A stretch of DNA of 38,466 bases, from assembly GCA_026709535.1 (NCBI GenBank), contig JAPOST010000067.1, positions 1 to 38,466 of the forward strand. The letters are read 5' to 3'. Shown here piece by piece: positions 1-38,466 of the stretch. The DNA comes from Rhodospirillaceae bacterium (GTDB lineage Bacteria; Pseudomonadota; Alphaproteobacteria; Bin65). The notes below the pieces were generated by a model. The model saw nothing but the letters and a program-made list of their open reading frames with translations, searched no databases and had not been told where the DNA came from. A program made the position numbers and the translations under genes. Every line of letters starts with the position of its first letter. Within the stretch, counting starts at the first letter, position 1.

Positions 1-48
1 AAGCCGCTTGAGCGTAACCGTTCCCGGTACATGTGGAAGCGCCGATGA
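1..48 (+). CDS. 3' end of an upstream gene, possibly the formate dehydrogenase beta subunit (partial)
   Basis: The first reading frame is open from base 1 and stops at TGA 46-48, giving 15 C-terminal residues rich in Arg and Lys (ending MWKRR). Its stop overlaps the ATG of the formate dehydrogenase alpha gene as ATGA, the usual sign of translational coupling. In NAD-dependent formate dehydrogenase operons the gene before the alpha subunit is normally the NuoF-like beta subunit, so that identity is inferred from position only; the 15 residues are too few to prove it. Confidence 0.5.
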   Translation, partial: KPLERNRSRYMWKRR

Positions 49-2816
49 AAAAAGATGTGACCTTCACGCTGGATGGAGCGACGGTCACCGCCGCACCGGA
101 CGAATCGATCTGGCAGGTCGCTGCCCGGCACGGCACCGAAATCCCGCACCTGTGCCATACGGCGGCTCCCGGATACCGAGCAGACGGCAACTGCCGCGCC
201 TGCATGGTAGAAATCGAAGGCGAACGGGTCCTGGCACCCTCCTGCATCAGAAAGCCTGCGAGCGGCATGGTGGTTCGCACGGCGTCCGATCGGGCAAAGG
301 CATCGCGGAAGATGGTCTTCGAGATGTTGCTGGCCGACCAGCCCGCCAGAAAGAAGGCACGCGATCCCGAAAGTCGCTTCTGGGACTGGACCGACAGAAT
401 CGGCCTGACCATCAGCCGTCTGCCTGAGCGCGAAACACCAACGCCTGATATCAGCCATCCTGCCATGGCCGTTCATCTGGATGCCTGTATTCACTGCAAC
501 CTGTGTGTCCGCGCCTGCCGTGAGGTCCAGGTAAACGACGTGATCGGCATGGCACTACGCGGGAACCGCTCGAAAATAGTGTTCGACATGGGCGACCCCA
601 TGGGCGTCAGCACCTGCGTTGCATGTGGCGAGTGCGTCCAGGCATGCCCGACCGGGGCGCTGATGCCGGCCAACCTGCTGGATGAAGACGGTATTCGCAA
701 CGAGTTCGCGAACGAGACAGTGGACAGCGTCTGCCCCTACTGCGGCGTCGGCTGCCAAATCACCTACAACCTGAAAGACGGCAAGCTGTTGCATGTCGAG
801 GGCAGAGACGGACCTGCGAACGAACAACGATTGTGCGTGAAAGGCCGGTTTGGCTTCGACTATGCTCACAGTCCGCAACGTCTGACAAAGCCACTGATCC
901 GCAAGGATGATGCGCCAAAGTCTGCAGACATCCTCATGGATCCGATGCGACCACTGGATTATTTTTACGAGGCGACTTGGGAAGAGGCGCTCGAGCGCGC
1001 GACCTCCGGCCTGAAGGCTATCCGCGCCGAAAAGGGCCCCAAAGCACTGGCCGGCTTCGGATCCGCCAAGGGATCAAACGAGGAGGCCTACCTGTTTCAG
1101 AAGCTGGTCCGGACAGGATTCGGCTCCAACAATGTCGATCACTGCACACGGCTATGCCATGCCACGTCGGTTTCAGCGCTGAACGAAGGTATCGGCAGCA
1201 GTGCCGTGACTGCGCCGTTCACGGCCTGCCTGGAAAGCGATGTCATCTTCGTGATTGGCGCAAATCCGGCGGAAAACCATCCTGTTGCGGCCACCTATTT
1301 CAAACAGGCGGCGAAAAATGGTGCGACACTCATCGTCGCCGACCCCCGTGGTCAGGCCCTGGAGCGTCATGCCGCCCATATGTTGCGTTTCAAGGGCGGC
1401 ACAGATGTTGCGATGCTCAACGCGCTTCTCAATGTCATTGTCGAAGAGAAGCTCTACGACGAGCAGTATGTGCAGACGCACACCGAGGGCTTTGCCGCGT
1501 TCGTCGACCACATCAGGAAATTTGCACCGGAAGAGATGGCACCGATTTGCGGGATCAGTGCCGATGAACTGCGCACCGTTGCACGGAAGTTCGCCACGGC
1601 AAAGAAGGCCATCATCTTCTGGGGAATGGGCATTTCTCAACACATCCACGGGACCGATAATTCCCGCTGCCTGATCGCGCTTTCGCTGATCAGCGGACAC
1701 ATGGGTCGGCCGGGCACCGGTCTTCATCCCCTGCGTGGCCAGAACAATGTTCAGGGGGCCTCGGATGCCGGCCTGATTCCGATGTTCCTGCCTGATTATC
1801 AGCCGGTCGACAATGCAGACCTTCGGGCGCCGATCGAGGACCTCTGGGGCGGCGCACTGGATCCGAACAGGGGTCTGACGGTTGTGGAAATTATCAACGC
1901 GATACTGACCGGAGAAATCAACGGCATGTACATCATGGGAGAAAATCCGGCGATGTCTGATCCGGATACCGCCCATGCTCGTGCTGCGTTGGCGAGCCTT
2001 GATCATCTGGTCGTTCAAGACATCTTCCTGACCGAAACCGCCTGGCATGCAGATGTCGTCTTGCCGGCATCGGCCTGGCCGGAGAAAACCGGGACAGTCA
2101 CGAACACCAATCGTCAGGTGCAGATGGGCCGTCAAGCTCTGGCGCTGCCAGGCGACGCTCACCACGATCTCTGGATCATCCAGGAGATGGCCCGCGGCAT
2201 GGGCCTGGACTGGGCGTATCGAGGGCCGGTCGACGTCTTTTCGGAAATGGCTCGGGTGATGCCGTCTCTCGATAATATTTCGTGGGATCGGCTGGAGCGC
2301 GAAAACGCCGTCACCTATCCGTGCAACGCGCCCGACAAGCCGGGAAGCGACATCGTCTTTGGAGACGGATTCCCCACGGCCAGCGGTCGCGCCAGACTTG
2401 TGGCTGCCACGCCGCAGCCGCCAGGAGAGGTGCCCGATGACGAATACCCGATGATCCTGACGACCGGGCGACAACTGGAACACTGGCATACCGGCACAAT
2501 GACCCACCGGGCGAGTATTCTGTCCACGCTGGAGCCCGAGGCCGTTGCCTCGCTCAACCCCACGGATATCCAGCGCATCGGCATCGCGCCGGGGGACCCG
2601 ATCCGGGTTGAGACACGGCGCGGTTCGATCGAATTGACGGCACGGATGGATACGGCGGTACCGGTCGGCGCGGTATTCATCCCGTTCTGTTACACCTCCG
2701 CGCCCACCAACATGCTGACCCATTCACAGATCGATCCATGGGGGAAAACCCCGGAATTCAAGTTCTGCGCTGCGCGGGTGGAGAAGGCGGCGGTCTCGGT
2801 GACTTCCGGGGAATGA
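45..2816 (+). CDS. fdhA: Formate dehydrogenase alpha subunit (Mo/W-bis-MGD, NAD-dependent type)
   Basis: Catalytic subunit of a soluble formate dehydrogenase that oxidises formate to CO2 and passes electrons towards NAD+ through partner subunits. The 923 residues show an N-terminal [2Fe-2S] ferredoxin domain (HLCHTAAPGYRADGNCRAC, about residues 35-60), two [4Fe-4S] motifs (CIHCNLCVRAC and CVACGECVQACP, about 145-205), a further CPYCGVGC cluster motif near 230, and then the molybdopterin oxidoreductase body. The catalytic residue is Cys371 in TRLCHATS, where some homologues have selenocysteine. The C-terminal molybdopterin-dinucleotide-binding domain starts near residue 800. The ATG at 45 is preferred over GTG 33 because it overlaps the upstream stop and follows GGAAG at a good distance. 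The His-Cys3 motif usual between the ferredoxin domain and the 4Fe-4S pair is not visible. No fdsD or fdhD follows. Confidence 0.93.
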   Translation: MKKDVTFTLDGATVTAAPDESIWQVAARHGTEIPHLCHTAAPGYRADGNCRACMVEIEGERVLAPSCIRKPASGMVVRTASDRAKASRKMVFEMLLADQPARKKARDPESRFWDWTDRIGLTISRLPERETPTPDISHPAMAVHLDACIHCNLCVRACREVQVNDVIGMALRGNRSKIVFDMGDPMGVSTCVACGECVQACPTGALMPANLLDEDGIRNEFANETVDSVCPYCGVGCQITYNLKDGKLLHVEGRDGPANEQRLCVKGRFGFDYAHSPQRLTKPLIRKDDAPKSADILMDPMRPLDYFYEATWEEALERATSGLKAIRAEKGPKALAGFGSAKGSNEEAYLFQKLVRTGFGSNNVDHCTRLCHATSVSALNEGIGSSAVTAPFTACLESDVIFVIGANPAENHPVAATYFKQAAKNGATLIVADPRGQALERHAAHMLRFKGGTDVAMLNALLNVIVEEKLYDEQYVQTHTEGFAAFVDHIRKFAPEEMAPICGISADELRTVARKFATAKKAIIFWGMGISQHIHGTDNSRCLIALSLISGHMGRPGTGLHPLRGQNNVQGASDAGLIPMFLPDYQPVDNADLRAPIEDLWGGALDPNRGLTVVEIINAILTGEINGMYIMGENPAMSDPDTAHARAALASLDHLVVQDIFLTETAWHADVVLPASAWPEKTGTVTNTNRQVQMGRQALALPGDAHHDLWIIQEMARGMGLDWAYRGPVDVFSEMARVMPSLDNISWDRLERENAVTYPCNAPDKPGSDIVFGDGFPTASGRARLVAATPQPPGEVPDDEYPMILTTGRQLEHWHTGTMTHRASILSTLEPEAVASLNPTDIQRIGIAPGDPIRVETRRGSIELTARMDTAVPVGAVFIPFCYTSAPTNMLTHSQIDPWGKTPEFKFCAARVEKAAVSVTSGE

Positions 2817-3115
2817 CCTTCGTATCTGCCAGGAGTGCTTCGCAATCTGATGCGATCGCAACGACTTCCCAACGGTGTCGACGAGATGATGCATTTCGAG
2901 TCAGATGGTGTTGCATCGGCGACCGGGCCAGGCTTGACGACCAAGCGGTGCCCGTGCCCATCGGGGAGTTTCAACGCCCGTGTCTGTCAGAACAGACTCA
3001 TGTCCGATACCGTCCCGCATGTCGGCGCCAACAAACGATCTTCAGCGATATCGATCATCGATGAATCATCGAACGCCGGAGCCGGGAAGGAATCCAACTC
3101 CGTCAAACCTGGATG
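2817..3115. other. Intergenic region without a recognisable gene
   Basis: About 300 bases separate the end of the formate dehydrogenase gene from the 3' end of tRNA-Thr. Short open frames exist here on both strands, but their translations look like low-quality shadows, with no Shine-Dalgarno site and no similarity I recognise. In particular I do not see the small FdsD-type accessory protein. No hairpin followed by a T run was seen. Confidence 0.5.
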
Positions 3116-3191
<76 letters not shown>

Positions 3192-3238
3192 CCACAGTTG
3201 CGGTCATGAAAAGCGAACTGCCGCGCTTGGGTCGCAGG

Positions 3239-3267
3239 CATTTAGACATCGAATGATTATCGGTCAA
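3239..3267 (-). promoter_or_regulatory. Putative sigma-70-type promoter of tRNA-Thr
   Basis: Reading the minus strand there is TTGACC (3267-3262), exactly 17 bases, then TAAATG (3244-3239), close to the TTGACA/TATAAT consensus. Initiation would fall near 3232, about 40 bases before the mature tRNA 5' end. This comes from pattern matching only. Confidence 0.6.
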
Positions 3268-3320
3268 TAAACGGCATACGACTCACTGGCGCGCCGTCGC
3301 CGCACCCCGTACGGAATTCG

Positions 3321-4766
3321 CTATGGTCGCGGCGCTTCCAGCGCAAGATCACTTGCGGGCACATCCGTTTCTTCCGGAACGGCCGGCTTGCCAGGCACCA
3401 GAGCAACGCCCTTCCCTTCGCCTTCCTCGACCAGGGGATCCTCGCTGTCGTCTTCCGTGGCCCTCATGACCCGGGGCAGCGTCGTCCAGCGAAGGGTTTC
3501 AAACGCGCCACAGTGGCCACACAATGCCGACCACTCCTGGGCCGTAGCCCCGCAATTGCTGCACAACCAGGATGGTGCGCGCGGTGCTTCTGATATCCGA
3601 CCTAGCCAATCCCGCGCCCCCGCTGCATCACCGTGCTCGGCCTGCTCCAGTTCCGCGAACAAGCGGCAGAAAGCGGCATCGGGCGTATCACCACCGCCGA
3701 TCTCCAGATGCTTGCGTGCCTGACCCCATAATTTGGCATCCAGGAGAGCGCGCGCCATCATCAATCGCGTTGCTCGCGCATCGGGGAAGAGCGCAGCCAG
3801 CGTCTCAGCCGCCTTGAGGCGGGATACGGGGTCGCTACCTCCCACCATCTGCAGGTACAATCTGGCAAGATCCGGATGGGGCTGGACCTGCCAGGCATTT
3901 TCCGCCGCCTTTCTTGCTGCACGGTCCCTGCCGTCGGCATGGAGAAGGGCAACCAGTTGCAGGATACCGGGCAGAAAGGCGGGCTCGGCCTTCAGCGCCT
4001 TGCGCGCCCGCTCCAGCGCGAGTCGCCGGTTGCCAGTCCGTTCGGCCATCAGGCTCAGCTGCACCAGCAGCGCCGCATCCCGCCGCAAGCCGTCATTCTG
4101 GGAGACAGCGTCAGCCGCCATTGCGTCGCGCAAGGTCGCCTCAGCTTCTTCCCAGCGCCTTTCCTTGATCTGAAGATGAAACAGGCGGGTGATGGCCCAG
4201 GAAGCCTGAGGATTGAGCTGGCAGGCCTTCTCGGCCAGCGCCAGAGCTGCTTCGTCATCGCCGGACTTTTCAGCCAGGATCAGCAGACCCCGCACGCCCA
4301 ACACTTCTGTTTCTCGAGCATCCAGCATCGCTTCGTAAAACTTCCGCGCGACACCAGGCTTGCCTTCCATTTGTGCAGCCTGAGCGCCGATCAGCAATGC
4401 ACCTGGCGGACGGCCAAGAACCTCGCTGGCCTTCTTCGCCTGGCGGCGCGCCTCGGCCGCGTCCCCGGCAGCGACCGCGACCATGCCTCGGGTCAGCGCC
4501 AGATATCCTTCTTCCCGCCGACGCGCAGCGCGATTGTCCAGCAGCACTTTCGGCGCGCGTCGGAACATGCGCCAGATCCGGGCGAGGGCCATGCTGACCA
4601 CCACAAGCATGACGGCCAGCAGCGACAGGACAGCCACGGATGTATCAATTCGCCAGCCGCGCCAGAGGAGGGTGATGCTGCCAGGCGTTTCCGCCAGCCA
4701 GGCGGAAATCGCGGCAACGGCCACCGCACCCAGCAGAAGGATCAGAACCTTGAGGAACAAGGACAT
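3321..4766 (-). CDS. hemY: HemY-family inner-membrane protein of tetrapyrrole synthesis
   Basis: This 481-residue protein belongs to the gammaproteobacterial/alphaproteobacterial HemY family (membrane TPR protein linked to haem synthesis, not the protoporphyrinogen oxidase of the same name). Two hydrophobic segments at the N-terminus (about residues 4-22 and 40-60) form a membrane anchor, followed by HemY_N and a run of helical, TPR-like repeats. The C-terminus has paired CxxC motifs (CSNCG…CGHCG), probably a zinc ribbon, and an acidic Pro-rich tail. The ATG at 4766 lies 19 bases after the Mic60 stop and has GGAG upstream; it is chosen over an in-frame start at 4808 that would overlap the previous gene and precede the membrane segment. 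It closes the hemD–Mic60–hemY cluster. The biochemical role of the family is not settled. Confidence 0.85.
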   Translation of the reverse strand: MSLFLKVLILLLGAVAVAAISAWLAETPGSITLLWRGWRIDTSVAVLSLLAVMLVVVSMALARIWRMFRRAPKVLLDNRAARRREEGYLALTRGMVAVAAGDAAEARRQAKKASEVLGRPPGALLIGAQAAQMEGKPGVARKFYEAMLDARETEVLGVRGLLILAEKSGDDEAALALAEKACQLNPQASWAITRLFHLQIKERRWEEAEATLRDAMAADAVSQNDGLRRDAALLVQLSLMAERTGNRRLALERARKALKAEPAFLPGILQLVALLHADGRDRAARKAAENAWQVQPHPDLARLYLQMVGGSDPVSRLKAAETLAALFPDARATRLMMARALLDAKLWGQARKHLEIGGGDTPDAAFCRLFAELEQAEHGDAAGARDWLGRISEAPRAPSWLCSNCGATAQEWSALCGHCGAFETLRWTTLPRVMRATEDDSEDPLVEEGEGKGVALVPGKPAVPEETDVPASDLALEAPRP

Positions 4767-4785
4767 GATGATGCTCGCTCCAATC

Positions 4786-6393
4786 CTACCGACTCTTGCC
4801 AAGCTCACCGGAGAGGGATGGTATCAGGGTGTCGAGGCGAGCGAGAGCAGCGTCGATGGCCGCCCGTCGGTCGGCCCTGGCCAGCCAGCCAGCGGCCGCC
4901 TTCTGCGCCAGTGCCGGCAGTTTGCGCACCAGGGCAAGGGCGGCGGCAAGATCACCATCGGCCAGTGTCACTTCAGCCTGGGCCACGAGGGCAGTCGGGC
5001 TGTCTCCCTTCACGTCCCGGCCGGTTCGGCGCACCACAACCGTGGACTTCACCTTGTTCCATACCTGGTCAACCCAGCCGTCGCCTTGAGTGTTCGCGGC
5101 AGCGGCGATCAGGTCGGATGACAGGGCATCGAACTCGCCGCGCAACACCGGCAGGGTAGGCGCACCCGTCTTGGCAGCTGGTGCCAGGTCTCTCAGTATG
5201 CCTGCGACCGCAACGTTGCTGCCTGCCATTTTCCGCGCTACGGACAAGGCGGAGTCATAGGCGCGGCCGGATACAGCCATGTTCCGGAGCTGGCCAAGAG
5301 CAACGATGGTTCCCACCTGTTCACGGGCACCAGCCTCGATCGTTTTCAATTGACTTTCCACGGCGGCAATCCGCGTGCCCAGTCCTGCAATGCTCCGGGC
5401 GGACTGCCTGGCGGCGGCGTCTCCGGGCAGTGCGGCAACCGTGGCCGACAGGGCGGCCACCCTTTCCGACAATTTCCTGATGGCGGTCTGTGTTTGCGCC
5501 GACGGCACCGCCAGGATCGCTCCATCTCCACCGGCTCCCGGGTTGGATGATCCCGCCCCTTGGAGTTCGGCAACAGCAGCTTGTAATTTCGTGACCTCGG
5601 CTGCCAGCGTCTCGTTCGAGACGACCTTCAACGTCTTGTCCAGAGTATCCAGATCGGCACGCAATTTCCTGAAGTCGTTTTGCAGCAGAGCAAAAGCCTT
5701 CCGGCCATCCACCGGCATGGACTCTTGCAGCCTTGCCACCTGATCGATAACCGAATCGAGTTGTGCAGCCAGGGTCTCCGCACGAGCTGTGGCCGTCCTG
5801 GCTCCCGCCGCCGCATCCGATATCGCTTTCTCGGATGCCGCCAGCCGCTTTTCGAGAAAGGCGGTCTGTTGGCCATCGGCATCATCGCCGAGCCAGGCAT
5901 CGCGCAGGAACCAGCCGGCGGCTGCACCCGCGATCAGGACGACAGCGAATCCGGCGCCGAAGGAAAACGCGCGACCGCGACCGTCTGACCGGCCCGCCGT
6001 CTGGCTGAGGGTTGGACCTCTTTTTTTTGACGTATCGGATTCCTTGACTCCGCTGGCCGCGCCGGAAACCTTCTCCGCCCGCACCTTCCGGGAAGCCCCT
6101 CCAGCGGCCGATGCAGCGGAAGTCCGTGACGAGGCGCCGCTGGCGCTGCCACTATCCTTCCGCCTTTCAGTATCGCTTTCTGTTGCAGTATCTGCGCCAC
6201 CCGGAGCGAAAAGGTCGATCCCTTCCAGCCTGGCGGCTTCCCGAACCTGGTCCAGGCGCTGCACGGGGATCGCGTTGCGTTCCTTCCAGCCTTGTATGGT
6301 CGTCACCGCCACGCCGAGTTTCTTGGCCATCGGGCGGATGCCCCCGAAAGCCTCAATCACCCGTGCGGCGTCATCGAGTATCGGATCATTCAT
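4786..6393 (-). CDS. Mic60/mitofilin-like membrane protein with N-terminal HTH domain
   Basis: The gene's place between hemD and hemY, one N-terminal membrane segment (about residues 142-162), a long coiled coil (about 175-330) and a conserved helical C-terminal domain match alphaproteobacterial Mic60 (COG4223). That family shapes intracytoplasmic membranes and is the ancestor of the mitochondrial MICOS subunit. The 535-residue length is in range. Unusually, residues 1-62 read as a compact helix-turn-helix (AKKLGVAVTTIQGWKERNAI) of the kind found in YdaS/Cro-like regulators, followed by a Ser/Ala/Lys-rich linker. The HTH is in the same open frame and begins at the only good ATG, so it does not look like an annotation artefact. 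Topology would put the HTH in the cytoplasm and the coiled coil in the periplasm. The DNA-binding role is inferred from the fold pattern only. Confidence 0.8.
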   Translation of the reverse strand: MNDPILDDAARVIEAFGGIRPMAKKLGVAVTTIQGWKERNAIPVQRLDQVREAARLEGIDLFAPGGADTATESDTERRKDSGSASGASSRTSAASAAGGASRKVRAEKVSGAASGVKESDTSKKRGPTLSQTAGRSDGRGRAFSFGAGFAVVLIAGAAAGWFLRDAWLGDDADGQQTAFLEKRLAASEKAISDAAAGARTATARAETLAAQLDSVIDQVARLQESMPVDGRKAFALLQNDFRKLRADLDTLDKTLKVVSNETLAAEVTKLQAAVAELQGAGSSNPGAGGDGAILAVPSAQTQTAIRKLSERVAALSATVAALPGDAAARQSARSIAGLGTRIAAVESQLKTIEAGAREQVGTIVALGQLRNMAVSGRAYDSALSVARKMAGSNVAVAGILRDLAPAAKTGAPTLPVLRGEFDALSSDLIAAAANTQGDGWVDQVWNKVKSTVVVRRTGRDVKGDSPTALVAQAEVTLADGDLAAALALVRKLPALAQKAAAGWLARADRRAAIDAALARLDTLIPSLSGELGKSR

Positions 6394-6433
6394 GCCAGCG
6401 CGTTCCCGTCCTGAGGTTCATGCGATGATCAGA

Positions 6434-7180
6434 TCAGTCGGGATACTGATTGACCCTGCCTGCCGTTTGCTGGATCGCCCTTGCCATGGCGTCGGCTTTC
6501 GATGCGTCGGCAACAATGATACGCTTCCACTGAAGGCGCTTTGCGCCGCCGCGCAAGGCCGAAGCAATGGCGTCGCTGAGACACCACGCCTGCATGCCAG
6601 AAATGAAGTCTTGATGGCCAGCCGAAACCATCAACGAGCAAAATATGGCGGCATTACGCGTCGAGAAGAAAGCGGCACCAGTGGTTGTACGCGTACGCAG
6701 GGCTAATTCTGCGGATTCCGTCAGTCTTTCGACCGCCGCCGCCTGGTAGATCGGACGCTGTATGACAGTATATCCCTTGCGTCTCAGCGCGCCGGCCAGA
6801 TCGCCTGCGACATCAAGCGCGGCCGGATAGCCGATTGATCCGGCCTCCGGTAGACATTCCTGCGCAACTGTTTTTGCCAGCCCATTTACATCTGATGCAG
6901 CGTCGTGAACGGTATGGAATCCTGCTGCCCGGGCCTCGGCTGCTGTTGCAGAGCCCACGGTAAAAGCCGGAATCTGCCGCGGACCATTCAGCCGGGAATA
7001 GATTCGCACGGCGTGAGCGCTGGAGAACGCAACGGCCTGGAGGTCGGCAGGCCATTGAATGTCCTTCACGACTGGCTTGATGATCGTTACAGGGCATGGA
7101 ACCGCGTCGATACCCAAGTCCGTCAGGCATTGCGCAAAGGCCCCGGCGCCGGGCTCGGTCATGACCACCAGGACCGTCAT
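6434..7180 (-). CDS. hemD: Uroporphyrinogen-III synthase
   Basis: Predicted to close and invert ring D of hydroxymethylbilane to give uroporphyrinogen III. The 248-residue protein has the two-lobe HemD layout with weak but typical motifs: an N-terminal VLVVMTEPGAG, then AVAFSSAHAVRIYS, FTVGSATAAEARAAGF, and a C-terminal AAFFSTRNAAIFCSL. HemD diverges fast, and the downstream Mic60 and hemY genes support the call. ATG 7180 places the beta-strand at the very N-terminus as in the family; a GTG at 7201 is the alternative, and neither has a convincing Shine-Dalgarno site. The hemC gene that commonly precedes hemD in this order is not here. Confidence 0.85.
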   Translation of the reverse strand: MTVLVVMTEPGAGAFAQCLTDLGIDAVPCPVTIIKPVVKDIQWPADLQAVAFSSAHAVRIYSRLNGPRQIPAFTVGSATAAEARAAGFHTVHDAASDVNGLAKTVAQECLPEAGSIGYPAALDVAGDLAGALRRKGYTVIQRPIYQAAAVERLTESAELALRTRTTTGAAFFSTRNAAIFCSLMVSAGHQDFISGMQAWCLSDAIASALRGGAKRLQWKRIIVADASKADAMARAIQQTAGRVNQYPD

Positions 7181-7608
7181 TCCGACGTACCCCGACGCCA
7201 CAGCCTCCGCAAGGCTGCGGTCGGGAACTGCAAGCTTTCACGCTTGCCGGGCCAGGGTGCTCGGAATGAGCACCTCAAGATACAGAGCGACCGCATGTCG
7301 GCGAGTTAACGATTTCCATGAAAGTCGCAAAGGGGCGGGGTGGCGCATCACGGCGGGATGACTATCTTCCAGCCTTCTGGTCGCAACCGGATCACCGCGT
7401 CGACGCCCTGGCGCGGAACCAGCCACGGAGCAAGAGAACAGGAAGATGGCCGGGAAACATCGCAGGAACAATGGAGGTTCCACCACCCAGATTCGCAGCC
7501 GCAACCCGTCTTGGCGCTGGAGACGGGCATCAGGATTTTCCCGTGTCCACAGCCACGAAACCCATCATCGCAAGACTACCCGTTTACCAGTTCGCGAGCA
7601 GATGGACG
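7181..7608. other. Divergent intergenic region between hemD and tsaD with three small inverted repeats
   Basis: No gene is supported here. The tsaD frame stays open upstream to 7318, but that stretch resembles no TsaD N-terminus. Close to hemD there are three stem-loops in a row: CAGCCT/AGGCTG (7201-7217), CAAGC/GCTTG (7231-7246) and GGTGCTC/GAGCACC with a 5-base loop (7256-7274). They could be a leader RNA or operators. Promoters for both genes should lie here, but I could not single one out. Confidence 0.45.
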
Positions 7609-8679
7609 ATGTCTGAGGCGCCGCGCGCCTGCGCCGTGTTGGGTATCGAAACGAGTTGCGACGAGACGGCCGCCGCCGTGGTTCGTCGTCATCCGTCCGG
7701 CCTGGCCGAGATTGTCTCGGAGACCTTGCTGTCACAGGTTGAAGACCATCGTCCCTACCAGGGCGTGGTACCGGAAATCGCAGCACGCGCGCACCTGGAG
7801 CATCTGGACGGCCTGATTGACCGGACCATGACGGAAGCAGGCCTGACATTCCGCGATCTGGATGCCATCGCAGCGACCGCCGGGCCGGGCCTCATCGGCG
7901 GAGTGATGGTGGGCGCGACAACCGGCAAGGCCATTGCGGCAGCCACAGGCAAGCCGTTCGTTGCCGTCAACCATCTGGAAGGCCATGCCCTCAGCGTGCG
8001 GATGACCGATGATGTTGCCTTCCCCTACCTTCTGCTGCTGGTTTCGGGCGGACATTGCCAGCTGCTTCTCGTACGCGGCGTTGGCCACTACAGCAAACTC
8101 GGCGCCACGATCGATGACGCCGTCGGTGAAGCGTTTGACAAGGTCGCCAGGTTTCTGGACCTGGGCTATCCTGGCGGACCCGCCGTCGAGACTGCGGCCG
8201 CTCGCGCAGGCGACCCGGATCGCTTCAGCCTGCCCCGGCCCCTGCGTGGTCGAACGGGGTGCAATTTCTCCTTCTCCGGCCTGAAGACCGCCGTATTCAA
8301 CCATATCCGCGCGCTGGATCGCTTGCCGTCTCCAGCCGAGGCTGACGACATGGCGGCGGCCTTCCAGAAAGCTGTGGTCGATGTCCTGCTGGAGCGAACA
8401 AGGGCGGGCCTGTCCATGGCGCGAACGGAGGAGCCGCATCTCGCTGCTCTGGTCGTCGCCGGCGGCGTTGCCGCCAATCGCCCGATCCGGACGGCATTAA
8501 AGTCTCTGGCGACGGAGGAAGGCATTGTCCTGGTAGCGCCGCCCATTCGCTATTGTACCGACAATGCCGCAATGATCGCCTGGACCGGAGCAGAACGGCT
8601 CGCGCGCGGCATGACGGATTCGCTGGACTTCGCACCACGACCGCGCTGGCCACTCGACTCCCTGAAAAATTCCGCGTAG
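7609..8679 (+). CDS. tsaD: tRNA N6-adenosine threonylcarbamoyltransferase
   Basis: TsaD transfers the threonylcarbamoyl group from TC-AMP to A37 of tRNAs reading ANN codons, working with TsaB and TsaE. The 356-residue ASKHA-fold protein has the metal-binding pair in NHLEGH (His122 and His126), the [12 protein letters not shown] and [12 protein letters not shown] nucleotide-binding segments, and a C-terminal [12 protein letters not shown] with the third metal ligand. The start at ATG 7609 gives the normal family N-terminus ([17 protein letters not shown]). The 97 extra codons available upstream are rejected as non-homologous. It is followed 24 bases later by gpsA, a pairing frequent in alphaproteobacteria. 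Confidence 0.96.
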
Positions 8680-8703
8680 GCGGGCCGCCATGGACATCAC
8701 ACG

Positions 8704-9690
8704 ATGACGAAGATCGCGGTAATCGGCGCAGGCGCATGGGGTACAGCGTTGGCAATGGTTGGCGCGCGCAGCGGTTGCGCCGTCGGCCTTTGGGCGCATG
8801 AGCCGGAAACGGTCGCATCAATCCGGGACCGGCGCCAGAACATGCTCTTCCTTCCGGGCTTTGATGTCAACAACAGGATTTTTGCTACCAACAGCGTCAA
8901 GGAAGCCGTTGCCGATGCAGAGCTTGTCCTGCTGGCAACGCCAGCTCAGCATATCGGCAGGGCATCTGCGGTCCTGGCAAGTCTCGACGAGCAACCACCG
9001 GTCATCATCTGTGCCAAGGGGATCGAGCGCGAGTCCGGACGTCTGATGACGGAGGTCGTTGGGGAAACCCTGCCTCGGCATCCGATTGCCGTGCTTTCCG
9101 GGCCGACATTTGCGGCGGAGGTGGCGCAAGGCCTGCCCACAGCGGTGACCGTCGGCTGCCGGGTACGTGGTCTGGCCCAAAAAATTGTTGGCCTTCTGGG
9201 GGCGCCGCGGTTTCGAATCTATCGGTCATCCGATCCAACCGGGGTGGAGATCGGTGGTGCGGTGAAGAATGTGATCGCGATTGCCTGCGGAATCATCATC
9301 GGCGCCGGCTTGGGCGAAAATGCGCGCGCCGCAGCCATCACGCGCGGACTCGCGGAGACCATACGTCTGGCGGTCGCCAAGGGTGGAAAGGCGCCGACCC
9401 TTTCCGGCCTGTCCGGAATCGGCGATATCATGCTGACCTGCAATTCATTTCAGTCACGCAACATGTCTCTAGGCGCGGAGTTGGGAAAGGGACGCGCGCT
9501 GGAGGAGATTCTCACCGAGCGAAAGACAGTGGCTGAAGGCGTATGGACGGCACCAGCTGTCGTTGCCCTGGCAGAGCGGCTCAGTGTGGAAATGCCCATC
9601 TGCGAGGCGGTCAACCGGCTCCTGCATCACGGCATGTCCGCGGAAGAGGTGATCGAAAGCTTGATCGCCCGCCGTTTCCGAGAGGAATAA
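8704..9690 (+). CDS. gpsA: Glycerol-3-phosphate dehydrogenase (NAD(P)+)
   Basis: GpsA reduces dihydroxyacetone phosphate to sn-glycerol 3-phosphate, the backbone for phospholipids. The 328-residue protein starts with a Rossmann nucleotide motif (IAVIGAGAWGTALA), carries LSGPTFAAEVAQG and the catalytic-lysine region GGAVKNVIAIACG, and ends with the helical domain motifs SGLSGIGDIMLTC and EGVWTA. Length and motifs are complete. It is probably cotranscribed with tsaD. It ends 10 bases from the convergent moeB gene with no obvious terminator hairpin between them. Confidence 0.96.
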   Translation: MTKIAVIGAGAWGTALAMVGARSGCAVGLWAHEPETVASIRDRRQNMLFLPGFDVNNRIFATNSVKEAVADAELVLLATPAQHIGRASAVLASLDEQPPVIICAKGIERESGRLMTEVVGETLPRHPIAVLSGPTFAAEVAQGLPTAVTVGCRVRGLAQKIVGLLGAPRFRIYRSSDPTGVEIGGAVKNVIAIACGIIIGAGLGENARAAAITRGLAETIRLAVAKGGKAPTLSGLSGIGDIMLTCNSFQSRNMSLGAELGKGRALEEILTERKTVAEGVWTAPAVVALAERLSVEMPICEAVNRLLHHGMSAEEVIESLIARRFREE

Positions 9691-9700
9691 GGGTGCGATT

Positions 9701-10498
9701 TCAATCCTTGTGAATGCCGAGATCAACGATTGATGCCTTGCTGCTGCACAAGGGGCAATCGGGATCGCGGCGTACGGTCATGTCGTGGAAGCCGACGCGT
9801 AACGCGTCATATATCAGCATCCGACCGGTCAGGGGCTCGCCCAGACCCAGGACCAGCTTCAGGACTTCGGCTGCCTGCAATGTCCCGATAACCCCGGCGA
9901 CGGCGCCAAAAATTCCCACCTCTTCGCAGCGCGGGACAAGCCCTGCCGCAGGCGGGGCAGGAAACAGGCAGCGGTAGCATGGATGATCGTCGCCCTCGCG
10001 CCATGCCTGGAAAGTCGCCATTTGCCCTTCGAAACGCAGTAGCGCGCCGGAGACCAGCGGCTTGCGCGCGAAGTAACAGGCGTCATTCAACAGGTAACGC
10101 GTCGCAAAATTATCCGAACCGTCGACCACGATATCGAAGTCGGCGACCAGCTGCTCGACGTTATCGGCCGTCAGTCGTTCTTCGAAGCGCGTGACAGCGA
10201 CCTCCGGATTGATCGCTGCCAGACTCTCCGCCGCGCTGTCGACCTTCGGTCGACCGATCCGATCCGTCGTATGGATGATCTGACGCTGCAGGTTGGAAAG
10301 ATCGACCATGTCGTCGTCTATGATCCCCAGCGTCCCGATTCCCGCAGCCGCCAGATACTGCAGTACTGGTGCGCCAAGTCCGCCGGCGCCTACAACCAGC
10401 ACGCAGCTGGTCAGCAAGACTTCCTGCCCTTCCTCGCCGACATTATCCAGGATGATGTGTCGGGCATAGCGCTCCAGTTGGGCGTCCGTGATCGTCAT
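9701..10498 (-). CDS. moeB: HesA/MoeB/ThiF-family adenylyltransferase
   Basis: An E1-like enzyme that adenylates the C-terminal Gly-Gly of a small sulfur-carrier protein (MoaD for molybdopterin, or ThiS for thiamine). The 265 residues show the nucleotide motif [18 protein letters not shown], the [13 protein letters not shown] segment with the adenylation Arg, a [14 protein letters not shown] motif, and two zinc-binding CxxC pairs (CYRC and CPLC). There is no C-terminal rhodanese domain. The formate dehydrogenase in this window needs molybdopterin, which fits MoeB, but ThiF cannot be excluded from sequence. Its ATG overlaps the dut stop as ATGA, so translation is coupled. Confidence 0.88.
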
Positions 10499-10968
10499 GA
10501 CAAATGGTTTGCGCTCGCCTTTCCGGTCGAACCAAAGCCACTCGCACCGCGCATCGTGTCACTTAATGAATCTGTTTCCTGCCAGACTGCCTGTGCCATC
10601 GGCGCGATCACCATCTGGGCAATGCGCATGCCGTGCTCGACGACAAAGACCTCGGCTCCATGATTTATCAGTAAAACCCTTATCTCGCCTCGGTAGTCAC
10701 TGTCGATGGTGCCAGGCGCATTGACCATGCCAATGCCATGCCGGATGGCAAGGCCGGAGCGCGGTCGAACCTGGGCTTCGTAGCCCGTCGGCAAGGCGAT
10801 AGCGATACCGGTAGGTATGGCGTCCCGGGCGCCGGGCGCCAGTTCTATTGCAGAGTCGCAAGCAGCCATCAGATCCATCCCCGCACTACCCGGTGTAGCA
10901 TAGGACGGCAAGGGTAAGTCGGCACCGTTCGGCAACCGGCGAATCGCAACCAGCGTTCGCGCTCTCAT
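10495..10968 (-). CDS. dut: Deoxyuridine 5'-triphosphate nucleotidohydrolase (dUTPase)
   Basis: Hydrolyses dUTP to dUMP and pyrophosphate, keeping uracil out of DNA and feeding dTMP synthesis. All five trimeric-dUTPase motifs are present in the 157 residues: [10 protein letters not shown], the [12 protein letters not shown] segment, [11 protein letters not shown] with the catalytic Asp, RIAQMVIAP, and the C-terminal [10 protein letters not shown] arm that closes over the substrate. It overlaps coaBC upstream and moeB downstream by four bases each, making a three-gene coupled unit. Confidence 0.96.
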
Positions 10969-12206
10969 TCCGCAGCTTCTGCCGATGAAGGTCGCACAAG
11001 AGATTTGGCATTCAATGTCGTGGCGATCCGGTCGGCAAGCCGCTCAGCCACCTTGGTTTTGGACAACCGCGGCCAATCTTCGACGCCGCCGGCATGAACA
11101 AGGTGCACCGTATTGGCGTCGCTGCCAAACGTGCCAGTCGAGAGCGATACATCATTCGCGATGATCCAGTCGCAGCCTTTTCGACTACGTTTGGAATGCG
11201 CGTTGGCGATCACATCTTCGGTTTCAGCAGCAAACCCGACAACCAGCCTCGGGCGTTGCGCGGAATGGCTGAGTTTCTCAAGAATGTCAGGATTTTCCGC
11301 AAGAGAAAGCGCTGGCGGACCCTTGCCTTCCTTTTTGATCTTCTGGCTGGCGGTCCGATCCGCCCGCCAATCAGAAACTGCGGCGGCGCACACCAGAATA
11401 TCAGCCGGCAACGCCTCCTCGCTGGCGGCCAGCATCTCGCAGGCGCTTTCAACATGGACCGTCCGGACACTCGGCGGATCGCTTTCTGCGACCGGACCGG
11501 CGATCAAAATGGTTTCTGCCCCCAGCGCGGCCAAAGCCCCAGCGATCGCGTGACCCTGCTTGCCGGAAGATCGGTTACCGATGAACCGGACCGGATCAAT
11601 CGGCTCAAACGTCGGGCCACTGGTCACCAGCGCCCGAAAACCTGCCAACGGCTTGTGCGCGGCAGCGGCCAGCGCGTCTTCGATAGCGGCCAGAATTTCT
11701 TCCGGTTCGGCGACGCGACCCGGCCCACTTTCGTCCTCGGCCAGTTGCCCGTCGTTGGGACCGACCCGCAAGATGCCCCTCGCTTCCAGAATTGCCATGT
11801 TGGCTGTAGTAGCGCGATGTCGCCACATACGATAATTCATGGCGGGCGCTACCAGGATCGGCGCATCGGAGGCCAACAGGACCGTGCTCGCAAGGTCATC
11901 AGCCAGACCATTGGCCATCTTTGCCAAGATATCAGCAGTCGCTGGCGCCACCACGACCAGATCGGCATCCTGAGACAGGCGCAGGTGTCCCATTTCCGAT
12001 TCATCAGTCAGCGAGAAGATATCGGTATAGACCCTTTCGTGGCTGAGCGCCGAGACACTGAGCGGCGTCACGAACTGTTCGCCACCCTTGGTCAGAATGG
12101 TGCGAATGGTTGCGCCTCGATCGCGCAACCGGCGGATGAGGATCAGGCTTTTGTAAGCCGCGATTCCTCCGGTAATAACCAGAAGGATGTTCTTGCCGTC
12201 CAGCAT
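10965..12206 (-). CDS. coaBC: Bifunctional phosphopantothenoylcysteine decarboxylase / phosphopantothenate–cysteine ligase
   Basis: This enzyme joins cysteine to 4'-phosphopantothenate and decarboxylates the product, two steps of coenzyme A synthesis. The N-terminal flavoprotein half (about 1-180) has [10 protein letters not shown], the catalytic His74 in EMGHLRL and the PAMNYRMW motif near 121. The C-terminal ligase half has [21 protein letters not shown] and VGFAAETED. The 413-residue length is normal. At residue 157, where many homologues have the flap cysteine of an ACGE-type motif, the sequence is [10 protein letters not shown], so that cysteine is missing. ATG 12206 gives the standard N-terminus; the frame's extension to 12353 is rejected. 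It leads the coaBC–dut–moeB unit. Confidence 0.94.
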
Positions 12207-12288
12207 GATGAACAACGTAAGTAATGTGCGGGCGGCGCTTGAGCAAGCCACTCGCCGTCCTGTGTCGCCAGCCGCTGAGGTGTCCGGT

Positions 12289-12477
12289 TCAGGGAGCCTT
12301 TGGGTTGTCCGGTTTGATGTCTCCACGAGGCGGTACCGCGACGAACCGGACACCGTCGCTGGTCACGAACCCGCTTCGACAAGGCGTCCCCGACAGGCTG
12401 GAAAGGAAAGACGATCCGGGATACAATCCGTCACCGCCGCCCTCCCGTGTCAGATTCCGATCAACCAACTGAATCAT
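12289..12477 (-). CDS. Hypothetical 62-residue protein upstream of coaBC
   Basis: A short ATG-started frame on the coaBC strand, with codon third positions moderately rich in G/C as in neighbouring genes. The product is polar with Gly- and Pro-rich stretches, no membrane segment and no motif I recognise. There is no clear Shine-Dalgarno site and 82 bases separate it from coaBC. It may be a real small protein, a leader peptide or chance. Confidence 0.25.
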   Translation of the reverse strand: MIQLVDRNLTREGGGDGLYPGSSFLSSLSGTPCRSGFVTSDGVRFVAVPPRGDIKPDNPKAP

Positions 12478-12707
12478 GACACAAAACGGAGCACGGCGGG
12501 GCCGCGTTCATGAAATAGCCGGGCTACTGACCAATGGTACGTGTAAAGCTTGATCGTTGCTCATTCTCGTCAAAAGCACGATTTCGGCGTCCGGTCTTGT
12601 CTTGAAATCAGGATATTCAGGCCAAATTCTTCGAGTTACTCTATGGCGTACTAGAGAAGTACACGGGAGCCGAAGCGGGTGATTTTTTTGGTCACGGCGG
12701 AACATCT

Positions 12708-13022
12708 TTGGGTGAGGTGACCGTCGGCGCAAACATTTTCGGCGGCACGAATCGCATATTTATGTCTGCCGATGCGGTCTCCGCATCCCTACCAATCGTA
12801 CCTGCGGATAATGTTGAACTTTACAATGATCTCATCAGAGCTGCGTACGTGAGTTTTCGTCAGGGATTTCCAGAGATCGACATTGCGAATATCGCGACCA
12901 CTGCCGCGTACCACATCCGTGCGAATGATGACCAAGATCTCTGCCAAACGATTCTCGACGGCATCAAAGTAGTTTGTTCGAAAGTTCGGACTCTTTCCAA
13001 GTGGAAACGCTCGCAAAGATGA
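12708..13022 (+). CDS. Unrecognised protein, first ORF of the RES/Xre cassette; 5' end possibly broken
   Basis: From TTG 12708 the frame encodes 104 residues, but plausible coding continues upstream (KFFELLYGVLEKY and GAEAGDFFGHGG) back to an in-frame TGA at 12603-12605. Beyond that TGA the same frame runs 23 codons further to an ATG at 12534. The gene may therefore be 5'-disrupted by one nonsense change, start at a non-standard codon, or be shorter as drawn. The C-terminal part (FPEIDIANIATTAAYHIRA) looks helical and soluble; I do not recognise a family. Its stop overlaps the next ORF's ATG as ATGA. Base composition is visibly more A+T-rich than in the flanking genes, suggesting horizontal origin. 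Confidence 0.5.
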   Translation: MGEVTVGANIFGGTNRIFMSADAVSASLPIVPADNVELYNDLIRAAYVSFRQGFPEIDIANIATTAAYHIRANDDQDLCQTILDGIKVVCSKVRTLSKWKRSQR

Positions 13023-13234
13023 GGATCAATGAAAACTCTGGAGCGTGGTTCGTATTGATCGACGTGGATCGCTCGTTGCAGTTGGAGAGAGGCCTCTTCT
13101 TGTCACGAGAGATCAATGTGATTCAGCAAGAACTCATAGACGATCCAAACGCGTTGTTTGCACTCGTCGACAAGATAGACGGTCAAGTGCTCGCAGATAT
13201 CAGACTAGATTTTTCGGAGGCTCATCATGGCTGA
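13019..13234 (+). CDS. Unrecognised 71-residue protein, second ORF of the RES/Xre cassette
   Basis: A small acidic protein beginning MRINENSGAWFVLIDVD, with an alternating hydrophobic start that suggests a beta-strand and a C-terminal half rich in Asp, Leu and Val. No known domain is apparent. The start is placed at ATG 13019 because it overlaps the previous stop as ATGA; an earlier in-frame start at 12974 would overlap more and has no ribosome site. Its 3' end overlaps the antitoxin gene by 8 bases, so it is tied by translation to both neighbours. Its role is unknown. Confidence 0.55.
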   Translation: MRINENSGAWFVLIDVDRSLQLERGLFLSREINVIQQELIDDPNALFALVDKIDGQVLADIRLDFSEAHHG

Positions 13235-13931
13235 CAATGCGCTTCGCGAACAGGTCCAAATGGGGCGAGCTGGTAACACGGGTGCTCTGCAAATAGAGGA
13301 GGAGGGCTTGTTCAATTGGAGCAATCACAAGACAAGCGGGTCGAACGGTATTTTTGGAGGGTTTCATCCCACCGCCTCCCAAGATATGCGTCGAGTTCCA
13401 CGGGAGGTAAATTGTGTGCCGCCCAAAGAGAGTTACCGACAACGAATCTCAGCTTCAGTTGAACAGGCTGGAACGCTTACGAATCGAGCGCTTCGGTCCG
13501 ATCAACAGTATCAAGTCGATCTGGACAATTTGACCGTTTCGATCGGGAAGAATCGGCGGACCTCGAAAATCAAACGATCAGGTCTCGTCGAGGGATTCTT
13601 TGGTGCTGGTGAACGTTGGCATTTTTCTGACGAGGAAATGTCAAAGGTTCTTCATCTTGAGGATGACATCGGAATGTATCGGTCTATCAAGCGAGGGGTC
13701 TTGAGAATGATTGGCGGTGACCTCAAAGACAGAATGACGTTATTCATCAGCATTGGCCTGAGCCTCGTCAACTTGTTCAACAAGAATTTGAGCGCCGAGA
13801 CCGACTGGTTAAACCAACCGAGGGATGAACTCACCGGAGTTTCTCCGAAAGAGTATCTGCAACTGGGGCCGGTTGAGAACATCAAACACGTAGCAGATCT
13901 GTTGAGGGCAGAGAGAGGTTTGCGTGTTTGA
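13227..13931 (+). CDS. Xre/MbcA/ParS-type antitoxin with a long N-terminal extension
   Basis: The last 100 of 234 residues match the layout of antitoxins partnered with RES toxins: an HTH-like segment beginning HFSDEEMSKVLHLEDD (about 132-165), a helical linker, and the toxin-binding MbcA/ParS/Xre (DUF2384-like) C-terminus (about 190-232) with the typical DWLNQPRDELTGVSPKEYL pattern. The call rests on this pattern and on the RES gene directly after it. Residues 1-130 are polar, Gly/Arg/Ser-rich and unrecognised; usual family members lack such an extension. ATG 13227 has a strong CGGAGG six bases upstream. Such antitoxins normally bind and silence the RES enzyme and repress their own operon. 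It overlaps ORFs on both sides by 8 bases. Confidence 0.72.
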   Translation: MADNALREQVQMGRAGNTGALQIEEEGLFNWSNHKTSGSNGIFGGFHPTASQDMRRVPREVNCVPPKESYRQRISASVEQAGTLTNRALRSDQQYQVDLDNLTVSIGKNRRTSKIKRSGLVEGFFGAGERWHFSDEEMSKVLHLEDDIGMYRSIKRGVLRMIGGDLKDRMTLFISIGLSLVNLFNKNLSAETDWLNQPRDELTGVSPKEYLQLGPVENIKHVADLLRAERGLRV

Positions 13932-14580
13932 TGGCTTGCAACCAACGGGCCTTGATGCAACCGTATACCATATGGCGTCGATAAAAGGTCCAACCGTTGA
14001 GAAGCTTGCCATGTTGGGCGTCTCAGTCGACAATTTTCGCGAGGTTATAGAGGAACTAAGGAAGATCGGCGAGGCGCTCTCCGCCGATGACATCGTGTCA
14101 AACACCTTCCGGCCCAGCGAAGGTTATCTGACACCCTTCAATCCAAGTCGCTTCACTGATGGGCATTATGGCGTTCTTTACACCGCACTTGAAACTGAAA
14201 CGTCTATCGCTGAGATCGAATACCACCAACGCAAAGCCGGTTACTTTCATCATCTGGAAAATGATGAATCCGCTCCAAAACGTTACTTCGATATCCTCAA
14301 GCTCGACTTTTCCGGGTCGCACTTCGACTTGTTCCCGATTGCCGATGAAGTTCCCGAATTAACGAGTGAAGAGGATAGCGGTTACCCGAGGTGTAGAAAG
14401 ATCGCGCAAGAAGCCATCGACGCTGCTGCCGACGCATTGCTGACGCCGTCTGCAAGGGCTGAAGAGAGAAAGTGTCTGCCTATGTTCTCCGCGAGCTCTT
14501 TCGAGGGAGATGCGAAGATAGTTGGCAGTGGTTATTTTCTTCACTACGAGGGACAAATAATCTTTCGAAACCAAGAGTAG
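13924..14580 (+). CDS. RES-domain toxin (NAD+-degrading type II toxin family)
   Basis: The 218 residues carry the signature RES-domain residues: Arg76 in FNPSRFTDG, Tyr86 and Glu97 in GVLYTALETETSIAEIEYH, and Ser176 in LTPSARAEE. Characterised RES toxins (Res of Pseudomonas, MbcT of Mycobacterium) deplete cellular NAD+ and stop growth; that activity is inferred here. The N-terminal 60 residues are helical and not part of the core. The start is GTG 13924, with AGAGAGG five bases upstream, overlapping the antitoxin stop by 8 bases; an intact frame and complete motifs suggest it is functional. The DNA is A+T-richer than core genes. No terminator is apparent after TAG 14580. Confidence 0.85.
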   Translation: MFDGLQPTGLDATVYHMASIKGPTVEKLAMLGVSVDNFREVIEELRKIGEALSADDIVSNTFRPSEGYLTPFNPSRFTDGHYGVLYTALETETSIAEIEYHQRKAGYFHHLENDESAPKRYFDILKLDFSGSHFDLFPIADEVPELTSEEDSGYPRCRKIAQEAIDAAADALLTPSARAEERKCLPMFSASSFEGDAKIVGSGYFLHYEGQIIFRNQE

Positions 14581-14895
14581 ATTTGATCGCCGCCGTGGCC
14601 GCAACCCCAAAAAACCTTCGCTGCTGGTGTTTTGATTCATTCATTTGATGCCATTTCCTGAAGCTTGTGGTGTCCTCTCTTCCACGCTTCGACGAGGTCC
14701 TCCGGCTTTCTGCGCCACCAGCGCGGCCTCGGTCGTTGCCGGCTTCAGGCTCCCGACCTTGCGGTTCGGCACGCCGCAGGAGCACGACTCCTACGAAGAC
14801 GAGAAATACGGGGAGGGCTATACGGGCACGGTCTTCGGCGAATAGAGACGGCCCGGGCGGGCGGCCTCGCGCCCCTTGCCGCCTGCTCCCCCGAA
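14581..14895. other. Decayed sequence after the toxin gene, no intact gene
   Basis: Composition returns to G+C-rich here, and short coding-looking scraps appear on both strands. On the minus strand a piece ends EDLVEAWKRGHHKLQEMASNE-stop near 14645; on the plus strand a piece ends EDEKYGEGYTGTVFGE at TAG 14843-14845. None has a start, a ribosome site or a family I can name. They look like remnants left by insertions and deletions beside the IS fragment. Confidence 0.4.
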
Positions 14896-15255
14896 GCGGG
14901 ATGGCGCTCCGCCGGCATCACCACCCTCGAGGCTGCCAACCGCTTCATCAGGGATGTCTGTCTGCCCGACCGGATCGACGAGATCCTGTGCCGCCACACA
15001 CCCCGCATCGCGACAACACGATGCGCCTCGCCGCGCCGCATGGCACCCGCGCCGTCTTCCACGACCCACGCTGTCTCGCCCGATACCGGAGCAACGCAGA
15101 ACCGATCGAAACACCCACCAGGAAGGCCGCGTGACCCGCTTCGACGCGACCGGACCGACCCCTGTGGACAAGGGGACAGCCGTGCCTGACCACGTCACCA
15201 CAGGGACAACAACAGCAACACAAGCGGACAAATCTGATTGCTGGCGACAGCCGCT
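14896..15255 (+). pseudogene. ISNCY-like transposase remnant and probable right IS end
   Basis: Pieces of one transposase C-terminus are split between frames. AGITTLEAANRFIRDVCLP, then DRIDEILCRHTPRI, is read in one frame (about 14905-15015); DNTMRLAAPHG and AVFHDPRCLARY follow in another (about 15013-15086), ending at TGA 15132-15134. In intact ISNCY-family transposases these motifs are separated by a longer stretch, so internal sequence has been lost and the frame shifted. The non-coding tail, including CGGACAAATCTGATTGCTGG near 15227-15246, looks like the right end of such an element. It abuts the 3' end of the PLP-enzyme gene. Family placement is from memory of the motifs. Confidence 0.65.
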
Positions 15256-15276
15256 CGCCGTCCCAGGTCGATACGC

Positions 15277-16422
15277 TCAGACTCGCTCCAGAGCCTGTTC
15301 CAGGTCAGCAATCAGATCCGCCGCTGCCTCGATCCCGCAGGAGAGGCGCACGAGATTCCCAGGTGTCATGGAATCCGGAGATTCAACCACCGCGCGGTGT
15401 TCGATCAGACTCTCCACCCCGCCTAGCGATGTCGCGGGAATGAACATTGCTGTCGATCGCGCCACGGTATTGGCCGCCTCGTATCCGCCCTTCAGCAGCA
15501 GGGACAACATGCCACCGAACCCGCCCGTCATCTGTTGCACCGCCACGGCATGGCCGGGATCATCCGGCAAACCGGGATAGGCGACCCGCTCAATCTTCGG
15601 ATGACTGCGGAAGTGCTCGGCCACGGCCATCGCATTGGCGCAGACGGCGTCCCAGCGCACGGCCAAAGTACGCATGCCGCGCAAAAGCAACCAGGCTTCG
15701 AACGGCCCCATCACCCCACCGGAATATCTCCTGACCTCTTCCAATTCGTACCAACGTGCATTGGTCTCTCGGGCGACAACAACTCCGCCGAGTATGTCGG
15801 AATGGCCGTTCAGATATTTGGTCGATGAATGAAAGACATAGTCGGCACCATGATCAAGTGGCCGCTGGGAGACGCCTGGCGCGACCGTACTATCTACCGT
15901 CAAAACCGCGCCAGCCTGATGAGCCGCTTTCGCGGCCGCCGCGATGTCGATTACCTCCCAGGTAGGGTTTACCGGCGTCTCCACCCAAACCATTGCCGTT
16001 TCGCCGTGTCGGATGGCCGCTTCCAGCGCGCCGGGCTGCGACTGGTTATACAAGGTCAGGCCAATGTTTCGCGTCCTGGCAATCCGTTTGATCCAGGCTT
16101 GGGCGCCAAAATACATGACTTCGGGCGCTACAATATGCTGACCGCTCTGCACCAGTTCGACCAGAGCCGCCATGCCGGCCAGACCGCTGGCGAACAACAT
16201 GGCCGCCGCCCCGTTGTCCAACCTGGCAAGCAAGGATTCGACCGGGGTGAAGCTGGGATTGCCGTAGCGGGTATAGAAATACTCGCTGATCGGTGCGTAG
16301 TCGCCATCGCGAGCGTAGGTCACCGACAGGTGAATTGGCGGCGTAACCGCCCCGGTCGCCTCATCGAGAAAATGCCCCGCCTGGGCCAGCAGACTGCGAT
16401 AATCATGAGAGGTCCGGGTCAT
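15277..16422 (-). CDS. Cys/Met-metabolism PLP-dependent enzyme (cystathionine beta-lyase/gamma-synthase family)
   Basis: A 381-residue fold-type I PLP enzyme. The internal aldimine lysine is Lys202 in HSSTKYLNGHSD; Asp177 (LTVDST) pairs with the pyridine nitrogen, and TRYGNP near 51 supplies the phosphate-binding Tyr/Arg of the neighbouring subunit. These motifs define the trans-sulfuration family but do not separate beta-lyase from gamma-synthase or homoserine sulfhydrylase; a beta-lyase (metC-like) is the likeliest reading. ATG 16422 follows GGTAGG by six bases and overlaps the stop of a small upstream ORF as ATGA, so a GTG at 16440 is rejected. An IS remnant sits just beyond its 3' end. 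Confidence 0.88.
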   Translation of the reverse strand: MTRTSHDYRSLLAQAGHFLDEATGAVTPPIHLSVTYARDGDYAPISEYFYTRYGNPSFTPVESLLARLDNGAAAMLFASGLAGMAALVELVQSGQHIVAPEVMYFGAQAWIKRIARTRNIGLTLYNQSQPGALEAAIRHGETAMVWVETPVNPTWEVIDIAAAAKAAHQAGAVLTVDSTVAPGVSQRPLDHGADYVFHSSTKYLNGHSDILGGVVVARETNARWYELEEVRRYSGGVMGPFEAWLLLRGMRTLAVRWDAVCANAMAVAEHFRSHPKIERVAYPGLPDDPGHAVAVQQMTGGFGGMLSLLLKGGYEAANTVARSTAMFIPATSLGGVESLIEHRAVVESPDSMTPGNLVRLSCGIEAAADLIADLEQALERV

Positions 16423-16637
16423 GGTTGGCCTACCATGCACCCAAAACGCGCTTGCGACCGGGCAGCAGCTTCGGCAAGAGTTCGCACCACAATCTTCATT
16501 AAGATATTCTGGGTATCAGCCGAAGCAGTTATGTCGTCGTCTTCGAACCGTCCGCCGACTTGGGGCGGCGCAGCCCTGTTTATCGGCGGGTCCATCCGTT
16601 CCTCAATCAAAGCGTCGCGCCCAGCTTCTTCTTTCAT
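16419..16637 (-). CDS. Unrecognised 72-residue protein coupled to the PLP-enzyme gene
   Basis: A small ORF on the same strand, beginning MKEEAGRDALIEERMDPP. Two signs argue that it is real: a perfect AAGGAG nine bases before its ATG, and a stop that overlaps the start of the next gene as ATGA. The N-terminal half is charged and Pro-rich; the C-terminal half (TQNILMKIVVRTLAEAAARS) should form an amphipathic helix. I know no family for it. It may be a small partner of the PLP enzyme or a leader that couples its translation. Confidence 0.55.
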   Translation of the reverse strand: MKEEAGRDALIEERMDPPINRAAPPQVGGRFEDDDITASADTQNILMKIVVRTLAEAAARSQARFGCMVGQP

Positions 16638-16757
16638 GGCGTCAAACTCCTTTTTCCAGATAATACATGCACCGCCTTGCCCCCCGTGTCACCGAACTGT
16701 GCCGTCAGTCAGCCTTACCTGGCGGCTGATCAGCCATGCGCTTGGATCGTAAGCGCC

Positions 16758-16919
16758 ATGGACATGACGACAGATCCGATGTTCACGCTGTATGTGGTGT
16801 GGCATCCATCGTATCGCGAAGGGGAGCAGATTGCCGACCTGCTCCGCACGCACCCTGGTCGCGATCTCTATCGGAGCTTCGGGGCATGGTGTTCGGTCAG
16901 GCGCAGCGTCCTGCAATAG
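16758..16919 (+). pseudogene. Possible N-terminal fragment of a TIR-like domain protein
   Basis: A 53-codon frame starting MDMTTDPMFTLYVVWHP and continuing YREGEQIADLLRTH and GRDLYRSF resembles the N-terminus of alphaproteobacterial TIR-like domain proteins with the LTLYVVWHP signature. The similarity stops after about 42 residues, and the frame ends at TAG 16919 with no recognisable continuation in other frames, so it appears truncated. The identity is recalled from motif memory and is tentative. Confidence 0.35.
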
Positions 16920-17145
16920 TCGCCAGGCAATTCCGGCAGAATAACAACCAGCTTGGCCATACCACTGACGCCATGTTTCATCATATCGGACAAGATCGAA
17001 ATTCTTTTTTCGATTTCCAGCCGACTTCAATGCGCAAGCGGACGATACCAGCAAAATGCAACCCGTCCTGTTCCACCTTCTTGAGTTGACAGCCCCGTTG
17101 AACATCCTCTCGTCAATGAATGCCCCCGCCGTCTAGAATGAAAGA
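16920..17145. other. Upstream region of tlyA
   Basis: No gene is seen. The stretch is A+T-richer than the surroundings. A TTGACA lies at 17086-17091 and a TAGAAT at 17134-17139, but they are 42 bases apart and cannot form one promoter. If TAGAAT is a -10 element, transcription would begin at about the A of the tlyA start codon. Confidence 0.3.
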
Positions 17146-17913
17146 ATGGCAAGAATCGCCAAGAATCGCATTGATCAACTGCTGGTAGAGCGCGGACTCG
17201 CGAAAAACCGGAGCAAGGCGCAGGCGCTGGTATTGGCCGGCTCGGTGTTTCGCGGCAGCCAGCGAATCGACAAGCCTGGAACAGTGGTTCCCGAGGACGC
17301 CATTATCCATGTTCTTGGCCAGGACCATCCATGGGTATCTCGTGGCGGCATCAAGCTGGAGCATGGTCTGTTGCATTTCGGATTCAAACCCGAGGGCCGC
17401 GTCTGTCTTGATATCGGGACATCGACCGGTGGTTTCACGGATGTACTGCTCCATCACGGTGCGGTTCGGGTCCATGCAGTCGATGTCGGGTATGGACAAC
17501 TGGCATGGAAACTGCGCACTGATGACCGCGTGGTGGTGCACGAAAAGACCAATGCCCGCTACCTGGATCAGACCGTTGTCCCGGACCCGATCGACGCCAT
17601 TGTCTGCGATGCCAGTTTCATCGGGCTACAAACTGTTTTGCCTGCGTCCATGGCGTTAGCGGTACCGGATGCCTGGATGATTGCCTTGATAAAACCGCAA
17701 TTCCAGGCAGGCCGCGACCAGGTCGGCAAGCGTGGCGTGGTGCGCGATCCAGCCATCCACCAGATGGCTTGTAACGCCGTCCGTACCTGGCTTGATGGCC
17801 GCCAGGGATGGACGGTCAACGGCATTGCCGAAAGTCCGATCACAGGCCCCAGAGGCAACCGCGAATTCCTGATTGGTGCGACGCTGGCCGATAGCGCAGC
17901 TGCGTCCGCATGA
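17146..17913 (+). CDS. tlyA: TlyA-family rRNA cytidine-2'-O-methyltransferase
   Basis: A 255-residue protein with an N-terminal S4 RNA-binding domain (about 5-65; RIDQLLVERGLAKNRSKAQ) and an FtsJ/RrmJ-type methyltransferase domain with SAM motif CLDIGTSTGGFTDVLL near 85-100, then CDASFIGL and IKPQFQAGR. TlyA enzymes methylate the 2'-OH of cytidines in 16S and/or 23S rRNA and influence capreomycin sensitivity; in many bacteria they were first labelled haemolysins. There is no good Shine-Dalgarno site before ATG 17146. The stop overlaps the following methyltransferase as ATGA, pairing two rRNA-modifying enzymes in one transcript. Confidence 0.93.
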   Translation: MARIAKNRIDQLLVERGLAKNRSKAQALVLAGSVFRGSQRIDKPGTVVPEDAIIHVLGQDHPWVSRGGIKLEHGLLHFGFKPEGRVCLDIGTSTGGFTDVLLHHGAVRVHAVDVGYGQLAWKLRTDDRVVVHEKTNARYLDQTVVPDPIDAIVCDASFIGLQTVLPASMALAVPDAWMIALIKPQFQAGRDQVGKRGVVRDPAIHQMACNAVRTWLDGRQGWTVNGIAESPITGPRGNREFLIGATLADSAAASA

Positions 17914-19187
17914 AACCCCTCCAGGCAGAGGTCACCATCGACAGGATCGGCCAGCAAGGCGACGGGGTCGCAGCGCTGGATATTGGTACGGTCTATGTGC
18001 CCGCGACGGTGCCGGGTGACCGTGTCAGGGTCGCGCTGACCAACCGGGGCGGGGGACGGCTCCAGGGACGGATGCTGGAGGTGCTGTCGCCGGGTCCGGC
18101 ACGGATCAAGCCGCCCTGCCCGCACTTCACTCAGTGCGGCGGGTGCACGCTGCAGCATCTTGAGGATCAAGTCTACGCCAACTGGAAGCGCGACCTGCTG
18201 CTCCATGTACTGAGCCGCAACGGCCTGACAGCCAATACCATTGAAGATCTTCATCGAAGTCCACCCGGTAGCCGACGGCGCGCCACTTTTGCTGTCATAC
18301 GCCGCAAGGCCGATACTGTTGTTGGCTTCCATGCGCATCACAGTCACCAGGTGATCGACCTGACGGTATGCCCGGTAGTCGCATCGCCCATCGCCAACCT
18401 GATCCCGGCCATCCGGCGCTGGGCTGGAACCGCGCTGAAGGCCGACGAGGCGGCGGAGGTGTTCGTGGCGCAGACGGACAGCGGGCTCGACCTGTTGGTC
18501 CGAACAACGGCCTGCTTGAGCAGTGATGGCCGGGACAGCCTTGTGGGACTACTCTCAGAGCATGACCTCGCTCGCGTTTCCTGGGCTCCTTCTCGGCGGG
18601 ACGAGGCGGAAATCCTGGCCGAAGCCCGGCAGGTCCGAGCCGTTTGTGGCGATATTCCGGTTGATCTCGCACCCGGGGCGTTCGGACAGGCGACGCCGGA
18701 TGGCGAAGCTGCGTTGGTCGGCTTTGTCCGACAGGAAACCGGTGGTGCGAAGAAAGCCGCCGACCTGTTCTGCGGCTTCGGCGCATTCGCCCTGCCACTG
18801 GCCCGAAACGGCTGTGAGGTGTTCGCCGTGGACATCGACAGGACAGCTGTCGCCAATCTTGGCGCTGCAGCGCGCCAAGCTGGCGTGCCGAACCTTGGCG
18901 TCGAGCAGCGCAACCTGATGCGCAAGCCGATACCAGCCGACAGGCTGGCAGGCAACGATGTTGTGATCCTCGATCCGCCACGCGTCGGAGCAAAAGCACA
19001 GATGGCCGAAATTGCCACGTCAAAGACGCCGTGCGTCATAGCGATTTCATGCAATCCTGGCACGTTCGCCCGCGACGCCCAAATCCTGATCCACCAGGGA
19101 TATGTGCTTTCTCGGATCCTTCCGGTGGATCAGTTTATCTGGTCACCCCATTTGGAGATTGCGGCCCGCTTTGACTTCGCTGGATGA
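17910..19187 (+). CDS. TrmA/RlmC/RlmD-family RNA (uracil-5-)-methyltransferase
   Basis: A 425-residue SAM-dependent enzyme predicted to make 5-methyluridine in 23S rRNA (U1939-type RlmD or a close paralogue). It has an N-terminal TRAM domain (about 1-60), a [4Fe-4S] set CPHFTQCGGC plus a later Cys in LTVCPVVA, the SAM motif DLFCGFGAFALPLA near 290, the LDPPRVGA motif and the catalytic cysteine in AISCNPGTFARD. All key residues are present. Which uridine is modified cannot be read from sequence, so no symbol is given. It is translationally coupled to tlyA. Confidence 0.9.
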   Translation: MKPLQAEVTIDRIGQQGDGVAALDIGTVYVPATVPGDRVRVALTNRGGGRLQGRMLEVLSPGPARIKPPCPHFTQCGGCTLQHLEDQVYANWKRDLLLHVLSRNGLTANTIEDLHRSPPGSRRRATFAVIRRKADTVVGFHAHHSHQVIDLTVCPVVASPIANLIPAIRRWAGTALKADEAAEVFVAQTDSGLDLLVRTTACLSSDGRDSLVGLLSEHDLARVSWAPSRRDEAEILAEARQVRAVCGDIPVDLAPGAFGQATPDGEAALVGFVRQETGGAKKAADLFCGFGAFALPLARNGCEVFAVDIDRTAVANLGAAARQAGVPNLGVEQRNLMRKPIPADRLAGNDVVILDPPRVGAKAQMAEIATSKTPCVIAISCNPGTFARDAQILIHQGYVLSRILPVDQFIWSPHLEIAARFDFAG

Positions 19188-19232
19188 GCAGGGGCCTGCA
19201 AACGCGGGAGGGTAGTTCCTGTCGCGATATGA

Positions 19233-19708
19233 CGCGCGCTTTACGCCAGCCATGAAGACCTGGCGGAAATCATCCGGCGCCGCTTCAACTCACCGAGGGC
19301 GGCGTTGCACGAGCTGTACGAACGGCTCGTGTTCAACGTCCTGTGCGGCAACACTGACAATCACGCCCGCAATCATGCGGGCTTCCGGGATGGTGAACAC
19401 CTGACCCTGACACCGGCCCATGACATCTGCCCGCAAGGCCGTTCCGCAAATGTCGCCAGTCAGGCGATGCTGATCGCCGGCGACAATCGGACGAGCACGC
19501 TGGCGGCCCGCCTCGAGGCCGCGCCCGGTTTCCAGCTCGGCGAGAAGGCGGCGAAGGACTCATTGACAGGCAGGTCGGCGTCATCCGGGACACATGGGAC
19601 GACATCTGCGAGGAGGCCGCATTGACCGCGGTCGAACGCAACCTGTTCGACCGGCACATCTTTCTTGATGACCATAGCTTCGAAGAGACGCCCAGGCGAC
19701 TGGGGTGA
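19233..19708 (+). pseudogene. HipA-like toxin kinase remnant (C-terminal part, frameshifted)
   Basis: The translation LYERLVFNVLCGNTDNHARN followed by LTLTPAHDICPQ is the hallmark catalytic-loop and metal-binding region of HipA serine/threonine kinases. The fragment opens just after an in-frame TGA near 19230 and has no N-terminal half. Near 19550 the frame shifts, and the family C-terminus continues in another frame (LIDRQVGVIRDTWDDICEEA) to TGA 19706-19708. No hipB-like gene is nearby. This is a dead toxin–antitoxin relic on the plus strand, convergent with the following minus-strand block. Confidence 0.8.
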
Positions 19709-19775
19709 TGGCGTCATGGATCACGCAAGTGCTGTCAACCACTGTGTGATTGCAGTTGAAGAGCCTCGCCACCCA

Positions 19776-20780
19776 TCAACTACCGATCCCTGACTCGAAC
19801 GGATCGCCATCGTCGCGGGGGCCAAAGCCCAGAATATCGAAAGTCTCTGCCATATGCGGCGGCAGCGGAGCCTCGGCATCGATCCAGCCACCATTCGGAT
19901 GAGGCGCAACCAGGTTTTTTGAGTGTAAATGCACTTTGTTTGAAAACCCTGCGACAAAAGCCTCGCTCCCACCATATTTTCCGTCACCCAGAATCGGCGT
20001 ACCGATGGCGCTGACATGAACACGCAACTGATGTTTTCGCCCGGTCATCGGCATCAAGGCCAGCCAGGTAACATGTCTGGCGGCGTGATCGATCACGGCA
20101 TATTGCGTGCGGGCCCGTTGCGCATTTTCTGTCTCGATATCCTCGGCAATGACCATACGCTCTCCTCCGGCACCACTGCGTCTGATCAGGGGCAGGTTGA
20201 TAGATCCGCGCCGCCGAGCGGGCATACCGACAACCGCAGCCCAGTAAAGTTTTCGTACACTCCTGCTCCGAAACGCTTTCGCCAACGCACCGGCCGTCTT
20301 GCGGTTCAAACCCACGACCATGACGCCGCTCGTATCCTTGTCCAGGCGATGAACCAGTCGTGGCAAGTCGTCTGACCGCGTCCAGTTCCGCAGCATGACG
20401 TCCAAACTGTCTTTCTGTCCCAACCCGCCTTGAACCGGCAGTCCGGGCGGCTTGTTCAATACCAACACAGCCTTGTCGCGATAAATCGTCATCGCCTCAA
20501 TCGAATCCCGGTCCGCCTGAGCATCCCGCTGTCGAACGCTCTGCGCCGTGGTCTTTTGCCCCGGCGATGCTACCGTACTACCCATAGGCGGAATGCAGAT
20601 GGTTTCGCCTGCGGAAAGCCTGTGTGCGGCCTTGACCCGTTTCCCATCGACGCGAATTCGGCCCGTGCGGAGCAGCTTTTCCAACCGACCGTGACCCAGA
20701 CCAGGATACCGATGCCTGAACCACCGATCAATCCGCTGGCCACCCTCGACTCCGGTAATCGTGTGTTGAGTGACGGGCAT
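19776..20780 (-). CDS. rluC: RluC-type 23S rRNA pseudouridine synthase
   Basis: A 334-residue RluA-family enzyme with an N-terminal S4 domain (RIDRWFRHRYPGLGHGRLEKL) and the catalytic aspartate in LVHRLDKDTSGVMVVG near residue 145, followed by GRKHQLRVH. RluC in E. coli modifies U955, U2504 and U2580 of 23S rRNA; the exact sites here are inferred. Start ATG 20780 is preferred to GTG 20786 because GGATAGG lies five bases before the ATG. The gene begins just after the crcB stop and ends the long minus-strand run. The C-terminal tail is acidic and Gly-rich. Confidence 0.9.
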   Translation of the reverse strand: MPVTQHTITGVEGGQRIDRWFRHRYPGLGHGRLEKLLRTGRIRVDGKRVKAAHRLSAGETICIPPMGSTVASPGQKTTAQSVRQRDAQADRDSIEAMTIYRDKAVLVLNKPPGLPVQGGLGQKDSLDVMLRNWTRSDDLPRLVHRLDKDTSGVMVVGLNRKTAGALAKAFRSRSVRKLYWAAVVGMPARRRGSINLPLIRRSGAGGERMVIAEDIETENAQRARTQYAVIDHAARHVTWLALMPMTGRKHQLRVHVSAIGTPILGDGKYGGSEAFVAGFSNKVHLHSKNLVAPHPNGGWIDAEAPLPPHMAETFDILGFGPRDDGDPFESGIGS

Positions 20781-20786
20781 CTGCAC

Positions 20787-21167
20787 CTATCCGAACAGAA
20801 TACGACCCAGGCGCTGACCGCCCCAGAATGTCAGGATTGCGCCGGGAACCGACATCAGCACGTAAAAGACTGCGCTACCGATTGCCCCTCGTTGCATCAG
20901 CGTCGTGGCATCCAGTGAGAATGTGGAGAAGGTCGTAAAGGCGCCCAGCACCCCGACAGCCAGGAAGGCGCGCCACTCGGCAGGAAATTGCGTCCGCAAG
21001 GCCATATAGCTGATCAGGAAGCCCAGGATCAGGGATCCCGTGATATTTACGATGATCGTCGCCCAGGGAAAACCGTGACCCAGGACCCGCCCGGTCCAGA
21101 CGCCGACGCCATACCGGGCGACGGCGCCGATGGCGCCGCCCAACGCCACCGCCAGAAGCATCTTCAT
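20787..21167 (-). CDS. crcB: Fluoride ion channel CrcB/Fluc
   Basis: A 126-residue four-helix membrane protein that works as a dual-topology dimer exporting fluoride. Family motifs are complete: GGAIGAVARYG at the N-terminus, NITGSLILGF in helix 2 and GAFTTFSTFSLD, the break region of helix 3 with the polar track for fluoride. Its ATG overlaps the rarA stop as ATGA. I see no fluoride riboswitch before it; being embedded in an operon, it is probably expressed constitutively with its neighbours. Confidence 0.95.
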   Translation of the reverse strand: MKMLLAVALGGAIGAVARYGVGVWTGRVLGHGFPWATIIVNITGSLILGFLISYMALRTQFPAEWRAFLAVGVLGAFTTFSTFSLDATTLMQRGAIGSAVFYVLMSVPGAILTFWGGQRLGRILFG

Positions 21168-22513
21168 TCTTCGGTCCCTCGTTCCGCCAGCGCCGCATCC
21201 TGCTGCTCCGATTGCCGACGATCCCTCAACCGCGCCCAGTAATCCAGGCGTTTTTGGATCTCCCGCTCAAAGCCCCTTTCTACCGGTTTGTAGAACTGCT
21301 GCCGGCTCATGCCGTCTGGAAAATAATCCTGTCCCGAAAAGCCATCCCGGGCATCATGATCGTAGGCGTAGCCATCGCCGTATCCGATATCTTTCAACAG
21401 CCGGGTTGGCGCATTCAGGATGTGTCTGGGCGGCGCCAGCGAACCCGTGGCCTGCGCGCTCTTCATGGCGGCACTCAACGCCCGATATGCAGCATTGGAC
21501 TTGGGCGCCGTCGCCAGATAGATTACCAACTGCGCTAGTGCCAACTCGCCTTCCTGCGGCCCTATACGCTCAAACGCCTGCCATGCAGCTATCGCCTGGG
21601 TCAGCGCATTTGGGTCAGCAAGCCCGATGTCTTCGACGGCAAACCGCGTCAGTCGCCGAGCGATATAGTGTGGATCCTCGCCACCGGCCAGCATGCGGGC
21701 CAACCAGTACAGCCCGGCATCGCAATCCGAACCCCGCAGACTTTTGTGGAGGGCGCTGATCAGGTTGTAATGGCTCTCCTGACCTTTGTCGTACAAAGGC
21801 GCACGGCGATGAACAAGCATGGTCAGAATATCAGTATCAATGGTTCCTTCGTGCTCGGCCGCCTGGATCGTCTCAACCATGTTCAACAAGTATCGGCCGT
21901 CCCCGTCCGCCATTGTCTTCAGCGCAGCACGTGCATCGGTTGTAAGCTTGAGCGGCTGTTCGTCCGTCGCTTCTGCCCGGTCCAGCAAGGCTCCCAAAGC
22001 CTCGTCGTCCAGGCGGTTCAGCACCAATACCTGACAACGGGACAACAAGGCCGGATTCAGTTCGAACGACGGGTTTTCGGTTGTCGCGCCAACCAAAATG
22101 ATCGTGCCGTCTTCGACGACGGGCAGGAAAGCGTCCTGCTGCGATCTGTTGAATCGATGAATCTCGTCAACCAGCAGCAACGTGCCTTGTCCGCCGGTTC
22201 GGTGCTGGCGCGCCGTCTCAAAAATCTTGCGGAGATCTGTGACGCCAGAGAAAATCGCCGAAATTGATTCGAAATGCAGCCCCGAATGGTTGGCCTCAAG
22301 CCGGGCAATCGTCGTCTTGCCGGTTCCCGGCGGCCCCCACAGTATGTGGGAAACCAGCGAATCATGCGCCAGCATTCGGCCGATCGGCGCATCAGGGCGG
22401 ATCAGGTGATCTTGACCTACTACTTCCGACAATGTCACCGGTCGCAGACGGTCAGCCAAGGGCCTCGGCGCTTGCTCGTCAAAAAGCCCGAAGGCGGCAT
22501 CGGATACAGCCAT
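21164..22513 (-). CDS. rarA: Replication-associated recombination ATPase RarA (MgsA)
   Basis: An AAA+ ATPase of the clamp-loader-related RarA/MgsA/WRNIP1 family acting at stalled replication forks. The 449 residues show Walker A GPPGTGKTTIA (near 60), Walker B LLLVDEIHRFN (near 118), sensor 1 VGATTENPSFELN and the SRCQVLVL arginine-finger region. The conserved C-terminal domain has GEDPHYIARRLTRFAVEDIG and GYAYDHD motifs. It starts 13 bases after the protease gene and overlaps crcB. This placement behind rplQ and a DegP protease is common in alphaproteobacteria. Confidence 0.94.
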   Translation of the reverse strand: MAVSDAAFGLFDEQAPRPLADRLRPVTLSEVVGQDHLIRPDAPIGRMLAHDSLVSHILWGPPGTGKTTIARLEANHSGLHFESISAIFSGVTDLRKIFETARQHRTGGQGTLLLVDEIHRFNRSQQDAFLPVVEDGTIILVGATTENPSFELNPALLSRCQVLVLNRLDDEALGALLDRAEATDEQPLKLTTDARAALKTMADGDGRYLLNMVETIQAAEHEGTIDTDILTMLVHRRAPLYDKGQESHYNLISALHKSLRGSDCDAGLYWLARMLAGGEDPHYIARRLTRFAVEDIGLADPNALTQAIAAWQAFERIGPQEGELALAQLVIYLATAPKSNAAYRALSAAMKSAQATGSLAPPRHILNAPTRLLKDIGYGDGYAYDHDARDGFSGQDYFPDGMSRQQFYKPVERGFEREIQKRLDYWARLRDRRQSEQQDAALAERGTEE

Positions 22514-22526
22514 CCGACGACAGCGC

Positions 22527-23957
22527 CTAGAGGGAAAGCCGGCGGCGGATCAGTAACCGGCCACGACGCACGATAAAGTGCCAACTGTAATCGTCGCCAA
22601 GCCGCAGCGCATTCTGAAGCTGCCCAACGGTCTTGATTCGCTTGCCATTGATCTCCAGCACGATGTCACCAGGACGAAAACCGTTGTAGTGGCTGACGCT
22701 TCTCCGCCGGATGCGCCGGACAACCACGCCGTTGGTCTCTTGAACACCAAGATCGTCCGCATGGGTTGGCGACAGGTTTTCGACCTGCGCACCCTGCATT
22801 GGATGCTGTCCGGTCAGGATCGTCAATCTGCGTGACGGGATCCCGGAGGCACCCTGCAGCACCAGGCGTAATATCCTCGGCTTGTTCGAACGAACGATGG
22901 CCAGTCTGACAGTAATACCCAGTTCCATGGTAGCGAGACGAAAACGCAGCGCCTGAATATCATTCACCTCGCGATCGTTGATGCTGACAATGATGTCGTT
23001 GACTTGAAGGCCCGCCTTGGCACCCGGACTGCCCGCGACCACTTCGCGGACAATGACGCCACCCACGCGCCTCAGGCCTAGCGCCTTGGCGATCTCCGCA
23101 TTCACTGCCTGTCCTGAAATGCCGAGCCACGGCCGTTTCAGCTTGCCGCCCTTCTCAGCCACTCGCAGGACGGCCTGCACCATGGTTGAGGGAATTGCAA
23201 AGCCGATGCCCACCGAACCGCCTGAGCGGCTGTAGATCGCGGTATTGATACCGACGACACGGCCATCCATTGTGATCAGTGGACCTCCAGAATTACCGGG
23301 ATTGATTGCGGCATCCGTCTGGATGAAAAATCGGTAGTCGGTAATGCCGATCTCGGTGCGCGCCAGGGCAGAAACGATTCCGCCGGTCACGGTCTGGCCA
23401 ACGCCGAACGGGTTTCCGAAGGCGAGAACCAGATCGCCAATCTCCAGCCCGTCGGCATCCCCGAATTTCAGGAAAGGAAATTTCTCGCCGCCCCCGTCAA
23501 TCTTCAGGATCGCAAGGTCAGTACGCTTGTCCTTGAGGACGATGTTGGCGGCAAACTCTCTCTTGTCGGCAAGAATGACCTTGATCGCCGCCGCGCCACG
23601 GATGACGTGGTTATTCGTAACGATCATGCCGTGCGGACGAATGATGACCCCGGATCCCAGCGAACGATGTGGACGCTGTGCTCTTGGCTCCTGGTTACCG
23701 AAAAAACGCCTAAAGAAAGGATCCCGGAACATCGGACTGGAAGCTGCGAAATCCATCCGCTGGGTCTGGATGTTGACCACGGCCGGAGAAACCCGTTTGA
23801 CCACAGGTGCATAGCTGAGCGTGATCTGGGTTCGACTTTTCGGAGCCTTTTTCTCGTCTGCGATTGCCGGAGTCGCAACTGCAACGGCCGCACAGACAGA
23901 CACGCCAAGGAAAAATTCGAGAATCGCTGGATTCGGCTTGACACCAACAGGGATCAT
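22527..23957 (-). CDS. DegP/DegQ-type periplasmic serine protease with two PDZ domains
   Basis: A 476-residue HtrA-family protease of the periplasm for misfolded envelope proteins. The N-terminal hydrophobic stretch (about 10-33, ending TPAIA) is a signal peptide. The catalytic triad is His117 (VTNNHVI), Asp147 (KRTDLAIL) and Ser223 (NPGNSGGPL). PDZ1 spans about 277-368 and PDZ2 about 385-475. The start ATG 23957 follows GGGAG by six bases. The C-terminal PDZ ends in a basic run (RRGRLLIRRRLSL). Whether it corresponds to DegP or DegQ is not decidable here. It probably extends the alpha operon after rplQ, 92 bases away. Confidence 0.92.
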   Translation of the reverse strand: MIPVGVKPNPAILEFFLGVSVCAAVAVATPAIADEKKAPKSRTQITLSYAPVVKRVSPAVVNIQTQRMDFAASSPMFRDPFFRRFFGNQEPRAQRPHRSLGSGVIIRPHGMIVTNNHVIRGAAAIKVILADKREFAANIVLKDKRTDLAILKIDGGGEKFPFLKFGDADGLEIGDLVLAFGNPFGVGQTVTGGIVSALARTEIGITDYRFFIQTDAAINPGNSGGPLITMDGRVVGINTAIYSRSGGSVGIGFAIPSTMVQAVLRVAEKGGKLKRPWLGISGQAVNAEIAKALGLRRVGGVIVREVVAGSPGAKAGLQVNDIIVSINDREVNDIQALRFRLATMELGITVRLAIVRSNKPRILRLVLQGASGIPSRRLTILTGQHPMQGAQVENLSPTHADDLGVQETNGVVVRRIRRRSVSHYNGFRPGDIVLEINGKRIKTVGQLQNALRLGDDYSWHFIVRRGRLLIRRRLSL

Positions 23958-24049
23958 GGCGTGCTCCCATCAAGGAAGACTACGAGCAAGCGACCAACCA
24001 GATGGACAGGACGATGGCTACTGTGGCCAGCGTAACCGTATCGCCGCGC

Positions 24050-24475
24050 TCAGCTTTCTTCAGCTTCCTCGGTGGCGACTTCCTGGACAGGCCCGCTGTC
24101 CTGGCCTTTGGCGTCTATATCGCGGTCAACCAGTTCAATCACCGCCATCGGCGCCGAATCACCGTGGCGAAATCCTGCCTTCAGGACCCGGGTGTAGCCA
24201 CCTTTGCGCGAGGTATAACGCTCGGCAAGAGTCGAGAACAGCTTGTCGGTCAGTTGCCGGTCTTTCAGCACGGACAGAGCTCGGCGACGGTCATGAAGAC
24301 CGCCTCGCTTGCCCAGGGTGATCAGACCATCGACCACGCCGCGTAGATCCTTCGCTTTTGGCAACGTCGTCTTGATCTGCTCATGCCTGATCAGAGCAGC
24401 CGCCATATTGGCAAACATCGCCTTGCGGTGGCTACTGGTCCGGTTGAGCTTCCGGCCGCTCATTCTGTGACGCAT
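24050..24475 (-). CDS. rplQ: 50S ribosomal protein L17
   Basis: The N-terminus [20 protein letters not shown] is diagnostic of L17, a protein of the 50S subunit near the exit-tunnel side. The 141-residue form has the usual core and a longer acidic C-terminal tail (TEEAEES) typical of proteobacterial L17. ATG 24475 is the family start; an upstream in-frame start at 24520 would add unrelated residues. It is the last ribosomal gene of the cluster and follows rpoA in the alpha-operon order. Confidence 0.97.
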
Positions 24476-24565
24476 TGTTCCATTTCCCGGCAGCTGCAGC
24501 GGGCAGCTGTATCTTGTCAATCTCTTGCCGAAGCTCCAGTTCGCTCCATTTTTTCAGAGAACGCT

Positions 24566-25588
24566 TCAGTAGGGCTCTTCCAGTTTGCGAGCGAGATCCT
24601 CGATATTCTCCGGCGGCCAATCGAGAACTTCCATACCCAGCGCCAGACCCATTTGAGAGAGTACTTCCTTGATTTCGTTCAGCGACTTCCGACCAAAGTT
24701 CGGAGTTCGCAACATCTCGGTCTCGGTCTTCTGAACAAGATCGCCGATATAGATGATGTTATCGTTTTTCAGGCAATTCGCCGAGCGTACGGAGAGTTCC
24801 AGTTCGTCCACCTTGCGCAACAGGTTCTTGTTGAACGGAAGACCGCCTTCCTTCTCTTCCTGGACGACCTGCTTCGGTTCTTCGAAGTTGATGAACATCT
24901 GGAGTTGATCCTGAAGGATACGCGCTGCCAACGCCACTGCATCCTCCGGGTTCACGGAGCCATTCGTCTCCACGGTCAGAGACAACTTGTCCAGATCGGT
25001 CACTTGGCCGACGCGAGCATTCTCGACCTTGTAGGAAACCTTCTTGACAGGGCTGAAAATTGCGTCGATCGGGATCAGGCCGATGGGTGAGTCCTCGGCA
25101 CGGTTCTGGACCGCCGGCACATAACCCTTGCCACTTTCGACTTTCATTTCCATGGCAATATCGATCTCCCGATCCATATGCATCAGCACATGGTCGGGGT
25201 TCAGGATCTCGATGTCGTGCGACATCTCGATCTGACTGGCCGTCACGGGTCCCGGTCCCTTGGCGTGCAGACTGAGACGGCGGCTACTTTCACCGTGCAT
25301 GCGTAGTGCCAGCGCCTTGACGTTCAGTACGATGTCGGTCACGTCTTCCAGGACGCCCGGGATCGACGAAAACTCGTGCAAGACACCCTCGATCTGGATC
25401 GACGTGACGGCGGCACCCTGCAGCGAGGACAGCAGCACCCGGCGGAGCGCGTTGCCAAGCGTCAGGCCGAAACCGCGCTCCAAAGGCTGCACGACGATTG
25501 TCGCTCCGCGATCAGGATCCTTACCGTGTTCGGTCGCCAGTCCGTTCGGCTTGATAAGATCTGTCCAGTTCTTTTGTTGTACGTTCAT
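24566..25588 (-). CDS. rpoA: RNA polymerase alpha subunit
   Basis: The alpha subunit dimerises to nucleate RNA polymerase assembly and contacts upstream promoter DNA and activators. In 340 residues the N-terminal domain (about 1-235) has [20 protein letters not shown] and [15 protein letters not shown] flexible linker leads to the C-terminal domain (about 260-330) with [36 protein letters not shown] and GMEVLDWPP. Length and all signature motifs are standard. It sits between rpsK and rplQ. Confidence 0.98.
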
Positions 25589-25605
25589 GTCCCAAGCCCA
25601 CTATT

Positions 25606-25619
25606 GCCGGTCGACCGGC
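25606..25619. repeat. Perfect 14-bp palindrome in the rpsK–rpoA gap
   Basis: GCCGGTCGACCGGC is fully self-complementary and lies 18 bases before the rpoA start codon on the minus strand. In RNA it could form a short hairpin near the ribosome site. There is no T run, so it is not an intrinsic terminator. A chance palindrome is possible in G+C-rich DNA. Confidence 0.4.
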
Positions 25620-25686
25620 CTTTCTCGTTATCGGCGGCAGCACCACCCTTCAGCAGCATGCCGCGGCTCTTCCTTGATATTGGCCG

Positions 25687-26079
25687 TTAGACGCGGCGGC
25701 GTTTGCGCGGACGGCACCCGTTATGTGGAATCGGCGTCACATCACGGATTGCAGTGATGTTGAAGCCAATGGCCTGCAAGGCGCGCAAGGCAGACTCACG
25801 GCCACCACCGGGCCCCTTCACTTCAACTTCCAGCGTCTTCATGCCATGTTCCTGGGCCTTGCGGCCCGCGTCTTCAGCAGCAATTTGCGCTGCATACGGC
25901 GTCGACTTCCGCGATCCCTTGAAACCCTGAGATCCGGCCGAAGACCAGGAAATGGCGTTGCCTTGCGCATCGGTAATCGTGATCATCGTATTGTTGAACG
26001 ATGCGTTCACATGCGCAACGCCAGACGTGATGTTCTTCCGCTCGCGGCGGCGGACGCGAGTTGTGGTCGGACTGGCCAT
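25687..26079 (-). CDS. rpsK: 30S ribosomal protein S11
   Basis: A 130-residue S11, part of the 30S platform near the mRNA exit, with [18 protein letters not shown], the [16 protein letters not shown] segment and the conserved C-terminal [20 protein letters not shown]. The first 17 residues are basic, as usual. It lies in the alpha operon between rpsM and rpoA. Confidence 0.98.
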
Positions 26080-26177
26080 CCAATACTCCTACTTGGGGCC
26101 AACCCAGCGTTTGAAACTGGCGGGCCCTTCCGGTGTTGCTCCGTGGCGCCGCCGCAATGAGCCGCGCCATACCACAA

Positions 26178-26546
26178 TTACTTTTTCTTGCCCGCGACCG
26201 GCCGAGCCTTGCCTTTCCGGCTCCGCGCGTTGGTGTGGGTCCGCTGACCACGAACCGGCAAGCCCTTGCGATGGCGCAGGCCTCGGTAGCAGCCGAGATC
26301 CATCAGCCGCTTTATGTTCATCGCTGTTTCACGGCGCAAATCGCCTTCGACCTGATAGTCCCGGTCGATCGTTTCCCGAATACGCACGACCTCGTCGTCG
26401 GTCAACTCGTTAACCCGCTTTTCAGGCGGCAGCCCGACGCCTTCCACGATACGCCGGGCGTGAGCCGGGCCGATCCCGTGGATATATCTCAAGGCGATCA
26501 CCACACGCTTCGAGGTTGGAATGTTGACACCAGCAATACGCGCCAA
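26178..26546 (-). CDS. rpsM: 30S ribosomal protein S13, TTG start
   Basis: A 122-residue S13 from the 30S head, contacting P-site tRNA and L5. The N-terminus after the initiator is [14 protein letters not shown], followed by the helix-two-turn-helix motif [13 protein letters not shown] and a basic C-terminal tail ([17 protein letters not shown]). Homology fixes the start at TTG 26546, which lies eight bases after GAGGAG; there is no ATG or GTG in the right place. A longer frame from 26681 runs through the leader and is not homologous. The rare start codon and the palindromic leader may both limit translation. Confidence 0.95.
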
Positions 26547-26592
26547 GACGCACTCTCCTCTTTCACACGGAAGCAATCGCTCGCGGGAGTGT

Positions 26593-26620
26593 TCTGGAGG
26601 CACCTCCAGACAATTGTCTG
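26593..26620 (-). promoter_or_regulatory. Two overlapping, mutually exclusive inverted repeats in the rpsM leader
   Basis: The adk–rpsM gap (174 bases) holds TCTGGAGG-CA-CCTCCAGA (26593-26610, 8-base arms) and CAGACAATTGTCTG (26607-26620, perfect palindrome). They share the bases CAGA, so an RNA could form only one hairpin at a time. No T run follows, so neither is a simple terminator. In E. coli the mRNA just before rpsM is the S4 autoregulation site; a comparable role here is inference. Confidence 0.5.
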
Positions 26621-26720
26621 CCAGGAAAGCACCAACACAAACTGGCCCCAGAGAGTCCGTTTTCCTTGGAGCCGACTCCAATATAGCCTGCTCCTGAGCG
26701 GTGTCAATCTGTCCACCGTG

Positions 26721-27305
26721 CTATGTGGCCGGATTTCCCAAGACTGCCTCAAGTTGCATCGTGACATCATTGATCGACGCCATGCCATCGATTGTGTCCA
26801 GGCGCCCGGCCCGCGCATAGTAGGGCAGGATCGGCGCCGTCTGCTCCCGATACACGACGATCCGCTTCTTCAACGTCTCTGTGTTGTCATCGACGCGCGC
26901 ACCATCTGCCATCTCGGCTGCTCGTTTTTCAATGCGCTCAAAGAGGGTCGCCTCATCCACCTTCATCTCGATGATGTAGTTGATGCCGATCTGCTTCTCG
27001 ATCAGGACCTCATCCAGTTTCTGGGCTTGAACGACAGTTCGCGGAAAGCCATCCAGAATGAAGCCTCGGGTCTGCACATCAATATCCTGGATACGATCCA
27101 GGACAATTCCCACGACCACATCGTCCGGCACCAGGTCGCCGCGGTCCATGACTGTCCTGGCTTTCAGGCCCATTTCGGTCCCGGCATCCACGGCGGCGCG
27201 CAACATGTCGCCGGTCGACAGCTGGATCATGCCGAATTTGTCCTGAAGGCGCCGTGCCTGGGTTCCCTTCCCGCATCCGGGTGGCCCCATCAGGATGATG
27301 TTCAC
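26721..27305 (-). CDS. adk: Adenylate kinase (short-LID type)
   Basis: Converts ATP plus AMP to two ADP. The P-loop GPPGCGKGTQ is at residues 7-16, with the STGDMLRAAV and GFILDGFPRTVVQAQ AMP-site motifs. The 194-residue length and the brief RAAEMADGARVDDN region show that the zinc-type LID insertion is absent, as in many alphaproteobacteria. The start is GTG 27305, overlapping the secY stop as GTGA, so translation is coupled to secY. Confidence 0.97.
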   Translation of the reverse strand: MNIILMGPPGCGKGTQARRLQDKFGMIQLSTGDMLRAAVDAGTEMGLKARTVMDRGDLVPDDVVVGIVLDRIQDIDVQTRGFILDGFPRTVVQAQKLDEVLIEKQIGINYIIEMKVDEATLFERIEKRAAEMADGARVDDNTETLKKRIVVYREQTAPILPYYARAGRLDTIDGMASINDVTMQLEAVLGNPAT

Positions 27306-28648
27306 GACTTCTTGCCTCGCAATCGAGACTTCTTGATCAGCCCCTCATATTGATGAGCTACCAGATGTCCCTGGATCTGCGCCACGGTATCCATGGTCAC
27401 CGAGACCACGATCAGAAGCGATGTTCCACCAAAATAGAACGGAATTGCATATTGGGTGATCAACACTTCGGGCAAGGCGCATACCGCACACAGATAGAGC
27501 GCGCCCACGACGGTAATCTTGGTCAAGACGCCGTCAAGGTAGTCTGCAGTCGGTTTGCCCGGACGGATTCCGGGTATGAAGCCGCCATATTTCCGCAGGT
27601 TGTCAGCTGTTTCCTGCGGATTGAATACGATCGCCGTATAGAAGAACGTGAAGAAAGCAATCATGCCGATATAGATCAGCAAGAAAAGCGGCTGGCCACG
27701 ACCCATCAAGGAGTTGATCAGATTGAGCCATTCAGGACCGCCCTGCCCCGAGAAGCCGGTTATTGTCGCCGGCAGCAGCAGAAGTGAACTGGCGAAGATC
27801 GGCGGGATCACGCCAGCCGTGTTCAGCTTCAGCGGGATATGGGACTGTTCCCCGCCCATCTGGCGGTTACCCTGCTGCCGTTTGGGGTACTGAACCACGA
27901 TCCGGCGTTGTGCGCGCTCCATGAAGACCACAAAGGCAACCACCAGCACGGCCATGAGGATAAAGGCAATGATGGCAAAGGCCGACAGGGAACCACGGCG
28001 TCCCATCTCGAACAGCTGCGCCATCGCGGCCGGACCACTCGCCACGATACCGGCAAAAATGATCAGGGAAATCCCGTTGCCGACGCCGCGGGCGGTGATC
28101 TGTTCTCCCAGCCACATCAGGAAGACCGTCCCACCGACCAGCGTAATGACCACGGTCGCGCGGAAGAACAGGCCCGGATTGGCAACCGCATTACCGGCGC
28201 TGGAACTGGCGCCTTCAAGGCTGACAGCCACGCCATAGGCCTGCACTGCCGCCAGAAGCACTGTGAGGTAGCGAGTATATTGGTTGATCTTCTTGCGGCC
28301 AGCCTCTCCTTCTTTCTTGAGTGCGTCAAGCTTCGGTGAGACGGCGGTCAGCAGTTGGATGATGATGGCCGCCGAAATGTAGGGCATGATGTTGAGCGCA
28401 AAGATCGTCATGCGCTCCAGCGCGCCACCGGAGAAGGTGCTGAGAACCGTCAGCAGACCGCCGCCCTGATTGATCTGCTGAAAAATGTCAGCAAAAATCT
28501 GCTGGTCGATACCGGGGATCGGAATGTAGGTGCCGAGCCGATAGACAATCAGCGCGCCGAGCGTGAACCACAATCGTTTTTTGAGATCGGTTGCCTTGGA
28601 AAAGGCGCTCCATCCCATGCCTGCTGCCATTCTGTCTGTGGCTGCCAT
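27302..28648 (-). CDS. secY: Protein translocase subunit SecY
   Basis: The channel subunit of the SecYEG translocon in the inner membrane. The 448 residues contain ten hydrophobic segments, the N-terminal WFTLGALIVYRLGTYIPIPG, the plug region with GGALERMTIFALNIMPYISA, and the cytosolic loop VQYPKRQQGNRQMGG that contacts SecA and ribosomes. Start ATG 28648 matches the usual alphaproteobacterial N-terminus. It follows rplO by 44 bases and overlaps adk. Confidence 0.98.
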   Translation of the reverse strand: MAATDRMAAGMGWSAFSKATDLKKRLWFTLGALIVYRLGTYIPIPGIDQQIFADIFQQINQGGGLLTVLSTFSGGALERMTIFALNIMPYISAAIIIQLLTAVSPKLDALKKEGEAGRKKINQYTRYLTVLLAAVQAYGVAVSLEGASSSAGNAVANPGLFFRATVVITLVGGTVFLMWLGEQITARGVGNGISLIIFAGIVASGPAAMAQLFEMGRRGSLSAFAIIAFILMAVLVVAFVVFMERAQRRIVVQYPKRQQGNRQMGGEQSHIPLKLNTAGVIPPIFASSLLLLPATITGFSGQGGPEWLNLINSLMGRGQPLFLLIYIGMIAFFTFFYTAIVFNPQETADNLRKYGGFIPGIRPGKPTADYLDGVLTKITVVGALYLCAVCALPEVLITQYAIPFYFGGTSLLIVVSVTMDTVAQIQGHLVAHQYEGLIKKSRLRGKKS

Positions 28649-28692
28649 CCAGTTATTCCGTCACGTGTCCCTGAAACAGTCCTGAAATCTCT

Positions 28693-29235
28693 TTATCCGG
28701 CCTGATGATCTTCTTGCCCTTTTGCGCGTGCAGCCTTCTTCCTGTTCTTCGGCAGCTTTCCTTCCGGTTTGGGGGGAACTGCGATGACAACGACGTTACC
28801 GCCTGCCCTTTCAACAGCTTCGACCGCCGACTTCGTCGCCCCATTGACAGTGATTTCGATCTTGGCCCTGATCTCGCCGCCGCCGAGTAGTCGCACACCG
28901 TCCAGGGTCCGCCGAATCACACCTGCCTCATTCAGCACGTCAGCATCAACAGGCTTCCCGGGATCAATCTTCTTGGCGTCGATCGCCTGCTGCAGGCGAC
29001 CAATATTCACTTCGGCAAAATTCTTGCGGAAGATATTGTTGAAGCCGCGCTTGGGCAGGCGCATGTAGAGAGGCATTTGCCCGCCTTCAAACCCCTTCAG
29101 GGAAACGCCGCTGCGGGACTTCTGCCCCTTCTGTCCGCGACCGCCGGTCTTGCCCTTTCCAGAACCGATGCCGCGACCCACGCGCATTCGCGACTTGCGG
29201 GCGCCCTTGTTATCCGCCAGTTCATTGAGTTTCAT
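28693..29235 (-). CDS. rplO: 50S ribosomal protein L15
   Basis: L15 binds 23S rRNA and takes part in late 50S assembly. The N-terminus [20 protein letters not shown] and the Gly/Lys-rich [18 protein letters not shown] loop are diagnostic. At 180 residues it is longer than the roughly 145 of E. coli because of a basic C-terminal tail ([13 protein letters not shown]) often seen in alphaproteobacteria. Confidence 0.97.
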
Positions 29236-29273
29236 TTGTCAGGTTCCGCCTTGCCCGCTTGCGCCGGGCATCA

Positions 29274-29471
29274 TCACTGTTCCGGGTCTTCGACTCGCAC
29301 CAGGTGGTGCACCTTGTCGATCATGCCGCGTACCGCTGGCGTGTCTTCAAGTTCACGGGTTCGGTGCATCTTGTTGAGGCCGAGCCCAACAAGCGTGGCT
29401 TGTTGATCCCTGGGACGTCCGATCGGGCTGCCGATCTGCGTCACGCGCAGCGTCTTTTTCTTCTCTTCCAT
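29274..29471 (-). CDS. rpmD: 50S ribosomal protein L30
   Basis: A 65-residue L30 with the family core [29 protein letters not shown] and a C-terminal [14 protein letters not shown]30 is a small globular protein on the 50S surface and is missing in some lineages. It lies between rpsE and rplO as usual in the spc order. Confidence 0.96.
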
Positions 29472-29525
29472 CCACCTGCTCCTGCGGCCGAACTCAAGAT
29501 GCCAGCGCCAGCCGTATTATGCCCG

Positions 29526-30095
29526 CTATTCACGACCCTCGCCGCCTTCCTTGCGACGACCGACAATGTCACCCACCTTCTTGCCGCGCCGCGCCGCCAC
29601 GTCGCGTGGCGACTGGATTCGCGCAAGCGCGTCAAACGTTGCCTTCACCATATTATGCGGGTTCGATGTTCCAACGGACTTGGCCACGATATCGTGAATG
29701 CCGACGCTTTCAAAAATGGCGCGCATCGGTCCGCCAGCGATGATGCCGGTACCCGAGGGGGCCGCTCGCAGAACGACCTTCCCGGCCCCGTATCGGCCCT
29801 TCACATCGTGGTGCAGCGTCCGCGCTTCGCGCAGCGGTACCCGGATCATCTGACGCTTGGCCTGCTCCGTCGCCTTCCGGATCGCCTCCGGAACCTCACG
29901 GGCCTTGCCGGCACCATGTCCGACACGGCCCTTGCTGTCACCGACCACCACGAGTGCGGCAAAGCCGAAGCGCCGACCACCCTTGACCACCTTGGCCACG
30001 CGGTTGATGCTGACGAGCTTTTCGACGAACTCGTTTTCCTCGCGGTCTTCGCCACCGCCTCTGCGGCGATCATCACGCCTGTTCTCTCGAGCCAT
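29526..30095 (-). CDS. rpsE: 30S ribosomal protein S5
   Basis: S5 sits at the mRNA entry channel and influences decoding accuracy. In 189 residues it has the double-stranded-RNA-binding-like N-domain ([20 protein letters not shown]), the [18 protein letters not shown] segment and [19 protein letters not shown]. The N-terminus is unusually charged (about 20 residues of Arg, Asp and Glu) and the C-terminus is Arg/Glu-rich, as in other alphaproteobacterial S5 proteins. Confidence 0.97.
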
Positions 30096-30112
30096 GCCTG
30101 TTTTCTTCCGTC

Positions 30113-30478
30113 TTAAAACTTCAGGCCAGCTTCGCGCGCTGCATCCGCCAGCGCCTTGACCCGACCATGATAAACATACCCGCCGCGATCGAACACGACT
30201 GTCTCGACCTTGGCTTTCAGCGCCCGTTCTGCAACCAGTTTCCCGATGGTTTGGGCTGCCTCAATATTCGCTCCGCTTTTGACCGTGCTCTTGAAGCCCT
30301 CCTCGACCGTTGAGGCGGAGGCCTTGGTCTTGCCTGTGAGATCATCGATCACCTGGGCATAGATGTGCCTTTCGGAGCGGAAAACGGATAGCCTCGGCTT
30401 GCCGTTTGCCCTCTTCCTGATTGCGTATCGATTGCGGCGCTGCCGCCGTGCAAACAGCTTTTTTTCTTTTCCTGCCAT
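30113..30478 (-). CDS. rplR: 50S ribosomal protein L18
   Basis: L18 helps attach 5S rRNA to the 50S subunit. The 121 residues show a basic N-terminus ([14 protein letters not shown]), the [19 protein letters not shown] core and C-terminal [23 protein letters not shown] 30478 lies nine bases after GAGAGG; a TTG three codons earlier has no spacing from that site and is rejected. Confidence 0.97.
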
Positions 30479-30545
30479 CGTCGACAACCTCTCACCAAAA
30501 TCAGAATGACAAACAATGCCGCCCTGCCAACGCCTGAACCGACGT

Positions 30546-31079
30546 CTATTTCTTTTTGCCTTCCTTGCGCATCACATATTCGTCGCGATATCGCACGCCC
30601 TTGCCCTTGTAGGGCTCCGGCGGGCGGAATGCTCGAACTTCGCTGCAGAACTGGCCGATAACGGCTTTGTTCGCGCCTTTCACTTCAATTGCCACGTTTC
30701 GGTCCACTGATACGCTTATACCATCCGGGATCGGGTAGTTAATGTCATGACTGAACCCAAGCTGAAGATTCAGCGTACTGCCCTGAACGGCCGCACGATA
30801 CCCGACACCCTGAATCTCCAGGTTATAGGTAAATCCCTCGGACACACCCGTCACCAGGTTCTGGAGCTGGCTGCGCGTCGTTCCCCACATTGAACTGGCG
30901 CGCTTGCCGCCACGCGCTGGCGCAACGGTAAGCTTGCCCTCTTCGTGTGTAACGGTCACGTCATCCGTCAGCTGATAGCTTTCTTCTCCCAGCTTGCCTT
31001 TGGCAGTCACAAGCAGGCCGTCGACCTTCACGTCTACCCCGCTCGGCACTTCCACCGGTTCCTTGCCAATCCGCGACAT
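30546..31079 (-). CDS. rplF: 50S ribosomal protein L6
   Basis: L6 has two similar domains and binds 23S rRNA near the factor-binding site. The 177 residues begin [17 protein letters not shown] and end with the signature [20 protein letters not shown]. Start ATG 31079 is fixed by homology; an upstream extension of the open frame to 31169 runs into the rpsH coding region and is not homologous. Confidence 0.97.
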
Positions 31080-31125
31080 TGTTCTTCCGCTCTTCTCTCC
31101 AGTTCTGCTCCTGCCTGTCCTCTGA

Positions 31126-31524
31126 TCAGAAGACGCGGCAAAGCACCTCGCCGCCCACATTGGCAGCACGTGCGGCGCTGTCTGACAGCACGCCCTTGCC
31201 AGTGGACAGAATCTTGATCCCCAAACCGCCGCGCTCGCGCGTCAAGTCACCAATGGCCGAATACACGCGTCGACCAGGAGTCGAGATTCGCGAGATCTCG
31301 CGAATCACCGGCGCGCCCTCGTGATACTTGAGTTCGACAACGATTTCCGTGACGCCTTTTCTGACTTCACGTTTGCTGTAGCCGCGAATGAAACCTTCGT
31401 CCTTCAGCACGTTCAGCACATTCGTTTTCAGCATTGAATGCGGGCAGACGATGCTGGTCTTGGATGCGCGTTGTCCGTTCCGGATCCGAGTCAGCAAATC
31501 ACCCAGAGGGTCACTCATGGCCAT
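31126..31524 (-). CDS. rpsH: 30S ribosomal protein S8
   Basis: S8 binds helix 21 of 16S rRNA and, in enterobacteria, represses the spc operon by binding its mRNA. The 132 residues have SDPLGDLLTRIRNGQ at the N-terminus and the C-terminal signature GLGIKILSTGKGVLSDSAAR with GGEVLCRVF. ATG 31524 follows AAGGA by about seven bases; a second ATG two codons later is less likely. Confidence 0.97.
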   Translation of the reverse strand: MAMSDPLGDLLTRIRNGQRASKTSIVCPHSMLKTNVLNVLKDEGFIRGYSKREVRKGVTEIVVELKYHEGAPVIREISRISTPGRRVYSAIGDLTRERGGLGIKILSTGKGVLSDSAARAANVGGEVLCRVF

Positions 31525-31535
31525 CGTCTTGTCCT

Positions 31536-31841
31536 TTACCAGCTTGACTTTACGACGCCCGGCAACTGGCCCTTCGAGCCAAGCTCCCGCAGGGCGATCC
31601 GCGAAATCCCGAACTTGCGATAATAGCCCCGCGCACGCCCGGTCACGGAGCACCTGTTCCGGACCCGATTCCTGGCGCCGTTCTTCGGCAGCTCGTTCAG
31701 CTTCAAGCGCGCCTTGAAGCGTTCTTCCGGCGGCAAGGATTTGTCCTTCGCCATCGCCTTCAGCACAGCACGCTTTCCGGCATACTTGTCGACCAGCGCA
31801 CGCCGACGCCTGTTCTTCTCAATCGCACTCTTCTTCGCCAT
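31536..31841 (-). CDS. rpsN: 30S ribosomal protein S14 (zinc-independent form)
   Basis: A 101-residue S14 of the 30S head. The region that holds the zinc-binding CxxC pairs in the other S14 type contains only a single Cys ([20 protein letters not shown]), so this is the longer C-minus form normal in proteobacteria. It lies 27 bases after rplE and 11 bases before rpsH. Confidence 0.97.
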
Positions 31842-31868
31842 CTTCGGTCTCGTCTCTCGCGTTTGTAA

Positions 31869-32417
31869 TCAGTTCGCGCGGAAAGGCATGTTGAAGCCCT
31901 TCAACAGCGCCAGCGCTTCCTTGTCCGTCGGCGCAGTCGTCACCACAATGATGTCCATACCCCGGATGGTATCCATCTTGTCGTAGTCGATCTCCGGGAA
32001 CACCAGTTGCTCTTTAATACCCATGGCAAAGTTGCCCCGACCGTCGAAACTTTTCGGATTCAGGCCGCGGAAATCGCGCACCCGCGGAAGGGCGATCGTA
32101 ATCAGCCGGTCCAGGAATTCGTACATGCGCGTCCGGCGCAAGGTAACCTTGGCGCCAACCGCCATGCCTTCGCGCAGCTTGAAGGTAGCCTCTGAGCGTG
32201 TCGCACGGGTAACCAACGGCTTCTGACCCGAGATGCGCGTCATGTCGTCGACGGCACCATCAATCTTTTTCCGGTCCTGAGTCGCTTCACCCACACCCAT
32301 GTTCAGCACGATCTTGTCCAGACGCGGGATCTGGTTCGGGTTTTGATAGTTGAAGGCTCCTTTCAACTCGTCCCGCACCATCACCTTGTAATGTTCGTAC
32401 AATCTTGGCGAAGACAT
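31869..32417 (-). CDS. rplE: 50S ribosomal protein L5
   Basis: L5 binds 5S rRNA and bridges to S13 in the 30S head. The 182 residues include [15 protein letters not shown], the [13 protein letters not shown] segment, [20 protein letters not shown] and a C-terminal FNMPF. Length and motifs are standard. Start ATG 32417 matches the family. Confidence 0.98.
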
Positions 32418-32444
32418 TTCCTGCCTGCTCCCCTTGCGCCTGCC

Positions 32445-32780
32445 CTAACCGTCGATAATCTCGCCGGAGCGCTTTGCGAACCGGACCTTTCTGCCGTCAT
32501 CCAGGAAGGTATAGCCGACACGCGTCGCCTTGGATTCCTCAGGATCAACCATGGCGACATTGGAGATGTGGACCGGGGACTCCCGGTCAATGATGCCGCC
32601 TGGGTTGGTTTGCGTTGGCTTGGTATGACGCTTGATCATGTTGGCGCCGCCCACGATCACACGATGGTCGCCCGGCTTGTCGCCGACGATAACCTTTGTG
32701 ATCTCGCCAGCCTTGCCCTTGTCCTTGCCGGCCGTGATGACCACGCGGTCACCCTTCTTCAATCTGATTTTGGTAGCCAT
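32445..32780 (-). CDS. rplX: 50S ribosomal protein L24
   Basis: An early assembly protein of the 50S subunit near the exit tunnel. The KOW motif is seen at [19 protein letters not shown], followed by [17 protein letters not shown]. The family-length product of 111 residues begins at ATG 32780; a longer open frame from 32840 reaches into rplN and is rejected. Confidence 0.97.
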
Positions 32781-32820
32781 CGTTACGACCGTTGTCTTTT
32801 CTGCTCGTCCTGTCCGTGCC

Positions 32821-33189
32821 CTAGAGGACTTCCGGAGCAAGAGAAATGATTTTCATGTAGCCCTTGCCGCGCAATTCTCGCGTGACAGGGCCAAAAATGC
32901 GGGTGCCGACTGGCTCGCCGGCATTGTTGATCAGGACGGCGGCATTGCGGTCGAACCGGATAGCCGTTCCGTCGTCCCGTCGCACCTCCTTGGCGGTCCG
33001 CACAATGACCGCGCGATGCAAGTCGCCCTTCTTCACGCGGCCCCTCGGAATTGCTTCCTTGACCGACACGACAATGACATCGCCCACGCCGGCAGTCTTG
33101 CGCTCCGAGCCACCCAGCACCTTGATGCACTGCACCTTTCGGGCGCCGCTATTATCTGCGACTTCCAGCTTGGACTGCATCTGGATCAT
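32821..33189 (-). CDS. rplN: 50S ribosomal protein L14
   Basis: L14 lies at the subunit interface, forming an intersubunit bridge with 16S rRNA. The 122 residues begin [20 protein letters not shown] and contain [20 protein letters not shown] and [19 protein letters not shown], all diagnostic. No deviation from the normal family was seen. Confidence 0.98.
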
Positions 33190-33230
33190 TTGTTTGGTCC
33201 CTTGATCTCGGTTTCCGACCGGAATCTGCT

Positions 33231-33467
33231 CTAGACATCACCAGCCAGAATCTCCCAGCTTTTGCGTTTGGAGTGTGGTCGGCATTCTTGGATCGACACT
33301 CGGTCTCCTGCCTTGCAGGCATTGTTTTCGTCATGAGCCATGAAGCGTTTTGAACGGCGAATAAACTTCTTGTACAGCGGGTGCATGATTCGGCGCTCGA
33401 CCTTGACCACGACGGTCTTGTCCGCCGCATCGCTGACCACGACGCCTTGAAGAATTCGTTTCGGCAT
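33231..33467 (-). CDS. rpsQ: 30S ribosomal protein S17
   Basis: A 78-residue OB-fold protein, an early binder of the 16S rRNA 5' domain. Family motifs are [19 protein letters not shown], then [18 protein letters not shown] and the C-terminal [14 protein letters not shown]. Start ATG 33467 lies five bases after the rpmC stop. The same frame stays open far upstream across rpmC and rplP, but that stretch is a shadow. Confidence 0.97.
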
Positions 33468-33472
33468 CTGCC

Positions 33473-33688
33473 TTAACTCCCTTCGGCGACCGAAGCATCG
33501 GTCCGCCGTTTCTCGTTCATGACCGTCTTTACCCGGGCGATATCCCGACGGACCTCGCGGGCGCGCACCGTGTTTTCCAACTGGCCGCTGGCCGCCTGGA
33601 AGCGCAGGTTGAACTGCTCTTTCTTCAGGTCTTCCAGCGTCTCGATCAGCTGATCCATCGACTTGGGACGAAGATCGCCAGCATGCAT
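33473..33688 (-). CDS. rpmC: 50S ribosomal protein L29
   Basis: A 71-residue helical-hairpin protein at the exit tunnel, part of the docking site for trigger factor and SRP. The [20 protein letters not shown] and [15 protein letters not shown] segments are typical. It fits tightly between rplP and rpsQ with five-base gaps on each side, which suggests coupled translation. Confidence 0.96.
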
Positions 33689-33693
33689 GACGC

Positions 33694-34110
33694 CTATTCC
33701 TCTTCCAGTCGCTTGATGAACCTGGTCTGCACCGGCAGCTTCGCCGATGCCAGATCGAACGCGCGGCGAGCAACGTCTTCCGGGACCCCATCGAGTTCGA
33801 ACATGATCCTGCCGGGATGCACCCGGGCCGCCCAGTATTCTGGAGAACCCTTGCCCTTGCCCTGACGGACTTCAGCCGGTTTCTGGCTGACCGGCACATC
33901 CGGAAAGATACATATCCACAACTTGCCGACTCGTTTCATATGACGGGTGATCGCCCGGCGAGCGGCTTCGATTTGACGGGATGTCACCCGATCCGGTGTT
34001 GTGGCCTTCAGGCCATAGGCGCCGAAGTTCAGCTTCGTGCCACCCTTGGCATTGCCGTGGATGCGGCCCTTGTGCTGCTTCCGATATCTTGTGCGTTTCG
34101 GGCTGAGCAT
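33694..34110 (-). CDS. rplP: 50S ribosomal protein L16
   Basis: L16 contacts the A- and P-site tRNAs and is needed for late maturation of the 50S subunit. The 138 residues start [20 protein letters not shown] and include [20 protein letters not shown] and [20 protein letters not shown]. Start ATG 34110 is fixed by homology, four bases after the rpsC stop. Confidence 0.98.
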
Positions 34111-34114
34111 CGCT

Positions 34115-34798
34115 CTAGTTCCTGCCGCCGGCCTGCTGATCCAGGGCACGCCGCTCCTGGGCCTGTGAATCGTGTTGCATTATATCGCCCTTGTAGACCC
34201 ACACCTTGACGCCACATACGCCATAGGTGGTTCGGGCTTCGGCTTCGCCATAATCAATGTCGGCCCGCAGCGTATGCAAAGGCACCTGGCCTTCATGGTA
34301 ACGTTCGGCGCGCGCAATTTCCGAGCCGCCCAGCCTGCCGCTACAGATGATGCGAATGCCGCCAGCACCCAAGCGCATGGCCGATTGCACTGACCGCTTC
34401 ATCGCCCGGCGGAACGCCACACGACGTTCAAGCTGCTGGGCTATGTTTTCAGCCACCAACTGCCCGTCGATTTCCGGCTTGCGAAGCTCGACGATGTTGA
34501 GACTGACTTCGTCACCGGCAAGCTTTGACACTTCTTTGCGCAGGCTCTCTATATCGACGCCCTTTTTGCCGATGACCACACCCGGGCGAGCCGTATGGAT
34601 TGTCACGCGGGGCTTTCGCGCCGGACGCTCGATCACGATCCTGGAGACTGCAGCACTTTGCAGTTTCCTCTTCAGATATTTCCGAAGCTTCAGGTCCTGT
34701 TCAAGGATCTCGGCATAGTCCCCGTCGGCAAACCAGCGGGAGTCCCATGTCCGGTTGATGCCCAAACGCATCCCGATCGGATTGACTTTCTGACCCAT
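34115..34798 (-). CDS. rpsC: 30S ribosomal protein S3
   Basis: S3 forms part of the mRNA entry channel and has helicase-like activity there. The 227 residues start [20 protein letters not shown], with a KH domain carrying the GxxG loop ([13 protein letters not shown] near 70) and the C-terminal S3 domain RISCSGRL-like [19 protein letters not shown] 34798 is the family start, four bases after the rplV stop. Confidence 0.98.
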
Positions 34799-34802
34799 GT
34801 CA

Positions 34803-35180
34803 TCAGGCCTCCTGTCGCTCTTCAACAATCACAGTCAACTTGGAAAAAGGCTTCTTCACCCGTCCGGCCCGGCCCCGCGCGCGCGCCCTCCAACGCTTCA
34901 TCACCAACGACTTGCCAACGAACACTTCCTTCACCCACAGTTGATCGACGTCCAGGCCATGGTTGTTCTCCGCGTTGGCAATCGCCGACTCCAGAACTTT
35001 CTTCACGTCGCCAGCGATACGGCGCCGAGAGAAAGCGAGATCTATCACGGCTTTTTCGGCTTTCCTGCCACGAATCATGGCAGCGACCAGATTCAACTTT
35101 TGCGGGCTGACGCGCAACTGCGTCACGACCGCTTGAGCCTGATTGTCGGCCAGCCGTCTTTCGGCCTTCGGCTTACCCAT
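34803..35180 (-). CDS. rplV: 50S ribosomal protein L22
   Basis: L22 lines the peptide exit tunnel with an extended loop, a site involved in macrolide resistance in other bacteria. The 125 residues include [20 protein letters not shown] and [20 protein letters not shown], with the conserved Arg/Lys/Gly-rich loop and a C-terminal [11 protein letters not shown]. No unusual loop change was noticed. Confidence 0.97.
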
Positions 35181-35186
35181 TGCCTC

Positions 35187-35465
35187 TCAACCTCGCTTCA
35201 CCTTCTTGTCAGCGGCATGGCCGTAGTAGGTCCGAGTGGGCGCGAATTCGCCGAACTTGTGGCCGACCATGTTTTCGGTCACCAGAACAGGAATGAACCT
35301 TCGGCCGTTGTGCACGCCAAAGGTCAGACCCACGAACTGCGGCAATATCGTCGACCGCCGCGACCAGATCCTGATAACTTCATTGCGGCCCGATTCACGA
35401 GATTTCTCAGCTTTCTTCAGCAGATAGCCGTCGATAAACGGACCTTTCCAGACTGAGCGCGACAC
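35187..35465 (-). CDS. rpsS: 30S ribosomal protein S19
   Basis: A 92-residue protein of the 30S head near the A site. The N-terminus [20 protein letters not shown], the central [19 protein letters not shown] and the C-terminal [20 protein letters not shown] identify it clearly. It lies nine bases after rplB and six before rplV. Confidence 0.98.
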
Positions 35466-35474
35466 TGTCTTCTC

Positions 35475-36308
35475 CTATCGCTTCTTCCGCACGTGGCGAC
35501 TGCGAATGATATACTTGTCCGTCGCCTTGTTGCTGCGCGTGCGCCGACCTTTCGTCGGTTTGCCCCATGGCGTAACCGGATGACGCCCACCAGACGTTCG
35601 GCCTTCGCCGCCGCCATGTGGGTGATCGACGGGATTCATGGCCACGCCGCGAACCGATGGACACTTGCCTTTCCAGCGGTTGCGGCCAGCCTTGCCCAGG
35701 TTGATATTCTGGTTGTCCGGGTTGGACACCGCGCCCACAGTCGCCATGCATTCCTGGCGCACCATGCGCATCTCACCGGAGGCCAGACGCAACTGGGCAT
35801 AGCCGCTGTCCAAACCGACGATCTGCACGTAGGCGCCAGCGGCCCGAGCAATCTGGCCGCCCTTGCCGATCTTGATTTCCACATTGTGAATGATCGTGCC
35901 AACCGGAATCTTCCGCAACGGCAGCGCATTGCCCGGCTTGATGTCGACGTCCGGACCCGCCTCGACCGTATCGCCGCCTGCCAAGCGTTGCGGCGCCAAA
36001 ATATACGAAAGCTCACCATCCTGATACTTGATCAGCGCGATAAAGGCTGTCCGATTCGGATCGTATTCCAGCCGTTCGACAGTCGCCTTGCCCGGCTTGG
36101 TCCGTTTGAAATCAATGATGCGATAACGCTGCTTGTGGCCGCCGCCACGACGGCGCGCCGTGATCCGGCCTGCATTGTTGCGGCCACCCTTTCGGCTCTT
36201 GCCTTGCGTCAGGAATTTGACGGGCTTGCCCTTGTACAATCCTGACCGGTCGACCAACACCAGACCACGCTGACCCGGAGTCGTCGACTTGAACTGCTTA
36301 AGCGCCAT
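35475..36308 (-). CDS. rplB: 50S ribosomal protein L2
   Basis: L2 is one of the most conserved ribosomal proteins and is needed for subunit joining and peptidyl transfer. In 277 residues it has [20 protein letters not shown], the [20 protein letters not shown] segment and the C-terminal [20 protein letters not shown] signature with the conserved His near the peptidyl-transferase centre. ATG 36308 is the family start; the frame's extension to 36368 is rejected. Confidence 0.98.
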
Positions 36309-36333
36309 CGCTGTGCTTCCTGCCCACTTTTCG

Positions 36334-36657
36334 TCAAACGCCGGTCGTGATGTCAATCGCCTGATCACTCAGGAGGGTGACAATCGCGATCTTTACATCG
36401 TTTCGGCGACCGGTACGGCCGCGGAACGTCTTTTCCTTGCCCTTGCGTATATGGGTGTTCACCGATTTTACCTTGGCGCCGAACAGCGCTTCCACAGATG
36501 CCCTGATTTCGTGCTTGGTCGCATCCATGGCCACCTGGAAGGTAACCTGCGCGTGCTCGGAGCCACCGGAAGACTTTTCGGTCACGACCGGCGCACGGAT
36601 GACGTCATACATTCGCTCTTTGGTTGGGTTGGCCTTGTTGCGATATTTCCAGCTCAT
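36334..36657 (-). CDS. rplW: 50S ribosomal protein L23
   Basis: L23 sits at the tunnel exit and docks trigger factor, SRP and SecYEG. The core [20 protein letters not shown] and the C-terminal [10 protein letters not shown] strand are standard. The start at ATG 36657 overlaps the rplD stop as ATGA and follows GGAGG by ten bases; it gives 107 residues with about 15 more at the N-terminus than a start at the internal ATG 36612 (MYDVIRAP), which is the alternative closer to many homologues. Confidence 0.93.
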
Positions 36658-37280
36658 CTCAAGCGCGCCTCCAGCGCTTGCACAGCATCAATGGTCAGTA
36701 CAAGCGTGTCGTGCCGCAGGATTTCGTATACATTCAACCCCTGCTGCGGCAGAACATCGATGCCCCGCAGGTTCCGGGCCGCACGAACAAAACCGTCTTC
36801 GGCTTTTGCCCCAGTGATGACCAACGGACGCGACCAGCCCAGCTTTTTCAGGCTGTTGGCCAGTTCCTTGGTCTTGCCCGACTTGAGTTCGGCAGCCTTC
36901 AGCACGACGAGCTGACCATCTGCCTGCTTGGCAGATAACGCGGTCTTCAGACCAAGTCGACGTACCTTTTTCGGCAAGGAATACGCATGGCTGCGCGAAG
37001 TCGGCCCCATCGCAACACCGCCGCCGCGCATCTGAGGCGCTTTCATGTTGCCGGCGCGGGCACGGCCTGCGCCCTTCTGCTTCCAAGGTTTCTTGCCGGT
37101 CCCCTTGACATCGGCCATGCCCTTGACGGCATGAGTACGGGCGCGGCGCCTGGCAAGCTGCCAGCAAACGACACGGTGGAGGATATCCTTGCGCACCGAC
37201 AGGCCGAACACCGCGTCGTCAAGCTCTATATCGCCAGCAGCTTTGGCCGCCATATCCACGGATTTGATCTTAATGGCCAT
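36654..37280 (-). CDS. rplD: 50S ribosomal protein L4
   Basis: L4 has a globular domain and a long basic loop reaching the exit tunnel; in enterobacteria it represses the S10 operon. The 208 residues include [20 protein letters not shown] and the tunnel-loop region [23 protein letters not shown] 37280 gives the normal N-terminus ([10 protein letters not shown]) and overlaps the end of rplC by 11 bases. The stop overlaps rplW. Confidence 0.96.
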
Positions 37281-38028
37281 CAGCTTTTCCCGCACCCGTC
37301 TTGGTGCTGGTGCCTCGGCCGGCGTCATCGGTGATTGTTTCAACGGGCGCCGCGCCATCCTTCAGCGCAGCCGGCGTCGGCAGGCCCTCCGGTGCCGGCA
37401 TTTTTTGGGCATCCCGGATTTCGAGCAGCGTACCCTTGGCGCCCGGTACTGCGCCTTTGACCAGGATCAGGCCCCGGTCTGCGTCGGTCCGGACGACTTC
37501 CAGGTTCATGATGGTCTGACGGCGCGCGCCCATATGACCGGCCATCTTCTTGCCCTTGAACACTCGACCCGGGTCCTGACACTGTCCGGTAGAGCCATGT
37601 GAACGGTGGGAAATCGACACGCCATGAGAAGCACGCAGACCACCGAAGTTGTGCCGCTTCATCGACCCGGCAAAGCCCTTGCCGATCGTCACGCCGGTAA
37701 CATCGACAAACTGTCCGGCCAGGAAGTGCTCGGCAGAGAGTTCGGCGCCAACATCGACGAGGTTTTCTTCGCTGACGCGGAATTCCGCGAGCCGGCGCTT
37801 CGGCGCCACCTTGGCCTTGGCATAGTGGCCGCGCATCGCACGGCTGACATTCTTGGTATTCGCCGACCCATGGCCCAACTGGACAGCGGTGTAACCGTCC
37901 TTGTCGTCAGTCCGGTTGGCGACAACCTGACAGCTATCGATTTGCAGGACGGTGACGGGTATATGCCGTCCGTCGTCTGCAAAAACGCGGCTCATGCCTT
38001 TCTTTTCGGCGATGAGTCCGGTGCGCAT
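37270..38028 (-). CDS. rplC: 50S ribosomal protein L3
   Basis: L3 nucleates 50S assembly and reaches the peptidyl-transferase centre. The 252 residues start [20 protein letters not shown]; the conserved [20 protein letters not shown] loop contains the glutamine methylated in homologues. A C-terminal tail of about 40 residues rich in Pro, Ala, Thr and Gly extends past the usual end and overlaps the rplD start. ATG 38028 shares one base with the rpsJ stop (TGATG); a GTG one codon upstream is also possible. Confidence 0.97.
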
Positions 38029-38348
38029 CACGTTTCTTCCTTGAGCTTGATGTCAACATGAACGCCGGCAGCAAGATCCAGCTTGCCTAATGCGTCAACG
38101 GTTTGCGGAGTCGGATCGACGATATCAATCAACCGCTTGTGGGTTCGGGTCTCGAACTGCTCGCGGGATTTCTTGTCAATATGCGGCGAGCGGTTCACCG
38201 TATATTTCTGGATCCTGGTCGGCAACGGAATGGGGCCGCGAACCTGCGCGCCCGTCCGCTTGGCCGTGCTCACGATCTCACCCGTCGACAGGTCGAGCAG
38301 GCGATGATCGAATGCCTTGAGCCGGATCCGTATCGTTTGACTGTCCAT
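38028..38348 (-). CDS. rpsJ: 30S ribosomal protein S10 (NusE)
   Basis: S10 is a 30S head protein that also serves as NusE in transcription antitermination, pairing with NusB. The 106 residues have [20 protein letters not shown], the [20 protein letters not shown] loop and the [15 protein letters not shown] signature. ATG 38348 (MDSQTIRIR) fits the family; the ATG four codons earlier is less likely. It is the first gene of the S10 cluster, 62 bases after tuf. Confidence 0.97.
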
Positions 38349-38410
38349 CGTCAATCCCAATCAGAATGCCACCGGTTTCAAAAGGCCCGGCAACATTCGG
38401 CTACAACCAG

Positions 38411-38466
38411 TTATTTCTTGATGTTTGTGACGACGCCGGCTCCGACGGTTCTTCCGCCTTCGCGGA
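38411..38466 (-). CDS. tuf: Elongation factor Tu, C-terminal end (partial)
   Basis: The last 18 codons on the minus strand read REGGRTVGAGVVTNIKK before TAA, the highly conserved C-terminus of EF-Tu, the GTPase delivering aminoacyl-tRNA to the ribosome. The gene runs off the window at 38466. Its place directly before rpsJ is the standard strep–S10 junction. Confidence 0.93.
   Translation of the reverse strand, partial: REGGRTVGAGVVTNIKK

Follow-up and report, generated by a model that had tools for sequence, protein, structure and literature searches.

Membrane-bound one-component regulators such as CadC and ToxR join a winged-helix DNA-binding head, a membrane helix and a periplasmic sensor part in one chain. 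RodZ, as described in the available sections of PMC6946637, has an N-terminal cytoplasmic helix-turn-helix (HTH) domain, a linker, one membrane helix and a periplasmic part, and its HTH binds MreB, not DNA. Mic60, the core component of the mitochondrial crista organiser, is considered in the excerpts available of PMC12631773 to descend from the alphaproteobacterial ancestor. A hemC-hemD-mitofilin-hemY operon lying head to head with tsaD has been described by Bell et al. 2020 (PMC7641849), and the available portions of that paper make no mention of an HTH on the mitofilin protein.

The window analysed here (the whole 38,466-nucleotide stretch of contig JAPOST010000067.1, from the Rhodospirillaceae bacterium assembly GCA_026709535.1) contains a reverse-strand open reading frame that runs unbroken from an ATG at 6393 to a stop at 4786-4788. 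It encodes one protein, in which a Cro-like HTH is followed by a disordered linker, a membrane helix, a coiled coil and a mitofilin domain (Table 1), with the N-terminal head placed, by inference, on the cytoplasmic side of the membrane. The original prediction, an in-frame fusion of an HTH at about residues 1-63 to the N-terminus of Mic60, is borne out by the continuous 535-aa frame, which matches both a Mic60 profile and the NCBIfam family NF046037, the latter over residues 9-61 and so in agreement with the boundaries proposed.

Table 1. Features of the HTH-headed Mic60 locus and its neighbours, in window coordinates.
Feature	Position	Strand	Basis
HTH-headed Mic60 (COG4223-type) gene	4786..6393	-	535 aa + stop; Pfam, NCBIfam and Mic60-profile matches
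carph-isopro (NF046037) helix-turn-helix head, residues 9-61	6211..6369	-	NCBIfam score and predicted fold
Recognition helix, residues 30-39 (VTTIQGWKER)	6277..6306	-	Modelled helix and conservation
Linker, residues 62-140, predicted disordered, fast-evolving	5974..6210	-	Low pLDDT and dN
Membrane helix, residues 141-167	5893..5973	-	Modelled helix and hydrophobic stretch in sequence
Coiled-coil region, residues 168-360	5314..5892	-	Long helices in model
C-terminal mitofilin domain, residues 361-529	4807..5313	-	Mic60 profile, Pfam, 7pv1, model
hemD (uroporphyrinogen-III synthase), upstream neighbour	6434..7201	-	PF02602 E 1.3e-26
hemY-like TPR membrane protein, downstream neighbour	3321..4808	-	PF07219 E 4.4e-23

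The Mic60 profile was built from 24 C-terminal domains, the window's own included, all 24 of which match Pfam Mitofilin at E ≤ 10. For the C-terminal segment of the window protein this match has E 8.4e-4 and 18.8 bits, below the cut-off of 27.4; the profile matches the window's domain at E 1.8e-69, a value obtained with the window sequence as part of the profile, and also picks up PDB 7pv1, a solved structure of MIC60, at E 7e-10. Judged by this family profile, the assignment of the window protein to Mic60 holds. A full-length model has the membrane helix and coiled coil expected of Mic60 (helices at residues 141-167 and 175-282), with pLDDT values of 96-98 in the head, below 50 at residues 66-148 and 92-98 across most of the C-terminal domain. 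Membrane deformation is a property predicted for the protein as a Mic60.

The head scores 64.8 bits (E 5.8e-18) against NF046037, above the curated cut-off of 38; the family's name, 'carph-isopro', probably stands for carbamoyl-phosphate and isopropylmalate. Matches to Pfam P22_Cro and YdaS stay under cut-off, both for the whole protein (E 0.0014 and 0.0022) and for the head alone (E 4.5e-5 and 1.1e-4; 23.6 and 22.4 bits, with gathering cut-offs of 30.2 and 30). AlphaFold2 applied to 75 heads gave four helices (residues 9-16, 19-26, 30-39 and 44-57) with block pLDDT of 88-93 over residues 11-60. The best solved structure by VIA-align was N15 Cro bound to its operator (Z 6.8; 53 residues at rmsd 1.7), followed by other Cro proteins. 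Foldseek also ranked Cro proteins first (best E 0.038) and gave no match at E ≤ 0.001 with the head, so the likeness to Cro is based on the profile matches and on a VIA-align Z that is middling. Matches in PHROGs are to generic phage regulators (best E 1.3e-6) and say little on origin. The four-helix, Cro-like model, with no sign of a non-HTH fold, supports the Cro/YdaS-type assignment originally proposed. A literature search for 'carph-isopro' found no paper, and searches pairing Mic60/mitofilin with helix-turn-helix or COG4223 found nothing on the head, the papers returned for Mic60 with helix-turn-helix being unrelated by title. What we describe is a set of known parts in a combination that was not found described in these searches, the main alphaproteobacterial Mic60 papers lying outside them.

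The original prediction had treated the protein as a single fusion; it is instead a real, conserved form of Mic60, found widely within part of the Alphaproteobacteria. The head family and the Mic60 profile were searched in equal numbers of alphaproteobacterial genomes (289), drawn alike. The former matched at E ≤ 0.001 in 89 genomes and above its cut-off in 58, and the latter in 208. In the window, the head search gave the coordinates listed in Table 1. We fetched 80 head matches, comprising all those above cut-off (minus the window's own and duplicates) and most of those below, those omitted being mainly short frames. Among the 59 that score at least 38 bits (window excluded), 38 carry the Mic60 domain in frame, in 38 genomes. 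With the window added, head and Mic60 domain share a frame in 39 of the 208 genomes that have Mic60, across 18 family codes read from the tree, and no head was seen in the other 169. Two further head matches (L092, L116) run off contig ends, and one from a 1.2-Mb genome (L140, genome G073) has the head and a membrane helix followed by a mitofilin end that is degenerate by eye and missed by the profile.

A pattern scan of 84,980 species genomes returned 318 relatives of the head. Among the best 80 of these 318, Mic60 is present in frame in 76, three loci break off where the contig ends and L240 is a frame of 131 aa; these 80 loci were chosen by patterns inside the head, so that its invariance among them is partly by construction. 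Named headed loci include Pelagibius, Inquilinus, Rhodovibrio, Ferruginivarius and Aestuariispira, together with many Micavibrio and Rhodospirillales MAGs; the cultured strains Pelagibius litoralis DSM 21314, Inquilinus limosus DSM 16000 and Rhodovibrio sodomensis DSM 9895 are among those with a head. A record titled Mycobacterium sp. KBS0706 (L227) holds an Inquilinus-like headed Mic60 locus, and its name looks wrong. Searching genome contigs with the single window protein gave no match.

For conservation the fairer set is that of the 39 profile-selected heads. Here G17, G18, R20, A23, T32, W36, P43 and R46 are invariant, Q34, G35 and R39 are kept in 38 of 39, K37 in 37, and T or S stands at position 31 in 38, whereas positions 24, 38, 41, 44, 45, 47, 48, 51, 52, 55 and 56 vary. 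The residues of the recognition helix are thereby retained across relatives, with no loss. We take the near-constant exposed residues (R20, T32, Q34, G35, K37, R39 and R46) to form the DNA face, following standard HTH numbering; the charged residues among the constant exposed ones are basic.

On average, the head is the slowest-evolving part of the protein. Over 69 rows, picked by head patterns in a way that inflates the head's figure, mean pairwise identity is 0.623 in the head, 0.328 in the mitofilin domain, 0.199 in the coil and 0.139 in the linker; the 39-row set goes in the same direction, with a mean p-distance of 0.444 for the head versus 0.717 for the mitofilin domain. In the pair L171/L174, at dS 0.25, dN is 0.009 in the head versus 0.123 in the linker, and dN is lower in the head than in the mitofilin domain in 13 of 14 pairs, the exception being L188/L204 (0.009 vs 0.008). 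In the 39-row set, distances in the head and the mitofilin domain correlate (Mantel r 0.563, 0/999 permutations). Chance or artefact was rejected as an explanation of the fusion, given this strong purifying selection on the head and its in-frame recurrence among the best 80 named loci.

A quick tree of 133 mitofilin domains, in which 58 of 130 inner branches are open, needs 18 head changes versus 33.7 in shuffles, and its starred branches force two. Holding all 39 headed rows together raises the likelihood by 14.1 (p-AU 0.625), and a horizontal patchwork of heads was rejected because the united tree scores better. A single fusion origin is allowed by these data, not proven, with gains and losses indistinguishable on them. 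Family code f53 mixes headed (L107) and head-less (L278, L281) Mic60 and would be a good place to date a gain or loss.

The same domain is found on soluble enzymes. Pfam assignments of the 39 longer head carriers with no detected Mic60 domain (L140 among them) comprise ten HisZ/HisRS-like, six CarA, five NarJ/TorD-like, three each of CoaBC, YjeF and Zn-ADH, two LeuA and single others, some of which, such as the NarJ/TorD-like carriers, do not reach the cut-off of the head family. We noted the HTH at the N-terminus of unrelated biosynthetic enzymes, SerA and OTC included (L109, L113, L115, L130, L145, L148, L149, L156, L331, L332 and others); the SerA fusion L130 is encoded in the same genome as L140 and has a recognition helix, TTVQGWK, of the Mic60 type. 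In a phylum sample of 397 genomes, 17 score above cut-off and, outside the class, two carry the domain on LeuA. Recognition helices go largely with the class of protein: E-A-[IV]-R-K-W in 6/6 CarA, T-A-[VI]-S-G-W in 3/3 Zn-ADH, S-[AS]-V-S-N-Y in 7/10 HisZ-like proteins and T-[VI]-Q-G-W in Mic60. Since T-T-[VI]-Q-G-W also occurs in two YjeF fusions, the recognition helix is not strictly class-specific. The use of the domain on soluble enzymes points to gene-specific control more than to a membrane-specific role, and a single HTH family on many unrelated biosynthetic enzymes offers a testable case of repeated enzyme-regulator fusion.

Headed Mic60 genes keep a hem setting. Of 63 upstream frames scanned, the window's among them, 54 encode HemD (12 of 74 loci gave no frame upstream); HemY_N is downstream in 66 of 75, and hemC lies upstream, in the same orientation, in 70 of the 80 named loci (the best 80 of 318). 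In the window, hemC is absent from its usual spot upstream of hemD (7202-7610), and the hemC of this genome is on another contig (C30).

A genus alignment upstream of hemD and mic60 gave no clear operator footprint, and dyad counts upstream of mic60 (74 regions) were close to those in shuffles. Upstream of hemC (70 regions) one dyad, CTGG-N7-CCAG, was enriched, in 17/70 regions versus a shuffle maximum of 9. When it was mapped over 300 rather than 260 bases, 16 of 24 sites fell at +23, inside the hemC coding sequence, and the remaining eight lay 151-265 bases upstream, some reading as the TsaD motif LVLSQ reversed, with a TsaD match in 13 loci only and the tsaD-coding reading of the eight made by eye. 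This dyad was dropped as an operator, not disproved, its sites being mostly hemC coding and the rest taken for tsaD coding.

Mic60 frames lacking the HTH were taken from 94 of the about 169 Mic60-bearing genomes with no head, and are mostly the better-scoring Mic60-profile matches. The head profile found no credible trace in these 94 frames (best domain E 0.1, inside the mitofilin match), which usually have a low-complexity tail ahead of the membrane helix. All ten frames chosen for their fused appearance (L255, L256, L271, L287, L302, L304, L313, L317, L325 and L330) have HemD (PF02602) before the membrane helix in a single open frame. HemD may be an alternative cytoplasmic head of Mic60, an open frame alone not proving one translated protein, and the cytoplasmic end would then bear an HTH, or HemD, or a tail only. 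HemD heads would link the same end of Mic60 to heme synthesis, so that a connection of membrane architecture to heme supply could be tested in cultured strains.

We propose that the head is a gene-specific, membrane-tethered DNA-binding domain, most likely controlling its own hemC-hemD-mic60-hemY operon, a reading to which we give a probability of about 0.4. DNA binding of any kind, whether for control of the operon or as a tether, is somewhat more likely than not. The HTH would be cytoplasmic, joined through some 80 flexible residues to the membrane helix, with the periplasmic coiled coil and the mitofilin domain beyond it; the coiled coil would gather two or more heads at the cytoplasmic face, and the assembled heads would bind a Cro-type operator through the recognition surface kept within the orthologue class. 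Through control of the hem operon, Mic60 and heme supply could then track how much Mic60 the membrane contains, or its state of assembly there. Enzymes that double as repressors, such as PutA, act on this principle. Gene-specific binding is suggested because the presumed DNA face is conserved and recognition helices are mostly class-specific; the NF046037 score, the Cro fold, the hem operon context and the Mantel co-divergence also count for control of the operon. Against it stand the failure to recover an operator, the RodZ precedent, the Mic60 helix in two YjeF fusions and the location of hemC elsewhere in the window's genome. With no head seen in 169 of 208 Mic60-bearing genomes, any such regulation must be dispensable.

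By analogy with RodZ, the HTH fold could instead have been put to new use in binding protein, joining Mic60 at membrane junctions to a partner in the cytoplasm and not touching DNA. The two layouts match, HemD, itself a protein head, fills the same place in the ten chosen Mic60 frames, and the operator search gave none. However, the exposed residues on the expected DNA face (by standard HTH numbering) are near-invariant where others vary, the domain family varies by class at its recognition positions on soluble enzymes, and the RodZ Pfam families, HTH_25 and DUF4115, are absent from the 17 families matched by the window protein at E ≤ 1. Protein binding by the head seems to us doubtful.

An unlikely alternative is that many Mic60 heads together fasten the nucleoid, or a site on the chromosome, to the junctions of membrane invaginations, in the manner of a nucleoid-anchoring protein. 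A head predicted to be of DNA-binding type, attached to a membrane anchor by a long and flexible tether, would suit this role, as would a recognition surface that is near-constant over 18 family codes. The head also matches the profile of the chromosome anchor RacA, but weakly (E 0.042) and over a generic HTH stretch; moreover, the domain needs no membrane when used on soluble enzymes, and the head is missing from most Mic60-bearing genomes. Finally, it is very improbable that the head is the passive remnant of one fusion event, engaging neither DNA nor a partner and serving at most to stabilise the N-terminus or to help its translation. The AU test does not reject one origin (p 0.625) and 94/94 examined head-less Mic60s lack the head, but the head is the slowest-evolving part on average, has exposed residues among its constant ones and persists in L140, from a 1.2-Mb genome.

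Under our preferred reading, DNA-binding control of the hem operon, the sequence suggests a direct link between membrane shaping and gene control through the Mic60 head. It would be a bolder and improbable step to suppose that HTH-headed Mic60s, as a clade, anchor a defined site on the chromosome, or their own promoter, where membrane invaginations meet the membrane at their junctions, such that one protein reads the formation of crista-like membranes, the supply of heme and the position of genes; if true, this would be a direct genome-membrane link in the family ancestral to the mitochondrial crista organiser. If about one fifth of Mic60-bearing alphaproteobacterial genomes equip the protein with a strongly conserved head of DNA-binding type, bacterial Mic60 would have a cytoplasmic job that was lost from mitochondria, or never present in them.

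Compared with described systems, the window protein shares its membrane helix, coiled coil, C-terminal mitofilin domain and hem operon place with the head-less, Rhodobacter-type alphaproteobacterial Mic60 (as far as available sections of PMC7641849 describe it), but has an HTH where the N-terminus of the latter is a disordered tail or, in some genomes, HemD. With the P22, N15 and Xfaso-1 Cro repressors and YdaS the head has a common fold and weak sequence similarity; whereas these are stand-alone phage repressors, here the head sits on a membrane protein. The carph-isopro fusions of CarA, LeuA, HisZ-like, YjeF and Zn-ADH proteins have the same N-terminal HTH family, NF046037, but are soluble, with no membrane anchor and with other recognition helices in most classes. 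RodZ, in the account given in the available sections of PMC6946637, has the same order of parts, but its HTH binds MreB, and the window protein has no RodZ Pfam family among its matches. Headed Mic60 resembles RodZ, and also CadC and ToxR, in that a single chain contains its head, its membrane helix and its periplasmic part. In CadC and ToxR, however, winged-helix heads are combined with sensor domains, whereas headed Mic60 sets a Cro-type head of DNA-binding type on a membrane-shaping protein.

Follow-up and report, generated by a model that had tools for sequence, protein, structure and literature searches.

The pair of RES toxin and Xre antitoxin genes found in this stretch of DNA (the window, 38,466 nucleotides in its whole length) probably belongs to a three-gene variant of the RES/Xre systems, in which an exchangeable third protein serves as the input, or sensor, module and acts through an extension of the antitoxin, and in which the gene of that third protein is broken in this genome. 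A sequence-only reading of the same letters had described two additional small genes in front of the pair. Here we describe the reading frames of the cassette, its relatives in other genomes and the site where it is inserted, and discuss the possible role of the third protein.

Reading frames of the cassette

Four frames follow one another in the cassette (Table 1), and the positions and overlaps of 4, 8 and 8 bases that had been read from the letters were confirmed from the sequence. The strong ribosome sites claimed for the last two genes are likewise present, GGAGG ahead of the antitoxin ATG and AGAGAGAGG ahead of the toxin GTG, and the cassette is indeed richer in A+T than the core genes, with a G+C content of 0.47–0.50 compared with 0.56–0.64 in the adjoining genes. 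Scans for promoters and terminators gave no clear excess over shuffled sequences, and a search against Rfam gave no match.

Table 1. Features of the cassette and its flanks, in positions of the window.
Feature	Position	Strand	Remark
Dispersed repeat pieces, left flank	12254–12526		match many contigs of the same genome, 74–90% identity
N-terminal piece of the putative broken third gene	12534–12605	+	ATG 12534, 'MVRVKLDRCSFSSK...', stop 12603–12605
ORF1, putative N-terminal half of the broken third gene (type b)	12606–13022	+	open frame without a start codon ahead of TTG 12708 (12708–13022)
ORF2 frame, putative C-terminal half of the broken third gene	12932–13234	+	ATG 13019 (13019–13234); open from 12932
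GGAGG ribosome-binding site of the antitoxin gene	13217–13221	+	from sequence
Xre/MbcA/ParS-type antitoxin	13227–13931	+	234 aa; 117-residue N-terminal extension
RES-domain toxin	13924–14580	+	218 aa; GTG start; PF08808
Dispersed repeat pieces, right flank ("IS remnant" of the earlier reading)	14624–15231		match many contigs of the same genome

The antitoxin and toxin frames are both intact, and it is these two genes that share the last overlap of 8 bases. The last frame is, as judged from its sequence, certainly a RES protein: it matches PF08808 with an E-value of 5.5e-16 and 59 bits against a cut-off of 23, and the residues R76, E97 and S176 are invariant in the subtype alignment of nine sequences, the role of Arg, Glu and Ser in the RES pocket having been described (PMC12457610). 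In the third frame, residues 180–231 match PF09722, the C-terminal toxin-binding domain, with an E-value of 5.8e-4 that lies below the Pfam cut-off, and the antitoxins of the relatives score above it. The protein aligns with 10 relatives across the whole HTH and toxin-binding part, and AlphaFold predicts residues 119–233 to be helical, mostly with pLDDT near 90, and residues 1–117 to be disordered (pLDDT about 40). The alignment and the predicted helices settle the weak Pfam score, and on both the third frame is an Xre antitoxin, so that the RES/Xre identity proposed earlier from motifs is upheld.

The first two frames, ORF1 and ORF2, have no match in Pfam, NCBIfam or PADLOC; ORF1 as a query found no relative in the class sample, in about 85,000 species genomes or in viral contigs, and a near copy of the whole cassette was found in no second genome. 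Relatives came to light only through a search with the RES gene and inspection of the genes adjacent to its matches. Against the profile of one kind of neighbouring gene obtained in this way, which we call type b, ORF1 is the best of the 371 frames of the window (E 3e-4, profile positions 37–138), and the ORF2 frame is the third, collinear with ORF1 at positions 164–198 and not significant on its own (E 4). When the two are joined the score rises from 15.1 to 20.3 bits, with an E-value of 2e-8 for the fusion as one target, and the global alignment of the two, read as one protein, against four type-b proteins gives Z values of 2.8–6.3.

Codon usage, scanned with a model built on the XRE and RES genes, points in the same frames: the signal runs in frame 0 from about 12624 to about 12960 and then in frame 2 from about 12950 to 13234. 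The frame of ORF1 is open well ahead of its TTG and is without a start codon in between. Further upstream, the ATG at 12534 opens a piece of 23 codons in the same frame as ORF1, which starts as the type-b relatives do (MKA or MQV followed by an alternating strand) and which alone is not significant against the type-b profile. Because codon usage favours frame 1 at 12552–12624, it is likely that the reading frame changes more than once near 12534–12606. At the other end, the stop of ORF2 overlaps the antitoxin start by 8 bases, and ORF2 thereby terminates on the antitoxin start in the same way as the type-b genes, whose overlap with the antitoxin is 4 bases in L054, L057 and L058.

The simplest account of these sequence comparisons is that ORF1 and ORF2 are collinear pieces of one third gene, extending from ATG 12534 to 13234 and interrupted by several frame breaks. 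Since both align in order to the single gene of the relatives, the 4-base overlap between them is considered a frame break and not an operon junction, and the earlier count of two extra genes does not stand. The sequence-only reading had also named fragments of an unrelated broken gene as the finding that would speak against it; the frames do appear to be fragments, whereas the gene they come from is related to the system.

That the frame breaks are errors of sequencing or assembly, with an unbroken third gene in the organism itself, we regard as unlikely. The genome sequence is a draft of 203 contigs, and the coding signal and the profile match run on across the breaks, which means that decay cannot be old. 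However, no other long gene of the window looks broken, more than 20 frames above 200 aa being intact, and several errors clustered in one gene of 0.7 kb would be improbable.

Relatives and the two kinds of third protein

The search for relatives began from an alignment (A2) of the toxin and two distant members of the class, followed by a scan of the approximately 85,000 species genomes and the class sample. At least 10 loci with the same arrangement were found, eight among the best matches of the scan together with one in G295 (L047) and one in G045 (L052/L077), and their hosts are Alpha- and Gammaproteobacteria, Nitrospirota and Acidobacteriota MAGs. Each listed locus has an unusually long Xre, a RES gene of one subtype and one gene directly upstream, often overlapping by 4 bases. 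Another genome, G754, was considered as an additional case; it matches L055 across all three genes and was left uncounted.

The upstream gene is of two kinds. Type b is found at four loci (L054, L057, L058 and L077) and encodes a protein of about 230–240 aa (alignment A3), and type a, found at six (L053, L055, L056, L060, L061 and L047), encodes a glycine-rich protein no longer than about 200 aa, in which the flanking motifs are invariant (alignment A4). When the profiles of both types were run over all fetched loci, they found the gene at 10/10 of the listed loci of the RES subtype and at none of 100 other, ordinary RES loci, a few of which have incomplete upstream sequence. The co-occurrence beside RES genes that had been suggested as a check is thus positive, and the extra part belongs to the system as had been supposed. 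Instead of the two-gene operon of RES/Xre systems, the listed loci of this subtype possess a coupled third gene, which in the window is broken.

A tree of the RES proteins separates the ten loci and the window from the rest by a branch with support of 97/95, and this split recurs in 96% of the bootstrap trees; the tree omits four long-branched or divergent rows, and it was rebuilt without another long branch beside which the window had been placed in the first tree. Within this RES branch the type of the third gene switches three times. Because the RES profile was trained on these same sequences, we base the argument on the tree and on the count of neighbours rather than on the bit scores. The three-gene system seems to be rare, since a search of 398 genomes of the phylum with the type-b profile was negative. 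Plasmids yielded no relative of P0003 or of ORF1, the RES protein of L061 as a query found only two distant RES genes there and none in phages, and the viral contigs contained ordinary RES genes only. In a limited search of the open-access literature, we found no description of a three-gene RES system.

At the locus in G295 (L047, 1411–2047) the RES gene is divided between two frames, the type-a gene and the Xre gene are open, and the glycine-rich middle of the type-a gene is shorter. From this case, which gene of the system decays may vary from genome to genome.

The structure of the type-b protein was predicted with AlphaFold from the four type-b sequences only (pLDDT 82.8, pTM 0.80). The model consists of two tandem beta-alpha-beta4-alpha halves, of which the second is less complete, joined by a poorly modelled linker (residues 144–157). 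Its best PDB matches in Foldseek are almost all TATA-binding proteins (TBPs), with an E-value of 1e-5 and a probability of 1.0 and with TM-scores of only 0.3–0.44; VIA-align gives a Z of about 9 to TBPs, and guanidino kinases score equally. A fold search of a viral structure library gave the same picture. The order of elements in the model fits the tandem beta-alpha-beta4-alpha repeats that form the saddle of TBPs, but the TM-score is low, sequence similarity is absent and type b occurs in a bacterial toxin–antitoxin context. We therefore take the type-b model as a duplicated alpha/beta fold of the TBP-like general kind, a likeness that is not proof of DNA binding. It would be quite improbable that the third gene encodes a transcription factor of the operon, with a DNA-binding saddle like that of TBP, and not a regulator of the toxin: the fold matches do favour TBPs, yet they come with low TM-scores and equally high guanidino kinases, the glycine-rich type-a protein takes the same place without a DNA-binding look, and an HTH is already supplied by Xre.

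The model also bears on whether ORF1 and ORF2 could be two functional small proteins, perhaps a split third protein, which we consider very improbable. The ATGA overlap at 13019–13022 would agree with such an arrangement, and the break lies near the poorly modelled linker, where the halves could in principle reassemble. However, ORF1 begun at 12708 would miss the initial strand and helix of the fold and its last 15 or so residues are out of frame, ORF2 begun at ATG 13019 would have one strand incomplete, the frame is broken once more upstream (12534–12606), and none of the relatives listed has two genes at this place. A single third gene with several frame breaks is hence the reading that we follow below.

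The insertion site

The cassette had been described as lying between coaBC and an IS remnant, as expected of an acquired unit. The coaBC gene is indeed on the left; the right flank consists of dispersed repeat pieces, and its identity as an IS is unsupported. Similar pieces flank the cassette on the left, and together these flanking pieces match about 38 places in the draft genome; on one contig (C107), pieces of the left and the right type occur together within about 1 kb. Such flanking repeats may mobilise or attract cassettes of this sort. The left flank also contains a perfect 12-bp inverted repeat (12279–12290 and 12343–12354, 52 bp apart).

Five relatives of the same genus (L149–L153) have other genes and no cassette at the corresponding site between coaBC and metB. 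A glyoxalase-like gene is present there in 4/5, three times next to a further long frame and once in a differing setting, and the fifth has about 10 kb of other genes; the distance from coaBC to metB is 1.5–1.8 kb in four of the five. Among these genus relatives the coaBC/metB intergenic region is a variable insertion site. The absence of the cassette from all five suggests, most simply, that it was acquired in the lineage of the window, and together with the lower G+C content this agrees with the earlier view of an acquired unit.

Possible role of the third protein

RES proteins consume or modify NAD+, and the C-terminal helix of Xre blocks their pocket (PMC12457610, summarising Skjerning et al. 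and others); in Pseudomonas putida, the complex of Xre and RES acts as a repressor of the operon that encodes it (PMC12204516). By analogy with the family, the RES protein of the window would consume NAD+, the helical C-terminal domain of its Xre would plug the RES active site, and the operon would be repressed through the Xre HTH. The anatomy of the three-gene loci suggests that the third protein could be an input module that docks on the antitoxin by its long disordered N-terminus, and that it may sense a trigger, perhaps a product of a phage or of stress, and so free the toxin. With the third gene broken, the pair of the window would run as an ordinary two-gene system. Two unrelated proteins, one glycine-rich and one built of two beta-alpha-beta4-alpha halves, take the same place in the operon, which argues for an exchangeable sensor; and because the third gene is lost here while toxin and antitoxin are open, its product is more readily seen as a part of the trigger than as a silencer of the toxin. 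Docking on the antitoxin tail is a proposal, since these tails are alike only partly among the type-a loci (Z about 10 for L056/L061) and have no motif detectably in common among the type-b loci (mean Z -0.1).

Compared with the two-gene type II systems of this family (ParST, MbcTA, NatRT, RES-Xre of P. putida and GndRX; COG5654/COG5642), the cassette shares the RES toxin with its Arg, Glu and Ser, the C-terminal toxin-binding domain of Xre, the antitoxin gene in first place of the pair and the overlap of the genes. It differs in the third gene in front, in the separate branch of its RES protein and in the long disordered N-terminal extension of the antitoxin, which is 164–257 aa in total length in the relatives, whereas the ordinary Xre has about 130–150 aa in most loci.

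A toxin, an extended antitoxin and a third protein are also combined in the TAC systems (HigBA1-SecB(TA) of Mycobacterium tuberculosis and CmdTAC of Escherichia coli), where the extension of the antitoxin binds a chaperone (PMC6377645, PMC11618068), and CmdT uses NAD+ as RES toxins do. In CmdTAC the chaperone is drawn away by a capsid protein of the phage (PMC11618068). The same logic raises the idea that the third protein here is a dedicated chaperone or co-antitoxin and the disordered Xre N-terminus a chaperone-addiction segment, so that without the third protein the antitoxin would be degraded and RES freed; the predicted disorder of the 117-residue extension suits this idea, and the two alternative third proteins would then be two alternative chaperones. 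We find it rather doubtful. If the chaperone were required, loss of the third gene should be lethal unless the toxin acts weakly or is not expressed, and a strict co-antitoxin would forbid what is seen in the window, a broken third gene beside an open pair, if the toxin is active and expressed. Moreover, the TAC extensions are C-terminal and that of the window antitoxin is N-terminal, the third gene comes first and the toxin is a RES protein; nor do the fold matches listed for type b include a SecB-like protein, which is not proof. An input module that releases the toxin thus remains our preferred interpretation of the third protein.

Another comparison is offered by cassettes that begin with a TIGR04255 gene, an NCBIfam family of unknown function for which a limited search of the open-access literature found no paper naming it. 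Three are present in the genome of the window: L171 (G000:C123:1-4478, 324–1822), L172 (G000:C28, 2949–5680) and L173 (G000:C96, 2952–4895). Their first gene, of about 270 aa, leads a tight operon as type b leads its own, and it is followed by an overlapping second gene with a low-complexity N-terminus (and an Xre-like HTH in two of them) and then by a third gene, seen where the contig allows; they differ from the window cassette in having no RES gene. Two other genomes carry TIGR04255 cassettes (L174, 3180–4961, and L175, 3775–5573) on the same three-gene plan with other second and third genes, from which TIGR04255 may be a general first component. Type b was also considered as a member of TIGR04255 itself and this was rejected: neither the type-b protein of G045 nor the fusion from the window has an NCBIfam match, the profile comparison gives a probability of <1%, and the mean alignment Z is 0.9 against -0.3 in controls.

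As a tentative extension, which we offer as one possibility, these loci could represent an undescribed branch of RES/Xre systems whose exchangeable input modules, glycine-rich or TBP-like with two halves, are read through the disordered antitoxin tail, and which together with the TIGR04255 cassettes would follow one general plan of sensor, tailed HTH adaptor and effector for the sensing of phage or stress. The natural trigger of RES toxins is largely an open question, and the coupled third gene, with its two interchangeable kinds, provides a concrete candidate for the input. Its intact copies in other species allow a direct test.
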